Below are positions 1 to 42,344 of a stretch of 42,344 nt of DNA, one piece after another. Position 1 is the stretch's first letter. Each line of letters opens with the position of its first letter. Location of the stretch: assembly GCA_017387685.1 (NCBI GenBank), contig JAFOEU010000006.1:1-42344 (forward strand), read 5' to 3'. The DNA is from Clostridia bacterium. Its GTDB lineage: Bacteria; Bacillota; Clostridia; Oscillospirales; CAG-272. The notes under the pieces were generated by a model, which saw only the letters and a list, made by a program, of their open reading frames with translations, had not been told where the DNA came from and ran no database searches. The translations under genes and the position numbers were made by a program.

Positions 1-1584
1 CACGCCGTTCCAGATGCAATGTGCGGGAACAACGGAAACCTCGGAAACGTATGTATTCGAATCGTCGAAGATGAGCTCACCGACGTTGTCTGCGGCAACG
101 CAGGGGTATTCGGTCTGCGTGAAGCGGTTGTTGCGGATCTCAATCTTATCGTGATAGTAGAAGCCCTCAACGACACGGCGGCGCTTACCGATATCGATGA
201 CTGCTCTTCCCCACTTGCCGTACTTGCAATCGTCGAAGAGGTTGCCCTCGATGAGCACGTCACGCGTGCCGCCGCACTCGTACCACTTGAAGGGATCGGA
301 TTCAAACTGAATTGCTGCGCCGCCGCTGTTAAAGTGGTTGTTGCGAACGACAGTCTTGCCCTTCGACGCAAGGAGCATTCCTCTTGCACGGTTGTTGCGG
401 ATGATATTGTTCTGAATCAGCGCCTCGGCGTTATCGTCAAGACTTTCTACGATCATACCCTCGGTGACAACTTCGGAAAGTGTATCGAGAGTGAGGATGG
501 TTTTGTAATTATTCAAAACGTCAACCTCGGTGATGATCGCCTCAGCGAGGGGCATTTGCGACTCTTGTTCGAGGATCTGAATTCTGTCGCCCTTGGAGTA
601 AATATCGACACCGATCGTCTGCCAATGCTTGTAAGCGACCATTATCTGATTGCCCGCGACCTTTTCGATGCGTGTGTAAATGCCGTGGAAGTTGACGGCG
701 TCGTCAAGCTGATTTTCAAAGAGGTTATCTTCGATCAGAATCTTACCGCGGCAGTTTACGAAATGGCTTGCATCCTGACCCGCAGACCAGCAGTTTTCGC
801 CTTCGGGCGTGACCTTGCAGCCGCGGATGGTGACGTTCATGCACTTCTGCGCGATGAAAGCCATACCCCAGCAGGTATTAACGGTTATGTTTTCAAATAC
901 GACGTTCTCGCTTTTTGCCGCGAGGAACGCCTGACCGATCCTGCGGGAGATTGTGAAAACTATCACGTTGCCGACTACGGGCGGTACGGGTACGTTAGGT
1001 ATGCAGAGGGTCTCGCCCTCGAATTTCAGATCGAAGGAGTTGAAAAAAGGCTTGCCGAAGTTATCGTCACCGAGCCCGCGGCGGATCTTTTTTGTTGCGG
1101 GATCATATTCGAGAGTTCTTGTGAAAGGCACTCTTTCGTGCTCGATATCCTCAAAAAGAGCGTAGCCGTAGCGGTAGAGCTTGGGATGCTTCTCGCCGAG
1201 GTCGATCTTGACCATCTCGGGGCTCGATTCAATGACCTTGCCCTGGAAATTGCAGATATCGGGGCACTTGACGGTGAGATTTTTGACAGTAATATTCTTT
1301 GAACGGTTAACAATGGCAAAATCCATACAGCCGTGAAGGATGAAGGTCGAGCCGTTGCCGTCGACGGTTAGACCGTCGAAATCCTCGATAACGAGAGCCG
1401 CGCTCTTGTAGCCGTTGTGACCGTGGTTGGAAACGCAAAGTACCGCGTGTGCGCAATCTTCTTTATAAACGTGGTATTCGCCGTAAGGAATATCAATATA
1501 TTTATCGCCTGATTTGCGCGCAACTTCAATAGTCAGTGCAAGAGAATGTCCAATTGCACCAAATGGGGAGTTGATCAGTTTCAT
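1..1584 (-). CDS. GH110-like alpha-1,3-galactosidase (parallel beta-helix), 3' part outside window
   Basis: The frame is open for 528 codons from ATG at 1584 to the window edge, so the C-terminus is missing. GGAGG lies 5 bases before the start. The product has the parallel beta-helix look of glycoside hydrolase family 110, which removes alpha-1,3-linked galactose (blood-group B and similar glycans). Visible family features are an early SNH segment, a GLTVDGNGSTFILHG-type strand, an ASHF..CRGKI segment, DDAVNFHG with paired aspartates at residues 294-295, then NNRARG and a WYE.GG.RDV segment. I matched these to GH110 from memory of the family pattern. No signal peptide is seen, so it should act in the cytoplasm on imported oligosaccharides. 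It diverges from a GH2 beta-galactosidase gene with its own promoter. It could instead be another beta-helix glycosidase of unknown specificity. Confidence 0.75.
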   Translation of the reverse strand, partial: MKLINSPFGAIGHSLALTIEVARKSGDKYIDIPYGEYHVYKEDCAHAVLCVSNHGHNGYKSAALVIEDFDGLTVDGNGSTFILHGCMDFAIVNRSKNITVKNLTVKCPDICNFQGKVIESSPEMVKIDLGEKHPKLYRYGYALFEDIEHERVPFTRTLEYDPATKKIRRGLGDDNFGKPFFNSFDLKFEGETLCIPNVPVPPVVGNVIVFTISRRIGQAFLAAKSENVVFENITVNTCWGMAFIAQKCMNVTIRGCKVTPEGENCWSAGQDASHFVNCRGKILIEDNLFENQLDDAVNFHGIYTRIEKVAGNQIMVAYKHWQTIGVDIYSKGDRIQILEQESQMPLAEAIITEVDVLNNYKTILTLDTLSEVVTEGMIVESLDDNAEALIQNNIIRNNRARGMLLASKGKTVVRNNHFNSGGAAIQFESDPFKWYECGGTRDVLIEGNLFDDCKYGKWGRAVIDIGKRRRVVEGFYYHDKIEIRNNRFTQTEYPCVAADNVGELIFDDSNTYVSEVSVVPAHCIWNGV

Positions 1585-1613
1585 AGTTGCCTCCAAAAAA
1601 TTTTTATACGTTT

Positions 1614-1642
1614 ATTTTAGCACACTCGATAAAAATTGTCAA
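1614..1642 (-). promoter_or_regulatory. Promoter of the GH110-like gene
   Basis: On the minus strand TTGACA (1642-1637), a 17-base spacer and TAAAAT (1619-1614) make a good housekeeping-type promoter about 30 bases upstream of the GH110-like start codon. It points away from the lacZ promoter, and 29 bases separate the two -35 boxes. Confidence 0.7.
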
Positions 1643-1671
1643 CATAATCAAAATTATTTTTATGTTCCTTA

Positions 1672-1700
1672 TTGACATTCTCCTCAAAATATGAGATAAT
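1672..1700 (+). promoter_or_regulatory. Promoter of the lacZ operon
   Basis: TTGACA (1672-1677), a 17-base spacer and GATAAT (1695-1700) precede lacZ. A TG dinucleotide sits one base before the -10, as in extended -10 promoters. No clear palindromic operator is seen in the AT-rich space between the two divergent promoters. Confidence 0.75.
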
Positions 1701-1714
1701 AATATTAATTATAA

Positions 1715-4831
<3,117 letters not shown>

Positions 4832-4845
4832 TCGGAGAATTATTT

Positions 4846-5268
4846 ATGAAAAAGAAACTTTTAGCCATCTTTCTGTTGGCATCCATGCTCCTTTGCGCTC
4901 TCGCTTCGTGCGGCAAGAAGGGCGAGGACTTCATCTTTACCGACAAAACCTATATTTATGAAAAAGAAGGTCTTGGCGGCGCATTTACAATTTCGATCAA
5001 CTCGGACGGCACTTTCACCTACAAGGAAGGTCCCGATTCGAATTATTACGCGCACGGTGTCTGGACTTACGTCGGCGGCACACTTTCACTTATCGATGAT
5101 CTTCACGGATCTGATCGTTCCATTTGCAACAATTTCTTTATTGTAGACGGCAATCTTTGGTACATTTCCGAAAACTCAACAGGCTTCGCTGAAGTTGTGG
5201 TTGAGGAAGGCGATCTTTTCCGCTTCGCTTACGAGAATACCGAAAATACCGTTGAAGGCGAGGAATAA
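4846..5268 (+). CDS. Small predicted lipoprotein, function unknown
   Basis: 140 residues. The first 22 form a lipoprotein signal: a lysine-rich start, a hydrophobic core and the lipobox LASC with Cys22. The mature part is short, acidic and rich in aromatic and beta-forming residues. Segments such as FTISINSDGTFTYKEG, GVWTYVGGTLSLIDD and FFIVDGNLWYI look like successive beta-hairpins of a small beta-barrel or sandwich that reports or binds something at the outer membrane face. I do not recognise a named family. It starts 14 bases after lacZ and ends two bases before the sulfatase-maturase start codon, so it is co-transcribed with both. A role in the same glycan pathway is inferred from position only. 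Confidence 0.75.
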   Translation: MKKKLLAIFLLASMLLCALASCGKKGEDFIFTDKTYIYEKEGLGGAFTISINSDGTFTYKEGPDSNYYAHGVWTYVGGTLSLIDDLHGSDRSICNNFFIVDGNLWYISENSTGFAEVVVEEGDLFRFAYENTENTVEGEE

Positions 5269-5270
5269 TC

Positions 5271-6383
5271 TTGCCACCCATCAGCGTTCTTATCAAGCCC
5301 GCATCCTCGCTTTGCAATATGCGGTGCAAATACTGCTTTTACGCCGACATAACCGACAACCGCGAGGTAAAGTCCTACGGCATTATGTCGGAGGCGACGC
5401 TTGAAAATCTTATCAAAAAAGCATTTGAATACGCAAGCGGCTCGGCTACCTTCGCCTTTCAGGGCGGAGAGCCGACCCTTGCGGGACTCGACTTTTACCG
5501 CAAGCTGCTTGAGCTTGAAAAAAAGTATAACGTAAAAAAGATCCCCGTCCAGAACGCCATTCAAACCAACGGATACGTCATCGACGAGGAATGGGCAAAG
5601 TTCCTCGCGGATAACAACTTCCTCGTTGGTCTTTCGATGGACGGAACGAAGGATATCCACGATTCTCTCCGCGTAGATGCGGCGGGAAAAGGCACTTTTG
5701 CTCGCGTACAGAAAACGGCAAGGCTGTTTAACAAATTCGGAGTAGAATTCAACATTCTCTGCGTGGTCAACAACTTCATCGCGCGCTCGCCGAAGAAGGT
5801 TTACGATTCGCTCAAGGAATACGGATTCATTCAGTTCATCCCTTGCCTTGATACTTTCGACGGTGAGAAGAAGGTATTTTCACTCACACCCGAAAGATAC
5901 ACCGAGTTCTTGAAGGTTACTTTTAACGAGTACTACAAGGATTTCTGTTCGGGGCATCCGATCAGCGTGCGCAATTTCGACAACTACATCGGTATGCTTC
6001 TCGGCAGACCGCCCGAAAACTGCGCAATGGCTGGTGTGTGCACCTGTTATACGGTAGTCGAGGGCGACGGAAGTGTCTTCCCCTGCGACTTCTACGTTCT
6101 TGACGAGTGGAAGCTTGGCAACATCAACGAAAACTCCTTTGATGAGCTCATTTGCGGAGATATGGCAAAGAAGTTCGTAGGTGTTTCAACTTACTGCAAC
6201 GAGGAATGCAAGGAGTGCCGATGGTATCCCCTATGTCGAGGCGGATGCCGACGAGAGCGCGAGCCCATCACCGACGGCACGCCATCCCTCAACCGCTTCT
6301 GCGAGTGCTACAAGAAATTTTTCGAAGCTTGCTATCCGAAGATGGAAGAGATCGCAGTCAAGGTTCAAAGACAGTTCAGATAA
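5271..6383 (+). CDS. Anaerobic sulfatase-maturating enzyme (radical SAM/SPASM)
   Basis: Installs the formylglycine catalytic residue in sulfatases by oxidising an active-site Cys or Ser, using S-adenosylmethionine and [4Fe-4S] clusters in the cytoplasm. The radical-SAM cluster motif CNMRCKYC (C15, C19, C22) sits at the exact N-terminal place expected for this family. A QGGEPTL segment for SAM binding follows, and the C-terminal SPASM part holds many cysteines (NCAMAGVCTC, PCDFYV with D273 as the likely catalytic base, CNEECKECRWYPLCRGGC). The length of 370 residues is typical. The start is TTG at 5271, chosen because the conserved opening PP.S.LIKPAS begins there and an AGGA lies 6 bases upstream. 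It is the last gene of the lacZ unit and is followed by a terminator. No sulfatase gene is in the window, so its client must lie elsewhere. Confidence 0.93.
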   Translation: MPPISVLIKPASSLCNMRCKYCFYADITDNREVKSYGIMSEATLENLIKKAFEYASGSATFAFQGGEPTLAGLDFYRKLLELEKKYNVKKIPVQNAIQTNGYVIDEEWAKFLADNNFLVGLSMDGTKDIHDSLRVDAAGKGTFARVQKTARLFNKFGVEFNILCVVNNFIARSPKKVYDSLKEYGFIQFIPCLDTFDGEKKVFSLTPERYTEFLKVTFNEYYKDFCSGHPISVRNFDNYIGMLLGRPPENCAMAGVCTCYTVVEGDGSVFPCDFYVLDEWKLGNINENSFDELICGDMAKKFVGVSTYCNEECKECRWYPLCRGGCRREREPITDGTPSLNRFCECYKKFFEACYPKMEEIAVKVQRQFR

Positions 6384-6433
6384 TAAAACGATGCCATTTG
6401 CAAGGCACAAAAAACAAACTTCAAAAAATATTC

Positions 6434-6462
6434 GGGAGGCTTTTTATGGCCTCCCATTTTTA
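6434..6462 (+). terminator. Rho-independent terminator of the lacZ operon
   Basis: A 7-bp stem, GGGAGGC (6434-6440) with GCCTCCC (6449-6455), is followed by an ATTTTTAAT tract. It lies 50 bases after the maturase stop. The next gene converges from the other strand. Confidence 0.8.
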
Positions 6463-6492
6463 ATATGCACTTACGAAAATAAACTTTGCCAG

Positions 6493-7620
6493 TTACGAAT
6501 AATCTTTTTTCTTTCCCGCAAAAGGCTCATATTTAGCAATAAGATCTTTCATTTGAGAAAAATCCTTCACCTTTTTGTAAATCCCCCAAGCTTGCAGACG
6601 CTCTATTTGCCGTGCAATCATATTTTCCTCACAGGATGAGTTTGTCTCTGTCATATCAAAGATTTTTCCCTTGACAAGAAATGATGTATGAACTGTAATT
6701 CTCGGCAACGAATCGTACGCTTTAGCGTGTTCAAATCCCAATTCATAATTTTGAAAAGCCTTATCGAATTCATCCATCATTGCGTATCGATTTGCAATCC
6801 AAAAATATAGATCGCTTAAATCTTGATTATAAAACCCATAATCACCATCATCAAAGACCATTTTTAATAAAGAAATTGCTTTTTCAAAATTTTTTATTTG
6901 CTCTTGCTTACTAATATCTTTTGCCTCAAGCACAGCTTTTCGAATCTTTACTTCAATTATAGATGTAAGATTCCAAATATTTTCTCGCAATTGAGCAAAC
7001 CATTCCCCTTCTTCTCCGTTCTCGCGATCAAAGCTATCCTCAAGTTCTTCCCCCGAAGTCATCCAATAATCAGGAAATCTTTTTGCGGTTTCAAGCGCTT
7101 TTTCCTTTTGACCATCAAGAATATACAAACCGCCAATGATAGAAAGCGCGGTATATCTCATTTGATCAACATTACATTCATCAAGAACCCTCTCGCACAA
7201 ACGATACAATTCTTCTTTATGAACTTCATTTCCGTATGGCTCTGTACAATGCGGATCATAGTTTAATTGCCACATATACAATTCAACAATTCTCCAATCA
7301 TTCGGAAATTCATTATATGCTCTTGAGATTAACTCGAATCGATCATATTCTTTGCCAAGAGCTGCAAGACGTTTTGATTCATCTAAATACCTTTTTATCT
7401 TTTCTTCATTCTTGGCAGCATTAAGACCTAAAATTTCATCGGTTGATACACCAAAATAAGAAGCCAAAGGAATTACCATACTGATATCAGGAAGCGTTTC
7501 ATTTCTCTCCCATTTTGAGACCGCGGCAGTGGAAACGTGCATATGTTCTGCAAGTGTTTCTTGCGTAACTCCTTTTTGTTTTCTTAAACGCTTAATATTT
7601 TCTCCAATGTAGAGTTGCAT
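6493..7620 (-). CDS. XRE-type transcriptional regulator with helical-repeat C-terminus
   Basis: 375 residues. Residues 1-65 form a classical XRE/Cro helix-turn-helix (IGENIKRLRKQKGVTQETLAEHMHVSTAAVSKWERNE.LPD), with the usual STAAVSKWER recognition helix. The rest is all-helical, with tyrosine- and tryptophan-rich segments (LSDLYFWIANRYAMMDEFDKAFQNYELGF) that read like TPR units. This architecture is common in Bacillota regulators, some of which sense peptides; no ligand can be read here. It starts at ATG 7620 with GAGGTGA upstream and has its own promoter. It stands alone between a convergent operon and a co-directional gene pair. The gene is clearly more AT-rich than the blocks around it (many ATT, AAA and TTT codons), which suggests it came by transfer. 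The target genes are unknown. Confidence 0.85.
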   Translation of the reverse strand: MQLYIGENIKRLRKQKGVTQETLAEHMHVSTAAVSKWERNETLPDISMVIPLASYFGVSTDEILGLNAAKNEEKIKRYLDESKRLAALGKEYDRFELISRAYNEFPNDWRIVELYMWQLNYDPHCTEPYGNEVHKEELYRLCERVLDECNVDQMRYTALSIIGGLYILDGQKEKALETAKRFPDYWMTSGEELEDSFDRENGEEGEWFAQLRENIWNLTSIIEVKIRKAVLEAKDISKQEQIKNFEKAISLLKMVFDDGDYGFYNQDLSDLYFWIANRYAMMDEFDKAFQNYELGFEHAKAYDSLPRITVHTSFLVKGKIFDMTETNSSCEENMIARQIERLQAWGIYKKVKDFSQMKDLIAKYEPFAGKKKDYS

Positions 7621-7669
7621 ATAAATTCACCTCATTTTTAACAATTGAATCACCGGTGCTTCTGATAAT

Positions 7670-7698
7670 ATTATACATCAAAAAACAAAATCTTGCAA
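7670..7698 (-). promoter_or_regulatory. Promoter of the XRE regulator gene
   Basis: The minus strand reads TTGCAA (7698-7693), a 17-base spacer and TATAAT (7675-7670), about 50 bases upstream of the start codon. No obvious operator palindrome overlaps it. Confidence 0.65.
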
Positions 7699-7755
7699 GA
7701 CACGGACATGAAACACAATTCAACCGCAGGTTAAAATATTATATTTCAACTAACA

Positions 7756-7791
7756 AAACGGTATAACTGCATTTCATCAGTTATACCGTTT
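7756..7791 (-). terminator. Terminator of the QueG-like/membrane protein pair
   Basis: A perfect 14-bp inverted repeat (7756-7769 with 7778-7791, loop of 8) begins 31 bases past the membrane-protein stop. On the minus strand it is followed by TTTTGTTAG. Confidence 0.8.
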
Positions 7792-7821
7792 AAACCTTAA
7801 TTACAACATAGAGTAATTATA

Positions 7822-8586
7822 TTATTCAGGCTTATAATTCAATATCGCGACAAATGTTTCCTTCGCGCGGTTATGGTTGGTTTCCGATCCCTTATTGGTG
7901 ATCGAATTCTTCATACGTAGGCAGAGGACGGTGTTCGCGGGGATCGCGGCAAAGACCTCGGCGTTTGCCTTGGCGAATTCGGTGTCCCAGAAATAGACTG
8001 CATACTTGTCTATCGCGTACTCGGGCTGTGCGCCGAGGGTGTCCTCGAGCTTACAGAAAACGCCCTTTGCAACGCTGTCGTAGAGCCATTCCTCGAGCAG
8101 GCAGAGTGAGTATTCGCCCGTCTGCATCAGGCGGTTGAAGGAATTGTATTCCTGCGAATTGATGTGAGTGTTATACTCGGGAAGATCCTCGCCCGCCTCG
8201 ATGGCATCCTTGCGCGCTTGTATCTGCTCCTTTGAAAATATATTCAACGCAGCAAATGCGGCACGCTTTTCACCGTCGCCGTCAAAATCCTCGGGCATAA
8301 CATTCTCAAACGTGTCAAGAATTTCCTCATAATTCGGAACGGTGGTAAGATATGACGAGCCCGCATACATCAAGGTCAAGTCATCCTCGGTATTGCCGCA
8401 CATCTGAACGCACATAATTCCGATCAGCATTATCGCGCCGACTACAACAAGAACCTTCCACTTATTATAAAACCAAAAATTATCGAGCTTTGCGAGCATT
8501 CCCGTGCCGAGGTTAATATCGGTATTTTCAAGCTTTTCATCCTCGCGCTCAAATTTCGGCTCTTTGCCGGGTGCATACTGTTTCAT
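7822..8586 (-). CDS. Predicted one-pass membrane protein, function unknown
   Basis: 254 residues. A charged N-terminal stretch of about 42 residues is followed by one transmembrane helix (about 44-62, WKVLVVVGAIMLIGIMCV), then a soluble domain of about 190 residues that should face outside. That domain opens with DDLTLMYAGSSYL and contains DFDGDG (residues 100-105), which resembles a calcium-binding DxDGDG loop. Its later part (SFNRLMQTGEYSLCLLEEWLYD, AVYFWDTEFAK) is faintly like one lobe of an extracellular solute-binding protein; I cannot confirm this. The start codon overlaps the stop of the upstream Fe-S protein gene (TAATG), so the two are translationally coupled. No named family is recognised. 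Confidence 0.75.
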   Translation of the reverse strand: MKQYAPGKEPKFEREDEKLENTDINLGTGMLAKLDNFWFYNKWKVLVVVGAIMLIGIMCVQMCGNTEDDLTLMYAGSSYLTTVPNYEEILDTFENVMPEDFDGDGEKRAAFAALNIFSKEQIQARKDAIEAGEDLPEYNTHINSQEYNSFNRLMQTGEYSLCLLEEWLYDSVAKGVFCKLEDTLGAQPEYAIDKYAVYFWDTEFAKANAEVFAAIPANTVLCLRMKNSITNKGSETNHNRAKETFVAILNYKPE

Positions 8587-9437
8587 TATTTTCTTCCTTT
8601 CTGCGGATTACAACTCTCGCACGGAACTCCCGTCTGACACAGACCGCAGACAGAGTATCCGTCATAGCCGTAACGTTCGTGATCGATCTTCTTGATTACT
8701 TCCGCGTGGTATTTCATACAAAGGACTTTATCGTGTCCTCGCTCGGTGATCGCGCCGGCGGGACAGCGTTTAATGCACGCCTGACAGCCGTCATTTGCAA
8801 GGCAATATTCATTATAAATACTATATTTACGCTCGGTCGGCTCAAGAGGGAGCTCAACTATAACCGATCCGAATCTACCCGCCTTGCCCTTTTCGGTTAT
8901 AAGGCCGTCGCAAAGTCCGAACGTGCCGAGTCCCGAAATATACGCGGTATGGCGCTCCGACCAGTTTGAAATTTTAACGAATTTCTCGCTGTCGCCCCAC
9001 GAAAAAGCATCGGATGACATGGGCGCGATCGCGGGATATCCCATTGAGCAAAGATGCTCCTCAAGCGCCTTTGCGAGTCGGCGGTTGCATTCCTCGCCGT
9101 GAACGCGGACCATAGTCCATTCAAACGCAGGACAATCGTAAAGCTCACGGCACTTCTCTTTCGTGTCAGCGGTCTGCGGCAGAAACCAGCTGATAACACT
9201 GATATTCTCTTTATTGAAAGATCTTCCGAATGCAGATTCGAGCCATTCTGCCGGAGTGCGGTAAAAGTCGCGGTCAATGTGTTCCTTATAAAAATCGTAA
9301 AGCTCATCGCCTCCGCGGCTGAAACCGACGATAGGCTCGTCGAAGGCGAAGCCGGGCAGCTCCTTCATATTGTTATTCTCGGAGAGCGACATATACGATT
9401 TTATGAAATCTTTGATATAATCATTGTTTATTTTCAT
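8586..9437 (-). CDS. QueG-like 4Fe-4S protein (epoxyqueuosine reductase family)
   Basis: 283 residues with two cysteine groups near the C-terminus: CLANDGCQACIKRCPAGAI, a classic C-x2-C-x3-CP [4Fe-4S] motif, and CGLCQTGVPCESC for a second cluster. The middle part (FVKISNWSERHTAYISGLGTFGLCDGLIT...GRFGSVIVELPL) follows the pattern of epoxyqueuosine reductase QueG and its relatives. The N-terminus is shorter than and unlike true QueG, so the substrate may differ and I give no gene symbol. It is the first gene of a two-gene unit with a coupled membrane protein. An AGAGGTG site lies 8 bases before ATG. Family assignment is good; the reaction is uncertain (another corrinoid- or flavin-linked reductase is possible). 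Confidence 0.8.
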   Translation of the reverse strand: MKINNDYIKDFIKSYMSLSENNNMKELPGFAFDEPIVGFSRGGDELYDFYKEHIDRDFYRTPAEWLESAFGRSFNKENISVISWFLPQTADTKEKCRELYDCPAFEWTMVRVHGEECNRRLAKALEEHLCSMGYPAIAPMSSDAFSWGDSEKFVKISNWSERHTAYISGLGTFGLCDGLITEKGKAGRFGSVIVELPLEPTERKYSIYNEYCLANDGCQACIKRCPAGAITERGHDKVLCMKYHAEVIKKIDHERYGYDGYSVCGLCQTGVPCESCNPQKGRK

Positions 9438-9457
9438 ATTAACACCTCTGCTTATTC

Positions 9458-9486
9458 ATTATATCACAATTATCAAAAAAAATCAA
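9458..9486 (-). promoter_or_regulatory. Promoter of the QueG-like gene
   Basis: The minus strand reads TTGATT (9486-9481), a 17-base spacer and TATAAT (9463-9458), with TG one base before the -10. The -35 lies in the end of the preceding terminator stem, so the two signals overlap. Confidence 0.65.
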
Positions 9487-9514
9487 GGCATCCCGAAAAG
9501 AGATGCCTTGATTT
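9480..9514 (-). terminator. Strong terminator hairpin (minus-strand T run; possibly bidirectional)
   Basis: A perfect 13-bp inverted repeat (9480-9492 with 9502-9514, loop of 9). On the minus strand it runs into eight T residues; on the plus strand it is followed by ATTTTTATC. It lies about 350 bases past the deoR-type gene and directly after the lysS-like tail. Confidence 0.85.
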
Positions 9515-9521
9515 ATTTTTA

Positions 9522-9551
9522 TCATTCTATGGGCATCGTTGTGGGAAATAA
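9522..9551 (-). pseudogene. Probable remnant of a lysyl-tRNA synthetase 3' end
   Basis: On the minus strand ten codons read L-F-P-T-T-M-P-I-E-stop. The intact lysS in this window ends L-F-P-T-M-K-P-I-D-stop. The DNA similarity continues past the stop codon (tttatcA.TC.ATGGGC in both places), and in both places a strong hairpin follows the stop at about the same distance. Several of the codon differences are third-position changes. Upstream the frame soon meets a stop codon (9557-9555), so nothing functional is left. I read it as the tail of a second, decayed lysS copy. Chance resemblance cannot be excluded from about 38 bases. Confidence 0.45.
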
Positions 9552-9557
9552 CCTTTA

Positions 9558-9867
9558 CCTCTCATATCCCCTCATAACCTCGCATAAGATGTCGCTGTTT
9601 TGTTGGATTTTTCAACGATTTTGCCTTGTCATATCGTCAATCAGCTTATCATAAATGCGCATATTTTCTCGGTTAAATGGGGCACAACCGGGGTAAAATC
9701 ACTTTTTCTCCAAGGTCCGAAATCTCACTTGGATATTACATATAAATATAGCACAGATGTGTTGAAATTTAAAGACTAAACAATAAAAGCGGCTACGATT
9801 TTTCCTGTCCGTTTTATTCCCGATTGGAGTTTGTTTCTTCCAACTTGCTTGCGGCTTGAAGCTTCCG
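9558..9867. other. Non-coding stretch, no supported feature
   Basis: About 310 bases between the lysS-like tail and the stop of the DeoR-type gene. It holds only short, uncharacteristic frames on both strands and no clear hairpin or promoter. It may be decayed sequence of a lost gene. Confidence 0.5.
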
Positions 9868-10626
9868 TTACGAAACGATCTTGACGCCCAAGGCCGCAAG
9901 AACATCGAAAAGTTCATTTGAGACAGGAGGGTTTGTAACAATATAATCAGCTACCGAGATATCGCTGATCTTGGCAAATGCACAATGACCGAACTTTGAG
10001 CGATCAGCAGCAATTATACAAAGCGCCGATTGCTCTATCATAGCCACGTCAACGTCACATTCCTTGTTGTAGTAGGTGGTAAAGCCGCGAGTGGGATCTA
10101 CCCCGTCCACAGATAAGATAAGCTTGTCGGCGTGGTATTTACGAATCTGATTAGTGGCGTCGTTGCCATAGGTAAACTGATATTTCGTGTTGACAGCGCC
10201 GCCTGCCAGAATAACGTTGTAGTTGGGATTGCTGGACGCCTCAAGAGCTATAGAGATGGAGTTCGTCACGATATTGAGGTTGTAGTCGGCGGGAAATTTA
10301 CGAAATGCCAAAAGCGTGGTAGTTCCGGCGTTAAGCATGATGGTATCGTTTGGCTCAATGAGATCGGCAATCTTTTCCGCGATCTCCACCTTCTCCTTTT
10401 GGTTAGCTTCCAACCTTTGATTGAGGTTCATACTGTAATACGGCTTATATGAGCTCACTGCGCCGCCGTGTATACGCGCAAGAAGTCCTTTTTTCTCCAT
10501 ATCCTCAAGGTAAGCGCGCACCGTTACTTCGCTGACCCCGAAAAGACGACTCAGTTCCGTCACTTTTACCGAGTCATTTTCCTTTAACAGTTCGCTTATT
10601 TTTTGTTTTCTTTGTTCGGCTGTCAT
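9868..10626 (-). CDS. DeoR-family transcriptional repressor of the sugar cassette
   Basis: 252 residues. The N-terminal winged helix-turn-helix (VKVTELSRLFGVSEVTVRAYL, then the ARIHGGA wing) is the DeoR signature. The C-terminal DeoRC sensor domain carries NAGTTTLLAF and LAGGAVN segments, an IsoCoA/ribose-isomerase-like fold that binds a phosphorylated sugar. The start is ATG 10626, chosen because a GGGGAG ribosome site precedes it; a TTG 15 bases upstream would lie in that site. It diverges from the five-gene sugar cassette, and a palindrome overlaps the -35 of the cassette promoter, so it most likely represses that operon until a sugar phosphate from the pathway accumulates. It may also act on its own promoter. 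Confidence 0.88.
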   Translation of the reverse strand: MTAEQRKQKISELLKENDSVKVTELSRLFGVSEVTVRAYLEDMEKKGLLARIHGGAVSSYKPYYSMNLNQRLEANQKEKVEIAEKIADLIEPNDTIMLNAGTTTLLAFRKFPADYNLNIVTNSISIALEASSNPNYNVILAGGAVNTKYQFTYGNDATNQIRKYHADKLILSVDGVDPTRGFTTYYNKECDVDVAMIEQSALCIIAADRSKFGHCAFAKISDISVADYIVTNPPVSNELFDVLAALGVKIVS

Positions 10627-10659
10627 TTTTCTCTCCCCCAAAAATATCTTTCACTTTGA

Positions 10660-10688
10660 AGGATACCATATTTCGAACGCAATGTCAA
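10660..10688 (-). promoter_or_regulatory. Promoter of the DeoR-family regulator gene
   Basis: The minus strand reads TTGACA (10688-10683), a 17-base spacer and a weaker TATCCT (10665-10660), about 35 bases from the start codon. Confidence 0.5.
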
Positions 10689-10720
10689 TACTTTCAAATG
10701 TAAATTTTTTAAATTTATCA

Positions 10721-10750
10721 ACAAAAGAATAACTTTCGTTTCTCTTTTGT
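10721..10750. promoter_or_regulatory. Inverted repeat in the divergent control region
   Basis: ACAAAAGA (10721-10728) and TCTTTTGT (10743-10750) form an 8-bp interrupted inverted repeat upstream of both promoters. The right arm lies in TTTCTCTTTTGT, which resembles half of the palindrome at 10781-10797. This could be a second regulator site. Confidence 0.35.
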
Positions 10751-10780
10751 CGCGAATTAAAAGCAAACAAAATCGAAAAT

Positions 10781-10797
10781 TTCTCTTGACAAGAGAA
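10781..10797. promoter_or_regulatory. Palindromic candidate operator over the cassette -35 box
   Basis: TTCTCTTGACAAGAGAA is a perfect 8+1+8 palindrome whose centre is the TTGACA -35 box (10786-10791) of the sugar cassette. A repressor bound here would block RNA polymerase. The adjacent DeoR-family protein is the obvious candidate. Confidence 0.6.
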
Positions 10798-10814
10798 AGA
10801 TTGTGTAGTAAAAT
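10786..10814 (+). promoter_or_regulatory. Promoter of the sugar cassette
   Basis: TTGACA (10786-10791), a 17-base spacer and TAAAAT (10809-10814) lie 46 bases before the first gene. Confidence 0.75.
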
Positions 10815-10859
10815 AGTATAAGTGAAACACTTAAAATAATAATATGAAAGGAAAATTTT

Positions 10860-11561
10860 ATGTATAAGGGATTTAAAATAAAGCCTCCTTTTTTTGAGGT
10901 AGGTCCAAAGGCGATCATCTGGGGCGATGAAATGCTCAAGCTGGCAAAGGTAATCGACAAGGTAGCAATAAAATACGACGTCGACATTATCGTAACGCCG
11001 CAGTATACTGACATCAAGCTTTTGGCGGACAATACTGAAAGAATACTCATTTTCGCTCAGCATATGGACGCCTTGGTCCCCGGAAGAGGACTCGGAAGTG
11101 TACTCCCCGAAGCAGTCAAGGAAGCGGGGGCAGTGGGCGTAATGCTCAACCACGCCGAAAAGCCGCTTGATATGGAAACTCTTGAGAAGACCATCCGCCG
11201 CGCTGACGAAGTAGGACTTGCCACTATCGTTTGTGCTGATACGGTGGAGGACGTAAAGAGAATTGCTCATATGTCGCCGAACCTTATCGTTGCTGAACCG
11301 ACAGAGCTTATCGGAACGGGAACGACAAGCGATTCAAACTACGTTATCGAGACCATAAAGACTGTTCAGGAAATCAATCCCGAGATCATGGTATTACAGG
11401 GAGCGGGAATCTCGAACGGTCGGGACGTTTACAATACTATCAAGCTTGGTGCACAGGCAACGGGCTCTACGAGCGGCATACTCAAGGCGGCGGATCCTTA
11501 CGCTATGGTCGAGGAAATGATCTCCAACCTCCGCAAAGCCTGGGATGAGCTTCATCCTTGA
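10860..11561 (+). CDS. Triose-phosphate-isomerase-like protein (TIM family, short form)
   Basis: 233 residues, shorter than bacterial glycolytic TPI (about 250) and closer to archaeal TIM proteins. Visible are the catalytic histidine in LNHAEKP (H98), the catalytic glutamate with its flexible loop in AEPTELIGTG (E146), and phosphate-binding turns GAGIS and TGSTSG. The usual N-terminal Asn-x-Lys is replaced by GPK (K17), so the Asn is missing. It is the first gene of the DeoR-controlled cassette, beside two other isomerases and a kinase. A dedicated role on a pathway sugar phosphate (triose or tetrulose phosphate) is more likely than glycolysis. AAAGGA lies before ATG. The family is sure; the substrate is inferred. 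Confidence 0.85.
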   Translation: MYKGFKIKPPFFEVGPKAIIWGDEMLKLAKVIDKVAIKYDVDIIVTPQYTDIKLLADNTERILIFAQHMDALVPGRGLGSVLPEAVKEAGAVGVMLNHAEKPLDMETLEKTIRRADEVGLATIVCADTVEDVKRIAHMSPNLIVAEPTELIGTGTTSDSNYVIETIKTVQEINPEIMVLQGAGISNGRDVYNTIKLGAQATGSTSGILKAADPYAMVEEMISNLRKAWDELHP

Positions 11562-11574
11562 GGAGACGGTAATT

Positions 11575-12168
11575 ATGAAAAAAGAAGCTATCGAAATGGC
11601 GAAAAAAGCATACCTCACAGAGAGCGAATGCATTTTGAAAATGCTTGACTACTTCGATGAGGAAGTGTATTCTAAGGCTGTAGAACTTCTAAAAAATGCT
11701 CCCCGTATAGCTGCGGCAGGATGCGGTCACAGCGGAATAATGTGTCAGCATTTTACACACCTGATGTGTTGCATAGAACGTCCCGCCAGATTTATATCTC
11801 CCGCAGAGGCGGTACACGGTGGTACGGGGTATCTTCAGGAGGGAGATGTTATGGTGCTTGCTTCCCGAGGCGGAAAAACGCAGGAGCTGGTGCCTATTCT
11901 TGACATCTGCAAGAAAAAGGGAGTCAAGGTAATCACTATAACCGAAAACACAGAGTCTCCATTGGCTCGCGGGGCTGACGTAGTAATAAAGCAATACGTA
12001 AACAAAGAGACCGACAAATACAATTGCCAAGGAACAACCTCTTCTGTTTCGTTAGCGGTGATATTCCACGTTTTACAGACTGCGCTTATCGAGGAAACAG
12101 ATTTTCGGAATGAAAGCTTTGCCATCGTGCATCCCAGCGGGGCGGTCGGCGAACGACTCAATAAATAA
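11575..12168 (+). CDS. SIS-domain sugar-phosphate isomerase (KdsD/GutQ-like, no CBS domains)
   Basis: 197 residues from ATG 11575; GAGGAG at 11560-11565 supports this start, overlapping the stop of the previous gene. A single SIS domain shows AAAGCGHSGIMCQHF, the FISPAEAVHGGTG segment that in arabinose-5-phosphate isomerases holds the catalytic histidine, ASRGGKTQEL where the family usually has S-x-SGET-EL, and the closing HPSGAVGERL. Enzymes of this type interconvert ketose- and aldose-5-phosphates (ribulose-5-P with arabinose-5-P). The CBS regulatory pair of KdsD is absent. The altered phosphosugar loop hints at another substrate. It probably works with the kinase and isomerase downstream. 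Confidence 0.85.
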   Translation: MKKEAIEMAKKAYLTESECILKMLDYFDEEVYSKAVELLKNAPRIAAAGCGHSGIMCQHFTHLMCCIERPARFISPAEAVHGGTGYLQEGDVMVLASRGGKTQELVPILDICKKKGVKVITITENTESPLARGADVVIKQYVNKETDKYNCQGTTSSVSLAVIFHVLQTALIEETDFRNESFAIVHPSGAVGERLNK

Positions 12169-12227
12169 CGAGATATTAAAAATAAAAAATAACAATAAAA
12201 TTTATAAAATCAAGGAGATTTAAAACT

Positions 12228-12848
12228 ATGGAATTCAAAGTTTATCAAAAAGAAATCGAACTTCAGTCAAGAGGCTGGATCCCCACCTTCCACGACATCA
12301 GAAAAGAGATTCTCGACATTGTTGAGGCTTCGGGCGTTAAGAACGGCACAGTTGCCATCGTTTCTCATCACACTACCTGCTCCGTAATGGTTCAGGAGTG
12401 CTCTCACGATATCGACTCCTTCGATCTTGAGTACCTTCAGCACGACCTGCTCGACATTATGAGAAAGATGATCCCCGACTTTGCTGAAGAGCATCAGTAC
12501 CGTCATCCCGGCCCTGTACACGCACAGTACGGCAGATACGTTAACGAGCCCGGCGACTACACCAGTATGAACACAGACGGACATCTCCGTTCCGTATTCT
12601 TCGGCAGAAGCGAAACTCTTACCATCAAGGACGGCAAGGTCGACCTCGGTCTGTTTGCTCACGTCTACTTCATCGACTGGGATCATGTTTCTGCCCGCCG
12701 CAGACAGGTTAACGTAACCGTTATGGGAACGACAGAGGATGTTGAGGACAGAAAGATCAACGACGGTAAGGTAATCGATACACGTCACAAGTTTACCGAC
12801 GAGGAGAAGGCTTACGACATTCATTTCGATCTTCAGCAGCAGAGATAA
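12228..12848 (+). CDS. YjbQ-family (UPF0047) protein, extended form
   Basis: 206 residues; the usual family length is about 130-140. Core motifs are present: SHHTTCSVMVQE (about 46-57), a D-rich helix LEYLQHDLLDIM, YRHPGP, NTDGHLRSVFFG (115-126), the IKDGKVDLGLFAHVYFIDWD strand pair and RRRQVNVTVMG. Compared with the family there is an extra loop (about residues 95-114) and a 38-residue C-terminal tail. Related YjbQ proteins have weak thiamine-phosphate synthase activity in vitro, but their physiological role is unknown. The gene sits inside a sugar operon between a SIS isomerase and a sugar kinase, after an AT-rich 59-base gap with AAGGAG. Its isomerase-like histidines and the context suggest a sugar-phosphate reaction; this is inference. 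Codon use is more biased than in its neighbours, suggesting higher expression. Confidence 0.85.
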   Translation: MEFKVYQKEIELQSRGWIPTFHDIRKEILDIVEASGVKNGTVAIVSHHTTCSVMVQECSHDIDSFDLEYLQHDLLDIMRKMIPDFAEEHQYRHPGPVHAQYGRYVNEPGDYTSMNTDGHLRSVFFGRSETLTIKDGKVDLGLFAHVYFIDWDHVSARRRQVNVTVMGTTEDVEDRKINDGKVIDTRHKFTDEEKAYDIHFDLQQQR

Positions 12849-12852
12849 GACA

Positions 12853-14250
12853 ATGAATTTGATGGGAATTGACATTGGCACAACCTCTGTAAAAACGGCT
12901 GTGTTCAATGATGCTCTTGAGCAACAGATATCCTCTACTGCGGATTATACCCTTGACTCTCACGGAGACACCGTTGAATTTGACGGTGAAAAATACTGGG
13001 AGATAGTCAAAGCTGAGATCGAAAAAGCCAAAGCTTCCGTGGGGGTGGATGCCCTTGCGGTAGATACACAGTGTGAAACTCTCATACTCACCGACGAGTA
13101 CGGCACTCCCGTGCGTCCTGCTATAGTCTGGCTTGATAACAGAGCTACAGAGGAAGCGCAGATAATCACGGAAAAATTCGGTCACAAGCGAGTTTACGAG
13201 ATCACAGGACAGCCCGAGATAACGGCGACATGGCCAGCCTGCAAGCTTTTGTGGGTAAAAAGACATGAACCGGATGTCTGGGATAAGACAAAGAAGATCT
13301 TTCTTCTTGAGGATTGGATACTGTATAAGCTCACGGGAAAATTCATCAGCGAGAAGACGCTTCAATCATCTACCATTTACTTCGATATCCACAAGGCGCA
13401 GTGGTGGGACGAGATGCTTGACTTTATCGGTATCGATAGAAAGATGCTTCCCGCTTTGTATTCAAGCGCCAAGGCTGTAGGCGAATACGATGGCATGAAG
13501 GTGGTTACGGGTGCTATTGACCAGATAGCCGGTGCTATTGGAGCAGGCGTTATCAGGCAGGGCACTGTCAGCGTTATGACAGGAACCACCATGGTCATAT
13601 TCATGCCCTCTGAGACCGTTCCCGAATATGACGAAAAAAGCATCGTTCCCTGTCATTATAACTATGACGATAAATACTGCTTACTTTCCTGGACTCCTAC
13701 AGCGGGTATGGCGCTGAAATGGTTTAGAAATGCTCTTTGCGAGAATTTCTCCTTTGCCGAGCTTGACAAGCTTGCGGACAGCGTTCCTGCGGGAAGCGAT
13801 GGACTTACCTTCCTTCCCTACCTTTGCGGTTCAACTATGCCAAAGTATAATCCCGCGGCAAGAGGCAGCTTCACCGGACTTACTACCGAGCACACGAGAG
13901 CCCACTTTGTAAGAAGCGTTATGGAATCTGTAGCTTGTATGCTAAAGTCAAATCTTGACTATCTTGGACTTGACGTTGAAGAGATCAGAGCCATGGGCGG
14001 CGGAGCCAACAGCCCATTCTGGTGTCAGATGAAAGCAGATATGACAGGCAAGAGACTTGTAACTCTAAAAAACAAAGAAACTGCTTGTCTGGGTTCCGCG
14101 ATACTCGCCGGCGTTGGAACGGGAGTTTTTGAGTCCGTGGAGCAGGCAGCAAAAGTAATAGAGCTTGACAAAATATTTGAAAGTAAGGGCACTGATTATA
14201 CAGAGTGCTACGAGAGATATCTCAATTACGATAAGATACTGAATATTTGA
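12853..14250 (+). CDS. FGGY-family carbohydrate kinase
   Basis: ATP-dependent kinase of the xylulokinase/rhamnulokinase/gluconokinase superfamily, 465 residues. The N-terminal actin-like domain starts with MGIDIGTTSVK (phosphate-1 loop) and has WLDNRA (W93-R97) in the sugar-binding loop and VTGAIDQIAGAIGAG with the catalytic aspartate D223. The C-terminal domain has a SVMTGTTM segment and an MGGGANSPFW adenosine motif. The exact sugar cannot be read. It begins 4 bases after the YjbQ-family stop with only a weak ribosome site, so it probably depends on coupling. Isoleucine ATA codons are common here, unlike in lacZ or lysS, which suggests a different origin for the cassette. Confidence 0.9.
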   Translation: MNLMGIDIGTTSVKTAVFNDALEQQISSTADYTLDSHGDTVEFDGEKYWEIVKAEIEKAKASVGVDALAVDTQCETLILTDEYGTPVRPAIVWLDNRATEEAQIITEKFGHKRVYEITGQPEITATWPACKLLWVKRHEPDVWDKTKKIFLLEDWILYKLTGKFISEKTLQSSTIYFDIHKAQWWDEMLDFIGIDRKMLPALYSSAKAVGEYDGMKVVTGAIDQIAGAIGAGVIRQGTVSVMTGTTMVIFMPSETVPEYDEKSIVPCHYNYDDKYCLLSWTPTAGMALKWFRNALCENFSFAELDKLADSVPAGSDGLTFLPYLCGSTMPKYNPAARGSFTGLTTEHTRAHFVRSVMESVACMLKSNLDYLGLDVEEIRAMGGGANSPFWCQMKADMTGKRLVTLKNKETACLGSAILAGVGTGVFESVEQAAKVIELDKIFESKGTDYTECYERYLNYDKILNI

Positions 14251-14266
14251 CCGAAAGGAACTAGTT

Positions 14267-15619
14267 ATGGCAAAGATTGGATTTATAGGCTTTGGTGAGG
14301 TTAACACTCCCGTTGACGTTATAATAAGAAAATGCAGTGCCGCAGAAGCAGCTCTCAAGGCTGAGGGACTTGATCTCGTATCAGTATATCCCGTAGCCGA
14401 CGACTATGAAGAGACTCAGGTCAAGGGCGCGCTGGATGCACTGAGCAAGGAAAAGTTTGACGCACTGGTAGTCTGCATCGCGGGTTGGATTCCCACTCAC
14501 GCAGTAGTTAAGGTCACAGAGCATTACAGACATCTTCCCATGGTGCTTTGGGGACTTTGCGGCTGGTATGAGGGAGACAGACTTGTAACTACCGCCGATC
14601 AAGCAGGTACAACAGGACTCCGCGCTACCTTTGAGGGACTTGGCTATAAGTTCAAATATGTCTATGATATTATAGGCAAGAAAACAAAGAGCGACGTTGT
14701 TGCGAACTATTGTAAGGCGGCTGTCGCAGCCAAGGCTCTTCTTACTGATAAAGTAGGTATGGCAGGATATCGCGATATGAACCTCTACGGTACATTATAC
14801 GACGGAATGTCTCTGAAGAAAACTACGGGCATCGAGATAGAGACCTTCGAGATGCTTGAGATACAGCAGAGATACGAGAAGCTTTCCGAGGAAGAAAAGA
14901 GAGAGGTCGTCAATAACAGGATCCTCAAATGGAACTTCCTCAAGCCCGCCAAGGACGAGGGAATGATGATGGCGGCGGGATACTATCTCGCTGTCAAGCA
15001 GATAGCCGAAGAGAGAAATTATAAATCCATTTCTCTTAAGGACGTTGACGGTATGAAGAAGCTCTGCGGCTTCCCCCCTGCTCCTATATTTATGCTTCTG
15101 TCCGAGGATGGATATACCACCGTTCCCGAGAACGATTCTCTCGGAGCAGTAACACAGCTTATGATGAACAGACTCACAGGACAGCTCGCAGGATATCTTG
15201 AGTTCTATGAGTTCTTTGAGGGCAGCGTTCTTGCCGGCGTCCCCGACTTTGTAGCTGCTGATATGATCGACGGTGAAACTTACACAGTGCTTCCCGCGGC
15301 TTTCGGTCTGCTTACGCAGGGCATACTCAACGTCTCAAAGGTAAAGACAGGCGTGCTTACAATGAGCAGACTTGTGTATAAGGACGGCAAGTACACGATG
15401 CACGTGATCCTCGGTAACGGCAAGACTCCTCCCAAGTGGGAAGAATGCGGTTGGGATCAGCCGGCACCTCAGCTCTCTGCTCTTGAGATAGAAATTCCGG
15501 ACGTTGAGAACTTCGCCCAGAATGTTGCTTGTCAGCATTATATCATTACCTACGGTGATAACAGAGCTCAGATCGCAGATCTTTGCGGAATGCTGGGTAT
15601 TGACGTTATGTATCTCTAA
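14267..15619 (+). CDS. L-fucose/L-arabinose isomerase-like protein
   Basis: 450 residues, shorter than FucI (about 590) and AraA (about 500). The N-terminal Rossmann-like part (KIGFIGFGEVNTPVD...) and the C-terminal beta-rich part (TGVLTMSRLVYKDGKYTMHVILGNG) fit the fucose/arabinose isomerase fold, which converts an aldose to a ketose with a divalent metal. LVVCIAGWIPTHAVV and LWGLCGWYEGDRL are typical of the fold. I cannot place the metal ligands with certainty. It follows the FGGY kinase by 16 bases with GAAAGGAAC upstream and is the last gene before a very strong terminator. The likely order is this isomerase, then the kinase, then the SIS and TIM enzymes. The actual sugar is unknown. Confidence 0.82.
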   Translation: MAKIGFIGFGEVNTPVDVIIRKCSAAEAALKAEGLDLVSVYPVADDYEETQVKGALDALSKEKFDALVVCIAGWIPTHAVVKVTEHYRHLPMVLWGLCGWYEGDRLVTTADQAGTTGLRATFEGLGYKFKYVYDIIGKKTKSDVVANYCKAAVAAKALLTDKVGMAGYRDMNLYGTLYDGMSLKKTTGIEIETFEMLEIQQRYEKLSEEEKREVVNNRILKWNFLKPAKDEGMMMAAGYYLAVKQIAEERNYKSISLKDVDGMKKLCGFPPAPIFMLLSEDGYTTVPENDSLGAVTQLMMNRLTGQLAGYLEFYEFFEGSVLAGVPDFVAADMIDGETYTVLPAAFGLLTQGILNVSKVKTGVLTMSRLVYKDGKYTMHVILGNGKTPPKWEECGWDQPAPQLSALEIEIPDVENFAQNVACQHYIITYGDNRAQIADLCGMLGIDVMYL

Positions 15620-15627
15620 ACACCATA

Positions 15628-15666
15628 AAAAAACAATGCATCGCAAATTGCGATGCATTGTTTTTT
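15628..15666. terminator. Bidirectional terminator between sugar cassette and lysS
   Basis: A perfect 18-bp inverted repeat with a 3-base loop (15628-15645 with 15649-15666), with A runs on one side and T runs on the other. It serves both the plus-strand cassette and the converging lysS operon. Confidence 0.9.
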
Positions 15667-15673
15667 ATGTTTA

Positions 15674-17179
15674 TCAGTCGATGGGCTTCATTGTGGGGAA
15701 CAGGAGGACGTCGCGGATGGATGCGGAGTCGGTGAGGAGCATTACGAGTCTGTCTACGCCGAAGCCAAGTCCGCCTGTGGGGGGGAGGCCGTACTCGAGA
15801 GCGGTGATGTAGTCGTAATCAACCTGCGCCTTGCACGCGGGATCCTGTGCCTTTCTCTCTGCCACCTGACGCTCAAAGCGTTCTCTCTGGTCGATAGGAT
15901 CGTTGAGCTCGGAGAATGCGTTGCCGAATTCGGTTGCGTTGATGAAGTACTCAAAGCGCTCGGTGAATGCGGGATCCTCGGGCTTTCTCTTTGCGAGCGG
16001 GCTGTTCTCTACGGGGTAATCGTAGATGAAGGTGGGCTGGATGAGGTTCTCCTCAACGAATGCGTCGAAGAACTCAACGAGGATCGCGCCCTTGGTCTTA
16101 ACAGCGGGAAGCTCAACGTGCTTTTCCTTTGCGATCGCGATCGCTTCCTCATCGGAGGTGATAGCGGCAAAGTCAACGCCGGAATACTTCTTGACAGCCT
16201 CAACCATGGTCATTCTCTCCCACTTGGAGAGGTCGATCTCCTTGCCCTGATAGTTTACGGTAAGAGTTCCGCAAACGTTCATCGCAACGGTCTTCATCAT
16301 CTCCTCAACGAGGTCCATCATACCGTGATAATCGGTGTACGCCTGATAGAGCTCGATGGAGGTGAACTCGGGGTTATGCTTGGTATCCATACCCTCGTTA
16401 CGGAAGATACGTCCTACCTCGTATACCTTATCCATACCGCCGACGATAAGACGCTTGAGGTAGAGCTCGGTCTCAATGCGGAGAACCATATCCATATCAA
16501 GAGTGTTGTGATGGGTAAGGAAGGGGCGTGCGGATGCGCCGATCTCAAAGGGGGTAAGTATGGGGGTATCAACCTCAAGGAAGCCCTTGGAGTCGAGGAA
16601 AGCGCGGAGCTCGCGCATAATAAGGCTGCGCTTTACAAAGGTATCCTTAACCTCGGGATTAACGATGAGGTCGAGGTATCTCTGACGGTAACGGGTATCG
16701 GTATCCTTAAGTCCGTGGAACTTCTCGGGGAGAGGCAAGAGGGACTTGGAAAGGAGGGTGAGCTTCTGCGCGTGGATCGAGATCTCGCCGCGGCGGGTGA
16801 GGAATACAAATCCCTCGATACCGATGATATCACCGATATCCCACTTGCGGTAGTCTGCAAAAACCTCTTCGCCGATGTCGTTGATACGGATGTAGCACTG
16901 AATTCTGCCCTTACCGTCAGCAAGGTCGATGAAGTTTGCTTTGCCCATATCGCGGCGGCTCATAATACGACCTGCAAGAGAAACGGTCTTACCGTCCCAC
17001 TCCTCGAAATTTGCCTTGATGTCAGCCGAATAAGCGGTGACGTCATACTTCATAATTTCGAAGGGGTTCTTGCCCGCTTCAATAAGATTTTCAAGCTTTG
17101 CGCGTCTGATCTCTATCTCCGAGGATACGTTCACCTCGGGGGATTCGACGGCATTTTCGTTGTTGATAATATCTGCCAT
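15674..17179 (-). CDS. lysS: Lysyl-tRNA synthetase, class II
   Basis: Attaches lysine to tRNA-Lys using ATP. 501 residues, the normal length. The N-terminal OB-fold anticodon-binding domain (about 65-160, with SLAGRIMSRRDMGKANFIDLADG.G) is followed by the class II catalytic core: motif 1 around FLEVDTPIL, motif 2 VYEVGRIFRNEGMDTKHNPEFTS (in part) and motif 3 GLGFGVDRLVML. The C-terminus LFPTMKPID is typical. It is the last gene of a seven-gene minus-strand run, 17 bases after greA, and ends at a strong bidirectional terminator. No T-box leader is visible before it, so its level should follow the operon promoter. Confidence 0.96.
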   Translation of the reverse strand: MADIINNENAVESPEVNVSSEIEIRRAKLENLIEAGKNPFEIMKYDVTAYSADIKANFEEWDGKTVSLAGRIMSRRDMGKANFIDLADGKGRIQCYIRINDIGEEVFADYRKWDIGDIIGIEGFVFLTRRGEISIHAQKLTLLSKSLLPLPEKFHGLKDTDTRYRQRYLDLIVNPEVKDTFVKRSLIMRELRAFLDSKGFLEVDTPILTPFEIGASARPFLTHHNTLDMDMVLRIETELYLKRLIVGGMDKVYEVGRIFRNEGMDTKHNPEFTSIELYQAYTDYHGMMDLVEEMMKTVAMNVCGTLTVNYQGKEIDLSKWERMTMVEAVKKYSGVDFAAITSDEEAIAIAKEKHVELPAVKTKGAILVEFFDAFVEENLIQPTFIYDYPVENSPLAKRKPEDPAFTERFEYFINATEFGNAFSELNDPIDQRERFERQVAERKAQDPACKAQVDYDYITALEYGLPPTGGLGFGVDRLVMLLTDSASIRDVLLFPTMKPID

Positions 17180-17196
17180 TTTATATGGATCCTCTC

Positions 17197-17685
17197 TTAC
17201 TTATTCTTGGTTCTTTCAACCTTGAGGATATCAAGCTCGAAAGAGCCGTTGGGAGCGTCAACGGTAACGGTTGCGCCCGCCTTCTTACCGACGAGTGCGC
17301 GGCCGATGGGGCACATATCCGAGATCTTATCCTCGGCGGGAGATGCCTCGTTGGAGCCTACGATAATGTAGGTAACTTCCATCTGATCGTCCTTGTCGAA
17401 TACGGTTACGGTAGAACCGACGGAAATAATGGTGGAGTCGATCTGGCTTTCGTCGATGATAACGGCATTCTGGATCTTATCCTCAAGCTCCTTAATGCGG
17501 CTTTCAACTCTCGCCTGTTCTGTTCTCGCCTCATCGTACTCTGCGTTCTCGGAAAGGTCTCCGAATCCACGAGCTACTTCGATGTCGTGAATAACTTCTG
17601 CGCGGCGTGTATTTTTCAGATAATCGAGCTCGGCTACCAGTTCGTTGTAGCCTTCCTGGGTATAATAAATAGGTTTAGTGGACAT
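17197..17685 (-). CDS. greA: Transcription elongation factor GreA
   Basis: Rescues backtracked RNA polymerase by stimulating cleavage of the nascent RNA 3' end. 162 residues, standard length. The N-terminal coiled-coil carries DLSENAEYDEAR, the acidic tip that enters the polymerase channel, and the C-terminal FKBP-like domain ends with ISDMCPIGRALVGKKAGATVTVDAP. The start is ATG 17685 with AAGGAG 6 bases upstream. It lies between the S41 protease (11-base gap) and lysS (17-base gap) on one transcript. The greA-lysS pairing is frequent in Bacillota. Confidence 0.96.
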   Translation of the reverse strand: MSTKPIYYTQEGYNELVAELDYLKNTRRAEVIHDIEVARGFGDLSENAEYDEARTEQARVESRIKELEDKIQNAVIIDESQIDSTIISVGSTVTVFDKDDQMEVTYIIVGSNEASPAEDKISDMCPIGRALVGKKAGATVTVDAPNGSFELDILKVERTKNK

Positions 17686-17696
17686 TGTTCTTCTCC

Positions 17697-18998
17697 TTAC
17701 TTTACGATCAGGGAAATCGCAGCCTGAAGCTGATTATCTTCCTCATCGGTGATTTTATATATATTTTTATTTTTCAGTGCTTCGTCAAGCTTGACCTCAA
17801 GGTCGGGCTTGATACCGATGCCGTCATAGCCATCGGACAAGGGCGGGAAATACATCTTTGTAGTCATCTTAACAGCTCCATCGTAGCCGTAGTACTGAAG
17901 AGAGAAGATAGACTGCATGCTTCCCTTGCCGTAGGTGGTGGTTCCAACGATCTCGGAAATTTCGTAATCCATAAGAGCGCAGGTGAAAAGCTCAGCAGCG
18001 GATGCGGTGCTTTCGTTTGCAAGTACTGCGGATTTACCCTTTACCTTATCGCGGTATTTGCCGATCTCGCTCTTTGAAACGTTACAAGCGGCATAGGGTG
18101 ATGTGAACGCGTACTTGACCTCGTCAACCTTAGTTATAACCTCGCTGCCCGAACGGTCACGAGTCTTGATAAGAACGTCATTCTGCTCAAGCATATAGCT
18201 GAGAACCGCTGTGATGGATGCCAAATCTCCGCCTCCGTTGTATCTTACGTCAAAAACAAAGTATTCAACGCCTGACGCGATGAGAGAATCCATAGCGGTG
18301 CAGAACTGACCGGGGGTGGTAAGATCAAACTGAATGATCTTTACGATTCCGACCTTAGGCTCGGTAGCGCAAACTCTGTAGGTCACGGACTCGGAGGTAA
18401 AGGTATCTCTCATTATCGAGAATTCGATTTCCTCGTTTCCGCGGAGAGCGGTGAACTCACAAACGGTGCCCTTAAGGCCCTGAAGCTTTGCGAGTGCGGC
18501 GTAGTATCCGAGCTCGGATACCTTTTCCTTATTCTCTCCTCCGCCTACGTAAATGATCAGGTCTCCGGGCTCAACCCCTGCAGCAAGCGCGGGGGAGTTG
18601 GGAAGCACCGAGATGATCTCGATGCATTTGTGATCTGCGTTTTCGATAACGGTTACGCCGATGCCCTGAGTCTCGCCCTGATTTTCAGCGGTCATAAGCG
18701 CATATTCCTCGGCGTCATAATATTCTGCATATCTGTCATTAATAGAAAATTCCATACCTCTGACAAGAGCGCGACAGAGGACCTCTTCGTCGATTTTGTA
18801 GTAGGAATACGTCTCGAAAAGTTCAATTATTGTTTCAAGCTTTCCGCTGAGCTTAGACGAGCCTTGGTTATCTCCTATAATAGAGCCGGCTTCCTCGCGG
18901 TAATGTGAATCTATCAGCGCGCATGACGTCATTGCCGTGAGCAAAACTGCTGCGGCAACGAACAAAAGCAACGCTGAGATTGAAAATCTTTTTTTCAT
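17697..18998 (-). CDS. S41-family carboxyl-terminal processing protease, lipoprotein
   Basis: 433 residues with a lipoprotein signal (lipobox MTSC, Cys26), so anchored outside the membrane. A helical N-terminal region leads to a PDZ domain (about 110-195; GIGVTVIEN and AAGVEPGDLIIYVGG). The S41 protease domain holds the Ser/Lys dyad: Ser333 in NESTASAAE and Lys358 in TYGKGSMQ, 25 residues apart as in CtpA/Prc. Such proteases trim or degrade cell-wall enzymes and signalling proteins. Here the gene follows an M23 hydrolase controlled by FtsEX (14-base gap), so that hydrolase or its partners are the likely substrates. This is inference from the cluster. Confidence 0.92.
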   Translation of the reverse strand: MKKRFSISALLLFVAAAVLLTAMTSCALIDSHYREEAGSIIGDNQGSSKLSGKLETIIELFETYSYYKIDEEVLCRALVRGMEFSINDRYAEYYDAEEYALMTAENQGETQGIGVTVIENADHKCIEIISVLPNSPALAAGVEPGDLIIYVGGGENKEKVSELGYYAALAKLQGLKGTVCEFTALRGNEEIEFSIMRDTFTSESVTYRVCATEPKVGIVKIIQFDLTTPGQFCTAMDSLIASGVEYFVFDVRYNGGGDLASITAVLSYMLEQNDVLIKTRDRSGSEVITKVDEVKYAFTSPYAACNVSKSEIGKYRDKVKGKSAVLANESTASAAELFTCALMDYEISEIVGTTTYGKGSMQSIFSLQYYGYDGAVKMTTKMYFPPLSDGYDGIGIKPDLEVKLDEALKNKNIYKITDEEDNQLQAAISLIVK

Positions 18999-19012
18999 TT
19001 AGCAACCTCCGT

Positions 19013-20302
19013 TTAAGGCTTTTTAAGGTATTTCATCGGATCGACCTTTTCACCGTTGATGCGTACCTCAAAGTGAAGATGGTTGCCCGTGCTTGTTCCG
19101 GTTGTGCCGATAGCGGCAATAACCTGACCCTGCTCAACATATTCACCCGCTTTGACGTAAAGCTTGGATGCATGGGCATAAAGCGTGTTATAGCCGTTGC
19201 CATGGTCGAGCAGTATGTAGTTTCCGTAAGACGAATGGTACTTGGCGATAAGTACCTTGCCCGCCTTGGAAGCGTAGATATCTGTTCCGCGGTAAGCGGG
19301 GATATCAATACCGTAATGGAATTTATTATTGTATCCGAGGGAGCTGATAGTGCGGTATCCCCAATCGTATGAAAGAGTATTAAACGAAAGCGGCACCGGC
19401 CAAAGGTATGACTGCTTACGGATAGCTTCCGCGAGAGCCTCCTGACGCTTGCGCTCTTCCTCCTTTTCTTTTGCGATCGCAATTTCTTCACGACGCTTAT
19501 TCTCTTCAGCGATAGCGGCTGCTACCTCTGCCTCAAAATCGGCGTCAAGAAGCGCCGAAAGGCTTTCATATTCGCCTTTTTCGCCCGTCAGCCTTTCTAT
19601 CTCGGCTTCGATCTGCGCGAGCTGTGCTTCGTTTTCAAGCTTCCACTGCGCAAGCTCCGCTTGCTTTGCCTCAAGCGCTGCAATAGCCTCGTCCTGAGCC
19701 TCGGAGTCCTTTACGAACTGACGGTATTTTGCATCAAGAAGATACTTTTGAGCAGACAGCGTATTCATAAGATTATCGCTGTATCTCATCAGGGAGCTTA
19801 CTCTATCTATTCTCGCCAAAAGATCTGTAAAGCTTTCAGCTCCGAGCAAGATTTCCAAAAAGTTTGCTGTTCCTTCCTCGTAGGTCATACGAAGAATACC
19901 AAGAAAGGTTTCGTACTCTCGGTCGTATTCAATCTGAATCTCCGCAATTTCCTTGCCGACGCGCTCGATCTCGTTGTCGTAATAAAGCTTTGCTTTTTCA
20001 AGATCCTTGAGCTGGTCGTTATATATGGCTTCAGCCTGGAGATACATTTTTCTGGTTTCGTCTGCGTTAGCCTGAAGCTTTTCGTTTTCCTTGAGATTCT
20101 TTTTGATCTCTTTGAGCATACTGTCATACTCATTGAGCTGCTCACGCATAGCCTCAAGGTCTTCGTCCTTGACGTCGTTATAATCGGCTTTATCGTAATA
20201 GACGGAATTTACCGAAAAGGGGATCGCGGATACGAGCAAAACAAGCGACAAAAATATTGTCAAACAGCGAAAAGCCGCTTTTTTTGTTTCGTTTATTATC
20301 AT
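19013..20302 (-). CDS. M23 peptidase with N-terminal coiled coil (FtsEX-linked cell-wall hydrolase)
   Basis: 429 residues. A signal or membrane anchor at about 11-33 is followed by a long coiled coil (about 40-295; E, K, A and Q rich) and a C-terminal LytM/M23 endopeptidase. Zinc ligands H329 and D333 (HYGID) and H410 (HLH), and the catalytic H377 (LYAHAS), are all present, so it should be active on peptidoglycan cross-links. This is the EnvC/PcsB/RipC-like design in which FtsX grips the coiled coil and FtsE ATP hydrolysis triggers the enzyme. ftsX ends 20 bases upstream, on the same transcript. All four active-site residues are kept, unlike in EnvC, which is a degenerate activator. Confidence 0.93.
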   Translation of the reverse strand: MIINETKKAAFRCLTIFLSLVLLVSAIPFSVNSVYYDKADYNDVKDEDLEAMREQLNEYDSMLKEIKKNLKENEKLQANADETRKMYLQAEAIYNDQLKDLEKAKLYYDNEIERVGKEIAEIQIEYDREYETFLGILRMTYEEGTANFLEILLGAESFTDLLARIDRVSSLMRYSDNLMNTLSAQKYLLDAKYRQFVKDSEAQDEAIAALEAKQAELAQWKLENEAQLAQIEAEIERLTGEKGEYESLSALLDADFEAEVAAAIAEENKRREEIAIAKEKEEERKRQEALAEAIRKQSYLWPVPLSFNTLSYDWGYRTISSLGYNNKFHYGIDIPAYRGTDIYASKAGKVLIAKYHSSYGNYILLDHGNGYNTLYAHASKLYVKAGEYVEQGQVIAAIGTTGTSTGNHLHFEVRINGEKVDPMKYLKKP

Positions 20303-20322
20303 TATTTTCTCCTGTATAGAGA

Positions 20323-21252
20323 TTAGTTGCTGAGGTTTTTGTAAAGTGATACGATACTTGCCACGCTACCCGTTACCGTTCCAAGCAGGATAAAGATCAA
20401 AAGGAGCTCTGTCTGCATATCGGAATAGGGCACGAGTGTGAACATATTAAGCAGCTGCGACGTTCCAACCTCCATCGAGTTGACAACGTAGGAATAAAGC
20501 CACATATCCGCAAAATATGCCAAAAGCGCAGAAACTACGCCTATCACAACGCCTTCAATCAGGAAGGGGGTAATAATATATAGCTTGGTGGCACCGATAA
20601 ATCGCATTATGCTGATCTCGGTTCTTCTGCCGTGAACAGCAAGCTTGACGGTATTGAAGATAACGAAAAGGCTTACTGCAAGCAAAAGTGCAAAGAACCA
20701 GGCAAAAACAAAGGATGCTCCGCTCTTGAAGTTTTCAATAGCAGCGGCATAATCAACGCGGTTGTTGACCTTCATAATGCCATCGATTCTGAGAAGATCG
20801 TATTCAAGCTTATTTGCACCTGCGGTGCTTTTATACGTTACAATGAAGGAATCTGCCAGAGGATTGTCGCCGCTTTGTTCAATCGAATCGAAAAGTGCAG
20901 CATAATCGGGATATGTTTCCTTCATAGATTCAAAGCCGCTTTCTTTTGATATGAAGTCAACGTAAGAAACGTTTTCAAGTGCTTTTATATCATCGGCTAT
21001 CACTTGAAGCTTTTCGGGGGTGACGTCGTAATCGGTAAATACCACGATCTCGTTGAGGAGACCGAGCTTTTCAATATTAACGTCGATATTTCTGATAAGA
21101 AGCCCAAATGCTCCAAGGAGAATCAAGCAAGATGAAAGAACAAGAACAGAGGCGAATCCCGTTACTCGATGTCTCCAAAGATTACGGAAGGCATCAAACA
21201 GCAGGTAAAGAGGATTATAAAAATGAACGGAGCGCTTGGGTGAATTATTCAT
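20323..21252 (-). CDS. ftsX: Cell-division ABC transporter-like permease FtsX
   Basis: 309 residues. A cytoplasmic N-terminus precedes the first membrane helix (about 27-50), a large outside loop (about 52-175, containing KLQVIADDIKALENVSYVDFIS and ESMKETYPDY), and three further helices (about 180-205, 225-250 and 280-300). The fold is the MacB/FtsX type. It passes the ATPase signal of FtsE to a cell-wall hydrolase outside. The start codon overlaps the end of ftsE by 8 bases, and the M23 hydrolase gene follows. Confidence 0.95.
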   Translation of the reverse strand: MNNSPKRSVHFYNPLYLLFDAFRNLWRHRVTGFASVLVLSSCLILLGAFGLLIRNIDVNIEKLGLLNEIVVFTDYDVTPEKLQVIADDIKALENVSYVDFISKESGFESMKETYPDYAALFDSIEQSGDNPLADSFIVTYKSTAGANKLEYDLLRIDGIMKVNNRVDYAAAIENFKSGASFVFAWFFALLLAVSLFVIFNTVKLAVHGRRTEISIMRFIGATKLYIITPFLIEGVVIGVVSALLAYFADMWLYSYVVNSMEVGTSQLLNMFTLVPYSDMQTELLLIFILLGTVTGSVASIVSLYKNLSN

Positions 21253-21958
21253 TGTTCATACCTCCAAGCACTGCATTTTCCGAATCTTCGCCGGAGAGGC
21301 TTATATCCGAATCAAGCTTACCGCCCTCAAGACGGATAACTCTATGTCCGTAGCGGGCAACAAGCCCCAGATCGTGAGTGACCACGATAACCGTTTTGCC
21401 AAGAAGGGTATTGATCCTCATAAGCAAATTCATTATTTCAATGCTCATCTCGGGGTCAATGTTACCGGTGGGCTCGTCAGCTATAATGATATCGGGGTTA
21501 TTGGCGATCGCACGCGCGAGAGCCACTCTCTGCTGCTCGCCACCTGAAAGCTCGCTTGGAAAATGCTTCGCCTTATCCTCGATCGCAACTGTACGCAGCA
21601 GCGCAGGCACGCGATTGCGTATTTCTCTTCCCGGCGTACCTACAGCGCGCATAATGCAAGCAATATTTTCGTATGCGGTTTTATCCTTAAAAAGCCTGAA
21701 ATCCTGAAAGACCATACCAAGCTTGCGTCTGTAATGCGGAATATTACGGGCAGAAAGCTCCGTAACGTCTATGCCGTCAACGAGTATCTGTCCCTCCGTA
21801 ACCTTTTCCTCACGGAGGAGCAGCTTCGTCATTGTGGTCTTTCCCGCACCCGAATGTCCTACGATGAATACGAACTCGCCGTTGTCAATATGAAAGCTGA
21901 CATTTGAGAGTGCCGCAGTATCGCTGTATTCTTTGGTAACGTTAATAAAGTCTATCAT
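21245..21958 (-). CDS. ftsE: Cell-division ATP-binding protein FtsE
   Basis: ABC ATPase of 237 residues that drives FtsX. It has Walker A GHSGAGKTT, the Q-loop GMVFQDFRL, signature LSGGEQQRVALARA, Walker B IIIADEPTGN and the switch histidine in VVTHD. The C-terminus continues about 15 residues beyond the usual end (DISLSGEDSENAVLGG). It starts 6 bases after the PucR/CdaR-like regulator gene, so the regulator leads the operon. It overlaps ftsX. Confidence 0.96.
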   Translation of the reverse strand: MIDFINVTKEYSDTAALSNVSFHIDNGEFVFIVGHSGAGKTTMTKLLLREEKVTEGQILVDGIDVTELSARNIPHYRRKLGMVFQDFRLFKDKTAYENIACIMRAVGTPGREIRNRVPALLRTVAIEDKAKHFPSELSGGEQQRVALARAIANNPDIIIADEPTGNIDPEMSIEIMNLLMRINTLLGKTVIVVTHDLGLVARYGHRVIRLEGGKLDSDISLSGEDSENAVLGGMNNE

Positions 21959-21964
21959 TGCAGT

Positions 21965-23056
21965 TTAATACTTGATACCCTTGGTAGACATATATTTCTT
22001 TACCATAAGAGCAACCTTAAAGGTGATCGCATGCTCGAGCTCGCGAAGATCAAGTCCCGTAAGCTTGCGGATCTTTTCAAGACGGTAAACGAGAGTGTTT
22101 CTGTGAACGAAGAGCTTTCTCGAGGTCTCAGATACGTTGAGGTTGTTCTCGAAGAAGCACTGAATGGTCATAAGAGTTTCCTGATCGAGAGACTCAAGGC
22201 TTCCCTTCTTGAATACCTCGTGGAGGAACATCTCGCAGAGGGTGGAGGGGAGCTGATAGATAAGTCTGCCGATGCCGAGATTTTCATAGCTGATGATATT
22301 CTTTTCTGTTTCGAATACCTTTCCTACCTCGATAGCGACCTGTGCCTCCTTGTATGCACCCGCGAGATCCTTGAGAGTCTCAACGATGGTGGAGATACCG
22401 ATGGTAACCTTGGTATAGAACTCGGTATTGAGAGTATCAGCTATCTTCTGCGCGATCTTTTCCATATCGCGAGCCTCCGTTCCGGGCTTTACGTCCTTTA
22501 CGAGAACTATATCGCGCTCACCGACACTGATGATATACTCGTGTGTCTTATCGGGGAACATATTCTGGAGCATTTCGTAAGGGAGCATATCCGCTTTACC
22601 GAGGAACTTGATAAGAAATACCACGCGGTGCTCGTCGGTATTAAAATGGAGCTCCTTTGCCTTGATATAAATATCACTGGGCAAAATATTGTCCATAATA
22701 ATATTTTTTATAAAAGAACGCTTATCGTACTTCTCGTCGTAAAGATTCTTGATGTTGGAAAGCGAAACTGCAAGCATCTTGGAGAGCACGTCTGCCATCT
22801 TATCCTCGCCCTCAACGAAGACAAGATATTCGGTCTTCACTCCGTAGCCGATCGAACGGTATGTATATCCGCCCTTGCAAAACGACTCGAGAGAAGACGC
22901 GTAGATCATACCGTCACGTGCTGCGGCTCTGGACTCACCGATCTTCACAAGCTCGGAGCAAGAAATAATAATGCCGTTTTCGTCGATAACGCCGATAGTA
23001 CGGTCAACGCTATCCTTCATCTGATGAATTACGCCTTGAAACAGTCTGTTAGACAT
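21965..23056 (-). CDS. PucR/CdaR-like transcriptional regulator heading the ftsEX operon
   Basis: 363 residues. The N-terminal half (MSNRLFQGVIHQMKDSVDRTIGVIDENG in part) resembles the sensor region of sugar-diacid regulators; the middle (about 130-250, with VTIGIS and LAGAYKEAQVAIEVG) resembles the GGDEF-like domain of the CdaR family; the C-terminus (NLNVSETSRKLFVHRNTLVYRLEKI) is the PucR-type helix-turn-helix. The N-terminus ends in no clear binding site I can name. It is the first of seven genes, 6 bases before ftsE. The signal is unknown, but a role in controlling wall turnover is suggested by place. The ATG at 23056 has only a poor ribosome site close by; AGAAAGGA is 14 bases away. Confidence 0.85.
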   Translation of the reverse strand: MSNRLFQGVIHQMKDSVDRTIGVIDENGIIISCSELVKIGESRAAARDGMIYASSLESFCKGGYTYRSIGYGVKTEYLVFVEGEDKMADVLSKMLAVSLSNIKNLYDEKYDKRSFIKNIIMDNILPSDIYIKAKELHFNTDEHRVVFLIKFLGKADMLPYEMLQNMFPDKTHEYIISVGERDIVLVKDVKPGTEARDMEKIAQKIADTLNTEFYTKVTIGISTIVETLKDLAGAYKEAQVAIEVGKVFETEKNIISYENLGIGRLIYQLPSTLCEMFLHEVFKKGSLESLDQETLMTIQCFFENNLNVSETSRKLFVHRNTLVYRLEKIRKLTGLDLRELEHAITFKVALMVKKYMSTKGIKY

Positions 23057-23079
23057 CCTTAATAATCCAATCCTTTCTG

Positions 23080-23098
23080 CAAAAGGCTAAGCCTTTTG
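23080..23098 (-). promoter_or_regulatory. Hairpin in the leader of the ftsEX operon
   Basis: CAAAAGGC and GCCTTTTG with a 3-base loop form a perfect 8-bp hairpin between the promoter and the first start codon. It lacks a T run in the minus direction, so it is not a terminator. It may be an operator or an RNA element. Confidence 0.4.
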
Positions 23099-23130
23099 TT
23101 TGGGTAGTAATTTTGTATATACTGTACTAT

Positions 23131-23159
23131 ATTTTACTATAATTTTTGTTAAATTTCAA
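23131..23159 (-). promoter_or_regulatory. Promoter of the cdaR-like/ftsEX/greA/lysS operon
   Basis: The minus strand reads TTGAAA (23159-23154), a 17-base spacer and TAAAAT (23136-23131), about 75 bases upstream of the regulator gene. Confidence 0.6.
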
Positions 23160-23222
23160 TAGGGTTTTGAATATTATTTCTAATTTTACCCCTGTTTTTT
23201 TGTAAATATTTCATAAACAAAC

Positions 23223-23250
23223 CAAAAAAGCCGCAAAAGGACGGCTTTTT
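23223..23250. terminator. Terminator after rsmE
   Basis: GCCG and CGGC with flanking A and T runs form a stem (23224-23233 with 23242-23250, loop of 8). The minus strand shows CGGCTTTTTTGG. It sits directly after the rsmE stop and before the next operon promoter. Confidence 0.75.
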
Positions 23251-23264
23251 CCTGTTTTTGTCAA

Positions 23265-24014
23265 TTATCTTAGTTCAAATTCAGAGGAAAGACACGCGAG
23301 CACGAAGGCTGCTGCGCTCTCGGTTCTGAGTATTCTTTTGCCGAGTCCGAGGAGCGAAAGACCTGCTTTTTCTGCTCTTTCAGCCTCTTCCGGGGAAAAA
23401 CCTCCCTCAGGTCCGACTACGATCGCAACTGTTTTCGGCGGGTTGGCGCGAAGTGCTTCAAGAGTTGCACCGAGCATTCTCTCGCCTTCTTTTTCATAGC
23501 AAAAGATCGCAAGGTCTGCCTTTGCGGCTTCGGCTATCATATCCGCGAACGAAATCGGCTCGGCAACTGCGGGAATGATTCCGCGTCCGCACTGCTTTGC
23601 CGCTTCGGCGGCTATACGGCGGCGGCGCTGTGATTTTGAGCCCTCCTTTTCGCCCTTCATACGGACGATACAGCGCGAGGATTCAAATGGTACTATATTG
23701 CTGACGCCGAATTCAACCGACTTCTGAATGGCAACGTCAAGCCTTTCGCCCTTGACGAGTGCCTGATAAAGAGTCGCGCGGTAAGGCGGCTCGGCAGGGC
23801 ACGGGCGAGAGATCTCTATATCGCAATCCACGCGATCGTCGCGGATCTTGGTGAGGTTGCACTCATAGTCCATTCCCTCCCCGTCGCAAACTGTGAGAGC
23901 ATCACCGACAGCCATACGAAGCGATCGAGCTATATGAAACGCATCCTCTCCGAGTATGGAGATTGAGCGTTCTTCTTCATTTATATTCTCTTTTGACACG
24001 AAAAAGCGGGGCAT
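23265..24014 (-). CDS. rsmE: 16S rRNA (uracil-1498-N3)-methyltransferase RsmE
   Basis: Methylates U1498 of 16S rRNA in the decoding centre. 249 residues. The N-terminal PUA-like part (MPRFFV....GEDAFHIARSLRMAVGD) is followed by a SPOUT knot domain with KGERLDVAIQKSVEFGVSNIVPFESSRC, VGPEGGFSPEE and LGKRILRTESAA, the SAM-binding knot. It is transcribed alone from a perfect consensus promoter and ended by a terminator. ATG 24014 is preceded by GGGAGGTC. Confidence 0.95.
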   Translation of the reverse strand: MPRFFVSKENINEEERSISILGEDAFHIARSLRMAVGDALTVCDGEGMDYECNLTKIRDDRVDCDIEISRPCPAEPPYRATLYQALVKGERLDVAIQKSVEFGVSNIVPFESSRCIVRMKGEKEGSKSQRRRRIAAEAAKQCGRGIIPAVAEPISFADMIAEAAKADLAIFCYEKEGERMLGATLEALRANPPKTVAIVVGPEGGFSPEEAERAEKAGLSLLGLGKRILRTESAAAFVLACLSSEFELR

Positions 24015-24045
24015 ATCAAGACCTCCCGATAAAATTAGCGTAAAT

Positions 24046-24074
24046 ATTATATATTATTTAGAGTTACATGTCAA
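24046..24074 (-). promoter_or_regulatory. Promoter of rsmE, perfect consensus
   Basis: TTGACA (24074-24069), a 17-base spacer and TATAAT (24051-24046), an exact housekeeping consensus 32 bases upstream of the start codon. Confidence 0.85.
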
Positions 24075-24112
24075 TTACGATATTGTGAATAATTACATTA
24101 TAAAGAAAAAAG

Positions 24113-24146
24113 TGCACCGATATGCGCTTTTTTGCGTATCGGTGCA
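24113..24146 (-). terminator. Terminator of the amino-acid ABC transporter operon
   Basis: A 10-bp perfect stem, TGCACCGATA with TATCGGTGCA (24113-24122 and 24137-24146), is extended by further pairs and followed by TTTTTTC on the minus strand. It lies 9 bases after the ATPase gene stop. Confidence 0.85.
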
Positions 24147-24154
24147 AATATATT

Positions 24155-24901
24155 TTAGAGAATACTGTCGAGAAACTGCTTGGTTCTGGGGTTTTGGGGT
24201 GCGGTGAAGATCTCCTCGGGAGTTCCCTCCTCCGCGATCTTGCCGTCGCACATAAAGATAACTCTGTCAGCAACCTCGCGGGCAAATCCCATTTCGTGAG
24301 TAACTACAACCATCGTCATTCCCTCGTCCGCAAGCTGCTTCATAAGCTCGAGAACCTCGCCGACCATCTCGGGGTCGAGGGCAGAGGTCGGCTCGTCGAA
24401 GAGCATTACGTCGGGCTCCATGCAGAGCGCGCGAACGATCGCAATTCTCTGCTTCTGACCGCCCGAAAGCTGGCTCGGGTAGGCATCGGCTCTGTTTTCA
24501 AGTCCTACGCGGCGGAGAAGCTCCATCGCCTTCGCCTCTGCCTCCTCACGAGTCTTCCCCAGAAGCTTCATCGGAGCGAGCGTCATATTGCCGAGAACGG
24601 TCATATGCGGGAAGAGATTGAAGTGCTGGAACACCATTCCCATCTTCTGACGGTGAACATTGATATCAACGTTCTTATCGGCAATATCTACTCCGTTGAA
24701 GATGATAGAGCCGTCGGTGGGCAGTTCAAGAAGATTGAGAGAGCGCAGATAGGTCGATTTGCCGCTTCCCGAAGGACCGATGATAACAACCACCTCGCCG
24801 CGGGAGATAGAAAGATCAACGTTGTCGATAGCCTTGATAGACTCTCCGTTATAGTACTTTTTAAGACCGATGGTCTGAATTATAGCGGAATTATCTCTCA
24901 T
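24155..24901 (-). CDS. glnQ: Polar amino-acid ABC transporter, ATP-binding protein
   Basis: 248 residues, GlnQ/HisP class. Walker [11 protein letters not shown]-loop [11 protein letters not shown], signature [15 protein letters not shown], Walker [13 protein letters not shown] and the switch [15 protein letters not shown] are all present; the last is characteristic of polar amino-acid uptake ATPases. It is the last gene of a binding protein-permease-ATPase unit and overlaps the permease gene by 11 bases. Whether glutamine, cystine or another amino acid is carried cannot be told. Confidence 0.95.
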
Positions 24902-25625
24902 TTTTGCGCAACCTCCTCTCGAGGATCTTTACAAGCTGTGTAAGTACAACGACGACCACAAGGTAGATAAGTGCTACCGCGATAAGGGGCATAAACGCGG
25001 AGAAGGTACGTCCGCGGATAAGCTCTCCCGCCTTGGTAAGGTCCATAATTCCAACGTAGCCCGCAACCGAGGTCTCCTTGAGAAGAACGATGAACTCGTT
25101 ACAAAGGGTCGGGAGAACAGCCTTGATGACCTGAGGAATTATGATATACATCATCGTCTGAAAATAGTTGAAGCCGAGCGATCTGCCTGCCTCGAACTGT
25201 CCGTGATCGATAGCCATAATACCGCCTCGGAAGATCTCGGCAACGTACGCGCCGGAGTTAAGACCGAACGCGAAGATCGCGATGCCGATACCGTTTCTCG
25301 ACGAGGAGAAGATGATGAAGTACGAAATCAGCAGCTGAACGACTACGGGAGTGCCTCTGATAACGGTCAGATACACGTTCGCAAGGGCGTTGATGCACCA
25401 CTGAAAATAGTAGAAGAATCCGCCGCGTCTGCGGTATACCTCGCGATTCTTATCAAAGGTCGAGCGAATGGAAGCAACGATAATACCGATCACAACGCCG
25501 ATAATAAGCGAAAAGAAGGTGATGATGAGGGTGTTTTTAAGACCGTCAACAAGCCACTTCCACATATTGCCGTCGACGAAATTCAAAATAAATTCGTCTT
25601 TAAAATCCTGAAAAAATTCTTTCAT
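24891..25625 (-). CDS. Polar amino-acid ABC transporter, permease
   Basis: About 244 residues from ATG 25625 (MKEFFQDF), chosen because AGGA lies 8 bases upstream. Two earlier in-frame ATG codons exist; the first (25676) lies inside a strong hairpin and the second (25652) has no good ribosome site. HisM/GlnP-type protein with about five membrane helices and the EAA loop [28 protein letters not shown] (in part). [12 protein letters not shown] is the usual family segment. It forms the membrane channel for the substrate delivered by the upstream lipoprotein. Confidence 0.92.
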
Positions 25626-25652
25626 TCCATTAATCCTATTAACGCTAAACAT

Positions 25653-25678
25653 GGGTGTTGCACCTAAGTGCAACACCC
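25653..25678 (-). promoter_or_regulatory. Hairpin between binding protein and permease genes
   Basis: A perfect 11-bp inverted repeat with a 4-base loop (25653-25663 and 25668-25678) without a clear T run. Placed just after the binding-protein gene, it probably protects that mRNA from 3' decay or partly stops transcription, giving more binding protein than permease. Confidence 0.6.
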
Positions 25679-25702
25679 GGTTATAGCTTTTATAAATCCC
25701 AA

Positions 25703-26539
25703 TCAGTTTCCGCTGGGAATGTACTTTTCGATGATCTTAGCGATGGTGCCGTCCTCGGTGAGTTCAGCAAGAGCCTTGTTGATCTGCTCGAGAAGAGCGG
25801 TGTTTTCCTTAGCTACGCAGATAGCGTAGTCCTCGATAGCGTACTCGTTGTCGCCTGCGAGAATGTGGATACCCTCGTTAGCTGCAACGAAGGACTTAGC
25901 GGGCTCGTTATCGATGATAACGCAGTCAACCTTGCCGGACTTGAGAGCTGCAACAGCCTCTGCACCGGTCTTGTAACGAATAACACGGTCGGTGGTCATA
26001 GTGCCATCCTCGGTTACGTCGCAAAGACCCCAACCGGTAACGTCGCTGGAAGAGTAGATATCACCGGTGGTATCCTGCTGAACGCCAACCTTGATATCGG
26101 GATTCTGAAGAGCGATGGGATCGCCGTTCTCGTCAAATACGAAGATGGAGTCGAGAGACTCGATTGCGGAGCCGTCAGCTACGATGATAACCTGAATACC
26201 GGTTGCGTAGGTGGTGGAGAAGTTTACGCTTTCAAGACGCTTCTCGGTAACGGTCATACCTGCCATACCGAAATCGTACTTGCCTTCCTGAACGCCGCCG
26301 ATGATGGAGCCGAACTCAACGTCAGCGATCTCGAGCTTCTTGCCGAGCTTTTCAGCGATAGCCTGTGCGATCTCAACGTCGATACCTGCGAAAGCATCGC
26401 CTTCCTTGAACTCATAGGGAGGGAATGCAGCGTTGGTAGCCATAACAAGTGTGTCGCCCTTCTTTTCACAAGAAGCGAATGCGATCATTGCGCCGCAGAT
26501 CATAACGAGAGCGAGCGCGAGGGAAATAATCTTTTTCAT
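25703..26539 (-). CDS. Polar amino-acid ABC transporter, substrate-binding lipoprotein
   Basis: 278 residues from ATG 26539, chosen for the KKIISLALALV signal and AAAGGA upstream; an ATG 18 bases earlier lacks a ribosome site. The lipobox FASC anchors it outside. The fold is the two-lobe SBP_bac_3 type: TNAAFPPYEFKEGDAFAGIDVEIA, GMAGMTVTEKRLESVNFSTTY (in parts) and GAEAVAALKSGKVDCVIIDNEPA. An extra loop (FVFDENGDPIALQNPD) and a WGLCDVTEDGTMTTDR stretch lengthen the second lobe. The ligand is probably a polar amino acid; which one is unknown. First gene of the operon. Confidence 0.93.
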   Translation of the reverse strand: MKKIISLALALVMICGAMIAFASCEKKGDTLVMATNAAFPPYEFKEGDAFAGIDVEIAQAIAEKLGKKLEIADVEFGSIIGGVQEGKYDFGMAGMTVTEKRLESVNFSTTYATGIQVIIVADGSAIESLDSIFVFDENGDPIALQNPDIKVGVQQDTTGDIYSSSDVTGWGLCDVTEDGTMTTDRVIRYKTGAEAVAALKSGKVDCVIIDNEPAKSFVAANEGIHILAGDNEYAIEDYAICVAKENTALLEQINKALAELTEDGTIAKIIEKYIPSGN

Positions 26540-26582
26540 GATAATAAATCCTTTCATAGTTGTTTTTAAGATTACGATGCAT

Positions 26583-26611
26583 ATTATACTGTATATTTAT
26601 GCAAATGTCAA
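26583..26611 (-). promoter_or_regulatory. Promoter of the amino-acid ABC operon, perfect consensus
   Basis: TTGACA (26611-26606), a 17-base spacer and TATAAT (26588-26583) on the minus strand. No clear terminator separates it from uvrA upstream, so some read-through from uvrBA is possible. Confidence 0.85.
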
Positions 26612-26658
26612 GTCTTTTTTCAAATTTCGTTGAAAATGACAACTATTTGCTTGAATAT

Positions 26659-29505
26659 TTATTCCGTTTCGGGCATTCCGAGAGATGCGCGGAGGAATTT
26701 GCCCGTATATGACGCGTCGACCTTTGCAACTTCCTCGGGTGTTCCCGTTGCAACGATCGTACCGCCGCCGTCGCCGCCCTCGGGGCCGAGATCGACGATG
26801 TAGTCGGCGCACTTGATGACCTCGGGGTTATGCTCGATGACGAGAACGGTATTACCTGCATCGACAAGTCGCGAGAGAACACCGAGCAAGCGCGACACGT
26901 CATCGGTGTGAAGTCCGGTTGTCGGCTCGTCAAGAATATACATCGTCTTGCCCGTACCGCGCTTTGCAAGCTCGGTGGCAAGCTTGACTCTCTGCGCCTC
27001 ACCGCCCGAGATCGTGGTCGAGGACTGACCGATCTTGATGTATCCGAGACCGACGTCGCAGAGGGTCTGCAGATACTTGCGGATCTTCGGGATACTGTCG
27101 AAGAAGACGAGTCCTTCCTCGGCGGTCATTTCGAGGACCTCGTAAATATTCTTTCCTTTATATTTAACCTCAAGAGTATCGCGGTTGTATTTCTGTCCCT
27201 TGCAGACGTCGCAGGTGACGTAGACATCGGGCAGGAAGTGCATTTCTATGCATCTTACACCGTCGCCGCCGCAAGCCTCGCACCGTCCGCCCTTGACGTT
27301 AAAGGAGAATCTTCCGGGACCGTAGCCGCGCGCGATCGCGTCGGGAGTTCTTGCGAAGAGTGTACGGATCTCGTTGAAAAGTCCCGTATAGGTGGCGGGA
27401 TTGGAGCGCGGAGTGCGTCCGATGGGGCTCTGGTCGATGTCGATGACCTTATCGAGGTGCTCGATGCCTTCGACAGAAATATGTTTGCCGGCTTTACGGC
27501 GCGCGCCGTTGAGCTTGGTCAGAAGGACGGGGTCGATGACGCCGTTTACGAGCGAAGATTTGCCCGAGCCCGAAACTCCCGTCACGCAGACGAAGCATCC
27601 GAGAGGAATATCGACGTCTACCTTTTTGAGGTTATTGACCTCCGCACCGCGCACCTTGAGGAAGTTGCCGTTTCCGGGGCGGCGGTTTTCGGGGACTTCG
27701 ATCTTCTTTCTGCCCGAAAGATACGCGCCCGTGAGAGAATTTTCGTCCGCCATGACCTCCTCGGGAGTGCCCGCGGATACTACCCGTCCGCCGTGGACGC
27801 CCGCACCGGGGCCGATATCGACGAGGAAGTCAGCGCGGCGCATCATCTCCTCGTCGTGCTCAACGACAAGAACGGTATTTCCGAGATCGCGCAGACGGCA
27901 GAGAGTATTTATAAGTCTTTCGCTGTCGCGCTGATGAAGTCCGATGCTCGGCTCGTCGAGGACGTAAAGCACGCCGACGAGGGACGAGCCGATCTGTGTT
28001 GCAAGTCTTATTCTCTGCGCTTCACCGCCCGAGAGAGTTCCCGCACGGCGCGAGAGTGTGAGGTAGTCAAGTCCTACGCTTTCAAGGAAGGAAAGTCGCG
28101 CGCGGATCTCCTTGAGAACTTCCTTAACTATCATTTCCTCGCTCGGAGTAAGCTTGAGAGTTTCGCTCGACATAAGCTTGAGAGCGTTGCTGACGGAGAG
28201 ATTGCAGAACTCATCGATTGCAAGTCCGCCGACGGTTACGGCGAGAGCCATTTCGTTAAGTCTTCTGCCGCCGCACTTCTGGCAGGGAACTTCCTCGATA
28301 AATTCTTCGTAGTATGCCTCTGCGCCGCCGTACTGCATCCTCTGTTCGATTATCGGAATAATTCCCTCAAATTTCGCATCGCGCTCGTGCGCTTCCTTGC
28401 CGAAATAGCGTATGACGTGGAACTTTTCATTGCCCGTGCCGTAAAGGAGGATGTTCATCTGCTCCTCGGTATATTGGGACAAAGGCATATCAAGATTGAA
28501 GCCGTATTTTTCCGCAACAGCAAGTACAAGCGGACCGTTCCAGCTTTCCTCAACGAGAGTTTTGAAGCCGTTGACCTGAATTGCGCCCTCGGCAAGCGAG
28601 AGCGAAAGATCGGGGATGATCTTTTCGGGCGAGATACGGCGCGTCACGCCGAGACCCGCACAATCGGGGCAGGCGCCTTGCGGATTGTTGAAGGAGAACA
28701 TTCTCGGCTCGAGATCGCCAAATGAGATTCCGTGCTCCTCACAGGCATAGGCTTGCGAGAATTCAAGCTCCTCGGGCTCGCCCTCACGAGGTACGGTGAC
28801 GATGAGAAGTCTGCCTTCTGCAAGCGAAAGCGCGGTTTCAACCGAGTCCGCAAGACGGGAGCGGATACCCTCACGCATCACGAGTCGGTCAACGACGACT
28901 TCGATCGAGTGGCGGATATTTTTATCGAGCTTTATTTCTTCATCAAGATCATAAAGGCTTCCGTCGATGCGGACGCGGGTATATCCCGATTTTTTTGCAT
29001 CGGCAAGCACCTTTTCGTGCATACCCTTTTTTGCTCTTACAACGGGGGAAAGCACCATAAATCGCTCGCCCTCGGGGAGAGTTTCGATCTTTTCGATTAT
29101 CTGATCTATCGTCTGTCGGCGGATCTCCTTGCCGCAGATGGGGCAATGCGGAACGCCGATTCGCGCGTAAAGAAGACGGAGGTAATCGTAAATTTCGGTA
29201 ACGGTACCGACCGTCGAACGCGGGTTTTTGGACGTTGTTTTCTGGTCGATGGAAATTGCGGGCGAGAGTCCTTCGATCATATCGACGTCGGGTTTATCGA
29301 GCTGACCGAGGAACTGACGCGCGTAGGACGAGAGCGACTCGACGAAGCGTCGGTGACCCTCGGCGTAAATTGTATCGAATGCAAGAGAGGATTTGCCCGA
29401 TCCCGAAAGACCCGTCAGCACGACGAGCTTATCACGCGGGATCGTGACGTCAACGTTTTTCAGATTGTGTACTCTTGCGCCTTTGATTATAAGTTCTTTT
29501 GACAT
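26659..29505 (-). CDS. uvrA: Excinuclease ABC subunit A
   Basis: Damage sensor of nucleotide excision repair; a dimer that loads UvrB on damaged DNA. 948 residues, normal length. Two ABC ATPase modules are seen ([15 protein letters not shown] and [31 protein letters not shown] and [15 protein letters not shown]), with zinc-finger cysteines in [31 protein letters not shown], and CEACGGDGV...CDVCKGQKY. It follows uvrB by 17 bases and is the last gene of the repair unit. Confidence 0.97.
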
Positions 29506-29522
29506 TTTTATTCCTTAAATAA

Positions 29523-31517
29523 TTATTTTACAGTGTCCTCACGAAGTGCGCGGATCTTATCACGGATATATGCCGCGAGCTCGAAGTCGAGGCGGCGGGC
29601 GGCGTCCTTCATTTCGGCGGTCAGCTTTTCGATCATAGCCTCGCGGTCGCGCTTTGAAAGCTTCTTTTCGGGCTGCTTCTTCTGCTTTTCGTCCTTGCCG
29701 CCGGGGGGTGCGATCTCGATAAGATCGCCGACCTTCTTTTCGACGGAACGGGGAGTGATGCCGTGGGCTTTGTTATATTCCTCTTGCACCTTGCGGCGGC
29801 GGTTGGTCTCGGCGATCGCGCTGCGCATAGCCTTGGTTATCTCGTCGCCGTACATTATTACCTTACCGTTTACGTTTCGCGCAGCACGTCCGATGGTCTG
29901 TATCAGCGAGGTTTCGGAGCGCAGGAAGCCCGTTTTGTCGGCATCGAGGATGGCAACAAGCGATACCTCGGGGATATCAAGACCTTCGCGGAGAAGGTTG
30001 ATTCCGACGAGAACGTCGAAGTTTCCGAGACGGAGATCGCGGATGATCTCGGTTCGCTCCATTGTTTCGACCTCGTGGTGCAGATAGCGCACGCGAACTC
30101 CGTTATTTGCAAGATAATCGGTCAGGTCCTCCGCCATTTTGCGGGTGAGGGTGGTAACCAAGCTTCGCTCGTTACGCTCGGCTCGTATCTTGACCTCACC
30201 GAGGAGATCATCGACCTGATGCTCGATAGGTCTTACCTCGATCTCGGGATCAACAAGTCCCGTGGGACGGATGAGCTGTTCGCTGACACGTTCGGAATGA
30301 TCGCGCTCGTAATCGCCGGGCGTTGCGCTGACGAAGACGGCTTGATTGATCTTTTCTTCAAATTCATTAAAATAAAGCGGACGGTTATCATATGCCGAGG
30401 GCAGACGGAATCCGAAATCGACGAGATTTCTCTTTCTTGCTGTATCGCCGCCGCTCATACCGCCGACCTGCGGGAGAGTTACGTGCGACTCGTCGACAAA
30501 AAGAAGGAAATCCTTCGGGAAATAATCGAGAAGCGTATACGGTGTGGAACCCGGTTCTCTTCCCGCAAGGACGCGGGAGTAGTTCTCGACTCCCGAGCAG
30601 AAGCCGATCTCGCGCAGCATCTCGAGGTCATATTTCGTGCGCTCTGAAATCCTCTGCGCTTCAAGGTATTTATGATTTGATTCAAAGAACTCAACGCGCT
30701 CCTTCATCTCGCGCTCGATCTCGGCAAGTGCCTTTTCGCGCTTATCGTCCGAAACTGCATAGTGCGTTGCCGGGTAGATCGCGGCGTAGGAAAGGCGGCG
30801 GACAAGCTCGCCCGTGACTACATTAATTTCTGAAACACGCTCGATCGTGTCGCCGAAGAATTCAACGCGCAGAGCCTTATCGTTGCCCGATGCGGGAATG
30901 ACCTCGACGGTATCGCCGCGGACGCGGAAGGAATCACGAGCGGGTGACATATCGTTACGCGTATAGCTGATGGCGATCAGACGCTTGATAAAATCGTTGC
31001 GCTCCATCTCCATATCGGGACGGACGGCAAGCACGAGCTCGGAATACTCGGCGGGATCACCGAGGGAGTAGATGCAGGAAACGCTGGCGACGATGATGAC
31101 GTCGCGGCGTTCAAAAAGAGCCGAGGTCGCGCTATGACGCAGACGGTCGATCTCATCATTGACGAGTGCGTCCTTTTCGATATACATATCCTTACCGGGA
31201 ATATACGCCTCGGGCTGATAATAATCGTAATACGAAACGAAATATTCGACGGCGTTTTCGGGGAAGAACTGGCGGAACTCGGTACAGAGCTGAGCCGCGA
31301 GAGTCTTGTTATGCGCCAGAACGAGCGTCGGACGGTTCATTCTCGCAATAACATTCGCCATAGTGAAAGTCTTACCCGAACCCGTAACACCGAGCAGAGT
31401 TTGCATATGCTCGCCCCTCTCGAGTCCTTCAACTATACTGTCGATCGCCGCAGGCTGGTCGCCCGTGGGCGCAAATTCGCTGTGGAGCTTGAACACTCCC
31501 TCAAGTTTTCTGCTCAT
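29523..31517 (-). CDS. uvrB: Excinuclease ABC subunit B
   Basis: Damage-verifying helicase-like protein of excision repair. 664 residues from ATG 31517; an in-frame TTG 18 bases earlier overlaps the ribosome site AAGGGA and is less likely. Helicase motif I is [17 protein letters not shown], the beta-hairpin region follows [19 protein letters not shown]-type motif II is [14 protein letters not shown], motif VI is [19 protein letters not shown], and the C-terminal UVR domain ([22 protein letters not shown], in part) contacts UvrC. Confidence 0.97.
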
Positions 31518-31549
31518 TTCTTCACTTCCCTTCAAATACAGTTACATAT

Positions 31550-31578
31550 ATTATATCAAAAATAATTTTTAATGTAAA
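31550..31578 (-). promoter_or_regulatory. Promoter of uvrBA
   Basis: TTTACA (31578-31573), a 17-base spacer and TATAAT (31555-31550) with TG one base before the -10. I see no LexA (DinR-type) box. Confidence 0.7.
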
Positions 31579-31597
31579 TGGATTTTGACAAAAAAGT

Positions 31598-31624
31598 GCC
31601 CGAAAATTTTTGACATTTTCGGGC
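31598..31624 (-). terminator. Terminator of the CYTH gene
   Basis: GCCCGAAAAT (31598-31607) and ATTTTCGGGC (31615-31624) form a perfect 10-bp stem; the minus strand then shows ACTTTTTTG. Confidence 0.85.
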
Positions 31625-31642
31625 GTATTTTATTGGCAGATG

Positions 31643-32131
31643 TCAACAATCGTCGGGGATCTTCTTTGCGATAGATGCATTTTTATAAGCTCTTTCAGCC
31701 GTAACTTCGCGGATGACCTTGATAAAATCAGGAAGACAAACCTCCTCATCCTCGCTCTCCATTTCGACCTCTGCGATCGCGCGGTCGCTCCAGAATGGAT
31801 AGATATCCACCTCGACCACTCTTCCGTTATAAGGGACGCAGTATCTGGTTTTAATTACCGTTCTGCGCTCGGTATCGGCAAGCTTCAGAAGTTCTTCATA
31901 TTCTACAGCAGAAAGCTCACGCTCGTTTTCAATGCATTTCACGTCAGTAATGCGCTTTTTTTCGGTAAAAATATATTTCGTTACGCCCTCCGATGTGCGC
32001 TTACGCACGCGCGAGGTCATACCGTCGTTCGTTTTAAGATAGGTTTGCGCGATATCGCTTTTGGGGTAGCTTTCAAGTATATTTAAGTCAGGATATTCAA
32101 TAAGGTATTTTCTTTCAATTTCAAAAGCCAT
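31643..32131 (-). CDS. CYTH-domain protein (triphosphate-processing family)
   Basis: 162 residues. The defining EIERKYLI motif is at residues 4-11, and the alternating charged strands of a triphosphate tunnel follow: MTSRVRKRT, YIFTEKKRI, ENERELSAVEYEELLKLAD, VVEVDIYPFW and AIAEVEMESEDEEV. CYTH proteins bind triphosphates; bacterial short forms are often inorganic triphosphatases, and a few are adenylate cyclases. Which applies here is not visible. It has its own promoter and terminator. GAAAGGAGC precedes ATG. Confidence 0.9.
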   Translation of the reverse strand: MAFEIERKYLIEYPDLNILESYPKSDIAQTYLKTNDGMTSRVRKRTSEGVTKYIFTEKKRITDVKCIENERELSAVEYEELLKLADTERRTVIKTRYCVPYNGRVVEVDIYPFWSDRAIAEVEMESEDEEVCLPDFIKVIREVTAERAYKNASIAKKIPDDC

Positions 32132-32156
32132 TTTTTCAGCTCCTTTCCTTTAAATA

Positions 32157-32186
32157 ATTATACCACAAGCGAGAGAATGCCGTCAA
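32157..32186 (-). promoter_or_regulatory. Promoter of the CYTH gene
   Basis: TTGACG (32186-32181), an 18-base spacer and TATAAT (32162-32157). The -35 lies at the very end of the M50 peptidase gene. Confidence 0.6.
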
Positions 32187-32791
32187 GACCTTTCTACGAA
32201 AAGCCTATAAAAAAGCGACACGGTAAAGACGAACAAACTCAGCGACGTTCCGTAGCGGATAAGCAGATAGATCGACACCATCCACAAAAGCAGTATGCTT
32301 GAAAAGGTAGTGAAAGCAATAACCTTCGCCGACGTATGCGGACCGAAAAGAGAGGACGTGACCACAGCCAGCATCCTCCCTCCGTCAAATCCCTCGGCGG
32401 GGATGAGATTGAGAAATCCGAGCATTATAGAGACCGCGATGAACCACTCACCGCATTCGGAATAGTATCCGCGGTGCTCCGAAAATATTACGGCGATAAT
32501 GGCGGACAGAAAATTCATCGCAGGACCTGCGGCGCAGAGTAAGAATTCTTTCGGATATGATATGAGAGAACCGCGCACCTTGAGCGATGCGCCGAATGTA
32601 CCTATATCGAGTGATCGGAGCGGAACTCGGAGCAATACGGCGGCAAGCATATGTCCCGATTCGTGCAAAACGGCACCCGCAAGTGACGGAAAGACCACCC
32701 CCACGGGTTGAAACACTATCATTATACAAAATATCAACGCAGGCAGTATGCCTATCCGCAAGATCCGCTCCGCGTTTGCATCTTTTTTCAT
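32183..32791 (-). CDS. Site-2-protease family (M50) membrane metalloprotease
   Basis: 202 residues, nearly all membrane. Zinc motif LHESGHML (H43, E44, H47) and the third ligand in NLIPAEGFDGGRML (D136) are both complete, so it should be active. The four to six helices and small size fit the SpoIVFB-like compact group rather than RseP, which carries PDZ domains. Members cut transmembrane segments to release transcription factors or signals. No partner or sigma factor is next to it, so the substrate is unknown. AAAGGAG precedes ATG 32791. Confidence 0.88.
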   Translation of the reverse strand: MKKDANAERILRIGILPALIFCIMIVFQPVGVVFPSLAGAVLHESGHMLAAVLLRVPLRSLDIGTFGASLKVRGSLISYPKEFLLCAAGPAMNFLSAIIAVIFSEHRGYYSECGEWFIAVSIMLGFLNLIPAEGFDGGRMLAVVTSSLFGPHTSAKVIAFTTFSSILLLWMVSIYLLIRYGTSLSLFVFTVSLFYRLFVERS

Positions 32792-32821
32792 CTCGTAAAA
32801 CTCCTTTTTGGCAATTTCATC

Positions 32822-32850
32822 TTGTCTTTGAAAAAATTTTATGATAAAAT
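32822..32850 (+). promoter_or_regulatory. Promoter of the HAD-family gene
   Basis: TTGTCT (32822-32827), a 17-base spacer and TAAAAT (32845-32850), about 35 bases before the start codon. Confidence 0.55.
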
Positions 32851-32884
32851 ATATAAGATAAACTCAAAGGAGTATGACAAAAAT

Positions 32885-33535
32885 ATGGATCATTCAAAAA
32901 TCAAATGGATATTTTTTGATATGGGACACACCCTGCTTGATGAGGACGGAGTACACCTTTCGCGCCTTGAAGCGGTGACCGAGGAGCTCGCGGAGGCGGG
33001 AAAGACCTGTCCGCCCATCGAAGAAATGCTCGCTGAAATGATCGATTTCGGCACGAAGGGCGCGCGCAGTCCTTTCTACGAGGTTTCGAGAAAATACGGC
33101 TCGAAGAAAAAATACGATTACTGTCCCGCACTTGAAGTCCCCTTCCCCGAGACCGAGGAATGCCTTCGCAGGCTTTCGGCGAAATACAAGCTCGGCATCA
33201 TCGCAAATCAGCGAGGCGGCTCTGCACACAGACTTCAACAGCACGGGCTGATGAAGTATTTTGATATCGTATATTCAAGCGAGGAAATGGGACGCTCCAA
33301 GCCCGCGCCCGATCTCTTTCTTTCGGCACTTAATGCCGTCGGATGCGCCCCCGAGGAGGCTTGTATGGTAGGCGACCGCATCGACAATGACATCCGTCCC
33401 GCCAAAAAGCTCGGTATGATGACGGTAAGACTCCGTCAGGGCTTTTTCCGCAACCGCGCCGCGGAAAGTGAATTCGATATTCCCGATGCGGATATAGAGT
33501 CCATAGGCGATCTTCCCGCAGTATTCGGCTTATAA
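32885..33535 (+). CDS. HAD-superfamily hydrolase-like protein, altered motif I
   Basis: 216 residues from ATG 32885, with AAAGGAG 12 bases upstream (slightly long spacing). Motif I is FFDMGHTLLDEDG: the nucleophile D12 is kept but the second aspartate, normally the acid/base, is Gly14. Motif II is GIIANQRGG (Asn in place of the usual Ser/Thr), motif III has K in MGRSKPAPDLF and motif IV is MVGDRIDNDIRPAKK. The order matches beta-phosphoglucomutase/phosphatase-like members. Loss of the second aspartate suggests weak or changed phosphatase action. It has its own promoter and lies between the M50 protease (divergent) and the DUF1836 gene. Confidence 0.85.
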   Translation: MDHSKIKWIFFDMGHTLLDEDGVHLSRLEAVTEELAEAGKTCPPIEEMLAEMIDFGTKGARSPFYEVSRKYGSKKKYDYCPALEVPFPETEECLRRLSAKYKLGIIANQRGGSAHRLQQHGLMKYFDIVYSSEEMGRSKPAPDLFLSALNAVGCAPEEACMVGDRIDNDIRPAKKLGMMTVRLRQGFFRNRAAESEFDIPDADIESIGDLPAVFGL

Positions 33536-33573
33536 AAATCATTAAAAAACAACAAAAATATTTCTAATTCCTA

Positions 33574-33602
33574 TTGACAATCATTTGACCGTGTGATATA
33601 AT
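33574..33602 (+). promoter_or_regulatory. Promoter of the DUF1836/NfeD/flotillin group, perfect consensus with extended -10
   Basis: TTGACA (33574-33579), a 17-base spacer and TATAAT (33597-33602), preceded by TG one base before the -10. It should be very strong and without need of an activator. Confidence 0.85.
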
Positions 33603-33639
33603 AAACGCAGAAGATAAAATATTCGGAAAGGAGCACAAA

Positions 33640-34227
33640 ATGAACCTTCAAATCAACGAAGAGCTTATCCCGGGTACTATACTCAACCGCAAGGATATGG
33701 GCGACGTAACGGGTATGGAATTTCTCAAAAAGATCTTTTACATTTCGGACGGTGTAATGCTCACGCAGATCCGCGAGATCTCGGGCATCGACGGCTCGAC
33801 ACTTCAGAACTGGACAAAGAGAGGTTGGGTAGCAAACGCAAGACTTAAGCGATACAATATTGATCAGGTTGCGCATATACTGATCATAAATATGCTTCGC
33901 TCTTGTATGCAGCTCGACAAGATCGCCTTCCTCGTTTCCTACATCAACGGACGCGTCTACGACGAATCCGACGATATCATCCGCGACTCGCAGCTTTACG
34001 ACTACATCTGCCGTATTCTCGATAAGCTGATGAAGGCGGGCGAGATATCTCCCGACAGCACTACCCTTAAGTCCACCATCGAAAAGATCACCTCGGACTA
34101 CGAGGAAAAGGTCACGGGAGCACGCAGACGCCTTAACACAGCCCTCGAGATCATCATCATCGCGTACTACGCTTCGATCATCAAGTCGTACTCCGACGAT
34201 ATGGTCGACAAGCTTATGCACAGCTAA
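33640..34227 (+). CDS. DUF1836-family protein
   Basis: 195 residues. The conserved core is MLTQIREISGIDGSTLQNWTKRGWV (in part), KRYNIDQVAHILIINMLR and LDKIAFLVSYINGRV; the first part resembles a MerR-like winged-helix, so a DNA-binding role is suspected for the family. Function is not known. It is first after a very strong promoter, 35 bases before the NfeD-like gene, and is followed by the flotillin group. GAAAGGAGC lies before ATG. Confidence 0.85.
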   Translation: MNLQINEELIPGTILNRKDMGDVTGMEFLKKIFYISDGVMLTQIREISGIDGSTLQNWTKRGWVANARLKRYNIDQVAHILIINMLRSCMQLDKIAFLVSYINGRVYDESDDIIRDSQLYDYICRILDKLMKAGEISPDSTTLKSTIEKITSDYEEKVTGARRRLNTALEIIIIAYYASIIKSYSDDMVDKLMHS

Positions 34228-34262
34228 CATCTTCGCATCATCACACGGAAAGGAAGATAAAT

Positions 34263-34853
34263 ATGATTAATTGGTGGAATGAACTGCTTCTCATACAGCA
34301 GATTTTCGCACTCATAGCCATCCCCTCTACTTTTCTCATAGTTTTGCAGACCGTACTTATGCTCATCGGTATCGGCGGTGACAACGCCGCAGATGCGGAC
34401 GGCGACCTCGACGTCGACGATATTGAGGTACCCGACGACGGTCTTGCGATATTCACCGTCAGAGGCGTGACCTCTATGCTCTGCATCACCGGATGGGTTG
34501 CAGTTGCACTTCTCGAAACCTCCCTTTCTCAAGGCGTTTCGATCACGATTGCTATTCTTTGCGGTATTGCCACACTCATCGGTATGGCTTACCTGATGCG
34601 TGCGGTTTACAGACTTCAGTCGAGCGGCAACATCGACGTTGAAAACTGCATCGGCAAGATCGGTGAGGTCTATATTCCGATTCCCTCCTCCGGAAACGGT
34701 GCGGGCAAGGTCAATCTTACCGTTCAGGAAAAGTTCAGCGAATTTTCCGCTATCACCACGGGCGGCGATCAGCTAAAGACCGGCTCCTTCGTCAGAGTCG
34801 TTGCTGTCGGTCCCTCCGGCGTGCTCGTTGTCGAGCCCATCGACAAAAACTAA
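34263..34853 (+). CDS. NfeD-like membrane protein (flotillin partner)
   Basis: 196 residues. An N-terminal helix (about 13-36) is followed by an acidic loop (GGDNAADADGDLDVDDIEVPDD), two membrane helices (about 68-110) and a C-terminal OB-fold-like beta domain (CIGKIGEVYIPIPSSGNG...GSFVRVVAVGPSGVLVVEP). This is the NfeD2/YuaF arrangement, whose genes are commonly next to flotillins; they help organise membrane microdomains. The flotillin gene is two genes downstream. GGAAAGGAAG precedes ATG. Confidence 0.85.
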   Translation: MINWWNELLLIQQIFALIAIPSTFLIVLQTVLMLIGIGGDNAADADGDLDVDDIEVPDDGLAIFTVRGVTSMLCITGWVAVALLETSLSQGVSITIAILCGIATLIGMAYLMRAVYRLQSSGNIDVENCIGKIGEVYIPIPSSGNGAGKVNLTVQEKFSEFSAITTGGDQLKTGSFVRVVAVGPSGVLVVEPIDKN

Positions 34854-34887
34854 AATCTATAATTATTTAAAAAGGTTCTCTACTCCA

Positions 34888-35634
34888 ATGAACTACGAAC
34901 GCAACAAAAAGTATTTTGCACAGCATCTCAGCACAGTTCCCGTCGTTGTTTCCGCCGCTTGCATAGGCCTCGGCTTTCTTATGGCAGTATTCCTTGCCAA
35001 CACCCGCGGAATGCCCTACATCTTTATGCCTATGGGACTCACTCTCATCGCTATCGGCGCGGCTATCTTCGTTGTCCGCTCCGCAAGAAAGATCCCCGAC
35101 GCGGAGATCAGCGAGCAGGCGGCAAAGCTTTATGAAACCTTCAAGGATGATTTCAATCAGAAATTCCTTCCTCAGGACATCCGCACCATCCGTTACGAAA
35201 TGACCAACCACATTTCCCGTCCCAAGCTTGAGCCCATCACGTTTGCTACCTACTGCTTCGAGGGTGAGGACGTTCTCGCGAAGAAGGGTAACGATGGCAA
35301 GTGCCGTTCCTCGATCTATTCGATGTCGGGATTCATCCTCAAGCCCGATTCGATCTGCGTTGCAGAGCGCGAGATCTCGCTTATTTCCAATAACTCCCCC
35401 ATCCCCGGCGACTTCCGCGAGATCAAATATCTCGATCTCGGTTCCGCCACTCTTGAGCACGTTCCCGAGAAGAAGGGATATGAGGGTTTTGCAAAGTACC
35501 GTCACCTCACTCTTAAGGATAACGAAGGCAATATCGTCATCGACTTCCCCATCATCGCCGACGCGGCGGCTGACGATTACGTTAAGGATATCAACCTCCG
35601 CATTACCCGCGCAAAGGAAAAGGCGGCGGAATAA
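34888..35634 (+). CDS. Unknown two-helix membrane protein between NfeD-like and flotillin genes
   Basis: 248 residues from ATG 34888 (MNYERNKKYF). Two membrane helices close together (about 15-38 and 43-63) form a hairpin, leaving a cytoplasmic domain of about 185 residues with mixed beta strands (ITFATYCFEGEDVLAKK, SMSGFILKPDSICVAEREISLISN, YRHLTLKDNEGNIVIDFPI). No family is recognised. The ribosome site AAAAAGG is 13 bases upstream, rather far. Position between an NfeD and a flotillin suggests it is a third part of the same membrane assembly. Confidence 0.75.
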   Translation: MNYERNKKYFAQHLSTVPVVVSAACIGLGFLMAVFLANTRGMPYIFMPMGLTLIAIGAAIFVVRSARKIPDAEISEQAAKLYETFKDDFNQKFLPQDIRTIRYEMTNHISRPKLEPITFATYCFEGEDVLAKKGNDGKCRSSIYSMSGFILKPDSICVAEREISLISNNSPIPGDFREIKYLDLGSATLEHVPEKKGYEGFAKYRHLTLKDNEGNIVIDFPIIADAAADDYVKDINLRITRAKEKAAE

Positions 35635-35700
35635 ATCTTCGCTTTCGAAACATACTATAATTTAAAAATCCAACAAAAAGATATAGAAAGGAAAAACATC

Positions 35701-37128
35701 ATGTTCGGATTCAATGCACTCCTCTCCTCGGGCGGAATTTCCGAGGCGGTACCGATGATCGTTATCGCGGTAGTAGCAATTCTCTTCGCTTTCGTCGTTC
35801 TCGTAGCTTCGCGCTATAAGAAATGTCCTTCCGACAAGATCATGGTCATCTACGGTAAGGTCGGCCCAAACAAGGACGGCACACAGCGTTCGTCTAAGTG
35901 TATCCACGGCGGTGCGGAATTCGTATGGCCCGTATTTCAGGCTTACGAATACCTCGATCTGACTCCCATGTCGATCCCCGTTGACCTTACCAACGCCCTC
36001 TCGCATCAGAACATCCGTGTTGACGTTCCCTCGAGATTTACCGTAGGTATCTCCACCGACGTCGGCATTATGCAGAATGCGGCAGAACGTCTGCTCGGTC
36101 TTAAGCTCGTTGATATTCAGGAGCTTGCAAAGGATATCATCTTCGGTCAGCTCCGTCTTGTTATCGCAACGATGGACATCGAGGAGATCAACACCGACCG
36201 TGATAAGTTCCTTGAAGCCGTATCGAGCAACGTGGAAACCGAGCTTAAGAAGATCGGTCTCCGTCTCATCAACGTTAACGTAACCGATATCAGCGACGAA
36301 AGCGGATACATCGCCGCTCTCGGTAAAGAGGCAGCCGCAAAGGCTATCAACGACGCGAAGATCTCCGTCGCAGAGGCAGACAGAAACGGTGCGATCGGTT
36401 CTGCGACCGCAGAAAAGGATCAGCGTATTCACGTTTCCCGCTCCAACTCCGAAGCTATCGCGGGTGAAAACGAAGCAAAGGTAAAGATCGCCGAGTCCGA
36501 GGCTACCCGCCGTGAGCACGAGGCAGAAGCAAACAAGCGTGCGGTTGCAGCCGAGAATATTCAGGCGGCTCGCGCACTCGAGGAATCCTACGTTGCACAG
36601 CAGAAGGCAGAGGAAGCGCGTGCGCTCCTCGAAAAGGCAAAGCTCGAGGCTGACGTTCTCGTCAAGGCAGAGATCGCAAAGCGCGAGCTCGAGCTCAAGG
36701 CAGAAGCAGAGGCTGAGCAGATGCGCCGCCGCGCACGCGGTGAAGCAGACTCTATCCGCATGAAGATGGAAGCAGAGGCTGCCGGTGCACGCGAGATCCT
36801 TATCAAGCAGGCAGAAGGTCTTACCTCCATCGTTGCAGCAGCAGGCGGCGACGCAAACGCTGCTATCAGACTTATGGTCACCGATAAGCTCGAGGAGCTC
36901 ACCAAGATCCAGGTCGGCGCGATCTCGAACCTCAAGATCGACAAGGTCACCGTCTGGGACAACGGCCAGGGCGGCACGGACGGCAAGTCCTCTACCGCAG
37001 GCTTCGTTTCGGGACTTTACAAGTCGGTTCCTCCCCTCACCGAGCTTTTCGATATGGCAGGCATGCAGCTTCCCGAGTACCTCGGCAAGCCGAAGGCAGA
37101 GGCGGCAGAAACTGTCGAAGCAGAGTAA
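35701..37128 (+). CDS. floT: Flotillin-like SPFH-domain protein
   Basis: 475 residues. An N-terminal membrane helix (about 16-38) leads to an SPFH/PHB domain (about 42-195, with VPSRFTVGISTD, IIFGQLRLVIATMDIEEIN) and a long Ala/Glu-rich coiled coil (about 200-375), ending in a conserved DKVTVWDNGQG segment and an acidic tail. Flotillins form large membrane rings that concentrate proteins in ordered lipid zones. Close resemblance to Bacillus FloT is by architecture. It ends the group with a strong terminator. Confidence 0.92.
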   Translation: MFGFNALLSSGGISEAVPMIVIAVVAILFAFVVLVASRYKKCPSDKIMVIYGKVGPNKDGTQRSSKCIHGGAEFVWPVFQAYEYLDLTPMSIPVDLTNALSHQNIRVDVPSRFTVGISTDVGIMQNAAERLLGLKLVDIQELAKDIIFGQLRLVIATMDIEEINTDRDKFLEAVSSNVETELKKIGLRLINVNVTDISDESGYIAALGKEAAAKAINDAKISVAEADRNGAIGSATAEKDQRIHVSRSNSEAIAGENEAKVKIAESEATRREHEAEANKRAVAAENIQAARALEESYVAQQKAEEARALLEKAKLEADVLVKAEIAKRELELKAEAEAEQMRRRARGEADSIRMKMEAEAAGAREILIKQAEGLTSIVAAAGGDANAAIRLMVTDKLEELTKIQVGAISNLKIDKVTVWDNGQGGTDGKSSTAGFVSGLYKSVPPLTELFDMAGMQLPEYLGKPKAEAAETVEAE

Positions 37129-37138
37129 ATTTAATAGC

Positions 37139-37169
37139 AAAAAGCTGTCTCTTCGGAGGCAGCTTTTTT
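37139..37169 (+). terminator. Terminator after the flotillin gene
   Basis: A 13-bp stem (37139-37151 with 37156-37168, one G-U pair) is closed by a C(UUCG)G tetraloop and followed by T residues. Confidence 0.9.
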
Positions 37170-37172
37170 GAG

Positions 37173-37429
37173 TGCAAAATGCAGAATGCAAAATGCAAAA
37201 CGAAGGTGGATTTTTGCAAGCAAAAATCTCATCGCAATAATTTTGTGCTCTGCTGATAAGATTTTCTGCTCTGCGAAAATGTAACGAATAAATAATAATT
37301 TCGGCATTGAATTATCCCGCTCAATAAAGGATTATCAACGCCTGATTAAATTATCGCACAATCCGATTTTGGAGCAAAGCGATAAAATCTTCCTTCATTT
37401 TGCCTTTTGCATTTTGCATTCTGCATTTT
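37173..37429. repeat. MITE-like element with heptad-repeat inverted ends
   Basis: A 257-base stretch bounded by a perfect 25-bp inverted repeat (37176-37200 with 37405-37429). Each arm is built of near-exact copies of the heptamer TGCAAAA (one unit TGCAGAA); the left end has four units from 37173. The inside has further short inverted stretches (GATTTTTGC with GCAAAAATC near 37210-37228) and no coding frame. It fits a small non-autonomous mobile or palindromic repeat inserted between two operons. No target-site duplication is clear to the eye. Confidence 0.65.
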
Positions 37430-37659
37430 CTTTCATTATCCAACATTTTTCTCCCTTATTTTAAAGATATTTTAAAAAACTATTGCATTTTATCGGATTT
37501 TTTGATACAATATAAGTTGGAAACTGCGGTACGTAGGTACACTCGGCTTTTTTTGCCCGTTTCGGTATTTTTGAAACGGAATATGCGCTTTTTTCCGATG
37601 TGTGACATAGACCCGTTCCGGAATTTTTTTATTATTTTAATCTAAAGGAATTTTGCGGA
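37430..37659 (+). other. potABCD leader and upstream spacer
   Basis: Holds the pot promoter (37483-37511) and about 140 bases of leader. The leader has CCGTTTC (37557-37563) facing GAAACGG (37573-37579), then CCGTT (37613-37617) and seven T residues after TTCCGGAA. AACGG of the first hairpin could pair instead with CCGTT next to the T run, so two exclusive structures are possible. AAAGGAATT lies before the ATG. Confidence 0.4.
37483..37511 (+). promoter_or_regulatory. Promoter of potABCD
   Basis: TTGCAT (37483-37488), a 17-base spacer and TACAAT (37506-37511) with TG one base before the -10. Confidence 0.65.
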
Positions 37660-38781
37660 ATGAACAACGAAAAGCTTATAGAGCTGCGCGGTGTTTCGAA
37701 GTCTTATGACGGAGAGACCGTTCTTTGCTCTATCGATCTCGACATTCATGAGCACGAGTTCGTTACTCTGCTCGGCCCTTCGGGTTGCGGTAAAACCACG
37801 ACCCTTCGTATCATCGGCGGCTTCGTCACTCCCGACGAGGGCAAGGTTTACTTTGACGGTAAGCTCATAAACGAAATCCCGCCCCACAAGCGTCCCGTAA
37901 ACACGGTCTTCCAGCGGTACGCGCTCTTCCCCCACCTTAACGTATTTGAAAATATCGCGTTCGGTCTGCGTATAAAAAAGACACCCGAGGAGGAGATCCG
38001 CGAGCAGGTCAAGGAAATGCTTGCTATGGTCAACCTCAAGGGCTTTGAACGCCGCCGCGTTGACAGCCTCTCGGGCGGTCAGCAGCAGCGAGTTGCGATC
38101 GCACGCGCACTTATTAATAAGCCGAAGATCCTGCTCCTTGACGAGCCTCTCGGCGCACTTGACCTCAAGCTTCGCAAGGATATGCAGGTCGAGCTCAAGC
38201 GTATGCAGCGCGCTACGGGCATCACATTCATCTTCGTCACCCACGATCAGGAGGAAGCCCTCTCGATGTCCGACACCATCGTCGTTATGGCTGACGGTAA
38301 GATTCAGCAGATCGGCACTCCCGAAAAGATATATAACGAGCCCGAAAACGCATTCGTTGCCGACTTTATCGGCGAGTCGAACATTCTTGACGGTGTTATG
38401 CTCGAGGACTACAAGGTTCGCTTCTCGGGTCAGACCTTTGTTTGCGTTGACAAGGATTTCGCGCCCAAGGAAAAGGTCGATATCGTAGTCCGCCCCGAGG
38501 ACGTTGACGTCGTGGCGGTCGATAAGGGAATGCTCACAGGAACCGTTTCCTCGGTCACCTTCAAGGGCGATTATTACGAGATAATCGTTGACGTTGGCGG
38601 CTTCAAGTGGATGCTTGAAACCTCCGACTACGTTGCCCCCGAGGCGACCATCGGACTTCATATCGAGCCCGAAGCTATCCACGTTATGAAAAAATCCGAA
38701 TATTCGGGCAAATTCGGAGATTATTCCTCTTTCAGCGACGAGCTTGAACACCTCGCCGACACAGAGGAGGAAGAGGAATGA
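37660..38781 (+). CDS. potA: Spermidine/putrescine ABC transporter, ATPase
   Basis: 373 residues. Walker [11 protein letters not shown]-loop [23 protein letters not shown] (in part), signature [15 protein letters not shown], Walker [13 protein letters not shown] and the H-loop [14 protein letters not shown] are complete. The C-terminal TOBE/MalK-like regulatory domain (about 240-355) contains [10 protein letters not shown]. It powers uptake of polyamines with PotB and PotC; the four genes run together, potA-B-C-D, with 4-base overlaps. Confidence 0.95.
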
Positions 38782-39629
38782 AAAAAGGCTCTCTCTTTCA
38801 GAGACTTGCCGCCGCGCCCCATATCCTATGGGCGATAATGTTCATCGTTTTCCCGATGATCTTCGTCCTCTTCTTTGCTTTCACCGACGCTGACGGCAAT
38901 TTCTCCTTCTCTAACATAACCTCGCTTTCGCAGTACGGTCACGTTTTCGTGCTCTCGATCGCGTTTGCTTTGATCGCGACCGTGGTATGCCTTATCATCG
39001 GCTACCCGCTTGCATACTTTATGTCAAAGCAGTCGCCGCGTGCGCAGAAAGTGCTGATGGTGCTCGTTATGCTCCCGATGTGGTGCAACCTGCTTATCAG
39101 AACATACGCGCTTATGGCTCTCCTCGACAACGGCGGACTTCTCAACTCCCTGCTCGAATCCCTCGGACTCGACAAGATTCAGATCGTCGGAACGAATTTC
39201 GGCGTAATCCTCGGTATGATCTACGATTTTCTGCCCTATATGGTTCTTCCGATCTTCACGGCTATGACCAAGCTTGACCCCAAGTTTATCGAAGCTTCGC
39301 AGGATCTCGGATGCACCACCTGGCAGACGATGACGAGAGTTATTATGCCCCTGACCGCTTCGGGCGTAATTTCGGGTGTGACGATGGTATTCGTACCCTC
39401 GATCAGCACCTTCTACATCTCTCAGAAGCTCGGTGCGGGCAAGATTGATCTCGTCGGTGATACTATCGAGCGTCTTTTCCAGAATCCTTCAACCTACAAC
39501 GTCGGCGCGGCAGTATCGCTCATTATGATGGTACTCATCATCATCTCGGTCGGTATTATGAACCGTTTCTCCGACGATAAGACACCGTCCGATTCCAAGG
39601 GCGGCAAGGGAGGGGGTCTTGTACCTTGA
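38778..39629 (+). CDS. potB: Spermidine/putrescine ABC transporter, permease PotB
   Basis: 283 residues with about six membrane helices. The EAA loop [21 protein letters not shown] couples it to PotA. The start ATG overlaps potA (ATGA). The short C-terminus is Ser/Gly/Lys-rich ([10 protein letters not shown]). It forms half of the channel with PotC. Confidence 0.94.
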
Positions 39630-40426
39630 AATTCCTCCAGAGATCCTATATAGTTTTAATCTTTCTGCTTCTTTACGTTCCGATCATAGTGCTCGTCGCC
39701 TTTTCCTTTAACGAGGCGGGAAGCCTTGCGGAATACAGCGGATTCTCGCTCGTCTGGTACGAGGAGCTGTTCGCGGACGAAGAAGCGCTCACCTCTCTGC
39801 GCAATTCGCTTGTGCTTGCGGTATCATCATCGTTGATCGCGACGGTGATCGGCACATTCGCGGCGCTCGGTCTGCACAGAATGAAGGCAAAGTGGCTCAA
39901 GGGAACCGTCAATACCGTAACTAACATCCCGATGATGAATCCCGATATCGTTACCGGTGTTTCGATGATGCTTCTTTTCGTAGCATTTGCGGGCATACTC
40001 GGAACAAGCGATTTTCTCGGCTTCGGCACGATGCTTATCGCGCACGTCACCTTCAACCTCCCCTACGTCATCCTTTCGGTAATGCCGAGATTCAAGGCTC
40101 TTGACGTATCTCTTTCGGAGGCGGCGCAAGATTTGGGTTGCACCCCCTCGCAAGCGTTCTTCAAGGTTGAGCTTCCCGAGATCGTTCCCGGAATCGTTTC
40201 GGGACTTATGCTCGGATTTACGATGTCACTTGACGATTTCGTCATCAGCCATTTCGTAAGCTCGCCCGATTTTCAGACGCTCCCACTCTACGTTTACAAT
40301 CAGACGGCGCACAACGTAAAATTCAGCATGTACGCCCTCTCGGCGCTCATAGTCGTGACCATTCTTATCATCCTGCTCGTGGTCAACTTCGCGGGCTCGG
40401 TCGGCAAGAAAGGAGGCGCAAAATGA
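39626..40426 (+). CDS. potC: Spermidine/putrescine ABC transporter, permease PotC
   Basis: 266 residues with about six helices and the EAA loop EAAQDLGCTPSQAFFKVELPE. It starts with TTG at 39626, overlapping the potB stop as TTGA; an AGGGGG site lies about 10 bases upstream. It pairs with PotB. Confidence 0.93.
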   Translation: MKFLQRSYIVLIFLLLYVPIIVLVAFSFNEAGSLAEYSGFSLVWYEELFADEEALTSLRNSLVLAVSSSLIATVIGTFAALGLHRMKAKWLKGTVNTVTNIPMMNPDIVTGVSMMLLFVAFAGILGTSDFLGFGTMLIAHVTFNLPYVILSVMPRFKALDVSLSEAAQDLGCTPSQAFFKVELPEIVPGIVSGLMLGFTMSLDDFVISHFVSSPDFQTLPLYVYNQTAHNVKFSMYALSALIVVTILIILLVVNFAGSVGKKGGAK

Positions 40427-41664
40427 GAAAGATCCGTTTTGCCGCGCTTCTTGCGGCGGTGATTATAATTCTTCCTCTTCTCCTCTCCGCTTGCGGCGAG
40501 GACGGTATCGCAGGCGGAACAAAAACACTCTATGTTTACAACTGGGGCGAGTACATTTCCGACGGCTCGGAGGGGTGCCTTGACTCCAACGCGGCTTTTG
40601 AGGAATGGTACTTTGAAACCTACGGCGAGCGCGTGAAAGTTAATTATTCCACCTTTTCAAGTAATGAAAGTCTCTACGCAAAGCTCAGCTCGGGCTCGGT
40701 AAGCTACGACGTCGTCGTCCCCTCCGACTATATGATCGAGCGTCTTATCGCGGAAGACCTTCTCGCTCCGCTCAATTACGATAACATCCCCGAGATCATC
40801 AATATTCTTCCCGAATTCTGGGGAGACGCAAGCGTTCATTCGGATCACGACCCCGGCAACGTCTATTCCGTACCCTACCTTTACGGTATGATCGGTATCA
40901 TCTACAATACCACTATGGTCGATGCGGATGACCCGAGCCTCGGCAGCTGGAAGCTGATGTGGGACGAACGCCACGCAGGCAACATTCTGCAGTTCAACAA
41001 CTCGCGCGATGCTTTCGGAAGCGCACAGTACTTCCTCGGACTCGACGTAAACTCGGACAGCGAAGCAGATTGGCGCAAGGCTCTCGAAAAGCTCAAGGAG
41101 CAGAAGCCGATCCTTCAGGGCTACGTTATGGACGAGATCTATAACAAGATGGAAAACGGCTCGGCGGGAATCGCCGCTTACTACGCGGGCGACTATCTTG
41201 CAATGTACGAAAACAATTCCGATCTTGAGTTCTTCTACCCCGAAGAAGGCACAAACCTCTACGTTGACGCGATGTGCATCCCCAAGTCGAGCAAGAACAA
41301 GGAGCTCGCGGAGCGTTACATCAACTTTATGCTGATGGAGGAGCCCGCTATCGCAAACGCGGAATATACCTATTACGCATCCCCGAACAGACTTGTCGTT
41401 GAAAGTGAAGAATACATTGACTATATGGGCGAGATCAAGGAAGACGCCTATGAAAAGATGTACGCGACCGACAGCGTCAAGACATCGACCTACGAAAACC
41501 TCAGCGGCGAAAAGCTCATCCTGATCAATCAGCTTTGGGAAGAGCTTAAATCCGACATCGAGATCAGCGCGGGAATCTACGCAATCTGCGGAGTTATCAT
41601 CGCAGTACTGCTCTCGCTCGGAATCTATTTCGGCGTGAGAAAAAGGATAAGAGATAATTATTAA
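40423..41664 (+). CDS. potD: Spermidine/putrescine-binding lipoprotein PotD with C-terminal membrane helix
   Basis: 413 residues; the usual PotD length is about 350. A lipobox LSAC (Cys24) anchors the N-terminus. The two-lobe binding domain has YVYNWGEYI, VNYSTFSSNESLYAKL, SYDVVVPSDYMIERLI (in part), YLYGMIGIIYNTTMV and YVDAMCIPKSSKNKELAERYINFM, which are PotD signatures. After it comes a C-terminal membrane helix (about 383-405, IYAICGVIIAVLLSLGIYFGV) ending in RKRIRDNY, which the normal family does not have. The protein would then be held at both ends. It is last in potABCD, followed by a terminator. Confidence 0.93.
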   Translation: MRKIRFAALLAAVIIILPLLLSACGEDGIAGGTKTLYVYNWGEYISDGSEGCLDSNAAFEEWYFETYGERVKVNYSTFSSNESLYAKLSSGSVSYDVVVPSDYMIERLIAEDLLAPLNYDNIPEIINILPEFWGDASVHSDHDPGNVYSVPYLYGMIGIIYNTTMVDADDPSLGSWKLMWDERHAGNILQFNNSRDAFGSAQYFLGLDVNSDSEADWRKALEKLKEQKPILQGYVMDEIYNKMENGSAGIAAYYAGDYLAMYENNSDLEFFYPEEGTNLYVDAMCIPKSSKNKELAERYINFMLMEEPAIANAEYTYYASPNRLVVESEEYIDYMGEIKEDAYEKMYATDSVKTSTYENLSGEKLILINQLWEELKSDIEISAGIYAICGVIIAVLLSLGIYFGVRKRIRDNY

Positions 41665-41666
41665 AT

Positions 41667-41702
41667 AAAATATCTCCGGCTTCGAGTCGGAGATATTTTT
41701 TA
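41667..41702 (+). terminator. Terminator of potABCD
   Basis: A 12-bp stem (41667-41678 with 41688-41699, loop of 9) followed by TTTTTT. Confidence 0.9.
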
Positions 41703-41720
41703 TAAAATTCAAAAAAGCAC

Positions 41721-41749
41721 TTGCATAATCCCGGCGCTTGTGATATAAT
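41721..41749 (+). promoter_or_regulatory. Promoter of tRNA-Arg
   Basis: TTGCAT (41721-41726), a 17-base spacer and TATAAT (41744-41749) with an extended TG, 11 bases before the tRNA. Confidence 0.75.
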
Positions 41750-41759
41750 TATATAGTAC

Positions 41760-41834
41760 GCCTGCATAGTTAAATGGATATAATAGCCCCCTCCTAAGGG
41801 GTAGTTATGGGTTCGATTCCCGTTGCGGGTGCCA
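41760..41834 (+). tRNA. tRNA-Arg (anticodon CCU)
   Basis: The cloverleaf can be folded: acceptor stem GCCTGCA with TGCGGGT, D arm GTTAAATGGATATAAT, anticodon stem GCCCC/GGGGT with loop CTCCTAA (anticodon CCT, reads AGG), T arm ATGGG-TTCGATT-CCCGT and an encoded CCA. The D arm and anticodon arm closely match bacterial tRNA-Arg(CCU). Confidence 0.93.
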
Positions 41835-42024
41835 AAAAGACCGACGGCAAATGCTTCGGGCTCTTAAGGACAGTTTTCAAGAATTAAGAAATACGAGCAT
41901 TGCGAAGGCTAAGAAAAATACGAGAACATTTCGGTGTTTCTCGTATTTTTCTTTTTTGCACATTTGCAGATTTTCCATTCTTATAGTACACTTAAAGCAC
42001 CAAAGGAAAGGAAGGTGCAATAAG
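41835..42024 (+). other. Spacer after tRNA-Arg with terminator and tnpV promoter
   Basis: A 14-bp perfect stem (41913-41926 with 41938-41951) followed by TTTTTTGC ends the tRNA transcript. Then TTGCAG (41964-41969), 17 bases and TACACT (41987-41992) form the likely promoter of the following gene. The first 75 bases hold nothing recognised. Confidence 0.6.
41913..41957 (+). terminator. Terminator downstream of tRNA-Arg
   Basis: A 14-bp inverted repeat with an 11-base loop and a T run, about 80 bases after the tRNA. Confidence 0.85.
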
Positions 42025-42344
42025 ATGAAAAAGTACATTGAACAGAACGGAATTACCTACGAACTCAGAGGTGAGCAATACTATCCCTTGCTTGAACTCC
42101 CCGAACAAAAGGAAATCGGCAAGTACGGAAGATTGCACCTCGAATATCTCAAAAAGCATCGCAAAGGGCATTATACTAATCTTCTCTCGGAAGGTACGCT
42201 CAATCAGCGACTCTATGAGATCGACGTTGAAGCAAAAACAATGGTCGAAATCATCATCACCCGCCTTGCTACCGAAAGAGGCATTGACGAGAATTTGAAA
42301 GCTCGCGATATGTTCAGTTGGGTTGCTGAGATGAACAACATCAA
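42025..42344 (+). CDS. TnpV-family transposon protein, cut by the window end
   Basis: The 106 codons visible read MKKYIEQNGITYELRG..., then YYPLLELPEQKEIGKYGRLHLEYLKKHRKGHYTNLLSEGTLNQRLYEID (in part), WVAEMNNI at the edge. This pattern (LP, GKYGR.H..YLK.HR...Y..LL..G.L...L..ID) is that of TnpV, a small protein of clostridial integrative elements such as the Tn4451 type; its exact role is not settled. ATG 42025 is preceded by AAGGAAAGGAAGG. Its place 190 bases after a tRNA 3' end suggests an element integrated there. Confidence 0.8.
   Translation, partial: MKKYIEQNGITYELRGEQYYPLLELPEQKEIGKYGRLHLEYLKKHRKGHYTNLLSEGTLNQRLYEIDVEAKTMVEIIITRLATERGIDENLKARDMFSWVAEMNNI

Follow-up and report, generated by a model that had tools for sequence, protein, structure and literature searches.

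A conserved five-gene cassette with a probable role in aldose catabolism in herbivore gut bacteria

We analyzed a window of 42,344 nucleotides from a Clostridia bacterium and found five co-directional genes that our comparisons support as one conserved unit. This cassette is probably a DeoR-regulated catabolic operon for an aldose, built in two parts and found in herbivore gut bacteria. A front end, consisting of an isomerase (ISO) and an FGGY kinase, seems to be coupled to a reusable back end for phosphosugars, comprising a homologue of triose-phosphate isomerase (the TIM homologue), a YjbQ homologue and usually a phosphosugar isomerase homologue (the SIS homologue). The tightest pair in the cassette, overlooked in the preliminary description, is that of the TIM and YjbQ homologues. 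For these bacteria the operon would be a further means of using a sugar derived from plants or from the gut.

Layout, control and protein families

The preliminary description had proposed a DeoR-controlled five-gene cassette. Its elements were all confirmed in the window, namely five genes on one strand behind a promoter, a strong terminator after them and a DeoR gene diverging from them:

9868..10626, minus strand: DeoR-family regulator (PF00455, DeoRC, 152 bits), divergent from the cassette
10734..10741: TTTCGTTT, likely DeoR operator element, recurring in DeoR-divergent intergenic regions
10780..10798: palindrome TTTCTCTTgacAAGAGAAA, overlapping the -35 box
10786..10814, plus strand: sigma-70-type promoter TTGACA-17-TAAAAT, 11/12 consensus matches
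10860..11561, plus strand: TIM homologue, archaeal type, with ExGPK replacing NxK and Lys17, His98 and Glu146 kept
11575..12168, plus strand: SIS homologue, KpsF/GutQ-like
12228..12848, plus strand: YjbQ homologue, UPF0047 family, 206-aa subfamily
12853..14250, plus strand: FGGY carbohydrate kinase, resembling XylB overall, with QCET as its substrate loop
14267..15619, plus strand: ISO, distant member of the fucose/arabinose/sulfoquinovose isomerase superfamily
15628..15666: intrinsic terminator with an 18-bp stem, scored on both strands

The DeoR gene was taken to start at the ATG at 10626, the listed reading frame opening earlier at TTG 10641. For the SIS homologue, 11575 was preferred over the listed 11545 (a ribosome site good by eye, and relatives of mostly ~198 aa). 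The promoter (TTGACA at 10786, a 17-nt spacer, TAAAAT at 10814) is assigned by consensus match only. A divergent DeoR gene also lies beside the operon in relatives, and operator candidates were compared among 18 intergenic regions, each running from a DeoR gene to its nearest divergently oriented neighbor, in some cases a gene from outside the cassette. The perfect palindrome TTTCTCTTgacAAGAGAAA was rejected as a conserved operator because no palindrome detected in the other 17 regions corresponds to the window copy. The word TTTCGTTT/AAACGAAA, which the window carries at 10734, occurs in 15 of the 18 regions (1.3 expected; maximum of 4 in 200 shuffles), and on the strength of the sequences TTTCGTTT is likely to be a DeoR operator element.

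The kinase, for whose FGGY family PMC3245297 gives background, matches FGGY_N and FGGY_C with 157 and 102 bits and scores below the XylB cut-off (TIGR01312, 323.2 against 380.25 bits). In place of the QMHG loop of xylulokinases it has QCET in 19 of 28 sequences and QGET in the other 9, with D223 kept in all 28. ISO has a weak match to PF02952 (27 bits, below the cut-off of 29.3) and retains E288, E312 and H424 in 52/52 sequences; its best curated match is SftI, far under the cut-off (NF048012, 42.9 against 700 bits). Both proteins lie under the cut-offs of all curated NCBIfam models that they matched. The YjbQ homologue exceeds the cut-offs of PF01894 (86.7 against 27 bits) and TIGR00149 (70.1 against 67.75), and its subfamily has a YxxPGP insertion and a C-terminal extension. 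The TIM homologue (PF00121, 75.8 bits) scores above the cut-off of the archaeal-type TIM subfamily (NF003302, 202.3 against 132 bits) and below that of the TIGR00419 equivalog (102.5 against 130.6). ExGPK stands in place of the NxK active-site motif in 26/26 sequences, and K17, H98 and E146 are kept in the same 26. Its loop reads FEVGPK in the window and GNWK in the canonical TpiA that the same genome encodes elsewhere, so that the TIM homologue is presumably dispensable for glycolysis. Loss of the loop Asn is not general among these homologues, since those of Enterococcus and Lacticaseibacillus retain it (NPK).

Recurrence of the five genes

Gene presence was scored at 80 fetched ISO loci with a codon-scored gene caller and tblastn counts. 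The five families recur together, as the neighborhood check proposed in the preliminary description had called for: all five genes are present at 37 of the 80 loci, always on one strand and in nine gene orders. At the remaining 43 at least one is missing within the DNA examined, partly because contigs end; some relatives have FGGY-ISO-TIM on one contig and SIS-YjbQ on another. The claim that the cassette fits no recognized pathway also held, in that the searches made returned no characterized pathway with this five-gene set; neither a set confined to one place nor a match to a known pathway was therefore found.

The absence of an aldolase and a transporter, also claimed earlier, is true of the window copy, but not of its relatives, some of which have transporters. 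A gene of the fructose-6-phosphate-aldolase (FSA) type accompanies the five at 29 of the 37 complete loci, so the missing aldolase is a property of the window copy. One such gene (L097) has the TAL_FSA fold (PF00923, 176 bits) and reaches 228.9 bits with TIGR00875, below the cut-off of 245.95; D6, Q59, K86, T110 and Y132 are kept in 23/23 sequences, of which Gln59 and the Tyr presumably mark FSA rather than transaldolase. We take the conserved residues of the TIM homologue, FSA, FGGY and ISO to be the catalytic ones, read in part from weak alignments. Genes of the FSA type are not confined to carriers of the cassette, being present in 29 of 59 relatives, and none was found in two of ten relatives with a close ISO (G001 and G005), whose assemblies are 85-86% complete.

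No substrate, transporter or glycosidase was consistently linked to the cassette across relatives. Among 189 near-cassette proteins, 56 belonged to already annotated clusters and were set apart, and the scan covered 111 of the other 133; as a clue to the substrate, no neighbor family matched more than 5 of these 111. A neutral-ceramidase-like family (c1) is present at 52 of the 80 ISO loci, level with the TIM homologue, and absent from the window cassette. A ruminant gut site is named in 41 of the 80 locus record titles, the others mostly naming no host. In plasmids, ISO gave one weak record, at 22% identity.

A separate origin of the kinase and isomerase genes had been suggested from their ATA codons, and this idea found some support. 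ATA makes up 13/30 Ile codons in FGGY, 10/24 in ISO, 7/14 in SIS, 5/23 in TIM and 0/14 in YjbQ, compared with 81/586 in a hand-picked set of 20 other window reading frames (DeoR, lysS and greA left out). Relative to that set the excess is significant for FGGY and ISO together (p=1.2e-6) and for SIS (p=0.0017), and absent for TIM and YjbQ together (p=1.0). AGA/AGG likewise account for 85% of Arg codons in FGGY and 83% in ISO, against 0 to 75% in the 20 other frames. The bias of FGGY and ISO, its lack in TIM and YjbQ, and the split contigs of relatives fit a separate origin, though the ATA excess extends to SIS. Because other window frames are also ATA-rich (that at 23265-24014 has 8/18), codon bias is suggestive only as a signal of origin.

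The TIM and YjbQ homologues and the fate of the ketose phosphate

At the cut-offs used, the TIM and YjbQ homologues occur in exactly the same 38 of 291 class genomes and neither occurs in the other 253. The SIS homologue is present in 35, sharing 33 with the pair and standing without the TIM homologue in two (G114 and G210). ISO is found in 22, of which 18 have the TIM homologue and four do not (G100, G273, G312 and G330), so ISO does not depend strictly on the back end. The Fisher tests of co-occurrence ignore phylogeny. YjbQ lies within 3 kb at 41 of 44 TIM places, and among 59 nearer relatives 14 genomes have both, while each of the two stands without the other in a single genome (G001 and G029). 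The two genes also adjoin in Shinella (SDR - isomerase/epimerase - TIM - YjbQ - FGGY) and in Enterococcus and Lacticaseibacillus (class II aldolase - TIM - YjbQ, with a PTS in the operon in 2/3). These shared genomes and adjacencies are the basis for dividing the cassette into front end and back end. By eye, neighbors of the pair or trio elsewhere read as XylA-like plus kinase, NagA/NagB-like, AraA-like plus kinase, class II aldolase plus Rpe-like plus kinase, and KDPG-aldolase-like; at L190, TIM-SIS-YjbQ is followed by a gene reading as RpiB.

It is quite possible, though somewhat less likely than not, that the TIM and YjbQ homologues carry out an obligate two-enzyme step, as consecutive reactions or as one complex, on an uncharted ketose phosphate, and that many different sugar operons of Clostridia, Bacilli and Alphaproteobacteria have this step plugged in. 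We know of no settled function for the YjbQ/UPF0047 family, for which there are at least eight solved structures. Such a step would be the first reaction assigned to the family in physiology, and sugar phosphate metabolism would gain a new branch point. Since a partner protein has an identical distribution in the 291 genomes and is usually encoded next to YjbQ on the same strand, the function of YjbQ becomes a matter for a two-protein assay.

From the families, ISO would convert the aldose to a ketose and the FGGY kinase would phosphorylate it. By analogy with the three isomerases of erythritol catabolism, the TIM, YjbQ and SIS homologues would then relocate the carbonyl group of the ketose phosphate or change the configuration at one of its stereocentres, and the end product would be handed to an FSA-type aldolase or to the pentose phosphate pathway. 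In this genome the aldolase role would fall to a single unlinked FSA-type gene (contig C107).

Two more specific routes appear unlikely, to a similar degree. In one, starting from D-arabinose or D-ribose, ISO would yield D-ribulose, FGGY ribulose 5-phosphate and SIS arabinose 5-phosphate, FSA would release glycolaldehyde and glyceraldehyde 3-phosphate, and TIM would equilibrate the triose phosphates. Nature would here be running a published synthetic pathway in reverse: in PMC9947464, FsaA as arabinose 5-phosphate aldolase is followed by KdsD, in the opposite direction. The linkage of FSA at complete loci agrees with it, as do nucleoside-type neighbors in a few relatives: BMP-type ABC genes in 6 of 94 sources, which amount to three sources and a duplicate copy of each, and a single nucleoside-hydrolase-like gene near a cassette (L106). 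The KpsF/GutQ arabinose 5-phosphate isomerases (TIGR00393) are also the nearest curated model to the SIS homologue (PF01380, 72 bits), but its 107.7 bits lie under the cut-off of 203.7, and at aligned positions it has His for Lys in 22/25 sequences and RGGK for NSGE. Moreover, ribulose 5-phosphate normally leaves via Rpe and would already have that outlet, and the route leaves the TIM and YjbQ homologues without explanation.

The other, raised in the preliminary description, runs through tetroses: ISO would give a tetrulose, FGGY its phosphate, and TIM with YjbQ, or SIS, would produce erythrose 4-phosphate. Two Rhizobium plasmid TIMs beside RpiB (L137 and L138) also lack the loop Asn (GTSWK), the kinase loop QCET has the same Glu as QRET in glycerol kinase, and the RpiB-like gene at L190 and the SDR and isomerase/epimerase beside TIM-YjbQ-FGGY in Shinella fit as well. 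PMC7954711 reports that overexpressed E. coli yjbQ relieves a pdxB block, which would also fit. However, the TIM homologue is 18% identical to L137, taken as EryH of an ery-type operon from the annotated order of its neighbors, and 16% to L138; profile searches with the five cassette proteins matched no erythritol-phosphate dehydrogenase EryB, racemase EryC or RpiB, and the cassette has no tetritol dehydrogenase. The FSA-type aldolase has no clear role in this route, and the Enterococcus and Lacticaseibacillus homologues keep the Asn. Erythritol catabolism was thus excluded as a family match, the ery genes being absent and the TIM branch different; the resemblance noted earlier survives as an analogy, in the lost Asn and the RpiB-like gene at L190.

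Least probable is a general module for cleaning up or repairing damaged or mis-made sugar phosphates, parked beside sugar operons: the trio or pair does adjoin very different gene sets, including a PTS and class II aldolase as annotated, but a housekeeping repair function would not be expected to be missing from 253 of 291 class genomes, as the pair is at the cut-offs used, and in 37/37 complete loci the trio shares its strand with kinase and isomerase.

Comparison with known systems

Several known systems were set aside. Sulfoquinovose was rejected on the score of ISO against SftI and on that of the aldolase, whose profile gives 230 bits to FSA and 159 to the sulfofructose transaldolase structure. 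Apulose 4-phosphate requires a transketolase; apiose was rejected because the cassette has none, and a literature search gave no match to the gene set by title. A glycyl radical enzyme beside FGGY-ISO at L106 was rejected as a DHPS-type dehydratase, being far under all curated cut-offs matched, and its activase passes a general cut-off only. D-tagatose use has been engineered in E. coli, according to PMC10101011.

The cassette resembles the sulfo-transaldolase pathway in ISO's best match and in the FSA/transaldolase-fold gene that follows in relatives, and differs in its kinase, its low ISO score and an aldolase nearer FSA. With the synthetic arabinose 5-phosphate route (FsaA, KdsD and Rpe) it shares the partnering of FSA with a KpsF/GutQ-like SIS protein; that route is engineered, runs in the opposite direction and is without the TIM and YjbQ homologues, and the aligned SIS residues differ. 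Like the xylose, arabinose and fucose operons, it couples an aldose isomerase step to a subsequent FGGY kinase step under one regulator; it differs in having no Rpe, AraD, RhaD or FucA and in its three extra phosphosugar-type proteins. Erythritol catabolism (EryA/B/C/H/I) similarly walks a kinase-made phosphosugar through several isomerases, one a TIM homologue without the loop Asn, with a DeoR-type regulator nearby; the cassette departs from it in lacking EryB, EryC and RpiB, in its TIM branch, in its aldose isomerase front end and in the FSA of relatives. Finally, the YjbQ homologue belongs to the YjbQ/UPF0047 family by curated models and stands apart within it as a subfamily tied to the TIM homologue.

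Layout, regulation and codon usage of the cassette

The cassette occupies a single stretch of the window, in the gene order TIM, SIS, YjbQ, FGGY kinase and fucose/arabinose-isomerase-like protein (ISO):

9868-15666, DeoR gene (divergent), promoter, five co-directional genes and terminator

The promoter ahead of the cassette is of the sigma-70 type, and the terminator that closes it gives a score on both strands. The TIM is archaeal-type, the SIS protein is KpsF/GutQ-like and the third gene belongs to the YjbQ/UPF0047 family; the kinase is XylB-like with a score under the cut-off, and ISO lies far out in the fucose/arabinose isomerase superfamily, matching SftI best among curated models, with a score of 42.9 where the cut-off is 700. 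Downstream lie lysS and greA, convergent and named by eye from the sequence. This pair (15674-17685) adjoins the cassette both here and in L182, a locus from a genome of another family, and perhaps marks an old shared location of the cassette.

A divergent DeoR gene adjoins the operon in several relatives. The motif TTTCGTTT or its complement occurs in 15 of 18 regions between a DeoR gene and the next divergent gene, where 1.3 would be expected; the palindromes detected in the other 17 regions do not include the one at the window's -35. The preliminary description had proposed, from ATA codons, that the kinase and isomerase genes are of separate origin. FGGY and ISO are indeed rich in both ATA and AGA/AGG, and TIM and YjbQ taken together show no ATA excess, a contrast that agrees with a cassette whose two parts differ in history. 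The split is not a clean one, because SIS shares the ATA excess and AGA/AGG codons are also many in YjbQ and one other ORF.

Conservation of the five-gene set

An alignment of the isomerase was scanned against one genome per species, yielding 354 relatives among the candidate stretches, and gene presence at the best 80 loci was counted by tblastn. Some dependence remains among these loci, as L034 and L037 come from one assembly, and many of the contigs stop early. Among these best 80 of 354, ISO is accompanied by FGGY at 69, TIM at 52, the neutral-ceramidase-like cluster c1 at 52, YjbQ at 44, SIS at 40 and a fructose-6-phosphate-aldolase-type gene (FSA) at 33; restricting the count to the 40 loci flanked by 6 kb on each side gives 35, 28, 28, 25, 24 and 21, respectively. 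The gene-neighbourhood search suggested in the preliminary description thus found the five families together: the whole set is present at 37 of the 80 loci, co-directional in all 37 and in nine orders, with FSA also present in 29. The commonest order is the window's own (13/37), and in several relatives with this order FSA and c1 come next. An earlier ORF-based count from 94 sources contains duplicates and was used for gene order and neighbours only.

Other genes also lie beside ISO or the cassette at some of these loci (L034-L113). The c1 protein (~490 aa, cytosolic-looking) is a partner of ISO as often as the cassette-type TIM (52/80), and c1 and ISO sometimes stand as a lone pair. In L050 (1606-8381), the cassette has beside it a tandem array of five genes from c3, a GH39-like cluster whose family was checked on the L041 copy. 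Upstream of the cassette in L037 and L041 are galactonate dehydratase, KDG-type kinase, KDPG-type aldolase and GH39 genes, of which the L041 dehydratase, kinase and GH39 were checked and the remainder named by eye. In L106 (4760-8457), a glycyl radical enzyme, its activase and a nucleoside-hydrolase-like gene lie directly upstream of FGGY-ISO-c1.

The cassette-type TIM and YjbQ as a pair

Profiles of the cassette TIM (A2), YjbQ (A12) and SIS (A3) were run against an even sample of 291 genomes from the class, with cut-offs of 1e-30 for TIM, YjbQ and ISO and 1e-40 for SIS. TIM and YjbQ each matched 38 genomes, and these were the identical 38, spread over 26 of 181 genera (Fisher p = 1.5e-48, kinship ignored). 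YjbQ lies within 3 kb of 41/44 TIM places and TIM within 3 kb of 48/55 YjbQ places. SIS matched 35 genomes, 33 of them common to the 38, and ISO matched 22, 18 with TIM and 4 without. Among 59 nearer relatives, TIM and YjbQ occur together in 14, with one exception each way: G001, an 85% complete assembly, has TIM only, and G029, where YjbQ stands at a contig edge, lacks TIM. TIM is present in every one of the 10 relatives whose ISO is close (at least 62% identity); YjbQ and a high-scoring SIS are each present in 9 of the 10, G001 being the exception for both. FSA-type genes occur in 8 of the 10, yet also in many genomes without ISO (29/59 overall).

The pair is also carried by other operons. 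A plasmid search with TIM gave 16 records (Shinella 5, Enterococcus 6, Lacticaseibacillus 1, haloarchaea 4), and YjbQ directly follows TIM in all five records opened, of 12 bacterial ones. The Shinella order is SDR, sugar isomerase/epimerase, TIM, YjbQ, FGGY, and this FGGY, 33% identical overall to the kinase of the window, has a TGQPEI..TWP stretch in common with it. Plasmids of Enterococcus faecium and L. paracasei carry PTS, class II aldolase, TIM and YjbQ; the E. raffinosus operon has the aldolase, TIM and YjbQ, with PTS absent. In another E. faecium plasmid (L144), YjbQ stands between PTS and Rpe-HxlB, of which HxlB is itself a SIS protein. Plasmid matches to YjbQ itself are from Enterococcus in 153 of 164 records, with query coverage of 80% in only 9 of the 164.

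Twenty regions around class YjbQ genes, our own choice from the 55 places, were opened; cassette-type YjbQ was called in 19, and 17 of these have TIM. Their fronts, named by eye, include AraA-like plus kinase, XylA-like plus kinase, NagA/NagB-like, class II aldolase plus Rpe-like plus kinase, RpiB-like and KDPG-aldolase-like. Five loci (L180, L181, L185, L188 and L192) hold a parallel operon of AraA-like isomerase (~460 aa), amidohydrolase-like protein (~340 aa), TIM and YjbQ, to which several add an FGGY kinase, a second YjbQ, SIS or FSA; the first two were named by eye, and a similar pair checked in L121 fell below cut-offs.

Active sites and proposed route

The cassette-type TIM retains Lys17, His98 and Glu146, and Glu-x-Gly-Pro-Lys replaces the canonical Asn-x-Lys in 26/26. 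At this motif the canonical TpiA of the window genome reads GNWK, the enterococcal and Lacticaseibacillus TIMs NPK, and a second cassette-type form in relatives EIGTK. Two Rhizobium plasmid loci each have a TIM with GTSWK adjoining RpiB; one of these loci (L137) reads as an ery-type operon. Alignment shows residue differences between the cassette-type SIS and arabinose 5-phosphate isomerases. The nearest solved relative of the cassette-type SIS is 3fxa (215 bits), an uncharacterised SIS protein from Listeria. FSA of relatives retains Gln59 and Tyr132. We assume, following the literature, that the residues listed for these families are functionally important. The window genome has a second SIS paralogue (L136, contig C65), adjoining an MFS-like transporter and a glycerol-1-phosphate-dehydrogenase-like gene.

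The best-supported reading of the mechanism has two parts: a front end, in which ISO and FGGY would yield a ketose phosphate, and a phosphosugar isomerase-like back end of TIM, YjbQ and SIS, whose product may be handed to an aldolase or the pentose phosphate pathway. In the window genome (85% complete assembly), no FSA/transaldolase-type gene was found beyond an unlinked one on contig C107; since that gene is unlinked and the assembly incomplete to this degree, the route there may be complete or not.

In open-licence full text we found no description of the TIM-YjbQ pair or the cassette, nothing on YjbQ together with FGGY, TIM and fucose isomerase, and nothing on the PTS/aldolase/YjbQ set, and none of the open-licence UPF0047/YjbQ titles listed concerned sugar catabolism; because only open-licence papers were covered, this silence is weak evidence of absence. 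PMC7954711 lists E. coli YjbQ as of unknown function and has its overproduction relieving a pdxB block, which is a hint of phosphosugar chemistry but no proof. The nearest analogy is the erythritol pathway, which, according to PMC5992420, runs through a kinase, a dehydrogenase and then three isomerases.
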